A stretch of 64,000 bases of DNA from Buxus sempervirens (lineage: Eukaryota > Streptophyta > Magnoliopsida > Buxales > Buxaceae): NCBI GenBank assembly GCA_947561395.2, contig OX387184.1, positions 4,216,001-4,280,000 on the forward strand, given 5' to 3'. Below the pieces are notes generated by a model, which had not been told where the DNA came from, searched no databases, and saw only the letters and a program-made list of their open reading frames with translations. The translations under genes and the position numbers were made by a program. This document shows, piece by piece, positions 1 to 64,000 of this stretch (position 1 is its first letter; each line of letters starts with the position of its first letter).

Positions 1-369
1 TACCAAACGAATTTACCGATGAAATCAAAACGAACACTAATTTTCAATTATGTTTAAAACTACCACTAATTTTTAATTACCGTTTAAAATATAATTAAAT
101 AACATTTATAGATGCCCAGAGGAACTCTTCTTTACCGTTAGAAGACCAGCAGATCTTCTAGGCTCCGGGTCACTGGGTGTCCTCGGTTAAGTGATCATTT
201 TTCAACATAATTCTGATTCAGTTGCATAATTCTTAATAATTGTGGACTAGTGATGCTTTTTTTAACCTAATTATTAATGAGTAATTATTAATGAGTGTTA
301 TTTTATTGTTAATAAAAAGTTTCTTTCCAAAGTATCTTAAAAGAATTTGAAAGGCTTATCACAAATATA

Positions 370-585
370 TATATTTTTAAACTCAAGGTATCCGGGCCCG
401 TTTACTCTCGACCGATTAATCCGTGAGGGCCTATGCAAGACCCTGCAACCCACATTACCCGATTAAGTCTAAGGCCTATAGACCTTATGCAGGTAACCCT
501 AAAGAATTGAAAACACCTAAGAAGTTTTGAACCCGAGACCTTGGAGATAGCACACCTCTAGACCCCAAGATTTTTATCACTTATT
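370..585 (-). repeat. SINE-like dispersed repeat (candidate)
   Basis: Read on the minus strand, the segment contains a tRNA promoter-like B box (GGTTCAAAAC) after a stretch resembling an A-box region (GGTGTGCTATCTCC). This is followed by a GC-richer body ending near GGGCCCGGATACC. The composition differs sharply from the AT-rich flanks. The layout (A box, B box, unrelated body) is that of tRNA-derived plant SINEs. I see no clear tail or target duplication, so the assignment is tentative. Confidence 0.35.
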
Positions 586-914
586 TTGTTACAAGTGGGG
601 TTTGCAAGCTTTTTTGAGGTATTTATCAAAGAAATTTTTCATGGACAATAGAATGATATTTATTTTTAATTGTTTTAATTATCAAGAATTGGGCGACTGA
701 TTCCGAATTACTTTGAAAAGTATCACTTGAAATCAATTAATTTAACTTCCGCTTCCCACAGCAACAGGCTTCAGATCGATGTCGGCGAAATTGAATTGTA
801 CTGTTAAATGAAATCTTTGGTTTCTCACTCGGGGTGATCGATCTTGCTTCTGAGCCTGCTTCAAGTTTCACATAGCTAAGAACAGCTTGTATTGAATCCT
901 GTTGTGAATGTTAG
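586..914. other. Upstream region and probable 5' leader of the DnaJ gene
   Basis: The part up to about 740 is AT-rich and resembles the degenerate repeat seen again near 53.65 kb (shared words around ATAGAATGATA and ATTATCAA). From about 745 the sequence is more complex and probably holds the transcription start and first non-coding exon of the DnaJ gene. A good splice donor (TTAG|GTATGT) lies at 914/915, and an acceptor (CTTACAG) ends at 1478, 29 bases before the start codon. A 5'-UTR intron of about 564 bp is therefore inferred. No convincing TATA box was found. Confidence 0.4.
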
Positions 915-1507
915 GTATGTGTCTTTGTTTTCGTTTTTTCTGTTACTTGAAAGGCCAACTTGATGACTTTCCCGTTTTATCTTCTCATGGAGTTCACCAC
1001 GTAAAAAGATCACCCCTCACCCACCTGTTTTCTTTATTTTGTTGATTGAGATGAACTCTGATAATAGGATGTTTTCTTAGTTGTGGAAAATTTTCTGCCC
1101 TTGTTTTTTTCGGGGTTTGCTATTCTATACATTTTCAACTTTCAGAATATGGAGATTTTCGTAAGGATGGTGGATGTGGGAGTCTTTGATCTTTTCACTG
1201 TTTTGGTTTATTTCCCTTCTGGTATCTCCTGGTCTCTTTCTAGATTATACCCATTTAGCTTGTTCTTTGGTTTTGTGATTTGGCATGTGATACCTGCGAA
1301 AATTAGTTGCATTATGTGGACACAACCAGAGGTCTTGAATGGATAGGTTTCTGTGGGCTTTCACCCTTTATTTTCTTCTTCTTCCTCTTCCTCCTCCCCG
1401 TTTCATATTTATGTGTAAATGAGTGACCTAGTTTTCTTTCCCACTCCTTCGATATTTGATTCGGGGTTTCACTTACAGATTCCACCTCTTAGCTTGATTT
1501 GAAAGCG

Positions 1508-4500
1508 ATGGTGAAGGAAACCGAATATTATGACATCCTGGGCGTAAGTTTTGATGCCTCACCGTCTGAGATCAAGAAGGCTTATTACGTGAAAGTAAGG
1601 ACTCCACCTTTAAATAAAATGTATAACTGTTGAAAAAAAATTGGTTCACTGAGTTTTCGGTTATCTACAGTTGAACTTTTAATTGGACTGACCTTCCTTT
1701 TTAGAATTTCGATCAATCTTGTTGACATATCACATAATTTTTCTGTTTTTCATATTAATATAATTGTTTGTGTCTTTATACGATGTATAGGCAAGGCTGG
1801 TACACCCAGATAAAAATCCAGGGGATCCAAAAGCTGCCAACAATTTTCAGGTAAGGCACTTGGTCTAAGGTAATTTTTATGAAATACAGTCTAGAATTAT
1901 CTTTGAATAGTATTGCTACTAAGCATATAATCAAACAGGTTTTTTTTTAATGATTAGGGGGTACCTTTATCTCTTTCTCTGAATTGAGAACATATTTATG
2001 TAATTTTCTCAAGTTCATACCTGATTTTAATCTAACTTTTAATCTCTCATAGTTTTATAAGAGTCATTGGCTGCCTCCAAAATTGATACAAAACCATGAG
2101 AAAATAAAGGCATTTTAATAAGTATTGGACAGTATGTCTACCAACAGGTTCTCATGGTCACTATGAATCCAGTTTTCTAGCCATATTGGTTTTGGCTGAT
2201 CCTTAAAACCTTGGCATGCATAAGAATTTATCTTTTCTCAATCTTCGCAGATGATGCATGTAGCTCTGAGTTAAGATATATACATACATATATATATACT
2301 AGTAAACACGCACATGCTTTGCACGTGGGAGATTTATTAGTTATCTGATATACAAAATTTTTCCAAAAATTATAACGTGAACTGCTAATATACCAGATTT
2401 TTCATTTTTGAATATAATTAACATATTCAATATCAAATTAGTAATTAGTAATTGTTTATAACTAACTTAAACAAAATATAGTTATTAACATATTAATCCA
2501 TAGATTCTAATATCTATAGATTAATATTTATTGTTATCTAATTAATGTGAACTGCTAATATACAAGATTAATCTATAAATTTTAATATCTATAGATTAAT
2601 GCTTATAATTATCTATACTATTATTTAGAGGGAATATCCCTAGGATTTTTGCCGTTCTAGGGTCGCAAGCAATCTTTCCAAAATCCTAAAGGACTCCTAT
2701 ATCCAATAAAAATCTTAAAGGACTCCTATATCCAATAGGAAACTGCCCATCTTCCATAGAAAACCACCTCCTCAAGTAACCAATCATATCCCATGGAAAA
2801 CCACCACCAAAGAGGTCCCACCTCCGAATGCGTTTCCTCTTAATGAACTACTAGAATACAAGATAAAAGCTCTTTCTTATCTTCTCGATGTGCATTTCAC
2901 GTTTCAAGAAATGTTATCTAGAAATACAAGATTTAAAAATATTAGAATAATTAGTTTGAGGTTAAGTAAAACAAAACAGTCCGTTCTAAAGATATTTATA
3001 GACAAATTAAGTTTATTTGTCTATAGATATCCATGATCAAATTACAGCAGTCCATTCTAGACGTTACGAGGAAATATTGAACTAAGTTAGGGTTATAGCA
3101 TTTCTAGAATTAATGTAAGTGGTGATACCATCATTACGTTATAGAATATGTTAAGATTCTAATAATATGTATTTCATGATAAGATAAAGATGAATTAAAT
3201 ATGTAAGATAAAGATAATATGCAAACACCTTTTGAAAAGTAAACACCTATCATCATACATTAAGATGCTGATCAAGAGACAAATGACATTAAGAGAAAAA
3301 AAAAAGGGAACAATGATTAGATAAAGATGAATTAAATATATAAGATAGAGATAACATGCCAATATCTTTTGAAACAAATAAATATCATCATTCATTAGGA
3401 TAATAATCGAGAGATAAATGACATGAAAAAAAAGGAAAAAAGAAAATAACCGGTGGTTCTTCACTTCTCTTTGGAGATTTATAATACAGGACCAATTCGA
3501 TTGGAGATTTGGGACATGAAGAAGATAAATCACAACTTTTTATTTATACATTTGAAAGGATGTAACATTTGGAGATAGTGTGTGGAATATGACGTTTAGC
3601 AATTATATATTCTGATGCCTATCCGAAGTTTGAAAGGAGATACTGGTTGGAATAGAACAAAGGGGTTGGTACAACTTTTAGTAGTGAACGGGTGCCAAGG
3701 TAGTTTCAAAATAAGAGGAAATATGGTTAAGGTAGGGGATTTTTTGGGAAAAGAAAAATGGACAAACAATAATGGGCTTCATACTTTTTATAGTAGTAAA
3801 GATATATACAATGAGAAAAAAAAAATAAAACTTTTTTCTGCTCATAGTGCTCTGTTTTCTCATTCATCTGCGTGATTTTATTTGCAAAGGCACTCGGAGA
3901 GGCTTATCAGGTTCTAAGTGATCCTGCAAAGCGTGAATCATATGACAAGAATGGAAAGGAAGGAGTGCCACAGTAAGTTCATACAAACTCAAATAAGAAT
4001 TTGCAAAGGGAAAGCAATTGCCTGTATTCTACAGTTTGTTTTTCTCCTTTGCTTCATTGTTTAGAATATCCAGTATGAGATTTATTCTCTGAAATTCTTA
4101 TCTGTCAAGATTTCCTTCTTTTTATCTCTATCATGGAAAATGAAAGGTGAAAAAAGCATCCTTTTATGTACTCATTTATTTTCCAATACCAGGGATTCCA
4201 TGGTAGACCCTTCAGCTGTATTTGGGATGCTTTTTGGAAGTGAGTTCTTTGAAGACTATGTTGGGCTGCTAGCCTTGGCTTCTTTGGCATCTATTGAGGC
4301 TGAAGAAGACTCACAGGTTCCCGAGGTACGAAGGCAGAGGGTCCAAGACAAGATGAAGGTATCTTCCATCTGCTAGTTTTGAAGATATGTCAATTGCTCC
4401 AAAAAGTTTTTATTGAATTTGTTATATCCTTGGAAAAGTACAGGAGTTGCAGAAAGAGAGGGAAGAAAAGCTTGTAAAGAATCTTAAAGATCGCCTTCAG

Positions 4501-7500
4501 TTATATGTTGAAGGTCAAAGAGATGAGTTCGTCAAATGGGGAAATTCAGAGGCCCGTCGCCTCTCTCAAGCTGGTATCTTCCTTCTTTTAATTAGTAAAC
4601 AAATGCAGGTAGATTCCTCAAAGGGAAGTCTGTTTTAACAAGAAAGGAGGTTGGAAGGCCCCTTCAAACCATATGGTCACCATGTTGGTGGCTTTCTCAA
4701 AATATGTAATAATATCATTTTCAGAGTTAAAAAAAACAAGACATATGGTCATGTGCCCTTTTTGGGGGGAAAGTAATCAAGTTTAACAGATCTTCTTGAA
4801 TCATTGAACAACCTAATGAGAGCACATTGATTGGAACATTAAAACAATCAAACCCAGAAAAACCATATAAGCTTATCCTTTTTTCACTTTCAACTACTAA
4901 ATAGTTCAGTGATTTACACGTGAATGCATCATTTTTGGAAGTTGGAACCTTACCTTGTCATCCGTCAATACTGAAGTCCCTGGGTTTCCACTTGTACTAT
5001 ATAGCAGATGGTTTTAGTAGTATATAAAGACTCTTGTATTTATTGAAAGGGTTTGATTTCCCAACTAACTGGGAATTAACTCTATAGTACATTTTAACTA
5101 CTGTCTTGAAATCTTCCACCATTTCTTATATTTTTCTGACAAAAGGTAAATTCATTATAGTATTCTTACAAAAAGGGCAACTAGGGAAATGAGAAATGCC
5201 CCCAAAAGTCCCAGAAGTTATGGTATGTAAGTATGTTGAATACTTCATTTTTGTTATTTTAATGCTAACTAGTTATTATCTTCTGTCATTCTGGCTAGAA
5301 CATCAAAATTTCTAGGAAAATGGCTTACTCTTGACCTGTATGTTTTTCTAGAAAATTTAATGGGACAAGCCTGGATTTACTGCATTTTCTCTTATTTCTT
5401 CACTAACTGAAATTTCCACCGACATATATTTGCTGCCACTTTCAGCTTTTGGTGAGGCCATGCTACATACCATTGGGTATATTTACACTAGGCAAGCTTC
5501 AAGAGAACTTGGGAAGACCAAATGGTTCATGGGAGTGCCTTTCTTCGCAGAGTGGGTACGAGACAAAGGTCACCATATAAAATCACAAGTAACAGCAGCT
5601 TCAGGTGCAATGTCTTTTGTAGACAGGGTGCTTATTTGGATAAAAAATTGCTTTTGGGTTCTATTGTCTTTGTTCAGAACATTACAAACTGAAATAAACT
5701 TTTTGTTGTTTTATTTTGTGGGTGTCTTGTCAATGGATAGGGGCGATTTCTTTAATCCTAATTCAGGAAGATTTGAAGAAGATGGACCAGGGTGAAAATA
5801 AACAAGAGAATATGCTGAAACTCATTGAAGAGAAGAAAGAGGCCATGGTTAATTCTCTTTGGAAGATCAATGTGGTTGATATTGAATCGACCCTCTCACA
5901 TGTTTGTCAAATGGTGAGCTTCGGTTCATTTTAATCTAGCTTGGGAAAAACTAACTTCTGCTCAACAACATGAAGTTTTGACATGGCATCTTAGTTGTTG
6001 AACTTAGTTTAATAGAATGGCAGTTTGCTGTGAAATTTTTGTTTCTAACTGGATGTACCCTCTCACAAGTTAGCCAAATGATGAGCTTCAGTTAATTTTT
6101 AACTGGCTTGGGAAAACTAATTTTTGCTCAGAGAGAATGAGGCAAACAGAGAAGAGAAGATGGGAGAACTCAAAACAGGGTGGAATGAAAAAGGAAAGTA
6201 TAGATTTGGTGATTGAATATTGTTGTGTGTGCTCAAGGGATCTTTTGAATTCCCCTTGTTTTTTACAAAGTGTGGAGCGGATTTTACGTGTGGGGGACTA
6301 AACTTGGGGCTCTGTGACTAAAATTGCCCTTTAAATTTTTAACAATTTTTATTAAATATGAACTTATACTTATCAAAAGGTAAAATAATATTTTATTGTG
6401 CTCTGTTTTATAAATAATACAGAATTCAAACTAATCGTAATTCCATTAATCTAGGTTAGTTTAACAACTCATATGTTCATTGCACTCATCCTGTTATATA
6501 TTATCACAGGAGTGATTGAGTGAGCATATAATAAGCATGAGACCCAACACATGATGATTATTCCTTGGCAATCTCCTGGGGGGAAACTGATCCGAACCTG
6601 TGACTTTTGACCAAATTATGCATCACATGTTAGTGGATGTCAGAAAAGATTTGGTAGAGAGTGGTCACTCTTAAGACTTGTCAAGTTGAAGTTCATCTCA
6701 GTTAAGCACTCATGTGTATCTTATTGATGATATGTGCTTGAATTTTCCAGTGATAATTCTTATGCTTTGTATGAAAAATCACTAGTCTCAGTGTAACAAG
6801 GTATCCTCTGATGGGGACACACTAAATGTATCCACATCTATGATATCCCATACAATTCATTGGATTATTCCCGTGTCAATTGTAAATGTTGAATTTTTTT
6901 TAATACAATTTTGTGATATAGGCAAGAGAAGGGGTATTGTGTTGCCATTGGACAAGTAGAAAGTGTTTATGTAGCAGAACTGGTGAATTGTTTCTAAACT
7001 AACCGATGTTGTTGAATGTGTCTGCACATATGTGGTTCACATATCTAACCATCAGATATGGTCCAGAGAGTATGCTAGCTTTTGTTTGTTACTTGGTCAC
7101 ATAATTGTATATATGCAATGCCATACTTTGCTGCACCTGAATACGTTTTTCATCAGTTTAATAATTTTTTTAGAGTTTTGCAAGTTCACAGCATGTGCAG
7201 TTTTATGTGATTTGACTACTATGGTCCCTGCAACTTAGCTTCATTATGTATAATGATGACAACTGTAGGAATGCATGCCTGTTATGCCCACAAAATATAT
7301 AGTCATGTGCATGCATTCTAAAGGGGACATATTTAACTTGTTATCAGCATGATACAGATAATAAGTAAAAACAAGGGAATTGCTACAGTAAGTTTGATGG
7401 AACTTTGAATTAAATTTATTTAATTGTACCAAGAATGACTTTTAAAGAACCACTACTTGGATTCAAGAAACTGTTTTTTGACTTTTTTGCTTTCTTTTCA

Positions 7501-9572
7501 GGTTCTTAAAGACTCTAGTGTTCCAAAGGAAACTCTTAAGCTACAGGCAAAAGCATTAAAGAAACTTGGAACAATCTTCCAAGTAAGTGTTGCTTTTTTT
7601 TTTTTTTCCATATTACCCTGTCTTTTTTATTAATGTTTACACAATATCTAATTATTAAGTCATTCCGTCACATATGATTCGCTCGCTTTATTTTGAAAGT
7701 GGGTTACCACTGTCTCAGTTTAGACTTAATAACTTTTTTCTGATGCAAATCCGCAATCAGTTAGGCATAGCATGGAAACTTCAGAAATTTAACTTCATTG
7801 TTCTTTCTGTATCTTGTATAAAATAAATGATGACAATAACTCTAGCCAAACTTATTGCAAGCTTTTAATAGGGCAATAAATAGTTTTGCATCAGTTAAAG
7901 ATTAGGTTGATATGGCTTGTCGAAAGCATTAGGTACCCAGCCAGAACCTTTTAAAACCTGGGTGCGCAGACATGTATTATGTCAAGCTAGGGATGACAGG
8001 TTAAGTTTAAATAGGTAAACTGCCTGTCTTTAACTCACCCTGTTTCTAAGGGATCGGGTTTGGTAAGATTTCATCCAGCTTCAGGTTTTTCTGGGCCATA
8101 AACCAACACATTGTTATTCAAGCATATGTTAATTGTATATACTTTATGTAAAAATACATATTTTATGAGTTAAAAGTGCTATTTATTTTATAATATATGT
8201 TGGAGATGGATCTCACCTAAAAGAAGCAACACAAACTATGAAAAACAGAAAAGGTTTGAGAGGCAGTGAAGTTATCCCCACATACAACAGAGTATGTTTA
8301 AATCTCTTTAAAGCCGAAAATTACCTTGGCCCTTCTTCCTGTGCAATCTTTCAATAGCAAGCAATTAGAAACAATTTCAAATTACATATTTAGCTATTCT
8401 AACACGATCTTGATTGGACATCTGAAATGTTGTTTTAATCAAGTTCAATATAGTCCACTCAAGCTAAAAGGCAAACTTTATAAGATAGCTGTTAAACTTG
8501 CTGTGATGTCGGAAAACAAAATGGCAACATATTCATATGGCTGGCAAGTAATTTTTTATTTATTTATAATAATAGCTTAATTTATAGAAATGTTTCTTAA
8601 ACTATCATCACAAACCGCATAGGGAAAGAATTCTTTGCAGTAATGTTATATGGTACTCTCTTCGTGTTATATGTCTGGCAAGTATTGCTGAAATGAGTAA
8701 CATTGAGATGGAATAGTAGGAAGAATAGAAAAAAAATAAGGTAAGGAATAAGTATTATCCGAGGGTAGCATAAGTGAGTTGACATTGAAGGATCTAAGCT
8801 AGAGAGAGAGGAAGATTAAAAAAAAGGCCCGGATGAATCAGTTAGAAAAGCGGTAAATATACAAATCTAATTAACGACATTGCTGTCAATGAGGATGGAA
8901 CTCAAGAATTTTTATTGCTGATACCAACTAGACAAGGTATTTTTATTCTTGCTGTTTTCAATCTAGGTTGACCAAATTTGAAATTTTTTGGAAGTTAACA
9001 TTATTTCTATTTTCACCCAACTAACGTTATTGAGCTAATTGAATAACTAATGATAAAATAGACTTAAAATTTGAAAACTTGATCAAGCACTTTGGTACAT
9101 GCGTGGCTCCAAAACAGGCTTGATATTGGATACACATGACAAAATGATGCATGCATACATGTCATTATGCAGATTGCAGCTCAATTTAATTGTATGCTTA
9201 CAGTACTTCCCCCCTTTTCTCTATGAAAGCATGGATTTCTGGAAAGTAGTTCTTGTTCTTGAAACGCTGGGCATAATTATAAATTTTGTGAAGAATGATT
9301 TCTTATCTCTTCTATTGATCTAATGTGTTGTCTGGAGCATGATTTTATCTTAATTCTCATACTAAATTTGATCTCTTAATCAATATGTGGTTATTTAACA
9401 CAGGTATGTGTGGATACGTCTGCACAAAACAGGTATCACAGTTTCTGTTAAAACTAAAATGTACTAATACTTCCTAATTATTTAGGGTGCCAAGGCTATC
9501 TACAGAAGAGAAAGCAGCTTGCGCCATGAGAATCGCACAAATGCAGGCGGCACATCAACGCAGGCATCATGA
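1508..9572 (+). CDS. DnaJ (Hsp40) co-chaperone with DnaJ-X C-terminal domain
   Basis: Nine coding exons were read by hand: 1508-1594, 1791-1850, 3890-3972, 4193-4358, 4444-4573, 5446-5604, 5741-5913, 7502-7582 and 9486-9572. All introns are GT-AG and phases agree, giving 341 residues. The protein opens with a J domain ([13 protein letters not shown], helix III lead KKAYYVKA, HPD at residues 34-36). That tripeptide stimulates Hsp70 ATPase. The rest matches the plant DnaJ-X family (related to Arabidopsis dnaJ10, At4g39150, At2g21510), with signatures [34 protein letters not shown] and [13 protein letters not shown]. There is no Gly/Phe region or zinc finger, so it is a type III J protein, probably cytosolic or nuclear. 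The end, IFQGAK followed by YRRESSLR, matches family C-termini and fixes the last splice site; one base further on, the frame would give an unrelated tail. The intron at 1851-3889 is enlarged by repeats. The family is certain; the exact orthologue is not. Confidence 0.93.
2299..2420 (-). mobile_element. Helitron 3' terminus inside DnaJ intron 2 (candidate)
   Basis: On the minus strand a near-palindrome (CACGTGC, AAA, GCATGTG with one wobble pair) is followed by a short spacer and CTAG at 2299-2302, then a host T. Hairpin, CTRR, T is the Helitron 3' signature, and it resembles the other Helitron-type ends at 26.1, 38.85, 39.04 and 53.85 kb. The matching 5' end was not identified. A separate 5'-like start (A|TCTATACTATTATTT) occurs near 2615 in the opposite orientation. 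Confidence 0.45.
3181..3460. repeat. Imperfect tandem duplication, unit about 135 bp
   Basis: Two adjacent copies (about 3181-3318 and 3319-3460) share the order GATAAAGATGAATTAAATAT, a purine stretch, CTTTTGAAA, ATCATCAT, ATTA, GAGA, AAATGACAT and a poly-A run. They sit in the long DnaJ intron 2 and are not coding. Confidence 0.6.
5887..6132 (+). repeat. Duplicated exon 7 end and splice donor inside the DnaJ intron
   Basis: The last ~25 bases of coding exon 7 plus ~50 bases of intron (5887-5965) recur about 167 bp downstream (6054-6132). Shared words are ACCCTCTCACA, CAAATG, GATGAGCTTC versus GGTGAGCTTC, and CTTGGGAAAA. In the second copy the donor GGTGAG has become GATGAG, so the copy cannot be used as a splice site. 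Confidence 0.7.
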
Positions 9573-10888
9573 GACGTATCCAAGACATGCATCCTAGAAC
9601 CGTTTGTGTTATTGTGTTCGTGTTATTGTATTTGGTCTCTTGACTTGATTCGCTCATGCTCTTAGCTATTTGTTTATTTTAGCACCATTCTAACTACCCA
9701 TTTGTATGTTTAGCAATATCGCATACCGTTTCCTTCTACTTATTTTCCCTTTGCATCTTTGCATTTTTTATCCATGTGTGGGCGACCATTGATGTATATA
9801 TCGTCGAAGGAGATAAAATTTAGATTTAACCCTCTGTTGATCACCCAACGAGATCGAGATGTTGTGAAGCAGCGTCCCTCTTACAGCAAGTTATTCTTGG
9901 AACATACAGGTTTGCATAAAAGATTTATGGATTTTCTTTTTTAACCATTTTTTTCTCTTTAAGGCTACAAAAGGACGAGGACAATCTGACGTGAATTTTG
10001 AGGTAAGAAAATATAAATATTAGGAACAATCTGACGTGGATGATGCAAGAGGACAAATTGCAGGCATCACTACTTTACTGAGCTAAGAAGGTTATGTGCA
10101 AATTTCAGTTCTTTTTCCTTCTCCCATGCATTACACCTTTTGTACGCGGATTTAGTTTTTCTAATGAATCCTCTCTTGTTCCCAAAAAAGGAACAACCTG
10201 ACGTGAAAGTCTTCTTGTTACGTTCGTGCTTTGGCCTCTTCCGTGCTAAACAGAAAACAGCTTGGGAGTTGGGATACCCTTGATGCGAATCGAATACCGT
10301 ACTTGTTATCCAGGCCTAGCTCTGATACCGTTCTGGGCAGCCCTGACCCGTCACAGAGATCTGGAAGATGATTAGCTATAAACTTGCTACTAGCATAAAC
10401 AAGATTCTGCATTTTTCTTCTTAAACCAAAATGAGGGGCTACGTGCAGGACAAGACTGCGCACCCTCCAAATTATACAATTCAACCAACTCGTCACGCAA
10501 AATAGACCAATCCTCGTTTCGGGTCAACCCCCCAACCCAAACAACCATTCCCTTCCCCAACACGAAAGAAAAAAAATCACTACCTAGTCATTGAGCTTCG
10601 TTCTATAATGCCATATTTCTAAACGGATCATCATCTTATGGGATGGAAGAGAAACAGAACTTAGACGAACGAAAACAAAATCATTCTTACACAAGATTTT
10701 GATTCTCATACCCATACATCTTTAGGCTTCGGCCAGCCAGGGAGAGCACTAAACAAATTTGGACAACTCCCCTCACTCATCTGCAAAATTTTCAGAAATG
10801 GAGAACTCCTCAAGTAGGTAATTCATCAAGCTTTTCTTTTTAATTATCGCCGCTGCCATAAAATAATTCCCATTTTCTTGCTTTGTCA
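9573..10888. other. Convergent intergenic space between the DnaJ and PWP1 genes
   Basis: This stretch contains the two facing 3' UTRs. At 9960-10210 it is broken by short repeats of GGAACAATCTGACGTG-like words, and at 10200-10560 by an LTR-retrotransposon relic. No other gene is visible. Confidence 0.6.
10200..10560 (-). mobile_element. LTR-retrotransposon relic with initiator-Met primer-binding-site motif
   Basis: On the minus strand the segment contains GGTATCAGAGC (10323-10333), the core of the plant initiator methionine tRNA primer-binding site used by many copia and gypsy elements, with LTR-like sequence before it. The insertion is a short, broken, old fragment. Family cannot be set and no target duplication is visible. 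Confidence 0.4.
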
Positions 10889-13800
10889 TCATGACTCTGG
10901 TGCAATATTTATTCTCTGTCTAGCATAATTTCCAAATTTTCGTACAATCCCTGCATCAAATAATGTGTTCCATACCTGCAAATACTCAAATCATCATCAT
11001 CACTTTAATTGTGAGTAAATTTAGGATAACAAAATACAAAGAAATGAAGGCAAACAGTAAGAAATTTGTGACTCACTTCCAATCTCCCTTTAGAACCTCC
11101 TATAGCCAGCAAAAAGGGACTATCCTCTGAGAAAGAAATGGAAAAGACAGCTCCCTGGTGAAGCACAAACGAATGCGTGGCAATTAAAACCCAGACAACT
11201 AACACAGGATAATCTGTCTACGGCATAATTAAACAGATTTAGAAATCCATCATTATGATATTGTCCAAGCCCTATCCAAATATAAGACAGGTTTAAGCAA
11301 AGGAAAAGTAGAAGCCAAGACCCCATTGATTATGAAAGTTATGTTTGGAACATGCACAAATCGATGACTTATGCATACCTTTCCACTAATGAAAATGAAC
11401 ATTCATGGCACCCATCATCTATAAACTGATTTAAGAACTGTGTGTGTTATGTGAAGTTCTTTAAGATAGCTTTTTAAATCACAGATCTAGTAAATAAACA
11501 GTTTTAGTATGTATAACACTGGAAACAAATATTTTGGAATTCTTTGTCTCCCAGAAAACGTATTAGCATCCCCCACACACCACCACCCCCCCAACACAAC
11601 AAAACACAACACCACACCACACCACAACACACACCTACCCACCCACTGACTGATTATTCAGCCCAACATGTGAGATTTGAGAACAATGGAAGGTCCAACA
11701 ACAGTTAAAACAAATTTAAATTAGATCTCATAATACAATTGGCCCACAAATATAAGAATCCCAAAAATCGGTCACTGGGTCAATATCAAATAGATGACCA
11801 CTCACTGTCATGTCAAAGTAATTAGCAAGCAATATTCATGGATCACTTACAGCTTTAGGATTCCTGGACACAACACATGAAGGCTCGTTGTTTGATAAAT
11901 CCCATATTTTAACCTAGAAGAATATAGAGGTAAGAGAACTCCATCAACAAAATGTCCCAACCAGAAAACTGCTCTCAGAAATGTAAAGGCCAATATGAAG
12001 AACATTAGACATTACCATCTTATCTGTGGACCCAGTGGCAAGCAGCTGCAAAAATTCATAAAAGAATATTAAATAAAGCTAAGTGTGTCAAGTTTGTTTT
12101 CTACAGAACTCATTCTTCAGGAATTGAGAATTGAGAAGGGGAAAAAATTACATTTGGTGCAGCAGGATTATATGAGATTGTGCAAACAGCTTTTTCATGT
12201 GCATGGAGTGTGAAACTTGGTTTGGACCCAGAAGGCTTGTCAGAGTTAGCTGCCCTGATATCAAAACCCTGAACTGTACCATCTTCAAGACTGACCTAAA
12301 AAAAACATTCAGAGAAGAATTACCATAATTCTACTATCCATATTCTATCAAAAACAGAATGTTGATTCTAATCCTTATAAGGTACATTAATGGAACTCCA
12401 TTAAGAATAAACCATAACTTTCTAGTTCGGTTAACTTTTTGTAATGCAACTTTCTCAAAATTTTAATCCTTTTTTTTATTTTTTATTTTTATATTCATAT
12501 GAAAATTCTTGACAAACAAAAATACAAAAAGAAACCACATATTAACAACAGTTCCTGGTTCAAACCACCAACCATTGAAAGTATCATATCTTCAGTAAAA
12601 TCTAAAATTATGGTGTATCAGTGTATGTACATAAAAACATTCAGAACAGATGATTATAATTTTACTGCATCCCCCTGTCATACTTTGGGATATGTGTAAT
12701 GGCCATGTAATGGCAGGATCTAGCCCAGTTGGCTTTATTAAATGCATAAAAAAGCTTTTAGCGTAGGAGATATTCACTTTCCCAGATACCAATCCATGGA
12801 ATCTATTTTTCCCTAAAGAACTGTAAAACAAGGATCTCCTAATGATAAAAGTTGGTGAAAATAAGATAGAAAGATCCAAGGAGGAAAGAGAAATAACTCA
12901 CAACAAATGAATGCTCCGTGTGGGGGTCCCAAGCCAAGCTTTCAACATCAGCAGCAACTAACCACTTAAAACCAGCGTGTGAAGGTATTCTTCCATCCTT
13001 CTGCATGTTATAAATATAGTGAACGATAAAGTCAGGATATCTGAAGACAATCCATAGCCAAAACTCATACAATTAACCATATCTTGAACAATGCTCGGCC
13101 TAGACTACTGTGCATAAACAAGCACAAACTTTTAAACCTATTTAGATGCACTAACTTGAAAACACTGCAAATCACCATATTCAATGAAAATTCTATAATC
13201 AACCAAACAAGTTTCTAGACAAGCACACCAAAAAAGGGGTAATCTAACCTGCAGTACCTCCTTAAAAGTAAGATCACTAAAATGTCCATACAATATCCAA
13301 GTTAAAAATTCTGAAAATTGCAACATCTCAACTACGATGCAATCAATTAATTGTTCCTAAAATAAATTCCATTCTCAGAAACAGGCACCATCTATCTTTC
13401 ATTAGCTCCAAATTATTTTTAAATTTTAACCATCATTTGTTTATAATATTGAATCCAAAATGGAAAACGACAAAAGCAAATAAGCTAAACAACATCAAAC
13501 ATCACAGAAGAAGTGAATCATAATTCTAAATCAGTATCAATCACAGACGAAAAACCATAGAAGGCACTGTAATTTCCAAGGAAACAACTTCTGGCATTAT
13601 TATATTTTATGGGCTTCTAGAGAAAATAGGCCTTAAAAATGACCACAACTTCATTATGTTCAATAATTTGCATGAGGTATGACATAGCATTTACGAAATA
13701 ATTGAAGCTCCGGAAAAGAAAGACCAAATATTAGGATACAAATTAATTATGTAATGGCTGACGAATATTGGATATTGGCTGAAATCCTGAAACCATGAAA

Positions 13801-16800
13801 ACTCAAGAGTGAATCAAGGAACCATCAACAAATATCACCATTTATGTTTATTATATAGCCCCCGTTAAATCAATATATATCTACCAATACTTTGTTCAGG
13901 CAAATACTTGGAACTACGGCACCAAACCCTCCCACTTATGATGCCTAAGACATCAGAAGTGCCAAGACTCACTTAAATTAACAAACTAGGTGATTTGGAA
14001 AATTAATCCTACAAGATACCCAAGAAAATATTATACAAATTCTCTACGCTATTCACCATTTATTTAATATCCATAGGAAAGAATGGTGTCGGTGATATCC
14101 CACAACATAATAATCAGTCGAACTTTTGGAATACGGTGTTACGTAGAAATTTGCAGGACTGGCAGCTGGATTCTTGGCTGAGCTTGTTTCAGAATTTGAA
14201 TGGTACTTCTATTGGCCAGGGAGTGGATGCCAAAATTCAGAAATGGAACAAGATTGGGGTCTCCTCGGTGCTCTCTTATTTTAAGCACATCATCTCTGAA
14301 GTGTATTCTTGTGGAGCTTATCGTTTGATTTAGAACAGCCATACACCTACCAGAGTTACAATCTTCTTGTGGATGGCAAGTCAAAGGTAGGATCCTAAAA
14401 GTGGATAATTTGGTTAAATGAGGGTGGCAATTACCTAAAATATGTGAAATGGCAAGCATGAGGATGATCATCAGCTCATGCATTGTGAGTTAGCTATGTC
14501 CCTATAGTATTACTTCATTGCAAAATTTCATATTACCTGGGTTCAACTCAGCCATCTTGATATATTGCTTCAGTACTGGAAATGGAGGATAGTAAAGTAT
14601 AGAGCTGGAAGTCTTTGGGATATGTGTCCGCATGCTATTTCATGGTTATTGTGGAAAGAAAGGAATAGGAGGATATTTAAAGGTAAACAGCAGTGCTTTG
14701 AAAGCTCAGCGAAGAATGTTGAAAGGTGTCCATTCCAGTGGGTCCCTTCTTTCAAAGGGGAGACTTGGGATTCTTCTCTTCCTATGATAGCTTTTCAGAT
14801 TTGGTGTAAGAATTTCTAGAGGGTGGAAATGACTTTGCTTTAATCCTCCTTTCTGACTGCACATTTTTCTTTTTTGCTTTCTCATCCATCTTAATAGTAT
14901 TTTCCTTTTGCCAATTAAAAAATAAAAAAATTCTATAGGAAAGAAAAAGACATGTGAAGCTCTATATCCCAATTCCTCTCGGTAAGTGCCGCATGCACAG
15001 ATTGGAAAAGCTGGAATTTAGTGGAGATATACCCTAAGATACCAAAATTTGTGCCACATATTCATTCACAATAGAAGGCTCAAGAAATACAAGTTACAGA
15101 AGAATTGGTAGAACGTGCAAGCATGAAAATGAATACAACAATTACCATGACAACTGAATGATCAAAAGAGCCACTAAGAAGAACTTGAGGCACATGACAA
15201 TTCCATGCAACTGCTTGAACCTGAAACAAGATCAGAAGCAAATGCTAACAGTATCATTACAATCAGATCAAAAAGACATGAATGAACATATAATAATTCT
15301 AACAAAGATATCCATGGTTTTTTATTGCTACCACAAGACTACAAGGGGAAAAAATTAGCACAAATTTATCATCCAATATTAAACCCAATGATAAAAAACT
15401 GCAAGAAGCTCAATCCATGCTTTATTTGAAACAGAAAATCCAATGGCACTGAAGACAGGAAGTTATGTCTTCTCTGCATCTCAGTCATATCACATAAAGA
15501 AAATGGATGTGAATCGAGGTTCATTTACTGGAAGAAAGTGTGAATAAACAATTCATCTGAAGATCAGGCTTAATTATAGCCCCTTCCAAGGCTAGATCAG
15601 TCCATAATTTGACTGCTTTTTTTATTTATATACTTCAGCAGTGGTCCTTCTGATAAGCAATTTAAGAGATGATATTACACTTGAATTTTTTTCCAGCATC
15701 TGTTACAGGGCTAAACTGGGTTAACCATCCAATAGATGGAAGGACCATACAGGGAGCATCCAACCATCAGATTGATTGAATGATATCTGATGCTGTCTAT
15801 ATCCCCTCATGGTTTGAAACTATATCAATTCAAATTAGTGGAAAATTGACTTATGTTTTATCATATGCTTCATTTATTAAATCTTACTATTTAATTGTAC
15901 AATTTATGCAATTACTTTTTATACACCAGAGGATAAAGGGAACGAGATAGGGGTGCCTTAAAGTGTGATAAGGGAGGAAAGCAGATCATCATCTATACCA
16001 GTGACCAGTATTGATATGAAATAGAGAGCTAGGGTCCTCGTAAGTATGAGTAAGACCTAACCTCCGGATGATTCCAATATTTCAAGCTTTCAGCTCTGCG
16101 CAAAAAATGAAAAAAAATTTTTTTGGTAGATTTGAACTACCCCCCCCAAAACACACACAAAACACCAAAAAAAAAAAAGAGAAACAAAAATATAAAATCT
16201 CCTTTTCTGTCTAATCCTTTATATAGTGTATAAAATGATTAATTTTATATAAATAAAGAAATATAGCATATGTATCTTTAAACAAGAAAAACACGTTTCT
16301 AAGATAATTTCCAAACTGAACCTTATTGCAACTAAAATTACAATAGAACTTACTATCTATGACACAAAATATTACAAGATTTGACAATCAAGCTATAGAA
16401 TTGAATTAGGAATCCCTGAACCTTTTGCCATGCCCAGTTCCACATTCCATCCACTACTGCAACAAAATGCCTAATTCTAACTGGTTGGACTAAGCAATGA
16501 AAATCTTGTTCCCCCATCCCAATCAGTTAAAAACCATATCATTTGTTAGTTTATGAGCGTCAAAATAACTTTACACTAATTCTATCAAAAAAAAAAATTT
16601 TGGTCCCTCACACCCCCATAGATCATTTAATAAGTGCCTCTACAGACGTTCTCAAAGCCAATTGCAGCTAACCCCACACACACAAACCAAAACACCCTAC
16701 ACACACCACACCACCAACCCCCCAACCACCAAAACACTTGCATTACAATACCCAGATCTCTGATATCTGAACAAAATGGAGGAAAAGGGAAGAAATCATA

Positions 16801-19800
16801 TAATTTCATCACGCTTATTGTCCAAGCATTTATTCAGGATAATATAGCATATCAAGAATGTGACAAACTCTTGCCTTGTCTGTATGATGCTCCATTGTTA
16901 CATCACACTTGCCTGTAGCCACATCCCAAATCTTAATCAACTTGTCAGCACTTGCACTTGCAAGTATATTCCTGCATTTTCAAGATTAAAACCGTGATGC
17001 TTAACATCAATAGAGTCAGTGAAACTAAAATAGCTCTTATCTATTAAAAAATTATATGGTACCTGTAGTCCTTGTTCCATGCAAGACCAAGTATTGAATC
17101 TGTATGACTGTCCTTTTTGTATTTGGTGGATGTCTAGCATGAAACAAGTTCCCAAAACTGGTAAAGAGAGTTGCAAGAAAATATTGATAGTTCATCAAAT
17201 TTAATTTATATAAGATATAAAAAAAGGATATACAAATGACATATAATAGAAATTAGAAACGTAAAATCACAGATTTCTGAAACCTATGTACAAAATTAAC
17301 AAAAACAAACAAAATGTCGAGATTTAGCATATCTGCAAGGGAGCTTTACTTCATAATTGGTGGACTTTTCTCCTTGGTTGCGAGTTAATTGAGTCAAATA
17401 AATAAAGTCATTTGAGCTATCAAATTTTGGAATGCCACAGAAGATAATATTTGAAAAAAAAACAGGTACCACACATGTATATACATACACACATCCTCTT
17501 ATGCATGCGCGCGCACACATGGTTGCAAGATTTAATGAATCATCTGAACAATTAAATTAAGCCAACAAGATATCCCATGTAAGATACAACTGAAGGGTGG
17601 ATATGGAAACCCCATGCCCGTGTTTCAAAAGACAAACTGAACTAACCAATTTAACACTGGTTTGGTTTAGTTTATTAATAGGTGCATGCATGTGAACAGC
17701 AAGCAGTGAAGTGAATCAAATATCTTTTTCACAGTTCCACCTTTTTATTTATTTATTTTCCTTTCCCCAATCATTAGCATTTATAATATAACTGGTCGTC
17801 TCAGTTTGAACCACCAGTGAACAGCACATTTCTCCTGAGAAGATATAATATTCCATGTGGTTATTAAACATAGCCCATTTACCATTGTGCCCTGATATTC
17901 ATCCAATAAAGTAAATTTGTGCATGGAAGACTCAAACCAAGTCCAAATGAGTGGCATGACATAACAGCCAATAATCACAAGTTACAGAATGCACATAAAT
18001 CTTGTTGAAACACAAATTTATTGAAGACAAAAAGAAAGATTGAAAATGGAAATCATTGCTTTGATGTGGCTCACACAAAGCTCTTTGAAAGGATTATAAA
18101 TCCATATAATGTGTTCCTTCTGTTTTGTCAATAATAGAGGACTAATTATTTTCAAAGCTACCAAAACAACAGAAAAAAAAAATGCTCCATCCCAACCAGC
18201 AGTGCCAAACAACATGGATCCTGATCCATCATTCTAATATCTTAAAGACATTGTATTCAACTATGAGCATTTAGTCCTCTTTTAACAACTCTTATCATAT
18301 TTTTTTTTTGTGGTCTTGATTTAGATGCCCAACCGATCTTGACAGACATTATCCAATATCATATTTGGACAACTCAGAGAAACTCTAAATATGTCCCTCA
18401 CCTTTTCTTTCCTATTCTTCCCACAAATCTCGACATCGTCATATCAACAAAACTCATCCTAATTATATAATACTTCTTTGTCGCCTAACATTTTAACCCA
18501 TATATTATAATTATATGACAAAAAGTTAAATTTAAGACACAGAAACGTAATTTGATCCAAGAACCTAACAAGTGGTTTGTAATTGAATAATTAAAATCAA
18601 AATCAGAAAATAATAAGAAAAGTTACCAACCTTCTTTCCCTTTCTCTTCTTCTCGGAAATGCCACCTAATACCATGAACGGTTGGACTTCATCAATCTGA
18701 GAAAATGAGAACAACATAAAGAAACAATAAGACTTTTCAAAATGAGTTGAGTTCCGGAGGATGTTTTAATGGGAAATAAATAATATTTATTACAGAATAA
18801 GATTCATTAGACATTAATGAAATAAGAACTGCATACCAGGTCGAGATCCCATATTTCAATAGCAGGTTCCATTGACCCTACAGCGATAAAGTTTCCTGCC
18901 GATATAAATAAAAAAAAAATGAACAAAATATTTAAGAGGGAAGTTTGATAAAGACATTAAGATTCATAAGGTAAAAGGTAGAAATTATCAACACTTCAAA
19001 GTAAGTATGAAGGTTAAAAGAAATAATAAAGTAATAATCGAGTCCATTGAAAATATTTAATTATATGAAACAGGAAGAAGGCACTCATAAACCTCATAAT
19101 TCTTTCTATCGTCAGGTAAACAAGAAAAACTAGTTCAGAGAGCACATTAATTGCAATTTAAGAAACCTCCTAAGTATTAGATTCCTCCAAAATAATAATA
19201 ATTATTATAATAATAATAATAACAATAAGAAGCTTATGCTGACCCATGGTTTAAGCCTGTTACCACCATAAATTCATTGACCTCATTACAGATTGTTCTC
19301 AAATACTAATCTCCAATCGTGCACTATAAGTAAAAAAAAAAAAAAGAATACCAATATATTTGCATCAATAAAGACTATTTTCTTTTCCTTGATACACCAT
19401 ATCAATTCTCTATGCAACCTTACCACAAGGCATTCATAAATCAATAAGACCCCATAGTATCCCAATACTCTCCAAAATTCCTCACTGGTCATCATAGTAA
19501 ATGCCTCAAAGAAAGAGTTTTCTAGCTCAAAATGCAACAAATATTCAGATGCCCAAGTCATTTTGCTTACCCTTTGCAGCAATAATTTCCATAATTCATG
19601 GTGCTTTACAAGCTTTATTCCACAATAGAAACTAAACTTCATACTTCTCCTTTGTTCTTACACAAATATTTGTTCAGCACAAGCATCTGCCAATTTTCCT
19701 TTTTTTTTTTTTTTGGGTCCTCAAAAGTACTTTAATGGTCATTCAAGATATGCCAGAATATTCCAGGCATTTCCTTGCTAAAACTAAGATACCATCTCAT

Positions 19801-22800
19801 AGCTTTTTTGTATTTTCATCGCAGCTAAACTTTCACTTCAATTACCACAAATTTTACAAAGATTAAATAAAAAATATTAAATTTTTCATCACTCAACTCA
19901 CACGCTCGCAATAATGCATATGTAGAGAGACAGAGAGATATGACATTCCAGATGCTCCTTCTTTAAGCCATTTCCAATCCTAAACAAACTAGAAGGCTGA
20001 AAGAGGGAACTGGAAAGTTCATTCAGTAAGTTTGTTACAAGTTTTACAAAATAATGTTGGGCAACCAAAAAGATATCTTCACATACCTTTATCTCCACCT
20101 TTAAGTGGGCAATCAAGCCACGCTGTGCAAAGTGGAAAAGCTGGAAGAATGATATCATGATGAACATACATGTTTGGATCACCATCTTCTAATTCCTCAA
20201 ATATCCAAACCTGCAAAAATAAGAAATCCAAGCCGTGGTACACATCAGGGTCAACAGTGGATACTAATTTAAAAACAATTGCAGATATATATAAACCACA
20301 TGCATATAAGCATCACAGACACACAAAACACATACGTGCACGGGCATGCATAAATATTAGGGAATGCTAAAATCCCAGGCAATGGAGGGAAAACAGCACC
20401 ATCACAAACTTTTCTCTCCATTAAAAAACCATTTCTAAAAAAGTAAATAACAGTTTTCTATCCTTTCACAACCTCTTGTCGGATCTCCTTTACCTCCCTG
20501 ATTCAGATTTCATAGAACTCTCAAAAAAAATGATAAGAAAAAAGTACCAAATAACCTGTAGATTGCTTCTCAAATATTCTTAAGAGAGAAATTATGTCTG
20601 AGATTCATAATTTTGATTGTTCCTAGAGAAATCTGCATGATTTAAACATGCAGAACTTATAAATAGCATGTCAGAACTTATAATTTTGATTGTCCCTTTT
20701 TTTTGCTTTTAAATCCCCCTCTTCTGTAAATAGCATGTCAGAACTTATAAGATTTCCAAATGGAGGTCAGGTTTTAGAACCCAAGCATCACTCCAAAATG
20801 ATAACCCTGCTGTGTCTTTGAAATTTAGCCATGAAAATGAAATTTAAAACCTCTGAACTTCATTTTTTGCACAGCCATATCCAAATCTTTCAAAGTCAAG
20901 TTGCCATCTCCCTCTTACTTACAATAACACCCAGCATCCAGGGTAATGCAACCTTCACCACCGAAAATCTTTTCACTGAAATCTCTTCTAGTCCTGTTTT
21001 CCACCGCATCTATTGCTGATAGCCATCACTTTTTCGCCGTTCATTAACATTTTCCACAGAAATTACCAAAAGATAATACAGAAGGAAAGACAATGGAACG
21101 AGAAAAATTGCAATCATGGAAGAAGAAAGCGCAATAATACTGATCTCCTTTAAAAATAAAAAAAATTTGAACTGGTGAAAATACAATTATGCAGATCTTT
21201 TTAAAAAAAATAAATTCTAGTAAAAACGGGAAGTTCCCATTTACTTTTTTAGAAAATGCAAATTAAAGTTGGAGACAATGCTAAATATTTTCACCGTAAG
21301 GGATGTGAACAAACATTATGAGGGAAAAGAGAGAGAGAGAGCACTTTTACATGCCTCAAGATGGTTGACATCATCCTCATTACGTGCGCAAACTATAACT
21401 GCATCTGACGGTTTAATGGTCATATCTTCAATTTCTTCATCATCGTCATCATTCTGCCACAAGTATAATTGCATGGTTATAGAATTAAACCCAACTAACA
21501 TTTAATCAGAAAGTGGTCAAACTTACATCTTTGTCCTTTAAGTATGGGTCCATGTTATTACTTGGATAGTAAGTATCCCCAAGTCCATGACTAAATAGCT
21601 CAATTCCTGAGATCTCCAATGAGAAGACACATTTGGGGTTATTCATCCAATTAGAAACACTTCATGCGAAGCAAATCGCAATATGCTCTCGATAACTCCT
21701 TGCTCAAGTAGTCATTTAAAAAAACAAAGATTCTACAATGTAAACATTAGGCCCCAAGATAACTGAAAAGAAAAACGAAAAAAAAAAATGGCCTATATGG
21801 AAGAGTGACAGAAGATACCATCATCCTCTTCATCATAATGATCCATGTCAAGCTCCCTCAAACCATCAGCAATGTCCTCAAAGTTAGCCCCATAGCTTGT
21901 TCCCTTAGAAGACGTTCCAAGTGCTTCTGCTGCAGCCAATGCATGTACAACTTTATCATTCTGCTTTGCAGTATCAGCATCCATATCTTCATCACCTTCC
22001 TCATTTTCACTACCTTCACTGCGTAAACAATAGAATTGTTATGTTAAAAAAGGAAAAAAGAAAAATAAAAAACACTGAGAAGGAATTGCACTAAAATATG
22101 AAGATAAATGATAATTGATTGGTTTCATATACATTTAAACCATGCAAACTCAGAATATGAAACATAATAATGATGATGATGACAGGAAGAAAAATGAGCA
22201 AACATAGTCTTTGACATCTTTTATGCATAGTGGCTGCTAAGGCATGAACCTACATGCTCACACTAGTAGCCCAAAGCTTTTACAATCATACAAGGTGATG
22301 GTCCCCAAAAAGAATGAGAATAACAACAGGGGGAGAAAACTAGGGAATGAATCTATTTATGTGAACACACAGACATATGAATGAAAGAGCAAGTTTGAGT
22401 CTATAAGCAGCCACTTTTTTTTTCTTCTTCTTCTGATCATTAATGAAGCATATATAACACAGATAGTACAATGGAACCCCCAAAGGGTAGGTGCAAGCCA
22501 CAAACCCTCAATGATAAAATAGCAGCCCAATACACTAGATTGGAAACTATACTCATAAATGTATGACCTATAAGGTGAGTTGAACAAGGTGTTCAACATG
22601 AAACATACTTCAGCAGGACCTACATACGTTATGGTCATAAGCATATTTGGACAAAGTTCGCATCATTTGACCTTAACATATAGAATAGCTCATATTCTTG
22701 TTCATGTATATTAATTTACAAGGATAGGAAAATGTGAACCAACCAAAAAGGGTATATAGGCATATTAAAAATGCAGACCATAACGATGACATAGTAGCTC

Positions 22801-23218
22801 CCATGCTTGCTTGAACTCATAAGTTCATGAAAGGAGTGATAAATTTGATAAAAGTTCCGATGCTAAGCGATCATAAATTTTATAAAAGTTCCAATGCTAA
22901 GTGACTAACTTAACAGCACCAAAATAAAATATTGCAGCAACTAATGCAAAAAGCAACATAGAAACGGCATCTGGAAGAGAATATGAAAAGCAGATTATCA
23001 CCAATAATGATAAAAACATTGCTTTCTCAACCAATCATGTTATCAGTATTGGTGGATCACCTACGTAATAAAACAACAATGAGAGTGTAGAAGTTATACC
23101 TTCCCCCTAAACCACCATTCTTCAGAATCTCGTCAACATCTTCTTTTGAAGGAGGGTCAGCCACAGCCGGAACAGAGTTTGAAACCCCCTTAGGAACCCA
23201 GGAAATCGCAGAAATCAT
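10889..23218 (-). CDS. PWP1: PWP1, WD40-repeat ribosome biogenesis protein
   Basis: Sixteen coding exons: 23100-23218, 21819-22018, 21527-21606, 21355-21453, 20087-20210, 18837-18895, 18631-18696, 17063-17133, 16875-16971, 15146-15220, 12902-13000, 12152-12295, 12016-12045, 11851-11913, 11077-11154 and 10889-10975. The phase is continuous and gives 496 residues. It starts MISAISWVPKGVS, the diagnostic N-terminus of periodic tryptophan protein 1. An acidic region follows (ELDMDHYDEEDDG, DDDDEEIED), then WD40 blades with IEIWDLD, IKIWDVATG, VKIWDLSNN and LEVWNTLF. A lysine-rich stretch EKKRKGKK (around residues 242-249) could be a nucleolar signal. By family knowledge PWP1 acts in the nucleolus in pre-rRNA processing and chromatin. 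An acceptor one base before the ATG implies a 5'-UTR intron. Introns 4 and 9 use GC donors. Intron 10 carries a LINE. Confidence 0.95.
11570..11645. repeat. A/C-rich low-complexity tract in a PWP1 intron
   Basis: Runs of CACCACCCCC and ACAACACACC make an almost pure A/C tract on the plus strand (G/T-rich in the PWP1 transcript). A second tract of the same type is at 16670-16740. Confidence 0.7.
14084..14934 (+). mobile_element. 5'-truncated LINE (L1 type) in a PWP1 intron
   Basis: An 851-bp insertion is bounded by an exact 11-bp target duplication, ATAGGAAAGAA (14073-14083 and 14935-14945). It ends in an A-rich tail (about 14917-14930). Coding remnants on the plus strand include the zinc-binding reverse-transcriptase tail (zf-RVT): LWDMCPHAISWLLWKERNRR and IFKGK near 14610-14690. 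It lies antisense to PWP1 in the intron between exons 10 and 11. Only the 3' end of the element is present, as expected for target-primed reverse transcription that stopped early. Stops interrupt the frame. Confidence 0.85.
16670..16740. repeat. A/C-rich low-complexity tract in a PWP1 intron
   Basis: Almost only A and C on the plus strand (CACACACAAACC, CACCAACCCCCC), like the tract at 11570-11645. Confidence 0.7.
16872..16875 (-). other. GC splice donor, PWP1 intron 9
   Basis: Exon 9 must end at GACAAG (residues HHTDK) and the intron then begins GCAAGA. Joining to GTTCAAGCAGTTGC restores HHTDKVQAVAWN, which is colinear with plant PWP1 (HHTKEVQAVAWN). The nearest GT, six bases on, would add two residues not found in the family. 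Confidence 0.8.
21352..21355 (-). other. GC splice donor, PWP1 intron 4
   Basis: Exon 4 ends CATCTTGAG and the intron begins GCATGT. Joining to GTTTGGATATTTGAGG gives NHLEVWIFEE, colinear with plant PWP1 (SHLEVYIYEE). The GT four bases downstream would break the reading frame, so the GC donor is required. Confidence 0.85.
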
Positions 23219-24702
23219 TCTGAGCACAAGTATACCACCAAAAGTTATCAAATAACCTAAAACAGCCACAATTACTTTCAATGCTTTAGTAGTTTCAAAA
23301 CTTCATCCACTTCATAAAATATAATTTGCTTTAATTATTTTCCAAGGGATTCTTTTCTTTTCCATGACTGTGATATTTGACCAAATAAAATGCCAGAAGA
23401 TGAAGCACAAAATATCAAATGACAGGAAAACCTAATCAACAATCAAAAATACTGGTTACTCCGATGAGCAATATCAAAATAACATTCATTTTTGAAAGCA
23501 CTAAATCTCTTTCAAATATTATATATATATATATTCCCTGGAAACTAGAAAGATAGCCATTTCCTGTAATAAAAAGCACACAAAGAAGGTGAAATAACAA
23601 ATAACCAAAAAATAAATTTTGAAGAAAAAGCATAAACATGGACATAGACACGAAATGTAAATTGAAATTGAATGAAACCAAATATGCAAGCTGGTCTTTA
23701 AGAAATGCAAACATCACAATTTAGAACAGAAACTACTGGGAAGGTGAGAAATAATTGCGAGTCTTGAAACAGAGTAACAATAGCAGCTCAAAAAACTCCA
23801 AAAAGTGCAAAATTTGTTTATAAATATATCCCAATATAGAAGGGGCTCCGATTATTAGAAAGGAAGACTCAATATAAAATAAGTCCACTACAGACAGAAA
23901 ACTGGATTTATCTAGTATATATACAAGGGAATTACAACCAAAAGTGTACCAACTATACGATCTAGAAATTTCTGAGTTTCGCGTCCTGTGCCCTAATGTC
24001 ATTGGCTTAAAACCCTAATTGACACTCTCAATTCCTCTGTTCCATGTCCTGTGATCATGAGAAAGAGGTTTTTAGGCATCAACCCATGGTTTTTCATAAA
24101 TACAGTTTGGTGCTACAGTAACAAAGTTCTCTATGTTCAATAAATGTGAGAAATACATATGATTCTCCCTAACAACGTACAAAATTTGCAGGTGTTTTTA
24201 TTCTCACTTTCTTCACAAATAAGAAGAAGAAACTATGAAGAGTTAAACCCTTCGCAAGGCGTAACTCGAAAAACCTAGCAATGGAAAAATGTACATGGGT
24301 CTTGCTTTTACGTGGTGGACCTAAATCAGGTGACCATGGTTCACCGGGCAGGACAGAAAGGGCACGGTGTACTGTTATAAACTCCAATATTTCAACCGGC
24401 ATAGCAAAATATGGCGCCGGTCGAAATCGTCAGATCCCTGACGGGAGACAAAGCGAATCGCAGGAAATCTATAAAAAGCGTAGCAACAAAATGGGGGAGA
24501 GAGCTACGGAAGAGAAGAGAGCAAAGGAGGGCACGCACCCTCTGCGGCCTCCTTGAAAAATTAGGAAATACGAAAGAGAGGAGAGAGAGAGATGGAGAGA
24601 GGGAGAGAGAGAGAAAGAGGGGAAGGGGAGTTGGCGCGTACTTGATTGGCGTTGTCGCCCCTCTACTTCCTCGTTCTCCTGTGTTAAGAATCAAACACAA
24701 GG
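23219..24702 (-). promoter_or_regulatory. PWP1 5'-UTR intron, leader and promoter (inferred)
   Basis: An acceptor (TGTGCTCAG) lies one base upstream of the PWP1 ATG, so the leader is spliced and its first exon is further right. A CT-rich stretch on the minus strand (24560-24620) with adjoining GC-richer sequence (24400-24560) looks like the transcription start region. The exact donor and start site cannot be fixed. No other gene is seen. Confidence 0.45.
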
Positions 24703-24710
24703 GTAAGGAG

Positions 24711-25400
24711 TAGAGGTGTAAGTAGGGGGGGTTGGGTCTGGTTATGAGAGTTCGGGCTCAACCCAATCTGGGATTTACTAGTCCAAACTCGTAGTTGACC
24801 TGCCCTAACCCCAACTCACTAAACCCAACCCAAACATTATTGTTTGAGTTCGGATTGGGATCGGGTTGGCCCAAACAAAATGTAAGATTTTGAATTTTTT
24901 TACAATTTTTGTTATAATTACAAAATGTTGGAATATCACTCATTAAATCGTCTATCAACATGCTATGATGTTTGTTTGTTGTAAATGCAAATATTACAAA
25001 TTCCTCTTGATTTGTCCCTTGAATTTGGAAAAAAACACTTAATTAATTTATTTCTTTAAAAATTTTAAAATATAATACTAGCTCACTGTATTTGTGGTTT
25101 TGCACAATCTTTCTTGTAGAGTATGTGCTCCTAGCTATCACATTCATTATAACATATATGTATATGTATGTGAGTATAAAATTATTTATTTGGTGGAGTT
25201 TTATATATATATCTATATGAAAGCGTGTACATAAAATCAACATTAACTTCGGGCTTTTTGGGCAGTATAGCTTGAACCCAAGCCCAACCCAAACTCAACT
25301 TCGGGCTAGAAATGAAACCCAAACTCAATGCTCACTTTGGGTTCTTATTCGGGTTGGGTTGGGCGGGCTTTGGGTGGTTCGGGCTAGATTTACAGTTTTA
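24711..25400. mobile_element. hAT-type non-autonomous element with 8-bp target duplication
   Basis: A 690-bp element is flanked by the exact 8-bp duplication GTAAGGAG (24703-24710 and 25401-25408). Termini TAGAGGTGTAA and TTACAGTTTTA are imperfect inverted repeats. Subterminal GGTTGGG/CCCAACC repeats mark both ends, as in plant hAT MITEs. No transposase is encoded. Confidence 0.85.
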
Positions 25401-25411
25401 GTAAGGAGGGG

Positions 25412-25512
25412 CTTCTTGTATAGGGATGACATCGTCTGCCGTTTTACTCTGCAGCGTAACTTGCCGCTCATATTGGATGTAGCCACGTAGAGCATATGGC
25501 CACGTCACGAAG
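25412..25512 (+). repeat. Left part of a locus duplicated inverted at 32161-32333
   Basis: Words such as CATATTGGATGTAGCCACGT and AGAGCATAT recur on the opposite strand at 32161-32333. The matching right part resumes at about 31188 (CTCCGTTAACG, GGAAACCCAAAACGGAGGTA). The copy at 32 kb is continuous, so it acts as the empty-site reference for the insertion at 25.5-31.2 kb. Confidence 0.7.
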
Positions 25513-26080
25513 GCATTGTTTGGTAGGGTTTCTAGTTTTTGGATTGTAGATTATAATCTAGATTTTGAAAATCCAGATTCTTCTTGTTGATTTTCCAAAT
25601 CCACAATCCTGTTTGGGTTAGGGGTGCAACTCAGTGCGGTTTGGTTTGGGTTGGCCTCAACCTAAGACCAAACCAAGGTTACTGATGATCGGCCCAAAAC
25701 CGAACCAAACCGAACACCGAACCGATTATTTAAAGAAAACCCGTAACCCAACCCAAACCGAACCGAATTGCAAATTCCGTTCAGTTTGGGTCATTTGCAC
25801 ATGCTTAAAACCTGTTATCAAGAGAAAGATTCCCACTTTTGCCAAAAAAAAAATTTTAAATAATACACACAACAACTTTTTTCTTCTTGCACAATAACTA
25901 ATTGACAATTCAACTTTATCTCAAAACAAAATTAATGAAATACAATCAGATTTGAAATGTCTTCCTCAGGATCATTTGCTTCATCACCATGATTCCAAAA
26001 CTTAGTGTACTTATCTCACCAGCTAGATTTAAAGAGCTGAAAACCAAGTACAGAGAACTACTTTATCTATTATATATTTT

Positions 26081-27111
26081 ACTAGCATTGTGGCCCGTGC
26101 GTTGCACGGGCAATTAAGTTTAATAATTGTAATTCAATGTGTACACGCGCTAAGGCATAAGAGAAAAGCTCCACACATTTTTGAACCTTTTTTAAGAAAT
26201 ACTATAGGTCCAAGGTCATGCTCTTTGAAGTTTTTGTTTACTCAGTAGATGGATTTTTTTCGCGCTTACTGCTAGAAATAGAGATCCATATTGTTCCAAG
26301 ACATCCATGTAAGGGCTTATCACTTGGATGAGCTGATGGGATGAAAATTTCTTTCCTTAGTTATGAGGATAACCTGATGGGATAAAAATTTCTCTCCTTA
26401 ATTATCAGAATCTTTAGTTAGTCTTACTATATTGCTGAGGATTCAAGTTCATGCACTCAAATTGTGGCAAAGCAACTATTGCTGGTTTGGAATTAGACTA
26501 ACAACATATCTTTCCAATATGGGTACATTTTTTTTTTCAAAATTACAATATTTTCTTTTTTAATAAAATTAATTTATTATTTTAAACTTTTTTTTAAAAT
26601 TTCAAATAATAAAAGAAAAATACACTTATTTTCAAAATTACAATATTTTCGAAAATAATATTATAATTTTATAAGATAAATAAAAAGCTTAAACTATTGT
26701 TTTTTCTTTATGCCATTCAGCTAATGTCATTGCTTGGCAGAATTTTAGGTGGCACTAAAGCCCATGAATAAAAATCCACTTAGCAAGCCATACCTACTGC
26801 ATTAAAATCAAATAGCTAAAATAATAAACATGACAAAGAATACTTAAGAAATCAGCAAAAAGATCTACTTTATTCCAAATCAACACATTGATCCACCATT
26901 GAGGACAATATACAATACTATAGAGTAAAGAGAACTAACTACCAAATAATCAAAATCAAAGAAAATTTATAATTAACAATTAAAAAAAGTAGCATTTTAG
27001 ATGCAAAAGGAAGAAATGGCAGCTACGTCTATGTCTTTATTTATTTATTTATAAACATCAAAATGAAAAATGGGAAGAAAGGAAGAGAAGAAAGGGGAGC
27101 CATGAAGAAAA

Positions 27112-27175
<64 letters not shown>

Positions 27176-28709
27176 TCTTTTAATTGTTGAAGAAGAAAAA
27201 TAAAGAGAGGGTGGTGGGAGGAGAAGGAGAAAGGAGAATATGCAAGGATAAGAATCACTTAAAAACATGAGGTTCCAAACGGAGGCTCCTCACAGTTAAA
27301 ATTTTCAACCAAGCAAAATTCTACAGAAGTTAGTCATCCATCAAAAAAAGTGTTAAGCTTCTCTCCAACAGAAATCCTCTGTTCTCCTACTTGCTAATTG
27401 GTGGCAGTGATTGAAAGTATAGAATCCTTTTTATAATTTCAAAATTTTCATATCTTTGTCCATTCAGCTTTAGTAGTCCTAGCTACCAGCAATGTACACA
27501 AAAGTTATTGTTACTCAGTAAACATCTAAAGGCTAAGCTGTTCAGGAATTTACCAGAACTAAGATGGGTATACAGATTTAGGTAGTGACTTCAGAAACAA
27601 AAGTTTTTCAACGTTTTACTAAAAATAGGTTGGATCTATAAATTTGGAGAATGACCTCACGACCCACCAGTGATTCTATATCTTTCCAACTTGAAAACAG
27701 ATTCCAAGTTCAAAAAATAAGATGAGTTATCAATTCCACCATCCAATATAAAATTCTATGTTCTGGACTACTTAAAGGACAGAATACTTGTTTTACAAAG
27801 AACAAAGTTTGGTCTTTCAAAGAGGACATAGTGGAAAATAATTACACCCTCTTGAAGGATTTTCTCAAAATAGGATTGAGAAACAAAATGTGATTCCAGA
27901 ATTCATGAAATCAATTATAATTTCTTTAAATTCATTTACTAAATACAATTCGTAATCCTAGAAATGTAAAGCCAGGAAAATATCAATTGCATAACACATC
28001 GATCTAACCCTTAATTTGAAAAGCGATCAAGTATAAGAACAAACATGGAACGGGGGTTTTCCAAAATCACCTCTTCAAGAAGCACTGCTTCGAGGACGGG
28101 ACCTGTAACTTCGTCTGGCTTCGCCTAAAGTTGAGAATCAACCTCCTCCCTTCTTCTTCTTCTTTGCTGCTGCAATCACTGATTTGCTTCTCCTACCGTT
28201 GAGACATAGCTCCCGAGAAGGAAATGGATATGGAGAACTGGTTCCATTTAATAAACGGCGGTAGGGTTTCAACCGGGAAATAGAGAGAGACAGAACGAAA
28301 TAAACGAAATCCACGTGGAAATGTGTCAAAAAGAAAAATCCTAAGAATTCCACCTCAGCGCCATGTAGGAGAGAGACTCTGGCGCTAGAGTCCTTTGCTA
28401 TAGTATAACACGGAGAGATGGTTTGGAGAAGACGATTTTCCCTTCTAGAATAGCAGTTTCTGCGAAGCTTTCCCCTTCTAGAATAGCACGAAGACGATAA
28501 AGCGAGGAGATGAAGCGTGGGATAAAAACCCTGGAGAAAGAACTCACAGAAGATAAGTTTAAAAATAATTTGAGTTTCGCAGAAGACGAAGCGTGCGATA
28601 GAAAGAGAAATGTTTTAAAAAAAGTTTAAAAATTATTTAGAGGTTCGAACGCCCGAGCCTGACCAAAGCCGCCACGTCAGCCCGAGGCGGTTTCTTTTAA
28701 CATGATAGA
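26081..28709 (-). mobile_element. Non-autonomous Helitron, 2.6 kb, with complete-looking ends
   Basis: On the minus strand the 5' end is A|TCTATCATG (28709 downward). The 3' end is a perfect hairpin (GCCCGTGC, loop, GCACGGGC; 26092-26110), a 7-base spacer, then CTAG at 26081-26084 followed by host T. Insertion between A and T without target duplication, TC start, hairpin and CTAG end together are the Helitron signature. No Rep/helicase is encoded. The interior holds a (CT)n microsatellite (27118-27171) and, at its 5' side, GC-richer sequence that may be captured host DNA, including a 71-codon frame at 28138-28353 that I cannot identify. Confidence 0.8.
27118..27171. repeat. (CT)n microsatellite, about 26 units
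   Basis: An uninterrupted CT repeat inside the Helitron. Reading frames through it are artefacts. Confidence 0.97.
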
Positions 28710-28932
28710 TATATATCCTTAAATTTGGATTTTGTTCGGTTCGGTTTTACACTTAGGAAATTCAGTTCAGTTCAATTAATCTGAGCTTTCAACCCAAAAC
28801 CGAACCAAACAAATTCGGTTCTTTATTTTTAGAACCAAAACCTACCCAAAGAGTATATAATCAAAACCAAACTGACCTAAAGTCGGGTTGAACCGGTTCA
28901 GTTTCGGTTTTAACCGACCCAAGTTGCAGCCT

Positions 28933-30082
28933 TAGGCTGCGTTTGGTAACGCTTTTGCTTTTTTCTTTCTAAAAGCAAGAAAGCAAAAAAGCAATTTTAT
29001 GCTTTTTGAAAGATCTTTTCTTAAAGCAAATGCGTTTGGTAAACTTTTGCTTTACTTCTAAGAAGCAAAAAAGCATGTTTGGTAATTGCAATAACATAGA
29101 AATTGTTTTTTGCTTCCATAAAAGTATTATACATAATTTATGTATTATACTTAGAAATATACTCAAAAATATAAGTCCAATATTATAAAATATTCATAAA
29201 ATAGTCATTTAATTACATTCAAATAACTAAACAAGTATCTAATATCACCATTGTGCTAATCCATATGCACTAGCTAGTCTACGTGCAATTGAGTCTCTTA
29301 ATTCTGACATCTTTCGTCGAGATCTAGCCATCACATCAATCTCTGGGTTGTTCTAAACTTGAATCTGCTAGCTCATCTCGGGTCTGGTCATAATTGGGTT
29401 GGGGTTAATCGGATCATAATCGGGTTGGACTAAATTAAGGCGGGTTGGAAAACCCCAAACCCAAACCAAACCCGCCAATAAACGGGTTCAACCCGCCAAC
29501 CCGTTTATTATTATTATTATTATTATTATTCAAAAAATATATTTAAAATAGGGTTGGGGGTTAATTGGATCGGGTTGTAGCGGGTTCGGGTCGGGTTTTG
29601 GGGTTAATCGGGTCAGAACATGATACTTTTGCCATCTTTTTTTTTTTATCGGGTTGCCCGTCGGGTTGGCGGGTCATAATCGGGTTGACCTGATTACTGG
29701 CGGGTTGTGGAAACCCCAACCCAATTAATAAACGGGTCAACCCAACTCATTTATAATCGGGTTGACCCGTCGGGTCGGATGGCATTTTGCCGGCTCTAGC
29801 AATAACAATACGTTGTTGCTTCTTAAGTGAGTATGAAGGTATCATCTTTAATATAGGAATAAAGCAATAGGGTATCGAGGGGTTTTGAAAGCAATAAAGC
29901 AATTTTGTAAAAAAAATTGAGAAGCAACGTTTTGTTGCTTCCGATGAAAAGCAATAAAATTGCTTATTTGCTTTTAGCAAATTGCTTTTCGTGTGCCAAA
30001 CGGTACTTTTGCTTTTAAAAGCAATTTTTTGCTTTCAAAAGCAAAAAAGTACTTCCGAAAAGCGTTACCAAACACAGCCTTA
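28933..30082. mobile_element. hAT element B of the composite
   Basis: Terminal inverted repeats TAGGCTGCGTTTGGTAACGC and its complement at the right end are followed inward by many AAAAGCAAAAAGC-type subterminal repeats. A further copy of this left end is at 59158 (GCTGTGTTTGGCATTGCTTT). It contains a nested repeat rich in CGGGTTG between about 29370 and 29795, ending GCCGGCTCTA, and a (TTA)n run near 29505-29530. No transposase. Confidence 0.75.
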
Positions 30083-30134
30083 GTTTGGGTACCACATATT
30101 TTAGAATTTGATTTTAATGACTATAATCCATAAT

Positions 30135-30704
30135 TCAGTTTGGATACCCAGATTTCACAGGGAAGCAATGAATAGACTTAATTAGATTCAGACAACTAAA
30201 AGGAGAGAGTATAAGAATCAAATCCACGATAGTGCTCGAATTAACTCTCTCTCCAGAATCCATCAACTCCATAAACAGACTCATTGAAGATTCTGTATCA
30301 CCATTGCAAGAGTATACAGAAAGCATTGCATTCTAAGATATCAAATCTGGTCTAACAATCTGTTCAAAAACTAATTTGTTGTAACAATATCCCCACATTT
30401 GGAATACAACGAAACTAATCCATTGTTAACATATGCGTAGGAGTGAAACCCAGATTTGATAGCCAAGCACTGTATATTCATCCCAATTATAGATTCCTAC
30501 CCTTCGGAACCATACACTCAACAACCTGAATGGAGTCAGGAAAACAAAAACTCCGAATCAATCCCGATATCATCGTATTCCATAAAACCGTGTCTGGCTC
30601 AGAAATTCTATCAAACACTTTCCGGGTCATCTGAATATGCGAGAATTTGAGAAAGTAGACATCAACAGCGAACCCTATGAAGGTACCGAACTCAAACCCA
30701 TAGA
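30135..30704 (-). pseudogene. Captured, decayed PPR gene fragment
   Basis: Translated pieces on the minus strand read MTRKVFDRISEPDTVLWNTM and ISGLIR (about 30540-30640), then LAIKSGFHSYAYVNNGLVSL and YSKCGD, then a piece with SMSLFMELMDSGERVNSSTI. In order and spacing they match consecutive motifs of a PLS-class PPR protein close to Arabidopsis At4g30700. Stops and a frame change interrupt them, and the start and DYW ends are absent. It lies inside the outer transposon, between its right end and the hAT insertion. It is not a copy of the intact PPR gene 2.6 kb away, which has different motif sequences. Confidence 0.8.
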
Positions 30705-30968
30705 GAGAGAGAAGGGGGAGCAAGAGAGAGAGGGGGGAGCAGGAGGTAGAGGGGGAGAGGGAGTGGGAAATAAGGAGCACAAGAGAGAGGGAGAGTGAGC
30801 AAGAGGGATAGAAGGAAAGGAGCGAGAGGGGGAGGGAGAGAGAGGGAGCCGGAGGGAGGGAGGGAGAGGGGGCCGAAGGAAGAGAGAGGTAGTGGTAGAG
30901 GGAGAGGGAGCAGGAAGAAGAGCTAGCGGAAGGGAGAGAGAGAGATAGAGAGAAAGGGAAGGGGTGAG
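30703..30968 (+). repeat. Purine-only tract (GA/GGA rich), about 265 bp
   Basis: GAGAGGGAGAG and GGAGGGAGGGAG words make a nearly pure purine strand directly upstream (in PPR sense) of the captured PPR fragment. Long open frames of Ser/Pro/Leu across it are composition artefacts. Confidence 0.9.
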
Positions 30969-31186
30969 AGGAGTACCTGGTTGCAGGGTTGTAGCAGGAG
31001 GAAGGCGACGAACTTGACGATGGCAAAGAGCAAACGAGGAGGTCGGGCTGGGTAAAAACCACCTTCAATCCCAATGTTAGGGTTTACATGGCTACAGAGC
31101 AAAATCTCCAAATACTACCTTTTTTTAATGGATTGTGGATTCTTGTAAAATCCAGAATCCACAAACCCTTACCAAACGACCCCCAA

Positions 31187-33270
31187 GACTCCGTTAACGT
31201 CAAGAATGGGCTGGAAACCCAAAACGGAGGTATCTCTTCGTCTTCTTTCTACGTTATTGGGTAAAGAAAAACAAAAAAACAAGAAGGTATTAAAAATAAT
31301 CACGGTAAGATTGAAGGATGTTGAATTTGGAGTGGAGATGAAGACGAAAAGTGGAGGAAACTTACCTTGAGTAAGCTACGAAATTTCCTCTAAAATAATT
31401 GTCATTTGAATGGTGAAGCAAATTTGGGGTGGTTGGCTGAAGTTAAACTAACCTTAAATCTCCCTTGGATAGAAGAATACGATAGCATATCTGATGTGTG
31501 CTTTCCCTTCTGAGATTAGTTTCATTAACTGGTTTGTGTTATTGGGTGGTTGAAGTGTTATTGAGTGCTAGAAAATATCAAAAGTAATTTGAGTTTTCCC
31601 CTTTTTTTCCATTTGAGCTCTTGAGAATTGAGACAGTTTATTTTATAATTTTGGCGCATATACCTACAAAAATTATCGTAAGGATGCACTCTCAATGTGC
31701 AGTTGGTTTTATTCTGTAGCTAATTTGTTTTTCATCCACTTCTTTTAAGGATGGACCAATACCTGGTTCAAATATTTCTGCAATTGGAAGTGTCCAAACA
31801 TCATATTAGTTTCGTTGAGTGTCATTGCCCATTGCTTGAATCATGGACAAGCGGTCTACACAGAGGGCATGAGTAATTCACGGATAAGGCAAGGCGACCA
31901 GTGTCAAGTGGGTCTTCTTACAACGTTAAACGCTTGAGTTTCCCTTCTTTGTAACACAGGATCGAGCTACCATTTCTTTAGAAGTTTTCCTTTTGTTGCC
32001 ATTTCTTCAAAAGCTTCTTGCACCCTTCTCTTCTTCTTGAAGCTTAACCTTTTATTTTTCTTCTAATCTTTGCATTTTCTTCCTTTTTATTTTCTCAGAA
32101 CCCTCACCCCACGGCTCATCTCCTTTTCCCTTTTTGGTTTTTTGGTCTTTTTTCTTTACTTGATAAAGTAGAAGGAAGATGAAGCGAATACCTCCGATTT
32201 GGGTTTCCCACCCATTTTTGATTTTAACGGAGCCGATAAACGGAGGCTTTATGATGTGACGATATGCTCCACGCGGCCACATCCAATACAAGCAGCAGGA
32301 TAACATGGCGGACAATGTCAACCCTCTTGTATAATCTTCTTTTTTTTTTTTTTGGCTGTTAACAAAAACTTCAAAAACCTGGCTTCGTGTATAATCTTTT
32401 TTTTTAATATTAAAAGGTGCACTTTTTAGTTATTTATGAAACCTGGCTTCGTGTATAATCGCTAGCGGGCTATTATAATATATCATCATTATTCCCTTAA
32501 TATTAAATTTTCAAAATTTTCTTATTATATTTTTATTGCTTTTAATGTTTGTTTGAATTTCTTATTCTTTTGAATTTTTTAACATGGCAAAACAAAAAAT
32601 ATAGAGCGCTGTGTCGATGAAATCTTAACAAAGCGGAACACAAGACTCCCATCGAAATGGTATCAAAATTAGCTTAAGCAACCTTACGAGTTGGTGGTTA
32701 ATGTGACAAGACTCACTTGCGCTAGACCTGCAGAATGCTGCATCCTGTCAAACCGTAGAATTACGCTACTTGTCATCGCTTTTCCGATGATGAACCATCA
32801 GTGGGGTTTTAAGACCCCTAGTTATTTAAAGTTTTCAACCGACATAGACAATATTTTGTACGGTGCCATAGGATTCTATAAAATAAAAAAAAAAGATTTA
32901 GATTGGGGTAAGGGGTGGGAACTGGGAAGAAAGCCTAATAACTTAAATTGGTTAGGTCATTACGTATCAATGCTTTCCTTGACGAACTTAAATTGATTAG
33001 GTCATTACATCAATGCTCACCTTCATATTATGTTCTAACATCTAAATATTGACAATATAATATTTAATGTTTTTAAAGTTCATTGAGAAAATCATTAGTT
33101 TTCTATACGCCACTTGAAAATTTTTTTTTTGTCTAAAATCTTTTTTTTTATTAAATAATAAAATTACGGTTCGTGTCATTTATCGATTTCTAAAGATTCT
33201 TCCTTGACAGCACTTTCCATCAACGGCGTAGTACATAGCGCCGGGGTTTTCGAAATAAAAGAATCACTCC
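31187..33270. other. Intergenic region upstream of the PPR gene
   Basis: Holds the right part of the duplicated locus (31188-31265), its inverted uninterrupted copy (32161-32333), and two 22-bp direct copies of AAACCTGGCTTCGTGTATAA at 32375 and 32439. The remainder is AT-rich. The PPR promoter presumably lies in the last few hundred bases. No other gene is supported. Confidence 0.55.
32161..32333 (-). repeat. Inverted, uninterrupted copy of the 25.4/31.2 kb flank
   Basis: The complement reads GACATTGTCCGCC, TATTGGATGTGGCCGCGTGG, AGCATATCGTCAC, CTCCGTTAAAATC and GGAAACCCAAATCGGAGGTA. This matches 25412-25512 joined to 31188-31265 at roughly 75 percent by eye, without the 5.7 kb transposon nest between them. 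Confidence 0.7.
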
Positions 33271-35058
33271 ATGCTCCACCAGCTCATTCATTTTCTGTAT
33301 TCTATCATTTCGAGTTCAGAGCTCCCTCTCTTTGGTCTCTTAACGATGGAAGTCACCACCATTACCCAGGCCATGCAGCTGCATGCTCAAATTATCAAAA
33401 CAAGTAAGAATGAAAACGCCCTCGATCTAAGCAAGCTGTTCACGTTCTCTGCCCTGTCCAATTCAGGGAATCTTAACTATGCTCGCAAAATTTTCAAGTC
33501 CCTGAAGAGCCCAAATTCGTATTTCTGGAACACCATGATCAGAGGATATGCACAAAGCACAGACCCAATTCAGGCCCTCCTACTTTTCCTCTCAATGCAA
33601 CAGCAGGATTATGCACCAAGCCCCGACAAATTTACTTTCCCTTTCCTCCTGAAATCCTGTGGCCGCTTGCAACTGATCCGAGAAGGAAAGCAACTTCACG
33701 CCCTATCGTATAAGACTGGTCTCCAACCTGACCGCTACATACAGCATACTCTCATCCACATGTACTCCTCCTCTGGGGAGGCCGACAGCGCAACCCAAGT
33801 ATTCGAGAAAATGTGCAACCGAGACGTGGTTTCTTGGACCTCTATCATTGATGGTTATGTAGACAACGATCGCCCTATTGAGGCGCTAGAGCTTTTTGAA
33901 CAAATGCAAGATGATGGTGTTACACCTAATGATGCAACAATGGTTGCTGTTCTCAGAGCTTGCGCAGATACAGGGGCACTAAGTATTGGGCGAAAAGTCC
34001 ATCGGATTGCTGAAGGGAGTAAGCTTAGTTCAAAGGTTAACGTGTGTACAGCTTTGATAGACATGTACGCGAAATGTGGCTGTATAGATAGCGCACAAGA
34101 GGTGTTCCATAAACTTGAGAACGCTGATGTTTTTGTTTGGACGGCAATGATTTCTGGGCTTGCAAGCCACGGAATGTGTAAAGAAGCCACTGATTTATTT
34201 GTTCAAATGGTGGGACTCAAAATAAGACCGGATGAGAGGACAATAACTGCTGTTTTGTCAGCTTGCAGAAATGCAGGTTGGGTTAGCGAAGGCTACTCTC
34301 ATTTCAACAATATGCAGAAGAAACATGGAATAAGACCTGCAATTCAACACTATGGATGCATGGTTGACCTACTTGCTCGAGCTGGACATCTCAATGAAGC
34401 AGAGAAATTTATTAAAAGGATACCAATTGAACCCGATGCAGCTCTATGGCGAACCTTGATCTGGGCTAGTCAAGTCCATGGAGATAAAGATCAAAGTGAT
34501 CGTCTGATGAAGCATCATCAACTTCTAAACATTGATTCAAATGACAGTGGCAGTTATGTACTTCTCGGAAATGTCTATGCCTCAGCAGGGAAATGGCGCA
34601 GTAAGGCAAAGATGAGAGAGTTAATGGCTCAAAAGGGACTTGCAAAGCCACCGGGATCTAGTAGAATTGAAATTAATGATGTTATCCATGAATTTGTAGC
34701 AGGAGATTCAAATCATCTTGAAGCAGAAGAAGTTTACAAAATGCTGGATGAAGTAGAGATGCATCTGAGGGCAGAAGGATACCATCCCAAATTTTCAGAG
34801 GTCTTGCTTGACATTGAGAATGAGGAGAAAGCTTTCCAACTGCGCCACCACAGCGAGAAGCTTGCTGTGGCTTTTGGCTTGATTAAGACAAACCCAGGGA
34901 CTGAAATTCGGATTGTAAAGAACTTGCGATCCTGCCAGGACTGCCATTGTGTAATGAAATTGATCTCAAAAATATATAGAAGGGAAATAATCATCAGGGA
35001 TCGAATTCGCTTCCACCATTTTAAGAATGGGGAGTGCTCCTGTGGGGACTCTTGGTGA
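33271..35058 (+). CDS. PLS-class PPR protein with E/E+ and DYW domains, organelle RNA editing factor
   Basis: An intronless frame of 595 residues. PLS-type PPR motifs run from about residue 35 to 425 (for example SYFWNTMIRGYAQS, DRYIQHTLIHMYSSSGE, DVVSWTSIIDGYVDN, NVCTALIDMYAKCG). E and E+ regions and a DYW domain follow. The DYW cytidine-deaminase core is present: HSEKLA at 527 (HxE zinc/catalytic motif), CQDCH at 555-559, and C589/C591. The last three residues are DSW rather than DYW. By family knowledge such proteins bind specific organelle transcripts and perform C-to-U editing. The first ATG (33271) is preferred because residues 1-25 could be part of a targeting peptide, but a second ATG at 33346 is possible. 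Its target site cannot be told from sequence. Its stop lies 50 bp from that of the convergent E3 ligase gene. Confidence 0.93.
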   Translation: MLHQLIHFLYSIISSSELPLFGLLTMEVTTITQAMQLHAQIIKTSKNENALDLSKLFTFSALSNSGNLNYARKIFKSLKSPNSYFWNTMIRGYAQSTDPIQALLLFLSMQQQDYAPSPDKFTFPFLLKSCGRLQLIREGKQLHALSYKTGLQPDRYIQHTLIHMYSSSGEADSATQVFEKMCNRDVVSWTSIIDGYVDNDRPIEALELFEQMQDDGVTPNDATMVAVLRACADTGALSIGRKVHRIAEGSKLSSKVNVCTALIDMYAKCGCIDSAQEVFHKLENADVFVWTAMISGLASHGMCKEATDLFVQMVGLKIRPDERTITAVLSACRNAGWVSEGYSHFNNMQKKHGIRPAIQHYGCMVDLLARAGHLNEAEKFIKRIPIEPDAALWRTLIWASQVHGDKDQSDRLMKHHQLLNIDSNDSGSYVLLGNVYASAGKWRSKAKMRELMAQKGLAKPPGSSRIEINDVIHEFVAGDSNHLEAEEVYKMLDEVEMHLRAEGYHPKFSEVLLDIENEEKAFQLRHHSEKLAVAFGLIKTNPGTEIRIVKNLRSCQDCHCVMKLISKIYRREIIIRDRIRFHHFKNGECSCGDSW

Positions 35059-35108
35059 AAGGAAACTGTTCTATTAAAAAGGATCCAATATGCTACAAAT
35101 GATTCTCA

Positions 35109-38100
35109 TTACCTTTCCATAGATGACAAAAGCAACCCTTGCATTTGAGAACATGATTCCGGAAACATATCCCCTGCAGCTTTCATTGAATTGACCAATT
35201 CCCTTATTTGAGGCATCAACATGTAAACCTCTTCAGCTTCATTTTTGGTTATCCACTCCTCTGTCATCCTGCATGAGGCTCAACTGTCAGATAACAGAAT
35301 GTGGAAAAAAGATAGCAGTTTGTGTGGTTGGAGGGAGATTGGGGATCTGAAGGAGGGAAAGAGAAAGATTTAGAAAAGCCCATCAGATAACAGACTCATA
35401 TTTAGGTTGAACTTCACTTTTCAGGTTAAAATTTGGTTATGACTGGTATTTTCAGATCTAAGGTGGGTGTTATTATTTTGTCACTTTGGAGTATCATATC
35501 CATCAATCTTCCTCTTTCATACCTTTTTAAGGCAAATTCAGCTACCAGTGTTGCGTTTTGATACTACTAGAATTCACATCAATCTTGATCTTCCCATTTG
35601 TTTATTTGTTTTTTTTTTCCTCAAAATTTTTACTCCTTATTTCATTTATTTAGTTTTTAGTTTTCTTTTTGTTTGATATTCAACTGATTTTTTTGACGTA
35701 ACGAGTATAAGAGGAGGATCTGCATGAACCAATGAAGAGCATATCTTTCCTCCCATGCCTCTTTTGAGTGTCCAGTGAAGCATAGAAAGGACTAACACTT
35801 AAACAATGATAAATTTGAACCTTTTCAAGCTAAGATATTTCAAAAAAACCCATAAAAAATGACCACAGATACTTTATATTCATCTTCTTGGTTGTAATGT
35901 ATAATATATGTGCCAAACCCAACCCCGACCAAAGAAAAAAGGAAAAGAGAAAAGAGAAGGTAACAGAGCATGTCCAAAGCCAAATTTGGTCAACTAACCT
36001 TAATTGAGTTTCTGCAGCATTATTGCAATCAGAAAACAGAATCTTGACTACGGGGCGCAGATATATTTTTGAGGTTGGTCCAGTACTGCTCTTTGTTCCT
36101 AAACAATAGCCGGTACAGCACCAAGCATTTGGATTTATGAGGACAAATTGCAGCATGGGTGATTTGGTTCTCAGATCCCTCAACACTGTTCTGAATGATA
36201 ATTCATCTGTTGCGCGTTCTAGTAACTGACTGACAAACACTCTTTGTAAGGTATACTTCCTGCTTAAGAAGATCAGAACTATTCATATATCAACTATATG
36301 GCTGCTGTATCATTGATTATTGTATCCATAATTACAAATGAGGAAGATGAAACAAAAAAGGACTTGCAAGTATTAACGAAATGTTCACCACAATTGTAAC
36401 TCAAGTCAAATGCAAGTCCTCTTCAGAGGTATGACTTTAGGATTAGATTGAAAACATGAAAAGCCAGCAATGGGCTAGCTGAACCAGAACAAGAAACCAT
36501 TGCATTGCATATGCTCAAACCTAGCCTTAGAACTACATATTTGTTTTAATGACCTAAAAAGAAGGCATCAAAAATGATAAATTAGAGGTTTACCAAGCAC
36601 CCTAAAATAGTGTTATGTGACCACAACAATACAACCAGTCAAGAGGTGGTCTCACCTTGAGATAACATGATACTCCATGATACAGCATGACACCTATTGG
36701 ATTACCAATAAAATGTGAGATGACGTCATTTATTGTGTCATGACAATTAGGCATGCCAGAACTGTATCACAAGATCTTGCTTCAATCACCTGAATTATAG
36801 ATTTATGGTGAAACTAAAGACCCAATTTCTTGATCATGGGACTCAATTCTTTATCCTCTTTCGCTACTCTCTCTCTCTCTTCTTTATTTATTAATTTTCA
36901 GTTGTAGAACTCAGAACAACAAACTTTACCTATGTTCCCATCAATGTCAATCCGAAATCAAGACTTTCCTCATCCTCCAGTATTTTAATCATTAATTTAC
37001 ATTTCCATCCCTCCATCCAAACCTAGCCTTCAACTCAGCGGAAAATTAGTGCATGCTTTCTAAAACCTTTTCTCAAAATCCAGGCCCTGATTTGTGGATT
37101 AGGATAATTGAAACCCAGCAGTTCAAAAACCTTTTGGTATTTGGGCTCCTTTTCTACATAATTTTTGTACAATATAACATAATTATTATCAAACAAAGAG
37201 ATCAAGAATAAACTTGCATATATGGTTTATGTACTACATAGCAGTCAAGATGACCACTTCTCACATGAAATTGTTCAAAAAATTACATTATGCTCCAATT
37301 AAGCGTAACTAATTATGTTACCTGAATATGTCATCACGCCCACCTACAGGCAAATCAGTAGAGATGTAACATTTAAATAATCGGATACCACCATCCAGCG
37401 GTGCATTGCCATTACTGCCACAAGGGTATGCTCCCAGGAGAGATGAACACTGAGGACACATAAACTCAGTCCATTCAACATCTTTGGAAAGATTGGAAGA
37501 TGTAACCATGAAAGCATTACCAAGAGAACCATTAAGAAGTGATTTTTGATATGTCATAAGCTCTCTTGAAGAAGTTTCAGATGTTCCATGAGAGCAGTGT
37601 CTACAGTCATTATTTTGAGCATCATTTGTTATATCAAAATGAGAATGACCCTGTTCATGCGCGTAAATTCCATGTGCTGCTGATGCATGTCTAGGGAAAT
37701 CTGATATCAAAGAAGATGTGCAAAATAAAGTAGTATTGGTACTTTCTTTCTGAATAACATCATTTTCTAGATCAGTATCAAAAGTTTGCACCTTAAGAGT
37801 CCCGCTACTTGCATTCTCTCTTTCTTTTTTATTTCCCTGACATAAACCCCTTATATCGTTACTAGCAGATTGTATTGTAGTGTTAGGTGAATTATCTCTA
37901 CCAAAGAGGTCAGGTTCATTGTCATAACTTCTTCCTTCATCAGAGTCAGATAAGCAACAACCAACAAGGTCATCCTTGTGAACGATAGCAGATGTAGAAT
38001 CTAGTAGGCACACACCCTCAGTACAAACATAGGAATTGGCATACTTGGTTACCAGCTTCTCACTTATGCCTCCAAATGAACAGCAGCAGGCTCCAAACCA

Positions 38101-40959
38101 ATTGTCAGCTACCTCTCTCCAGTTGACTGATGGCATTTCCATAAAAGATCTGTATGAGGATGAACGCATACATTTCTCATTAAAGATTCCAAATTAGCAA
38201 GCATAAAATCAGAGAGTTTACTAGAACAGTTAAAGGCTGCATAATATTTGTAAGGAAAACAAAGGCTCACTACTGGAAGCACACAAACTACCTTAAAAAT
38301 CTTAGGCTAGCAATTATATGCATAAACATGTATCGGTTGGTATACATGTATGTACTTATGTAGGAATGTATCCATATGCACAGTTCATATACATGAATAA
38401 GTGCGTGTGCGTCTGCAGTAGAAAGGTATTTAACAGAACCTTGTCAGTTCACAAATGGAAACGCACAGTTAGTTGGATTTGTTCATGTTAGTGCTCTGAA
38501 TTCACATTATAAAAGGATTAGTTCATCAGTCCGTGATTTCTGTGACTAGAACTGTGAAAGAAAAATATGGAAAATTGTGAAATATGCAATCTTTAACGTG
38601 AAATATTTGATCACCGTAAGCCTGAGAATGAATATGATATATTCTCATCTTCAATTTCCCATTCTACAAAGTTGATATGTCCCATTATTTCAATTTATCG
38701 TTCTCCTTTTCTCCTTTTTTTTTTTTATTTTAATAATTCTCATGAATATGTTTGAACTATATTTCTGCATAATTCAAACCTACTGAACCTCCATCATCTC
38801 ATTTTCTTCTTTGCTTCCTTTCAGTTCCATTTCATCACTTAATATTCTACTAGTAGGGTGCACATGCAGTACTGCACGTAGAGGGAGGGAGCAGTTTTGT
38901 AACTGTTTAGTAAACGAATGGGCATACTTTTGACTGTTTTAACCCTATATTAATTATGTTTTAAAAATGAACGGTAAGAGTTTTTTGAAAAGTCAAGTAT
39001 AATTGTTGGCATGCTTCCCAAGAGGCCTATTTTCATTATATTAGCAAAGTGCACGTGCAGTACTGCATGTATGTAGAAAAATAAGGGAGGCAACAGTTGT
39101 ACAACAGCTGAAGTTTTAAAAGAATTAGGCAGTTATGACTTTTATACCCCTTTATTAAAGAATCTTAACAATGACTTGTAAGGGTTTTTTAGGAAAGGGG
39201 CACATTAAGATGGCACGCTTCCCAATGGATCTCTTCTCATTATATATAGTATAGATATTATATGTTAATTAAAAACAAAAACTTGGCATGTACTGAACAT
39301 TTGATTAAGGAACACAACTGCAAAAAATAAAAGAGCAGAAAGATATGGGAAGCATGAAATGGTAGGCTTGATTTAGGTTAAAAGAACGTAGCCTACCAAT
39401 TAGTTTATTCATTACAATAGATAAAATCGATCTTTCTGTAAAAAATTGAAGGGGAAGGGAGAGATTGAAACCAAACTTAAGTTTCTTGGGTAGGGTGGAG
39501 AGCAATTATAGTAGAAGGTAGAATTTTCAATTGCAGGTATAATTTAGGTTTAGCTAAGAAAGTTTTCATATATAATATGATGGAACCCTTAGAATGGGTA
39601 TCTTGCATCTCATCTTCATTTTTGTGCATATACTTTGTGAACTATGGATTTATTGGAAAAGCAAAACCTAGGAAAAAAGAATTAAAAAAAAGCATGGTAT
39701 TTTAGAGATTAATAATGTTGAACCCCAAACATGTTGTACTAACAACATTGAACATAAGAATATTCAAGTAAACAAATGTAAGATTGATATGTCATAAACA
39801 GGTTTGATCGACTGAGAGAAGTTTGTTATTACCTCAGAGTCCTTTTAGTCAACTTCATCGAACAACTTTTGCAGTAAAAATGCACCCCTTCCAAAGAGGA
39901 CAGACTATTTAAACCTAAACCAATGAATCATGCTAGCATAAGTAATAATAAATATGTAGAATAATGGAAGCAAAGAAGAAAGTAACAACACAACAACAGC
40001 AGCAGCAGCAGCGGTTGCCTGCAACCATAATTGTGACAATAACAATGTTGATGATAATATAATAGTAATAAGAAGAATAATTTGATAAACAAAATATAGA
40101 TGAAAACAACAAGACAATTCCTCCAATACAAGAAACCAAACATATAAAAAAATCTTCTGGATTTCTTGCATGACAGTGTGGAACCAGCTGAAAATTCCAC
40201 CTGCTAAGAAACCAAACTGAAGAATGAATAATTTACCAAATACACAACCTCAGCTGAAAATCACACTGTTCTCACAACATTTGAATTTTCTCAGTAGGCT
40301 GAAACAACACAAACTCAGGAAATCATACAACACTGAATACTCTATTAAAAAAAATAAAATCAGAACAATGTTTAAATAGAAAGGATCTGAGATGAGAGAG
40401 TACTATTGAATCAACGAATAATCCATTTGCTGTAAAGACTAAAAGGAATGAAACTTAACTATAAAATACTCAAATCTAACGAAAACAAACGATCGAACGA
40501 TTTTTTAAAATTAAACTTACCAGAATCTAGAGAAAGAGGCTGCAACCTATCGGGACACACATTTGCACCACCGGTATCCTCTTCGGACAAATTCAATACA
40601 GAATCAAAGTTTGCAACGACAGGATGATCAATCGGAAGCAGCAGGATTAGCTTGACTTCGATGTGATCAGTCCTGATTCTGAAATCCACGGGAGATCCAG
40701 GATCAAATAAAACCCTAGGAGCCGGAACCGTAAGCGAAAAATCGACAGAGCGAGTGTTTTGATCGTCGACATCTTCAGTCCAGCTCACCAGAAGCAAAAA
40801 TTGCTCGAAACCCAGAGAAACTTTCAGATTCTTGCACTGAGTTGCAGGTTTGGTGTTCGAATTGAAGAGAAATAGTCGAATGATTGGAATGTTAGCCAGA
40901 GCTTCCCACGTAAATCGCCATCCGCTAGGGCTTCCAGGACTGGGAAACTCAGATGCCAT
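35109..40959 (-). CDS. UBE3D: UBE3D-like HECT-type E3 ubiquitin ligase (E2-binding protein)
   Basis: Five exons: 40521-40959, 39833-39914, 37322-38149, 35999-36241 and 35109-35268. The phase is continuous and gives 583 residues. The exon at 39833-39914 has no long frame of its own. It was found because the flanking phases demand an exon of 3n+1 bases, and it supplies HFYCKSCSMKLTKRTL, the conserved CxxC pair. Other family marks are MPSVNWREVADNWFGACCCS, CPQCSSLLG, PMLQFVLINPNAWCC and the C-terminal WITKNEAEEVYMLMPQI. This is the HECT_2 family (human UBE3D/UBE2CBP), which binds E2 enzymes; the plant role is little known. The middle (about residues 215-385) is Ser/Asn-rich and likely disordered. 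The ATG at 40957-40959 is chosen because MASEF begins conserved sequence. Intron 2 contains mini-Helitrons. Confidence 0.9.
38850..39255 (-). mobile_element. Two tail-to-head mini-Helitrons
   Basis: Minus strand: the first unit starts A|TCTATACTATATATAATG (39255) and ends with the palindromic hairpin TGCAGTACTGCA, a spacer and CTAA at 39041 followed by T. The second unit continues directly with a related 5' part and ends with the same hairpin and CTAG at 38850 followed by T. Each is about 200 bp. They share TTCCCAAGAGGCC/TTCCCAATGGATC and TTAATAAAG-type internal words. A third copy is at 53847-54088. Confidence 0.7.
39995..40015. repeat. Short (GCA)n microsatellite
   Basis: Six to seven GCA units in the first intron of the E3 ligase gene. 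Leucine- and cysteine-rich frames over it are not genes. Confidence 0.9.
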
Positions 40960-41335
40960 TACGATAGTTGGGATTTCGCCCCCACTGCATCTCCCGCTAA
41001 AATCAAAACCGAAAACGAACCACACTTTCCCGAGATGGCCCTATCTGGTTTATATAATTACCAACGGTTGTCGGCCCCTGAATCTTCGTCTAATTGTCTT
41101 GAAAATACGGCTCGCTGCCGTAGCCTGTATGTATGGAGTGTTGGGCCGGGTTGTGAACTTGTGATGAGTTTGGAGCAAGCCCAACTCTCAGTCAATAGAT
41201 CCAGAAATGGCAACCTGGTGAATTTATCTGGAAATGGTTTGCCGGGCCACGGTACTGTCACTGCAAGCACACACGAAGCACAACAGGCACCGCTTTCGTA
41301 GATCAGCACGGCATGACACGACTTACATCCTTAGG

Positions 41336-41650
41336 CAGTGGCGGAACCGGGACTTTAAATCTAGGGCGGGCAAAAAAAATTTTCAATTAACATTTCTCAT
41401 GGAATATAAAAATTTCAATGAGTTGTCGCGGGGGAACCAGAAATTTTAGAGGGGGTTTTCATGAAATATAGAAATTTCAATGGGTTAGGGGGGCCAAACC
41501 AGAAATTTTAGAGGGGGTTCTCATGAAATATAGAAATTTCAATGAGTTGGGGGGGCCAAATCAGAAATTTTAGAGGGGGTTCTCATGAAATATAAACATT
41601 TCAATGGGTTGGGGGGCAAACCAGAAATTTTAAGGGGGGCAAAACATAAC
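41336..41650 (+). repeat. hAT-type terminus with four-fold 61-bp tandem repeat
   Basis: Starts CAGTGGCGGAACCGGGAC, a typical plant hAT terminal sequence. A unit of about 61 bp follows four times (TTCAATGAGTTG, GGGGGGCC, AACCAGAAATTTTAGAGGGG, TCTCATGAAATATA). No right terminus or target duplication is seen. A second copy of the same terminus, inverted, is at 54240-54332. Confidence 0.65.
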
Positions 41651-42844
41651 TTTTAATTAAAAAATATATAAAATATATACATTTTTAATTAAAAAATAAA
41701 AGTTAGGGTAACTTGATCCTTTTTTTTTCTTTTTCTTTTTCATTTTCTAGAAATTATCCTTTAACAATTTTAAATCCTTAATATCCCAAAGAATCACTCA
41801 AATCCCATTTTCATTTGTGTAAGTACAGTATTTCAGGTGCCACCTCCTATTAAATCGGTTTGAAATCGTCTGTCGCCAAAAATTATTGCTGTCAATGCAG
41901 CTTTATTCAGATGGTGACACATGGAGAATCCAATGGTTGAAGAACTTTGCTTGTGAAAATGTAAAAAAAAGATTTTTTGAGATGAAAAAAACCAACCGTG
42001 AGATGCTCCATGTGGCAGCATCTCACTTAGGCTGCATGGACAACAGCAGTAAATGGTGGAAGACGATATTGACAAACAATTTGTAAGCCTTTAGATATTG
42101 ATGGACTAGGATTGGATTAGTCAAGGGCCCGGGGCCAGGTTACATTGGTCTGTAATCTCTGTTGAATATGGGCTAGAACTGAATTTCCTCTCCCCCGAGT
42201 GTTTGCATTGAGGTACCTTAATCTCTAATCCAATACTTTAACAGTCCCAAATATTAATTAGGGCCATCTCCCCCAACTTGCAGAGCTAGGTTTTCAGATG
42301 ATGTGATGGCACCTTCTTAATTAATGGTTATATATATAATACCCATTAGTAAGAATGGGGATCCAGGTAAATTAAACTGCTAATTGGCATGATACATTTC
42401 CATTTGCTTATGAGGTCATGGGTTGGGTATAAGCTAATATAATTGTGTTAATCTGTCGCTTCTCATGGTTTAGATACCCATCAAGGATTGATAAGGTTGG
42501 AAGATGAAATTTTTGTGATTATTTTATGATATCATCCTCTTTGGCTGCCACATTAAGCCTATTTTATGATGAAGATAGGATGCAATATGACCCTAATGGC
42601 TTTTCTTTTCATCAAAAACATAGGACGTGATCGTTTTTGTTTTTAAAATGCATTATCTGATCAATTCCTCAACACCATTTTTTACATGAATTAATTAGTA
42701 TTTAATTGAGGTGATTTGATTTTAAGAGAAACAATCCAGTTTAAGGAAGGGAAGGCCAATCCTGTTGAAACGTGCCCACAACCGTACATTCAAAAAGTAA
42801 TGGAAGAACTTTGCTCTCCTCAATAACCCCATGGGAGTTACTAA
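41651..42844. other. Intergenic, no gene recognised
   Basis: AT-rich sequence. A hairpin (GTGAGATGCT, 9-base loop, AGCATCTCAC) lies at 41997-42025. Related palindromic motifs appear near 49960 and 60260. Nothing coding is supported. Confidence 0.5.
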
Positions 42845-43254
42845 CCTTGTTTGGCTTTCATTCCAGATTAGGAACTCATTCTGAGAATGAGTTCTTAAAA
42901 CTCATTTTGCGAATCAATTTTGAAGTCTTTCTAATTGCGTTTGATTAGCACGTAGCAGAATGAATTTTCACCTAGAAAACTGTTTGGTTAACAAGTAATA
43001 AAATGAGTTCCATGAAATTTGTTTTTCCCTTTTTTTTCTTTTTCCATGAATAATTATAAGAAATTGGTTGATCCTTGAAAGATAAAACTTGAAACACCTA
43101 AGAAATGAAAAACAAAAACAAAATAAAGGATGGGTTTGCTGATTATGTCTATTAATTTAAAACATATAATGATAGCAATTATTAGTAAAGTCACAAAGTC
43201 CTATCACATCCATAATTTATAGCAAAGTTCATTACATTAATACAAATAATACTC

Positions 43255-44584
43255 TCAAGGGCATTCACTATTGCAAGCATGCAATATAGCTTCAGCAATT
43301 GATTGTCTAAATGCATCCATCCTCCTTATTCCTTGTTCTTGTATTACACCATCTGGATCTGGTTCATCATCAATGTGCTCTTCTTCAATAATTAAATATT
43401 CTTCTTCATATTGACTAAATAACTCATCTCTCAATGTTTCTTGTCTAATGAAGTTATGCACAGTACATGTAGCAACTACAATATTTCTTTGTGTTGGAAA
43501 TGAGTATGGAGGCATTCTCTTAAGAATAGGAAAGCGTGCCTTCAACACACCAAATCATCGCTCGATTACATTCCTCAATGATGAATGAGCATGATTAAAT
43601 AACTCTTTCACTCCACTTGGTGAGCTACCTCGTCTATAGTCTGGTAGATGATAGCGCACTCCTCGATATGGTGCAAGAAAACCCGGCATGTTTGGATATC
43701 CAGCATCAACAACATAATACTTTCCTAATAAAATAATAACATATTTAAATAAATTGGATATTTAAAAAAAGTTATATATAACTGTAAAATTTATTTACCT
43801 TCAAGGGTTTTTGGAAAGTTCAAATGTGGTTTATGTATAGCCTCCAAAAGAATTCTTGAATCATTAGCTGATCCCTCCCAACCAACATAAACAAAGGTGA
43901 ATCGCATATCAAAGCCACATGCAGCCATCACATTTTGGGAAATATTTGACTTCCTATCTCGATAAGGAATTTGCTTCTCAGTAGAAACCACAACATCAAC
44001 TAAAGAGCCATTAATTGCACCAATACAATCCTTCACAAGATAAAAAATATAAAATTAAAATAGAAAAAACAATGCTAACTATTTAAACAAAATTTCTATT
44101 TAGTATATACCTTGAACCATGGATAATGCTTTGGATTCTCGCGAATTTCTATTGGAGTATGAGCAAATGACAGGGGCGCTATAATTTCTTGTGCAAACTT
44201 GACAAAAGCTAATAGCACCTTATTAAAGTGACGGCTTATTGTTTCACCTGAATGTTGAAACCTTTCTTGCATGATTCTGTTTCTTTCATTATGTCCAATA
44301 GTTAGAAGAAAAATAGCTAATTGCTCTTTCACAGTTACTCTTCGTGTGTCTTTTAATAATTCACGCTCACGAAGAGCACAACATAAGTTTCTAAACACAT
44401 GTTTATCCATTCGAAACGAATCATAGCATCTTACAGGATGACCAGTTAATACTTCTTGTACATAAGCATGCCCTGTAAGAAGAGAAACATGACATGGTTC
44501 TTTACAAAGAAACAAATCCATGTAATTTTGTATTGCTGCTGCACTAGCTAAGTATAACAACACCTCTTCATCATCTGAGTCCAT
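43255..44584 (-). pseudogene. PIF/Harbinger DDE transposase (DDE_Tnp_4), disabled
   Basis: Three exons: 44111-44584, 43799-44030 and 43255-43724, 391 codons. The N-terminal part holds the helix-turn-helix-like region (RMDKHVFRNLCCALRERELL, QHSGETISRHFNKVL). The catalytic part has DCIGAINGSLVDV, GWEGSANDSRILLEAI, VDAGYPNMPGFLAPYRGVRY and RNVIER. In active relatives the first catalytic Asp lies in GAIDG; here it is Asn (GAINGS). An in-frame TGA at 43555-43557 follows RNVIER, where relatives carry a codon before FGVLKARFP. Both changes predict loss of activity. Otherwise the frame is clean, so the insertion is fairly young or recently inactivated. Confidence 0.88.
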
Positions 44585-44878
44585 TATAACTGTTACATAA
44601 AGTCATCCACAAACATAAATATAAATATAAAATAAATAACATATACCTAAAGAACAAAAGTCGTGTGTAATTCAAAAAGATCATGTTTTTTATGATCATT
44701 GTTCATTAAATACAAAAGATCATGTATAACTATTACAAAAAGTTATGTATAATTTCTAAACCCAAAAGATCATGTAGAGTTTGTCATATTTGTATAACAA
44801 AAGGAAAAAAAATCTTTCTAATCACATATAAAGTTCCAAAATATTTTCTTTGTAGTTTCCAAAAAGTGCAACTTCATA

Positions 44879-45862
44879 CTAAATTGAAGTCATTCGTGAC
44901 AATATCCTCTTCAACCATATGATACACATCTCTGGGTTTAGCTCTATGAAGGTCTCCCTTGTAGCAGGATTCTGAAATGCATCAACTGCATTCATAAACA
45001 TCTCGCTTCCCTGTGTTATCTCACTCATTTTCATCAAATACTCAATACAAGCACCAATGGAGAACTTGTCAACTTTTGTCTCATTTCTTTCCATTTTTGC
45101 TTGAGCGAGGTTCACTAGGCCAGAAATAGCCTGAGTCAACTCAGACGACCTTGAATCTTTTTTATATCGTCTAGCTGCAGAAGGTGCTTCAAGTGGTCTT
45201 TTGCGTCGACCACTCCCACTTCTCTCATATTGAATTCCAATATCATTATCTTGAGTCTCCAATTGTGATGTTGGAGATGCATCTGGAGTGCATGGAACTG
45301 GTGAATCAATTTGTACAACGTCATCGCCATTATCATTTGGTAAGCTATCTTGTGAAGGGGGCCAACTTGCCTCCCTAGTCGCCATGGTACCACCAAATAT
45401 AATGCACAACTCATTGTAAAATAACAACGGCTTCTTGTGAAATTGAGCTGCATCTGGGTTTGCCTGTTAGTAACATTTTGTTATGATGTGTCACAATAAT
45501 AAAAATAATTTCTCTATTTAAAACTAATGTACCTTTATATAATCATTCCACTTTTTAGCCGATGTAGAAAATGTTCCAAGCTCGTCATCCCAACCCATTC
45601 CACTGTTGTCTATTAACTTCTTCCATGCACTCCAAGCTCTTCTCAGTGAACTATAAAGATTTTTCAATTGGGCTCTATCATATTGTAGATGGGTTTTCAA
45701 ATTGAATTCCTTATTTATTGTTGCCCACCCAGACTTGTTGAAACTTGAGCCCGGCCTATTGCCATCAAGCGTCTGCTCTAATGCAAGGTCGATAAAAATC
45801 TTTTTCAAATCATCCGACCAAAAGGCTTTATTTTTAGCCTTTGATGTTTGTTGCGTTTCCAT
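44879..45862 (-). CDS. PIF/Harbinger ORF1, Myb/SANT-like DNA-binding protein
   Basis: Two exons, 45533-45862 and 44879-45463, encode 304 residues without a stop. Residues 10-110 form the trihelix/Myb-like domain (Myb_DNA-bind_3 type): FWSDDLKKIFIDLALEQ, GWATINKEFN and LKNLYSSLRRAWSAWKKLI. A linker and a Lys/Arg patch (GSGRRKRPLEAPSAARRYKK) follow, which could be a nuclear signal. By family knowledge ORF1 works with the transposase to bind element ends and enter the nucleus. The same orientation as the transposase with about 290 bp between them is usual. The intact frame here may still act on related MITEs if another active transposase exists. Confidence 0.85.
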
Positions 45863-46091
45863 GAATCACTGAAACATAAAAGTAATAACAAGAGATGCTA
45901 AGTTAGAGTAATTACATGGAATCTTTAGTAATTACTTGAATATAACTGACCTACTGGAAATAATCTAGCTTCTATTACATAGTCCAGGTTTTGTGTTGAA
46001 GGAATCTAGTTAGCCAGTTATTATTTTTGATTTTCAATATATGGTCAGAACCTTGTATATTACAGAAACCATTGGCTTCAGATGATAGGTT

Positions 46092-46335
46092 GTACCATTA
46101 AAAGTGTACTTTTGCTATTGCATATTTATATATGCCACAGTCACTATTGATGTACCATTAAAAGTGTGCTTTTGTTATTGCATATTTATATACATCAATA
46201 GTGACTCTCTTTACAGCAATAAATTGGTAACATTGCTGTCAAGGGCATAGAATCCATTCAAGTTGCTTCATCTGGGATAAATTGGTAACATTGCTGTCAA
46301 GGGCATAGAATCCATTCAAGTTGCTTTCATCTGGG
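46092..46335. repeat. Two successive tandem duplications in the Harbinger 5' region
   Basis: A ~55-bp unit with GTACCATTAAAAGTGT and ATTGCATATTTATATA occurs twice (from 46092 and 46151). Next, a 58-bp unit with ATTGGTAACATTGCTGTCAA occurs twice (from 46220 and 46278), almost identical. Confidence 0.85.
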
Positions 46336-46810
46336 ATAAATTTTGGTAAGGTATAAAGAGAGAGAGTTCATCATCATTGTTTTCTGCTGTCATTAAAGTG
46401 TGACAGATTTTCTTTCAATGATTAAACCCCTCAAGTTTACATTGCAAACTTGACAAAATTAATTCAAAATTTGATCTTGTAAATTTAAAAATTGGCCTCA
46501 ACTACATACTAGCTCTAATTATTGTAGCCCATGTTAACTGTGAATTGTTACATTGATTTCACATAAAGGGCACAAATCAGTTATTGCACTTCAAGCACCC
46601 TAATTAGATAAACAAGGACTTATCCTCCACACAACTAGTTTTTTTTTTCTATTCATTTTATTCCTAAATTACGGGATGTGTTGCAACTTGGAAGTAGAGA
46701 CAAGGAACTCTTTTGTAATCATTCTGTTAACATCAACTCTACATGAATTCAACAAAGCATGAAAAGGACATAAAAGTTGAAAGATCAAAGATTCCACAAA
46801 TGTGGATTTG

Positions 46811-46811
46811 C

Positions 46812-46871
<60 letters not shown>
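46811..46871. repeat. (GA)n microsatellite in the Harbinger element
   Basis: GA repeat with two GGGAG interruptions. All three plus-strand frames across it are open only because of composition. Confidence 0.95.
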
Positions 46872-46874
<3 letters not shown>

Positions 46875-47525
46875 GAGGAGAGGGAGAGGTTTGTGTCTGT
46901 GGAGGGTTTCGGAAATATCCAATGGGTCACAGTTGTTCTCCCCCTTTCGAAATGGTAGAAACCCTCGTTTTCCCCTTAAATAACCGGAGCAGCAGCAACG
47001 AAGAAGAAGAGGAATAGTTTCCTCAACAATTGGAAAGTCTTTTATTGAAGAAGGAGAGAAGGCTCAATTGGCATATTTACATTTTATGCCATTGCTTAAA
47101 GTTAACAATAATTACAAGTTTGCCACCGCATAAAAATCAGAACCCATTCTCAAATCCAAAAACGGGGTTGAAGCTGTTTCTGAAAATCAAGGGTTTTCTT
47201 ATTTTTATTCTTATAGAATGAGTTCTTACATGCATTACCAAACACTCATTTTGGTAAACGAGGCCTAATTAAGGTGTCATTTGGAGTTCATTTTGGGAAC
47301 TCATTCCAGAGCTTGGCATGAGTTTGAGTAGTAAAACATGTCTCTCGTTCCATTTTGAGAATGAGTTTTAAAAAATATACTACAAGAAGGGATTACCCTA
47401 ACACCCGTTTTTAGATTTTCAAAATGACTTTTGCAAAAGCATGATGGAATACTTATAGTATCTATAAATTTTTAAGAATACGCTTGAAACTTCTTTGAAA
47501 AACACCTTTCTATGACAAGATAGAC

Positions 47526-48034
47526 TAGGGCTGGCAATGGGTCGGATATATATCCGAATCCGATCCGAAAATATAGATCCGCGGTTCGAATACGGATATC
47601 GGATTTCGGATCCGATCGAATTCGGATCCGAATCCGAATCTGTCCATATCCGATCCGAACCGAAATTAATATATACTTCTCATTAAATCATTGGTAAACT
47701 TTGTATAAACCATGGTTGAACTATCCTTATTCATATCTTGCTTTAATATTTATATGGCTCATTAGTTTTGATAATTAAAATTTGCTTTAATAGTTGAACT
47801 TAACTTTTGAATTTTAAGTTCAAATCGGATCTAATTCGGATCGAATTCGGATTTCGGTTATTTATTCGGTCGAATTTCGAATTCGGATACATTATATAAA
47901 TTCGGTTTCGAATTCGGATTCACATATAAAAGATCCGTCGGATTTCGGATCGAATTCGGATATCAGATTTTTATTTTCGGTTCGGATTCGGATCATGACA
48001 GATCCGTACCGTATTCGACCCGTTGCCAGCCCTA
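47526..48034. mobile_element. hAT MITE, 509 bp
   Basis: Terminal inverted repeats TAGGGCTGGCAATGGGTCGG and, at the right, the complement of TAGGGCTGGCAACGGGTCGA match at nearly every position. The 8-bp target duplication AGATAGAC is exact (47518-47525 and 48035-48042). The interior repeats TCGGATCCGAATTCGGAT-type words. No coding capacity. Confidence 0.92.
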
Positions 48035-48209
48035 AGATAGACTAGTATGATAACTTCTTTTAAGTTATAACATGGAATACTTGTAATATTTATAATTTCT
48101 AATTGAATGAATAGTTGGTTTCCAAACTTAAAACTCATCTTCGCTACAAATCGTTAAAACACATTTCTCGAAATGGCTTCCACATTTAAAAGGAATGCCA
48201 AACCAGGCC

Positions 48210-49128
48210 TAAATTATCTTTTATATTAGCAAGCCAGTAAGTTATGAGATTAGCGACTAAACATGAGTTCCGGACCCAGTTGCCAACGACTATCAAGAAC
48301 AATTCGACCTTGAAAAAATCATAAATATATATCAAAGTACAGAGGACTCTTCGCCTTGCACGTCTCTTTCTCGTCGCCTATCACTTCAATTCACGCTTGA
48401 TATTTTAATACTAAACCATATCCTCTCAGATCGAGACTCCTTTGCAAGTTCACAAGATAATAATTCTCTTCTCGGCCATCACCAATATTGGATTATAATT
48501 CTACAATATTCACAAGATAATAAAAATAATGACTTGTATATTTATTTTGATATCAGCTCTTTCTTGTCAAGAGAAACCCAAATCACAAATCACTCTCTGG
48601 CTAACATCATCACTGCGCTTTCTTCAATCAGAGGCTCATTTAAAAAATCCTGATAAATCCCCACTAAAGAAGACTAATTTAACATAACAGCAGCAGCAGC
48701 TTTCTTTAGCTCATGTGAGCCTCTCCATAAATGGCTGGCCACATGCTTCCATCATCTCCTAATCAGAATATTAATTTCCGCCCAACATGTAATCAACTCC
48801 AACATAGAAGGGAGTGACGGATGATTTCATCATCCTCGATCCCTTTTTCAATAAAGAAATGGTACAAAGTTACAAACAACACGGTATTTTCAAAAAAAAA
48901 AAAAAATCACGGTATGTTCAACCACTACTTCCATGGCTCTGCCTCTTGACTGCTCTGTTGTTTTTTCTTTAATTCTTTCTTTTCTTCTGGTGATAACTAA
49001 TGAGCATTCCAAATGACAAAGGAAACATGTCCTTTTACCTTTTTCTCATCGAATGAATCGAAGATGAGTACGTCGGAATTAACCCATAAAGCATCAATTT
49101 TATTGGACTGGTTGAGTATTAAAGTTTA
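48210..49128. other. Intergenic, no gene recognised
   Basis: AT-rich with some short CAG and AGAT runs. No exon-like frame, repeat end or RNA gene could be supported. Confidence 0.5.
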
Positions 49129-49394
49129 GGGTAAATTACACTTACCTCCCTTGAGGTATGACATAATTACACTTACTTTCCTTGGGGTTTCTGATATAAC
49201 ACTGTCACCCCTTGACGTTTATGTGTGGGTCACACTAACACCCCCTCACTACATTTTCCGTATTAAAAAATAAATAACTTGTGAATGTATGACTAAAAAT
49301 TAATTTTAGAAGGGGTGACAGTGTTATATCAGAAACCCCAAGGGAGGTAAGTGTAATTATGTCATGCCTCAAGGGAGGTAAGTGTAATTTGCCC
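49129..49394. mobile_element. Mutator-like MITE, 266 bp, with 9-bp target duplication
   Basis: Long inverted arms of about 86 bp start GGGTAAATTACACTTACCTC and are nearly identical on both sides, with about 95 bp between. The flanking 9-bp duplication TAAAGTTTA is exact (49120-49128 and 49395-49403). Long arms with a 9-bp duplication indicate the Mutator superfamily. The transcript would fold into a long hairpin. Confidence 0.88.
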
Positions 49395-49403
49395 TAAAGT
49401 TTA

Positions 49404-50528
49404 TTCTCTCAGCCATCTTACTTTCCAAGGTTCTAGATCTCTAATACATCTACAAGTACTATAAATTATTTTAGTAGTTTTAGGAGCAAATTTGTTAGTT
49501 AAAAGCATTATGCTGCCGGCCTAAGAATGCAAACACTTTGTTTATATCTATACCGGGGGAAACAGAGAAGGGGTACAAACATAGAATTAAAAAAACTTGG
49601 TGATGGAGTAAATTTGAAAAAAATTTGAGGGCATTTTCTGTATAGAATGTCAAGCAAAATAATAGAGTGTTGGATTTATATAATAGCATAGAGATTAGAA
49701 AAAGTTAAGTTTGTTGCCAATCCAATCCTCACAACCAAGACTTGCTTCTGTCAAACCTATACTGGATTATAGTCTTTTACGAAGAATTGAATTAAGAACT
49801 TGTCCATACTCATGGGTTAATGAACGGGATGACGGCGTCTACTGTAGGGTCTTGTTGTTGAGCCTGCAGCTTGCGTCAAATCGGCCTATGTTTTTCACTT
49901 TTTTTTAATGTGAAAACACTTTTCACATAAAAAAAAAAAAAAAAAACAGAGACCATCAGATGCTGTTACATGCAACATCTGACACAAACTGCAGGGTCTG
50001 CGGCACAGATTGTGCAAAAATTTTGATAATACCACGTGCCAAAAAGGAGCGAACCTCCACACTGAGGGAGTGATTATGGGTTCTTTTTGACTCTTTCTCT
50101 CAATGCTTAAGGAACTATGAACAAATAGATGGTCGGCAAAATGTGACAAAAAAGCTGTCAAAAGAATCAAAAAGTATTCAAATGTTTAATTAGTTTGTTC
50201 AATTAAGCTGGAAGAACATATAATTGAGAAACCCAAGAGAAAAAAATTCCACTCGACATGTCCCCCGTGCTTCACATGAAATGCTGTGAGATTTCACATT
50301 TTTTCCATTTTCTAAAGCTCCAAGCGGTACTACTTGTGTATTAAAGTATACTTAAGTACTGAGCCGCCCGTTAAGCTAATTATGATTCATTATATTAGTA
50401 TTAACGGTAGGTGGTTGAATTGTTTTAGTCTTGTAGTAGCTGGAGCTCAAATAAACGTGGTACAGATCTTAAACAAGAGCCACTGAACGATGAAAAGAAA
50501 ATTCTAAGATTAGAGAGAGAGAGAGAGG

Positions 50529-50559
<31 letters not shown>

Positions 50560-51400
50560 GCGGGCCATATGGGTGAGCCGTGAGCCACACAAACAAGAAA
50601 AAAATTCATAACCAGTAGTAATTACAGAGCTCACTTTATAGAAAAGTAGAAAAATAGAAAAAGAAGATAAAATCTCCCATCCAAGATCTTGTGTACTTTA
50701 ATAAGCACTTTCATTGTCCTCCGAATCTGTCCAACTGCACCCATATATAAATCAAGGTGAAAATTCACACCTTTAAAGACTAAAATAATAACAGCAATAA
50801 TTTTTATATACATACATACATTCACACAAAAAAATACATATATATATATATTTCCCACTCTAATTGGAACTAGCTTGATGATGAAAATATATGATATGTA
50901 TGTAATGTAAGTTATATATGCAATATGATCATTCTTAATTATATTATTTAGTTAAAATTAATTAATACACGATTTTTGAAATTTATTTAGTTCATCCAAG
51001 GTGGCTTAATGAAAAGGAAGAGGAGAGAGATGGTGAGATACAGTACTAATCATAGAATATATTATTACATTCATGTAACAAAGGAGACCAATGGTCCAAT
51101 AGCATCATCTGTAGCTCTTAACCACATAGTTCCAATATCCCCATTTACAGACCAAGAACCCAATAACCAAATACCTCTCTGTCAGCTAATTCTATCTTTA
51201 ATTCACCACCCACTTAAAAGACATTTCTTTGTCTTAAAGACTTACTAGAACTCAACATAAAAAAAAAAAAGAAAAAAAAAAGAAAAAAAGAAAAAGGAAA
51301 ACATCATTGAGAACCTGAACGAACACCCAACCACACAAACATCATCAGAAGTAACAGTAACTTGAGGCCACAATCAGTTGACCAATTTCAGCCATGGCGA
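49404..51400. other. Intergenic region and bZIP 3' flank
   Basis: Contains a 29-base poly-G run, a palindromic motif near 49955 and AT microsatellites near 50830. The bZIP 3' UTR must occupy part of 51250-51400. No other gene is supported. Confidence 0.5.
50530..50558 (+). repeat. Poly-G run of 29 bases
   Basis: An uninterrupted G homopolymer follows a short GA repeat and precedes CGCGGG. Such length is rare in plant DNA and the exact count is unreliable. It could form G-quadruplexes. Confidence 0.9.
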
Positions 51401-51862
51401 TCAGTAGTGAAACATGTCTGGAGAAGCCATGATGGGTTGATTCATGTTGAGCAAACTCCAAGGGTTCATGAAGCTATCAGAACTGGTATAAGGATCCACA
51501 GGTTCAAAGATAGTATTGCAAGCGTTTATGTAGGTGACGATCTCATTGAGAGATTGTAATCTGTTACTCAACTCCGCCGTCTGAGCTCTTAAGATTGAAT
51601 TATCGGCCTCAATGTTCAAGTAGTGTTGAGTGGTGATGTTCATGGTTGTAAGGATCTGATTATTCTCTTTCGTGAGTTGAGCCACTTGGGCCATCAAATC
51701 ATCCAAGTGCTTCTGTTTTCGCATCCTGGATCGCCTTGCCGATTCACGGTTCGACAGCATTCTCTTCCTTTTCCTTTGATCCATCAAAAACTGGAGGTCC
51801 TCTTCAGAACCAGAGTTCGGAAGCAGAGAAGACACCGAAGAAGTCCCACTAGAGGAAGCCAT
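51401..51862 (-). CDS. bZIP11: S1-group bZIP transcription factor (bZIP2/11/44 type)
   Basis: An intronless frame of 153 residues. The basic region is RKRKRMLSNRESARRSRMRK (residues about 30-49) with the N-x7-R core. A leucine zipper follows at seven-residue spacing (LDDLMAQVAQLTKENN through LRAQTAELSNRLQSLNEIV). The C-terminus NQPIMASPDMFHY is typical of bZIP11/44. By family knowledge these factors dimerise with group C bZIPs, bind ACGT elements and control amino-acid and sugar metabolism under low energy; translation is repressed by sucrose through a leader peptide. The long leader here holds that peptide and flanking uORFs. The symbol denotes the subgroup; bZIP44 is equally possible. Confidence 0.93.
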   Translation of the reverse strand: MASSSGTSSVSSLLPNSGSEEDLQFLMDQRKRKRMLSNRESARRSRMRKQKHLDDLMAQVAQLTKENNQILTTMNITTQHYLNIEADNSILRAQTAELSNRLQSLNEIVTYINACNTIFEPVDPYTSSDSFMNPWSLLNMNQPIMASPDMFHY

Positions 51863-52013
51863 ATGATATATTTACAACAGGGAGATTAACAAGCTCAGGA
51901 AGAAACACAGAGACTGCAATACTGGATTGGACTAGATTAGGATCAAAAAGAAGACACAGGACCCAGATTCTGATTACTTGTAGCTAGTTCAGAAACGAAG
52001 TATAGAGCTATAA

Positions 52014-52052
52014 CTATAGGAAGTAAACGCGTCTAGTCGACAGCTGATTCAT
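52014..52052 (-). CDS. Short downstream uORF, overlapping the SC-uORF stop as ATGA
   Basis: The frame MNQLSTRRVYFL begins at the ATG formed within TCATGA, so its start overlaps the stop codon of the sucrose-control uORF by the ATGA arrangement. It ends at TAG 152 bases before the bZIP start. It could capture ribosomes that resume scanning or reinitiate. Functional weight is unknown. Confidence 0.5.
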   Translation of the reverse strand: MNQLSTRRVYFL

Positions 52053-52228
52053 GAAAAAACGTAGAACCAGTAGAGGAAGACGACAGAGAAAGACTGAACT
52101 AGGTATGAGAAAACATAGAACCAGTAGAGGAACACAACAGAGAAAGATTGAACTAAATGGGTCCTGCGTCTAAGAGTCGAATTTATCATAAAACCCAACC
52201 GAAGGATTTCACTGAGAACTAGAGGCAT
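52049..52228 (-). CDS. Sucrose-control uORF with tandemly duplicated arrest segment
   Basis: A 59-residue leader peptide. Residues 1-41 match the conserved SC peptide of S1 bZIP genes (MPLVLSEILRLGF, STLRRRTH, LVQSFSVVFLYWFYVFS), which normally ends at that point. Here residues 42-59 repeat the last 18-codon segment (Y plus the same 17 residues), then TGA. Copy 1 is 52106-52159 and copy 2 is 52052-52105. Between them six codons differ synonymously (L, Q, V, V, Y, F) and only the first residue differs (H/Y). In Arabidopsis bZIP11 this peptide stalls ribosomes at its stop codon when sucrose is high and so represses the main frame. The start used is the ATG at 52226-52228, since the next in-frame codon upstream that looks like a start is TTG. 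Confidence 0.9.
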   Translation of the reverse strand: MPLVLSEILRLGFMINSTLRRRTHLVQSFSVVFLYWFYVFSYLVQSFSVVFLYWFYVFS

Positions 52229-52262
52229 GAATCTCAAACATTAAGAACAGTATATTAAGCAT
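52209..52262 (-). CDS. Upstream uORF overlapping the SC-uORF start
   Basis: A 17-residue frame (MLNILFLMFEIHASSSQ) begins 34 bases before the SC-uORF ATG and runs over it in another frame. Ribosomes starting here would bypass the SC-uORF start, so it may set how often the SC peptide is made. Multiple uORFs around the SC-uORF are usual in this gene group. Confidence 0.5.
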   Translation of the reverse strand: MLNILFLMFEIHASSSQ

Positions 52263-52731
52263 CAAGACTAGCAAGAGAAGAAAACACCGGCCTTGGGGAG
52301 AAAAATTGGAATTTTTTTAGGTCAAAAACCCCAGATCTCAACAGATGGGGTTTCAGAAATGATCGAAAACCGATCTTTCAAGCCACCACGATCCGTTCGA
52401 GACGAACAAAGCGACTGATAGACGGAAGAAAAATTCCTGTTTCGACCAGTTTAGCAGCAAAAGATCCTAAAATTCCACGGGGTCTCTCAGTTTTGGATCT
52501 CAACACCAAAACAAGGCCCTCAAAATCAGAAACGCCAACAGCAAGTAGACGATCCCAACCCAAAACCAAAGAGAAGCAGAGGAAAGCGAACTTCAATTCC
52601 AAAGCTACGGAGCTTCAGAACCTCAGATCTCTGAGAAGGATCTGGACAGAACCAGAAGACAGGGAGACTCCCAAACGCCTTGGGGAAGAAGAGGGAAAGA
52701 GTAAGAGGTTTTGCGATTGTTTCAGGGTGGG

Positions 52732-52739
52732 ATTTATAG
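52732..52739 (-). promoter_or_regulatory. TATA box of the bZIP gene (candidate)
   Basis: The minus strand reads TATAAATC. It lies upstream of all the leader uORFs and predicts a start near 52705, giving a leader of about 840 nt, as expected for S1 bZIP genes. The leader itself (51863 to about 52705) has no other long ATG-started frame in this orientation. Confidence 0.5.
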
Positions 52740-53474
52740 AACAAAAAAGGGCACAACCATTTGAAGACAAAAAAAAAAAGAAATAATTTCAACCCTTATT
52801 AAACCCCATAAGAAAAAAAAAATTGGAAAAGGGTAATTGAGAAAAGCAAAGGGCTTTGGAATCTCCTCTAAAAGTTGTTGAGCAAAAGACGAAGATGATG
52901 AGTGATGGATGGAGCATGTGGGAGTGAAAGCGAAATTCCCACAGCTATGCAACCTCCAGCTGGTCTGCAACTACTAAAAATCCAGAAAATCTCTGGCACA
53001 TTTTCACCTCTCTTTCACCACCTGTTCCGTACGAATTTTACCATTTCAGCTTGGATGTAATTACGAATAAAGGTGCGGAGAATTTAGTCAATTAAAATTT
53101 GGGACTTGGAATTTGCCAAAGAGACGAAGCATTGTCAAAAGTACCGTCCCGTCTATCAGGCAATTCGTAGGGGTAATCATGTCTTTTAGGTTCAGACAAG
53201 ATCCCTTTGGGGTTCAATGCTTTCAGTACTTGTTTGTTAGTGCCTGATACGTCGTGGAGGCCGGGAAGACAAAAACAAAAAAAATACCACCTCTGGCTCC
53301 GATGGTTCGCGGAATTCACAAAACCGCTCATTAAAATCTCCACCCAGAGTCCCACACCGCCGTTTTCATGTATCCTCACGCACCCTCAATTCTTAACAAA
53401 GTTTCGTGGGTCTCACCTCAATCATGACTACTAATATAGGCATTCGGGATTGACATGTTACCCCAAAATTTTGA
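52740..53474. other. bZIP promoter region
   Basis: Non-coding, with mixed composition. It contains several GA/CT stretches and ends at a MITE-like inverted repeat. No other gene is seen. Confidence 0.45.
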
Positions 53475-53830
53475 AGAAGAATTGGTTTTTAGGGATGCTT
53501 TTTCAAAATAATTCATATTCAATCGGTTAATTCTTGGTAATTGGATTTTAGTGATACTTTTTTGATATAATTGAGAATCAATGTGTTCATAAAATTTTTT
53601 CGAAAATACCCTCAAAAAGACCTGCAAACTACACTTGTAACAAAATGAATGAATATGTTTTAACAGTCTTTTAAGGGCATTTTTGGAAGAAATTCTTAAT
53701 GAACAATAAAATGATACCAATTATCAATTATATTAAAAAAGTATCACTAAAAATGCCCTCAAAAGACTTTTAAAAAAGTATCCTCAATTTTTTATATTAA
53801 AAAAGTATCACTAAAAACCAATTTCTCCAA
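53475..53830. repeat. Inverted-repeat element (MITE-like)
   Basis: The left end GAATTGGTTTTTAGGGATGC faces the right end TATCACTAAAAACCAATTTC as an imperfect inverted repeat. Inner pairs such as TTTAGTGATACTTTTTTGAT and AAAAAAGTATCACTAAAAAT, and CCCTCAAAAAGACC and GTCTTTTAAGGGC, add further fold-back structure. A degraded relative lies near 600-730. Confidence 0.6.
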
Positions 53831-53846
53831 TTTTTTTATTTCAATT

Positions 53847-54088
53847 CTAGTAGTAAGGTGCATGTGCAGTACTGTACCTATGTAGAAAGGGAAGGATTGG
53901 TGGGAGATGATGTGGGAAATAACAGTTGCAAAACTGATTGTTAAGTGTTAGAAAAATGTGACGGTTTTGACCATTGTACTCTTTTATTAATGAATCTTTT
54001 CAATAGTGTGTAAGGGTTGGTCGGAAAAATAAAGCATTTTAGTTGATTTGATTCTAAAGGAGATGATTTGAATTATATATAATATAGA
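53847..54088 (-). mobile_element. Mini-Helitron, third copy of the family
   Basis: The minus strand starts A|TCTATATTATATATAATT (54088) and ends with the TGCAGTACTG-type palindrome and CTACTAG near 53847. It matches the units at 38850-39255 in ends, length (about 240 bp) and internal words (TTAATGAATC, GTAAGGGTT). The base after CTAG is A rather than T, so the exact 3' end is uncertain. Confidence 0.6.
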
Positions 54089-54239
54089 TTAAATTTTTAT
54101 ATCACTTCACTTATTTGAATATATCAATTAATTACAAACTAATAAGATAGTTTCAATTGAATACTCAAAGGAAGTTATAAACAATACCACAAGTTGGATA
54201 GAGTATAATTCTTTTGAAGCGCGCATCGCACGCATGCCT

Positions 54240-54332
54240 TTCCTAACTCATTGAAATTTCTATATTTCATGAGAAGTGTTAATTGAAATTTTTTTTTGCT
54301 CCCTCAGATTTGAAGTCCTGGTTTCGCCACTG
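54240..54332 (-). repeat. hAT-type terminus, second copy
   Basis: On the minus strand the order is CAGTGGCGAAACCAGGACTT, AAATCTGAGG, TTTCAATTAACACTTCTCAT, GAAATATAGAAATTTCAATG. This is the same end as at 41336 but in opposite orientation. No target duplication and no partner end found. Confidence 0.65.
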
Positions 54333-55341
54333 TATGCTGTGCTAGTATCCCACATAGCTACAATAAAGTTACCTTGCAGTTTAATTTTTTTTTCAAAAAT
54401 GACCCTGTATAAAAAAATAAATTATATTTTTGGATGGATTACAATTTTTATAAATGCTGGTCAAAAGTGACCCTTATTCATAATTTATTCATATATCCAT
54501 TTATGAAGAATTGGTCTAAGCTGTTTACTAAAATTTTTTTAGAGATTACTTTTTATGCCACAGTGCACAAACTAAATGGTTTGTATATTCAGGATTATCC
54601 CTTTTAGGAACCAACCAAAGCATAATTAATTGTAAGCACCAAAGCATGATTACCGGTGCGTTAATTCTTCTAGTTTGTTCTCTACGCCAACAAAAGCATA
54701 ATTAGTGCCATTGATGTGTCAGTCGCACAAAGCTTGTGTTTAAGTACTTTATCTACTTTGTGATAATTGTTTGTGGTAAGACGCTCAATTTATTCCCTTC
54801 TTATCCGATATTAGCAGCCATTTACTGTATAAAAGATACTATTGACATGATTACGTTGATTTCGACAAAATGGAATTCCTACTTAGTTACTGAAGGTTGA
54901 AGCCAATTACCAACCACCGAACTTGTTAGATTTAAAGGCCGCGCGATGGCTAATCAAATCATTTTTGTCACTAACACTCGGAAAGCTACACTTTCTAAAG
55001 CAAGAAAGTCTTGTCTAAATGGGTGTGTCTCCACTAACCTCCTGGCATACTCTCTTTTTGGCAATGAGATATTCTTGGATTTGTGTAATCCATTTAAAGA
55101 TGCCTTTCACCTTTTATGTACTTGTCAACATAAGAAAACTGACATTAAATAAAAATAGTTTAAAGCATCATATAGTGCTAAAAACCACCTCAATTAATTC
55201 CAATTCCCAGTCCATTTCAAGCATTTTCCAAAGTCTCCACCCAAGAATTTTTTGGTTGCAGTCCCAAAACTTTTGTATGCCATAACCCCATTATCTTTCC
55301 AAAGAAAAAAGGGTCATAATAATGTAATTAGTTGCCTAAGA
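54333..55341. other. Intergenic, no gene recognised
   Basis: AT-rich. Contains a degenerate repeat (54370-54480; words AAATGACCCTGTATAA, TTGGATGGATTAC) that recurs near 60310-60410. No coding exon is supported. Confidence 0.5.
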
Positions 55342-55456
55342 GGCTTTTTGGTATAACTTTTTAAACGCACTTTTCAAAATTTCAAAATAAAACCAAGTGT
55401 AAAATTTAAAAAATTATACTTTGAAAAGTTATACCAAACATACGGCTTCTAAGATA
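55342..55456. mobile_element. Short MITE (~115 bp)
   Basis: Arms TTTTTGGTATAACTTTT and AAAAGTTATACCAAACATAC pair as inverted repeats around an AT-rich centre. Outer parts CTAAGAGGC and GCTTCTAAGAT also pair partly. No exact target duplication was confirmed. Confidence 0.6.
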
Positions 55457-56579
55457 TGCAAGCTTCATCATCGTTAATTGATCCATATGCTGATTACTAT
55501 GTCATCCAACAGAAAATGGTATATATATATATATTGCATTTGGTCCCTTTAATATACATAGTTACACTTTTACTAATCAGCTTAAGTTTTTAGGTGCACT
55601 AGTTGTTTAACATACTATTAGAGTAAAAGGTCTTGTGCTCGACTCGGTGTGAGACATGGAAAATCAATTTAATGACTTCCTGATCATCACACGGGATTCT
55701 TTAAAACAAGGAGTCGCCACCATTCTGTTTAGGTGTGAATGGACACCAAAATATCAAATCAAATAAAGGAGACAGAAATTAGAGTAAAGTAACTCTAAAA
55801 CAAAAACAACCAGAGATGGGTGAGGGGATTAGCTTATGAACAGGGGAAGGTGTTAGGCACCCCTATTCATCCACACAAGGTGGTTGCCAGGTATTGTTCA
55901 TGTTAAAAATAAAGAAGGTTTGCTTAAAAAAAAGAAAAAAACATAAAAATAACAAAAGTGTATGGTTTTTCATATGAATATCCCGATTAATTCAGAATTT
56001 TCAATATGATCATACCATTCTAAGGGTTTCATGATTAAAATAAAATTGAGATAAAAATCAAAGAAAACCAATCTAAAGAGAAACATGAAAAACTAGTTTT
56101 AGACTAAACCATTAAAAGGTTGAAAAACCATATTGTAATCTCTTGATTAAAACATTGAAGAATAAAGTTATTTGGAGTACAGATCTGATCCGGATCTCTC
56201 ATTAATGGAGAAATAGAACCCCTACTCAACCCATGTTGATGAAAAAACATCAAAATGGAGAGTTTAGACTATAGGATCCTTTCTCCAAGATTAAAACAAT
56301 TTCAAAATCACATTATGAAACTCTAAAGGTTACTTTCAGGCTTTTGGTTTTAGATCTACCATATAGATCATGATAGATCCAGAATCCTGGCCAAATATTA
56401 CCAAAACCAAGAGAACAGTGATGTAGGTGCAATGGTGTGAAAAATCCAAACTATAGAAAAAAGTGGGGATCTCATGCTATAAACATCATGGATTCATAGA
56501 ATCCCTCCAGATTTAGAATAAAATCATTAAAATATCAACATGATATTAAAAGCAACCATATATAACAGATTATAGTACA

Positions 56580-56870
56580 TGGGGGTCTACCCTACGGATC
56601 CACCTATTCTCTTTTCCCCTAGCTCTCTTTTCACGTTTTACGGCTAGAGAGGAGTCTTGAGGTACTTGGAGGTAGGTTTGGGGATACAAACACAATCAAT
56701 GGCTTTATTCTATAAAAAAAGAGAAAAACAAATTATAGGGTTCTATTCTAAGAATCCACCTGTTCCCTTTTCCCCTAGCTCTCTCTTCACGTTTTACGAC
56801 TAAAGAGGAGTCTTGAGGTACTTGGAGGCAGGTTTGGGGATACAAATATAAACTAGGCCTTATTCTATAG
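56580..56870. repeat. Tandem duplication within the LTR-like unit
   Basis: Two copies of about 150 bp share TCTTTTCCCCTAGCTCTC, TTCACGTTTTACG, GAGGAGTCTTGAGGTACTTG and AGGTTTGGGGATACAAA. Confidence 0.85.
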
Positions 56871-57407
56871 AAAGGGAGAAGATCTAACTATCTCTAGAAT
56901 TAAAAACAGAAAATAAAAGAGAAAATGGACTTACCTGGATTGAGAAAAGCAGAGATTCCCTTCTTCACTTAGAGCTCTTCAGGCTTCAGATTATTGGCCC
57001 TTTGCTTGAGGAGAGGCCCTCTATTTATAGGCAAACCCAGGGGCATGGTTGGTCCAAGGGATATGCCAAGATAGAGTTCCAGAAGATTTCGGATTGAGTT
57101 AAAAACAGAGATAATGCTAATCCATTGAACCATAGAGGATAAACAAGAAGATTCGAATGGATAAACAAGAAGATTCGAATCTCCCAGAGAGAGATTTGAG
57201 TGCAGATAAGGCTTAGAAATCGAGGAAGGATAAATTCGCTCAAAAATCCCGCGCCCGTATATGAATCATGGTGCTCGTATTAATAATACGGGCACAGCTT
57301 GACCGTATATGAATTACGGGCAAGACCAGACCATAGATAAATTATGGGCACTTCATGTTTGACCAGATTTTACACTTTTTTGACCTATTTCTGCACGGGC
57401 AATACTT

Positions 57408-57492
57408 ATTTACATGTAATATCATTTAAGTAAATGTCATCGTATTTTTTAATCTCCATTTACTTAAGATATTACATGTAAATAAGCAAACA
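57408..57492. repeat. Inverted repeat, ~32-bp arms
   Basis: TACTTATTTACATGTAATAT with ATTTAAGTAAATG faces CATTTACTTAAGATATTACA with TGTAAATAAG. The arms are nearly perfect with a ~20-base loop, inside the LTR-like unit. Confidence 0.75.
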
Positions 57493-57936
57493 CCCCCCTT
57501 CTATTTGAATCCATTAAAAATAGTTCCAGACCCAAATTCCAAATGAATAAAAAGTCAAATTTCCAATTCCAGGCTAAATTCCGGTTTTTTAGGTCTGATA
57601 AAAAGATTCAACATATTAATACCAAGGTATTCGTCAAGATTTAAAATCTCAAAAAATTCATTTATGCAATAACATTGCTAAAACCTGATTACCGGGAAAA
57701 ATTATCTTGAAATCTTGCTTTAAAAAATATTTCATTTTCTGGGGTCAAAAGTCTATAAAATTTAACCGGAAAAAGTTTGACTTTGCACAAAAGATTGAAT
57801 TCGGGCATTTTCCTTTGTGGTTTTGGATTCAAATGGGTTAATGATCTCAAACCTAATGTTAAGAATTGAAAATTCCAATAAAATATTTCTCTCCTTCAAG
57901 ATTTATAAAAAATCGTGCAATTTTGGGGTGTCTACA

Positions 57937-60600
57937 CTTGGTGACATTAAATGATACACATGGTAGTAGTGTTCATAAACAGGTAAAAGATGCACTCACG
58001 AGTCACGACAAGCATAATATGAGTACTCATATGTTTAATTATACGAGATGTATATGATTATAAATGTACATGCGGTAGATGAAGCATATTTTATATGTAG
58101 CTTTAGGTAAGTGGTACTCGTAATGAAGGAGAAAGGGATTGATGGAATGGTACATTTCATCTATATACAAAGAACAAACCGGTGCTCGTCAGCCATTGAT
58201 TGCAACTTGGTGTGTAGTGAAGTGGAAGTTGGAACCTAACGTGACTACCCAAAAAAAGTTGGAACCTAACGTCACTTTTTAGACTATTAAAACATTAATT
58301 GTTTTACTTCATCTCCACTGTAAGGAGGAAAAATAAAAATTAAAAGAAGGTGACGTAAAAGGATTGGCATCTCTCCACCTGTAAAAAGTATTTTTGTTTG
58401 GAAAAAGAACAAGTGACGAGGAAAAGCAAAATCACTCGGTTCATTGGCAAGGAATATGACTTTCGTTATAGCTAGCTAGTGATCTATTTATTCCATTCTG
58501 GGGTTCTGGGTTTCGCTTCTACTTCCTGAAGTTGCTTCAATTAGATCAGAAGTACAGTTTTACTTACTGTCATGAGCCGGCCCATTGTACATGAGTCGGT
58601 CTCTTTCCATTCGTGGGGACTCGACCCTTTTGACAGTGGGTGCAACTGAAAATATCTTGTGATGAGAGGAATTGATGAACCGAAAAGACGGCAATTACAA
58701 GGGAAAGAGAGGCACCGGTGGTGGTGAAACTGATCGGCCTTAAGATCAGGTTCAGCCTTTTTGCCAAATAAAACAAACACAGCTCCTATCCTTCTATGAA
58801 AGCATGTGACACTCTTTACCCCTTGTAGCACACAAGCAAACCCAGATGGAGACCTTGCCAAAGCTGAAATGGACTTTGTCCGACCCCACAAACCGACCAT
58901 CGATCGGACCACCCACTTTACTGTTTTATGCATGACTTCTTTTCCCTTCTCTCCCCCACTCCCTCTCCCTTCATTTCTGCTTGAATTGAAACAGCTTGTT
59001 TGTGCCGTACAATACCTATACAGGAAAAGATTCTCGTATTGTTTGATTAAAGCACTGATAGGAAAAGGGAAAAGCAATCTATCATATGGAGATAAATGAA
59101 ATAAGCCGCCTCAGGCGATTAAAAGATAAAACTCGTAAAAGGGAGAAGACTCATGCTGTGTTTGGCATTGCTTTTGCTTTTTTGCTTCTTAAAACAATAA
59201 ATATGTTTAGACAGTGAATGCTTTTGCTTTTTACGATGAAGAAAAAACAATATAATTGTTTTTCTTGAAAAACAAAATTTTATTGCTTCTCAATTTTTTC
59301 TAGGCAACTAAGAAAACTTAAGAAGAGAGAGAGAGAGAGAACAGAGCTTGTGGGTGGTTTGATGGAACTGATTTGTAGTTTTCCCGGAGGACGTAATGGA
59401 TGACATATAGTAAGCAACACAACTTGTACAACATCTGTAAGCAACAAGAAGAGACAACATGCTGAAAAGAAGTATCATTCTATTAGCACCAAAGCAACAT
59501 TGCCACGTTTAACAAAGTTTTATGTATTGCGATTGCACTTGGGTGAGTGTCCATGGATACGCATTTGTGTTGTAATGGCAATGTGTTTTGCTTTAATTTC
59601 TTCCATTAGCGGCAAAAGTCTTGGGAGTAGGCTTGAAAATTGAGTTTGAGCTACTCCTATGACCAAAAATTTTTTTTTCTCTTTTTATTTTTGGACTTCA
59701 CTTTATTAAGGATTTGGGAGTGAAACTGCCTTTTGATCTTTGGCCAAATTAGGTTTTAGTGATACTTTCTAAAGAAGAATTAAAATTAAGTGACACTTCC
59801 TGAAATTTTTAAACACTAGTCATACATTTAAAAAAATATATTTTATTATTACAATTTTCATCACCATACTTCCACCCAACTAAGGAAATTTTCCTTGCTG
59901 AAGTAATTGTTCTTGACGTTTACAATTACTTTATTTATAGGCAAGGAACAATATCTCCCTGGACATGGAGTTTCGTTTGCTTTTTTCTTATGTTGTCATC
60001 ACATTAACATTACTCGATCCTTTCTAGGTGACTGTGATCCAACTTAATTTGGTAAAAAGCCTGATCAATCTTCCATTGATAGGTAAAATTTGAGTCTTAG
60101 CAGTTGGCCTCCAACTTGGTAAAACTATTTTAAGTGGAGCCGAGGGATCTCTCCTTTATGTTTGACATCCTCCGCAGTATTTTAAAAGAAATACTATCAC
60201 ATGGAGCAGTTAACGGTTAAAAGTTTTTCTTCTTAATTATAATTGTTTTTGAAAAGGCTCTCACCATCAAATGCTTCATGTGGTAGCATTTATCTCAATC
60301 ATGCATAATTATTTTTGAAAAGTGATCCTGTAATTTAATAAGAAATAAATTTTTTGATGGAATGTTTTTTTTTAAATATGGCTCAGAAGTGGACTTTTTT
60401 TTCATAATTTCCCTTACTTTTGATTGGGGGGAATTGTGCGGCAATCAGTAACTTGTAAGGAAGAGCAATCATTCTAACAATCTTTAAAGGATTTGGAATT
60501 GAGATCCATAAGCAATTAACCACTATCAATCATGCATCATGTATGTGCCTTGGAGCATAAGGGGAAACGTGCTACAAATCAAGCAACTCTGTTCGACCTT
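57937..60600. other. Intergenic, no gene confirmed
   Basis: The longest frame (58541-59077, minus, 178 codons) has no recognisable domain and an overlapping frame on the other strand is similarly open, so I do not call it. At 59158-59300 is a partial copy of the left end of hAT element B (28933). A degenerate palindromic motif lies near 60260. (GA)n is at 59323-59340. Confidence 0.45.
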
Positions 60601-60619
60601 TTTATTCGTTAAGTTTGTA

Positions 60620-60783
60620 CAGTCCTACAGGGAAAGTAATCAAGTGGCGGACGCACTGGCGAACCACGGTTGTATCATCCTCCTTCCTTATGGATGATTC
60701 TTGTAGGAGATGTTTTGATCGTGTTGTTTCTGGTTTAAGGTAAGTCGGATTTTCCCATTAAGAACAAAAAAAAAAAAAAAAAA
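60620..60783 (+). mobile_element. LINE 3' end: RNase H remnant and poly-A tail
   Basis: The plus strand reads YRESNQVADALANHGC (60625-60672), the C-terminal motif of the RNase H domain in plant L1-type LINEs. About 100 bases on is a poly-A tail of 19 (60765-60783). The element is strongly 5'-truncated; its 5' boundary is not clear. Confidence 0.75.
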
Positions 60784-62200
60784 GCATGAATGTGCCACTT
60801 TACTACTTTAACATCACAGCAAGGCCATCCACCCACCCCCACTTGTCTATCCTCATTTTAGGGCTTTGAGACGTGTCTAAAAAGTTACGGTGGTTCTCTT
60901 CATGTACGTCGAATGGGAGAAAATGTCTGGAAAAAAAAGAAATGAAAGGGCAGGAATACGAAAGAAAGGCAGGCGGCAGTGACTCTTCCATTGCTGTGAA
61001 AGACAAGAGTTGAAGAGACGTTTGTTGTGATGAGAACCCTCCCACAGACTTGATATTTTACGTGCAACTTGCCTGACTTGGTCACCAAGGAAACCGTGTA
61101 TGACTTGAACAGTTGAACCCTAAACCCCACGTGGTTGATAAAAGCTCCTTGTAAAAAGAATACCAATTTTTCGTGCCACGTGTATTGTGAATGGCATATC
61201 TGTAAATTTGTAAACAATCCTGTGAAAAACTGCAAATGAGATTGTAGATAAACATCTCACATGATGTGAATTGAATACATACCTCCTTTTCTAATACTTA
61301 ATTGGAATAAAATTCATTTTTGTTTGTTTGATTGTTTGGAGGCTTTGTTTTTTTCTAGACTACTAGCTTTTCTCTGAATAATTCAGATTGTGCACGAAAA
61401 TGACATCCGGGAATTGTAATTTCATGGTAAAAAAGAACCAGAACACTTGATTAGACCGAATTCAGGCCGATACATTCCCCATTACAGTCGAAGTGTCATA
61501 GCAAAACTTACAAACTTTATAAAATAAGCCACCACTAGAGACAAACCATAGGCAGGAATTCACAAAAAAAAAAATTGCATCTCTGCTGCTTTACAAAGAC
61601 TGGATTCTTGCTTTTTTATGAGCACTACAAGCTGTACAAGCGGATCCACGTTTTTTGCTAGAATTTGACTGCTTTAGACTTCAACAACCCAGAAGCTTCC
61701 CATGATTTCCCAAGTTCTGGATAATCAACCCTTTAATTTCTTAAATAAAACATGCAAGACAGTTATTCTTGTTATCCATGAGGAATAAGGTGAATTACTC
61801 TTGGCAAAACTAACTTTCGATCGACAACAACAACAGAACCTATGAAACATGGGCTGCTTTTAGTTTTAGCCAGGTGGCCTCTCCCTTTACAGATTCTTGT
61901 TTTTATTAATAGTTGATAGGGCTTGACCATAGTGACAATGGAATGGGCTCTATATAAGTAAAAGTTAAGGTCGTCCAATTTTGTCAGTCCAGTATCCAAT
62001 AGTGATGGGCCTGCCCTTCGAACTTAACAGCCCCTATTTGGGCCTCTTGATTACCAGAGTTGAATCTTGCCTTGCTAACAATAATGAGCCACCTGCCAAT
62101 GCACCAGACTGTTCTAACGACTTGACTGCTAGCTTTGATGGAGAGCCTTGTATTCGTCGAAAGAATAACCACTAATATTTCGTTGGACCGACTTGAGGAA
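60784..62200. other. Intergenic, no gene recognised
   Basis: Mixed composition, more complex than the other spacers near 61430-62100, which might hold a non-coding transcript or UTR. No frame with a recognisable domain was found on either strand. Confidence 0.4.
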
Positions 62201-62209
62201 GCCCAGAAA

Positions 62210-62313
62210 GGATTCACTTCACCTGCTAGGCATCCAGCAGCCAATGGGAATCCAAAAGTAAGGGCCACATCACCCCCATTGGCTGCTGGATGCCCAGCAG
62301 GTGATGTGAGTCC
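62210..62313. mobile_element. Very short Mutator-like MITE, almost all inverted repeat
   Basis: The 104-bp unit has 39-bp arms (62210-62248 and 62275-62313) with only three mismatches, beginning GGATTCACTTCACCTGCTAG and its counterpart GGACTCACATCACCTGCTGG. The loop is 26 bases. An exact 9-bp duplication GCCCAGAAA flanks it (62201-62209 and 62314-62322), as for Mutator-type insertions. Transcribed, it would give a near-perfect miRNA-precursor-like hairpin. Confidence 0.88.
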
Positions 62314-62479
62314 GCCCAGAAAATGCACCCACAGAAGCAATTTGGAGAAACAAAAAGTAATTCTATGTTTGGTTGAAGGAGATTCTCTTGTTGGATTGAT
62401 GATGGAAACAAGGACCAGAACCAAACGCAAAGGAGATTCGGTAAAGATTTGGTTGTCCTTACAGAAATCTTAGCAAACA

Positions 62480-62878
62480 AGGGGATGCGAATATCCGCAT
62501 ATGACTATTTAAAAACATAAATTTATTCATCCGTACCAGTGATAATGTACAAGGACGACATGGGCTTCCTGACCACATACAGAGCATTACAACTATATAC
62601 AGCTCAAAAGAGGCCACCGACCATACAGAACTCAAACTCACAAACACAGTCCAAAAACAAAATCTTTGGACTCTCATGCAATAACAGCACAAACCACTAA
62701 AACATGCTTCAGCTAGGTTGCAGATGAAAAAGGGGGAAAAAAAGCGAAAAGGAAGAAAAGTTTAAACAAGTTTCAACGGAGAAACAACAAGCCTTTTTCT
62801 TACCAAAATAGCCTAGCCTTTATAGGCTTCTTCAGTGGGATAAAGAAAAGGTTAAGATTACAGACACCAGTAAACTGC
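62480..62878 (-). other. 3' UTR of the MAPK gene (inferred)
   Basis: An AATAAA signal on the minus strand lies at 62522-62527, about 350 nt after the MAPK stop. The sequence is non-coding with moderate GC, as expected for a plant 3' UTR. Confidence 0.55.
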
Positions 62879-63562
62879 CTATGCATTTGTTGAAGCAGCT
62901 TCAGGATGATAGTGAAGCATTTCCTTCCACATCATCTCCCTAATCATCTCTTCCCCTAAATCCTCATCAATGTCGAGGTCAATTGGAACCTGAGCAGGAG
63001 GGTTGCAGTTGGGGTCATACAGAGGAGACATGTAAGGATGCTGAAGTGCTTCAGTTACACTGATTCTCTTGGATGGATCAAAGATGAGCATCTTCCGCAA
63101 CAGGTCGATAGCCAAAGGAGGTGCATTCGGATATAGACGGGAAAATGGGGTCCCTGGGGAATACGTCAGTGTTTTGATGTACTTTCTGGCTTTTGCATTG
63201 TCAATGAACTCAAGATCAGCCTCACTTTGACTGCCAAGAACATTGATAATCAGTTTAAGCTGGTTGAGACACTCGGTACCAGGAAAGATAGGCTTCCGGC
63301 CAAGAAGTTCAGCAAAGATGCAGCCGACAGACCAAACATCAATCGAGGTCCCATAATTGTCACAGCAGAGAAGCAATTCTGGAGCCCGGTACCAGCGAGT
63401 GACAACATACTCTGTCATAAATTGGCCCTTGCTATTGCTGGTGCGTGCCAGTCCAAAATCACAGATCTTAAGGTCACAATTTGCATTGACGAGAAGATTC
63501 CCAGGCTTCAAGTCTCTGTGAAGGATATTTGCAGAGTGAAGATACTTCAGGCCTCGAAGCAA
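62879..63562 (-). CDS. MPK7: Group C MAP kinase (MPK1/2/7/14 type), last exon only
   Basis: The terminal exon encodes 227 residues from [20 protein letters not shown] to the stop. It starts at an acceptor (CCAAGCAG) at 63563-63564; its first codon is TTG (Leu), not a start. Visible motifs: catalytic loop [17 protein letters not shown] activation motif in [35 protein letters not shown] and a C-terminal extension [46 protein letters not shown] and [17 protein letters not shown] are diagnostic of group C MAPKs, close to Arabidopsis MPK7/MPK1. MAPKs are phosphorylated on the TEY motif by MKKs; group C members act downstream of MKK3 in stress and ABA signalling. The first exon is beyond 64000, so the intron exceeds 430 bp. 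Confidence 0.93.
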
Positions 63563-64000
63563 CTGCTTGGAAAAATGTGGATTAGTTCAAAAGCAAACTC
63601 AAGTTTAAAAAAAACAAGCAGACAGTAAGCTAACGTGTCCTTTATGCTTTTTATAGCATCTAAAATTTCTATTTCAAAACCACTGATAAACTGCTCACTT
63701 AACACCATAATGCTTTAATGACCATTGAAGAAAGATTCACAGAATCTATAAAAGGAAAAAAGGGCAAAAAAGAAGTAAAATACTGTTGCATGATAGAGTT
63801 TTCTCATACCGTGAAAGAAAGAATGAACTTAAGATGCAAACTGGAGTGCCAAAAAACAGAATTGTACAGTAAATCATGCTAAATCAGTAAACCTCGCATC
63901 TTCATGTCAGTGTGCTACTGATGCATACACCAATACGCTAAAGAAGATCTTATAGACAAGGTTAACTGTAGCTTACTCTGGCATGAGTCCAAGTGAAAGA
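63563..64000 (-). other. Intron of the MAPK gene, running off the window
   Basis: AT-rich sequence without coding frames between the last exon's acceptor and the window edge. Group C MAPK genes commonly have a single intron at this position. Confidence 0.7.

Follow-up and report, generated by a model that had tools for sequence, protein, structure and literature searches.

A tandemly doubled arrest segment in the sucrose-control leader peptide of a Buxus sempervirens bZIP gene

The sucrose-control (SC) upstream open reading frame (uORF) of an S1-type bZIP gene in Buxus sempervirens encodes a leader peptide that ends in two tandem arrest segments, as had been claimed in the original prediction and as both the translation and a repeat of period 54 confirm: residues 1–41 are a standard SC peptide, and the final 18 residues are the arrest segment again. 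The SC peptide is known; judged by sequence comparison, the doubled arrest segment is new among the SC-like proteins examined. Our leading mechanism, a tentative one given somewhat less than even confidence, is that the peptide would arrest the ribosome twice in series, that is, once at each segment. The window is the whole stretch of DNA that was analysed (64,000 nucleotides), and all coordinates refer to it.

The leader and its two arrest segments

The gene and its leader contain the following features:

51401..51862, minus strand: main ORF, S1-type bZIP transcription factor, 153 aa (Pfam bZIP_1, 1.1e-10)
52014..52052, minus strand: uORF3, MNQLSTRRVYFL and stop, with its AUG overlapping the SC-uORF stop (AUGA)
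52049..52228, minus strand: SC-uORF, MPLVLSEILRLGFMINSTLRRRTHLVQSFSVVFLYWFYVFSYLVQSFSVVFLYWFYVFS and stop, 59 codons plus TGA (translation)
52052..52105, minus strand: arrest segment copy 2, YLVQSFSVVFLYWFYVFS, with TGA directly after
52106..52159, minus strand: arrest segment copy 1, HLVQSFSVVFLYWFYVFS, with RRRT before and the sense codon TAC after
52163..52171, minus strand: basic patch RRR, residues 20–22, ahead of copy 1 (translation)
52187..52189, minus strand: second in-frame AUG of the SC-uORF (M14)
52209..52262, minus strand: uORF1, MLNILFLMFEIHASSSQ and stop, in another frame and overlapping the SC-uORF start
52732..52738, minus strand: TATAAAT, candidate TATA box (sequence reading)

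The S1-type bZIP main ORF by which membership of the class is judged is present downstream of the SC-uORF, starting 186 nt from the SC stop codon; the seven best relatives of its protein (72–77% identity, protein search) belong to Tetracentron, Protea, Davidia and Telopea, which points to an early-diverging eudicot. Two in-frame AUGs in weak context are a family trait of SC-uORFs, and both AUGs here (ATGCC preceded by AGATTC, and ATGAT preceded by GGTTTT) are in the same frame and in weak context, with no purine at −3. A paralogue elsewhere in the genome (the C12 paralogue) has a similar uORF1 and the same AUGA overlap of uORF3; the layout of the leader (uORF1, second AUG, AUGA uORF3, 153-aa bZIP) fits that typical of the gene class, and TATAAAT is a possible TATA box. 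Rfam gave no match anywhere in the window at gathering scores.

The aligned part of the SC-uORF is 81% identical to a protein from Gossypium (P0002), 85% to one from Dioscorea (P0005) and 92% to one from Erythranthe (P0006) in a protein search. The doubling appears as a direct repeat of period 54 (52051–52101 versus 52105–52155, 90% identical; TRF score 175). Six of the 17 codons that the copies share (LVQSFSVVFLYWFYVFS) differ between them, and all six differences are synonymous (copy versus copy: TTA/CTA, CAA/CAG, GTT/GTC, GTG/GTC, TAT/TAC and TTC/TTT), so the codon comparison agrees with the identity of 17 residues and the six synonymous codons first reported for this gene; the 18-codon unit opens with CAT (H) in copy 1 and with TAC (Y) in copy 2. 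With 59 residues and two segments, the peptide departs from the usual single segment and length of ~41–42 residues, features that are not known to be required.

Four residues of the AtbZIP11 peptide (Ser29, Ser31, Leu35 and Tyr39) are thought to be essential, and the position of the SC stop is described as invariable in angiosperms (both from the accessible part of PMC4960570). Mapped by hand, the essential residues are S28, S30, L34 and Y38 in copy 1 and S46, S48, L52 and Y56 in copy 2. The fixed place of the stop after the motif is found for copy 2 (TGA directly after S59) and not for copy 1. In copy 1 the usual basic context, RRRTH, is present and a stop codon is absent; copy 2 is followed by the stop codon, and FYVFS stands where the basic patch would be. 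The two copies are real, as originally described, and they are not equivalent in context; the lack of a stop in copy 1 and of RRRTH in copy 2 had gone unremarked.

Among the SC-like proteins, 134 of 136 were scored for these positions: 113 of them have H directly ahead of LVQ, 21 have R, Q, C, T or V there, and none has Y; in 70, the H position follows RRRT. The end of the motif was recognisable in 95 of 98 SC-like proteins; 64 of these stop there and 31 continue for 3 to 41 residues. These sequences show that the motif can be followed by a sense codon in nature, and some of the C-terminal extensions past the motif may be splicing predictions.

Several predicted proteins have the SC-uORF fused in frame, within or just past its motif, to bZIP or bZIP-like sequence (P0225–P0227, P0230, P0232, P0234–P0236, P0244, P0247–P0249, P0251–P0253 and P0255–P0257); these are gene-model artefacts or the products of splicing that removes the SC stop.

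A second arrest segment was present in none of the 136 SC-like proteins (98 from the first search and 38 new among the best 120 of 185 matches). The pattern FL[YH][WF] occurs twice, besides in the query, only in P0231 and P0254, as chance matches outside the SC segment, and the viral contigs scanned contained no relative. No close relative of this plant was recognised by name among the SC-like proteins, so the count speaks neither for nor against a double form throughout a clade. Our literature searches, in which one query was too broad and subscription journals were mostly outside coverage, found no description of a doubled SC peptide. The earlier statement that no double-arrest SC peptide has been described thus holds within the literature searched and for the SC-like proteins among the matches listed.

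Age and origin of the duplication

A search of the window's own genome identified four loci elsewhere (L009–L012) that contain most of the leader. The region concerned is:

52066..52976, minus strand: gene stretch (upstream region, leader and SC-uORF to the middle of copy 2), mostly captured, inside four hAT-like elements

The captured piece spans window positions 52976 to 52066, with its break point inside copy 2. The elements are 1294 to 1589 bases long with short inverted ends, and their 8-bp target site duplications match at 7/8 bases in L009, L010 and L012 and at 8/8 in L011. The terminal inverted repeat at the 5′ end of all four elements is TAGAGCCGGCAAAA; the inverted 3′ ends start TAGAGCTGGAAA in L009 and L010, TAGAGCTAGCAA in L011 and TAGAACTGGAAA in L012. 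Terminal inverted repeats as short as these suit the hAT superfamily, and L009–L012 are hAT-like transposons, presumed to be non-autonomous.

Both arrest segments are present in all four hAT-borne copies (with copy 2 cut), and at the H/Y codon and the four captured synonymous differences the copy-1 and copy-2 bases are each in place in all four elements. Because every element contains a doubled segment that had already diverged, the duplication and its divergence predate the capture. Over the aligned stretch, the gene differs from the hAT-borne copies by 7.4, 9.7, 14.5 and 14.9%; poor alignment of the 5′ part inflates the last two values. An assembly error or recent slippage, which the original prediction had already dismissed, is contradicted by four separate insertions, each flanked by an 8-bp target duplication of its own, that all contain the diverged double segment; we rejected this explanation as scarcely credible.

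Four further copies of the hAT family (L030–L032 and L038; C6, C21 twice and C12) contain only a 42–123 nt piece of leader or upstream sequence, joined to other sequence. Elements L011 and L012 contain ~300–400 additional bases in front of the leader piece, which may be another captured fragment. The repeat at window positions 56355–57125 is also found near element L010 (78% identical over 793 bases).

Three other SC genes were identified in the genome (L013, the C12 paralogue, and L014 and L015), each with a bZIP downstream, and the SC-uORF of the C12 paralogue has one arrest segment. For the window and C12 bZIPs, dS is 0.68 and dN is 0.10 (127 codons; ORF identity 80%). The copy-to-copy dN/dS comparison that had been proposed gave a dS of 0.92 with no amino-acid difference over 17 codons, and a dS of 1.2 over 18 codons, both with a wide error from few sites. 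Because the copy-to-copy dS is comparable with the bZIP dS, the duplication would be about as old, in order of magnitude, as the split from the C12 paralogue.

Codons 37 and 39 are TTC and GTT in both copies and TTT and GTG in L013–L015; states common to both copies and missing from those three genes favour a duplication that arose in place, after the paralogue split. Gene conversion between the copies would leave the same sign. The copies might instead have been unlike from the start, that is, two diverged SC-uORFs fused by unequal exchange, and their synonymous differences would then say nothing about later constraint. The distances among copy 1, copy 2 and the C12 segment are similar, as such a fusion would have it (differences per 51 nt: 5 for copy 1 and C12, 6 for copy 1 and copy 2, 8 for copy 2 and C12); however, the shared states of codons 37 and 39 speak against it, even if conversion could mimic them, so we did not favour the fusion of two paralogous uORFs and give it only a slight chance.

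Synteny between the window and C12 by way of a shared gene at 42971–45869 was considered and dropped: the shared stretch is 96.6% identical over 2732 bases versus 80% for the bZIP ORFs, and, being far more alike than these, it is probably a repeat, which leaves synteny unsupported. Two stretches of window 42845–45933, one of 2732 bases at 96.6% identity and one of 319 bases at 94.7%, recur close to the C12 paralogue, and three translated pieces of this region had no match in Pfam. Codon 8 of the L013 bZIP ORF is TGA (MASSSGT, then stop), with an open frame from the Met just ahead of the basic region. Five C12-type leaders (L033–L037; C9 twice, C3 twice and C1) are truncated in the SC N-terminal part and are without the arrest motif.

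Constraint on the two copies

The codon differences support, and do not prove, protein-level constraint on both copies; they give the same degree of support to a 59-residue peptide that has been kept since the duplication, with both segments at the family consensus while the codons drifted. For random single changes with stops excluded, the probability that six of six are synonymous is 1.6e-4 to 9e-4 (kappa 1 to 6); over 18 codons, seven synonymous changes versus one non-synonymous give a binomial probability of 1.4e-4. When polarised by the other SC genes, codons 27, 31 and 38 as well as H24Y changed on copy 2, and codons 25, 32 and 40 are ambiguous. Because the polarisable synonymous changes are all on copy 2, the case for constraint on copy 1 depends on an equal-time argument and is less direct. 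That argument takes the copies to have begun identical and synonymous sites to be neutral; at the pooled synonymous rate, an unconstrained copy 1 would then have gained ~10 amino-acid changes, and 0 are observed; the probability of this outcome is about 0.0014, with the uncertainty of the rate allowed for.

The hAT-borne copies provide a second comparison, and in them the stretch decays. In the transposon-borne stretch, L009 has three missense changes; L010 has seven missense changes, two stops and three synonymous changes; L011 has three synonymous changes; and L012 has three missense and three synonymous changes. L011 and L012 have five inserted bases and one gap each, and the point changes in L011 are synonymous only, besides the frameshift. 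The gene in the same stretch has one missense change (S2P, outside both segments) and one synonymous change. Compared with the four transposon copies, the gene differs in the uORF at 2 of 162 sites and in the flanking leader at 13 of 325 (Fisher 0.16, not significant), and some of these differences may stem from the transposon stem, not the gene. The original claim of constraint on both copies since the duplication is favoured by the six-of-six and 7:1 counts, and it is qualified by the less direct case for copy 1 and by the uORF/flank test.

Copy 2 alone might arrest the ribosome, with copy 1 read through as tunnel sequence and retained by the open frame and limited time; the stop has kept its position with respect to copy 2, published work places stalling at the stop codon (title of Yamashita 2017), and the polarisable codon changes are located on copy 2. 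However, the need for an open frame would permit missense changes in copy 1, the 17 codons of which have none at the probability just given, and a mere spacer gives no reason for the family consensus. The exact family consensus of copy 1 is better explained by a putative role in arrest than by a role as spacer, and we judge that copy 2 is unlikely to act alone. Alternatively, sensing might rest mainly with copy 1, which retains its original RRRTH context; the 18 residues that follow would then be a tail, in which copy 2 provides a minor or auxiliary stall. The canonical length and context of copy 1, the tails past the motif in 31 of 95 SC-like proteins, and the absence of the basic patch and H from copy 2 are compatible with this division of roles; yet copy 2 has kept all 17 residues despite taking the polarisable synonymous changes, which makes a merely auxiliary copy 2 improbable.

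A proposed pair of arrests in series, and known systems

Two arrests in series, the mechanism that we prefer, starts from a bZIP11/44-type gene whose ancestral SC-uORF had one segment; this C-terminal arrest segment was duplicated in tandem and in frame (54 nt), as the sequence shows, at an age that is inferred. At high sucrose, the ribosome would first slow with Ser41 in the P site and TAC as the next codon; at Ser41 the nascent chain would equal the canonical 41-residue SC peptide in length, sequence pattern and register, and some slowing there would be expected if the stop codon is dispensable. A second arrest would occur at the TGA, with copy 2 filling the inner tunnel. Stalled plant ribosomes stack ~30 nt apart, with degradome positions at −16 and −46 (accessible part of PMC9305500); with the arrest sites 54 nt apart, two ribosomes could be held at once. 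Given room for two ribosomes, repression of the bZIP would be expected to be tighter, or to start at lower sucrose, than with one segment.

In a more specific version, the segments would be two checkpoints at which sucrose halts elongation (copy 1) and then termination (copy 2), with long selection, perhaps over tens of millions of years, sharpening or lowering the threshold; we consider this version possible but doubtful.

Against series arrest, copy 1 is without a stop codon, whereas stalling on AtbZIP11 was reportedly placed at the stop codon by Yamashita in 2017, and copy 2 is without the basic patch and has Y at the H position. With regard to the stop codon, two gymnosperm uORFs (Picea abies and Pinus taeda) with the stop elsewhere nonetheless confer repression by sucrose, according to the accessible part of PMC4960570, so the place of the angiosperm stop is not absolutely required. 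The duplication could also have separated the basic context from the stop and thereby weakened or abolished arrest, so that the gene escaped sucrose repression. The distance between the basic patch and the stop is indeed 18 residues greater than in a peptide with one segment; however, both segments were long retained at consensus and the other features of the leader were kept, and we regard such an escape as having little probability, on a par with copy 1 as the main sensor.

Whether or not arrest occurs in series, the gene naturally parts the stop codon from the basic context, copy 1 having the context without the stop and copy 2 the stop without the context. The copies thereby allow one to ask if SC arrest depends on the stop codon, on the basic residues upstream, or on both together, and the double segment is a natural test of whether a single leader peptide can stall ribosomes twice. 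A doubled segment may also be a graded means to tune sugar control in plants.

The leader resembles the SC-uORFs of S1-group bZIP genes (homology group 1; AtbZIP11, 2, 44, 53 and 1) in its place in the leader, its N-terminal part, RRRTH, the arrest motif, the second in-frame AUG and the S1-type bZIP downstream. It differs in that those SC-uORFs have one arrest segment and end there or in an unrelated tail, whereas the Buxus peptide has two in tandem. Gymnosperm S1 uORFs are of the SC type with the stop off the angiosperm position, as in copy 1 here; in contrast, they have only two of the four essential residues, and the accessible part of PMC4960570 mentions no doubled segment in them. The hAT-like elements resemble Pack-TYPE transposons, which are likewise non-autonomous DNA elements that hold captured host gene sequence (accessible part of PMC8903248); compared with those, the captured copies here serve as side evidence for the age of the duplication.
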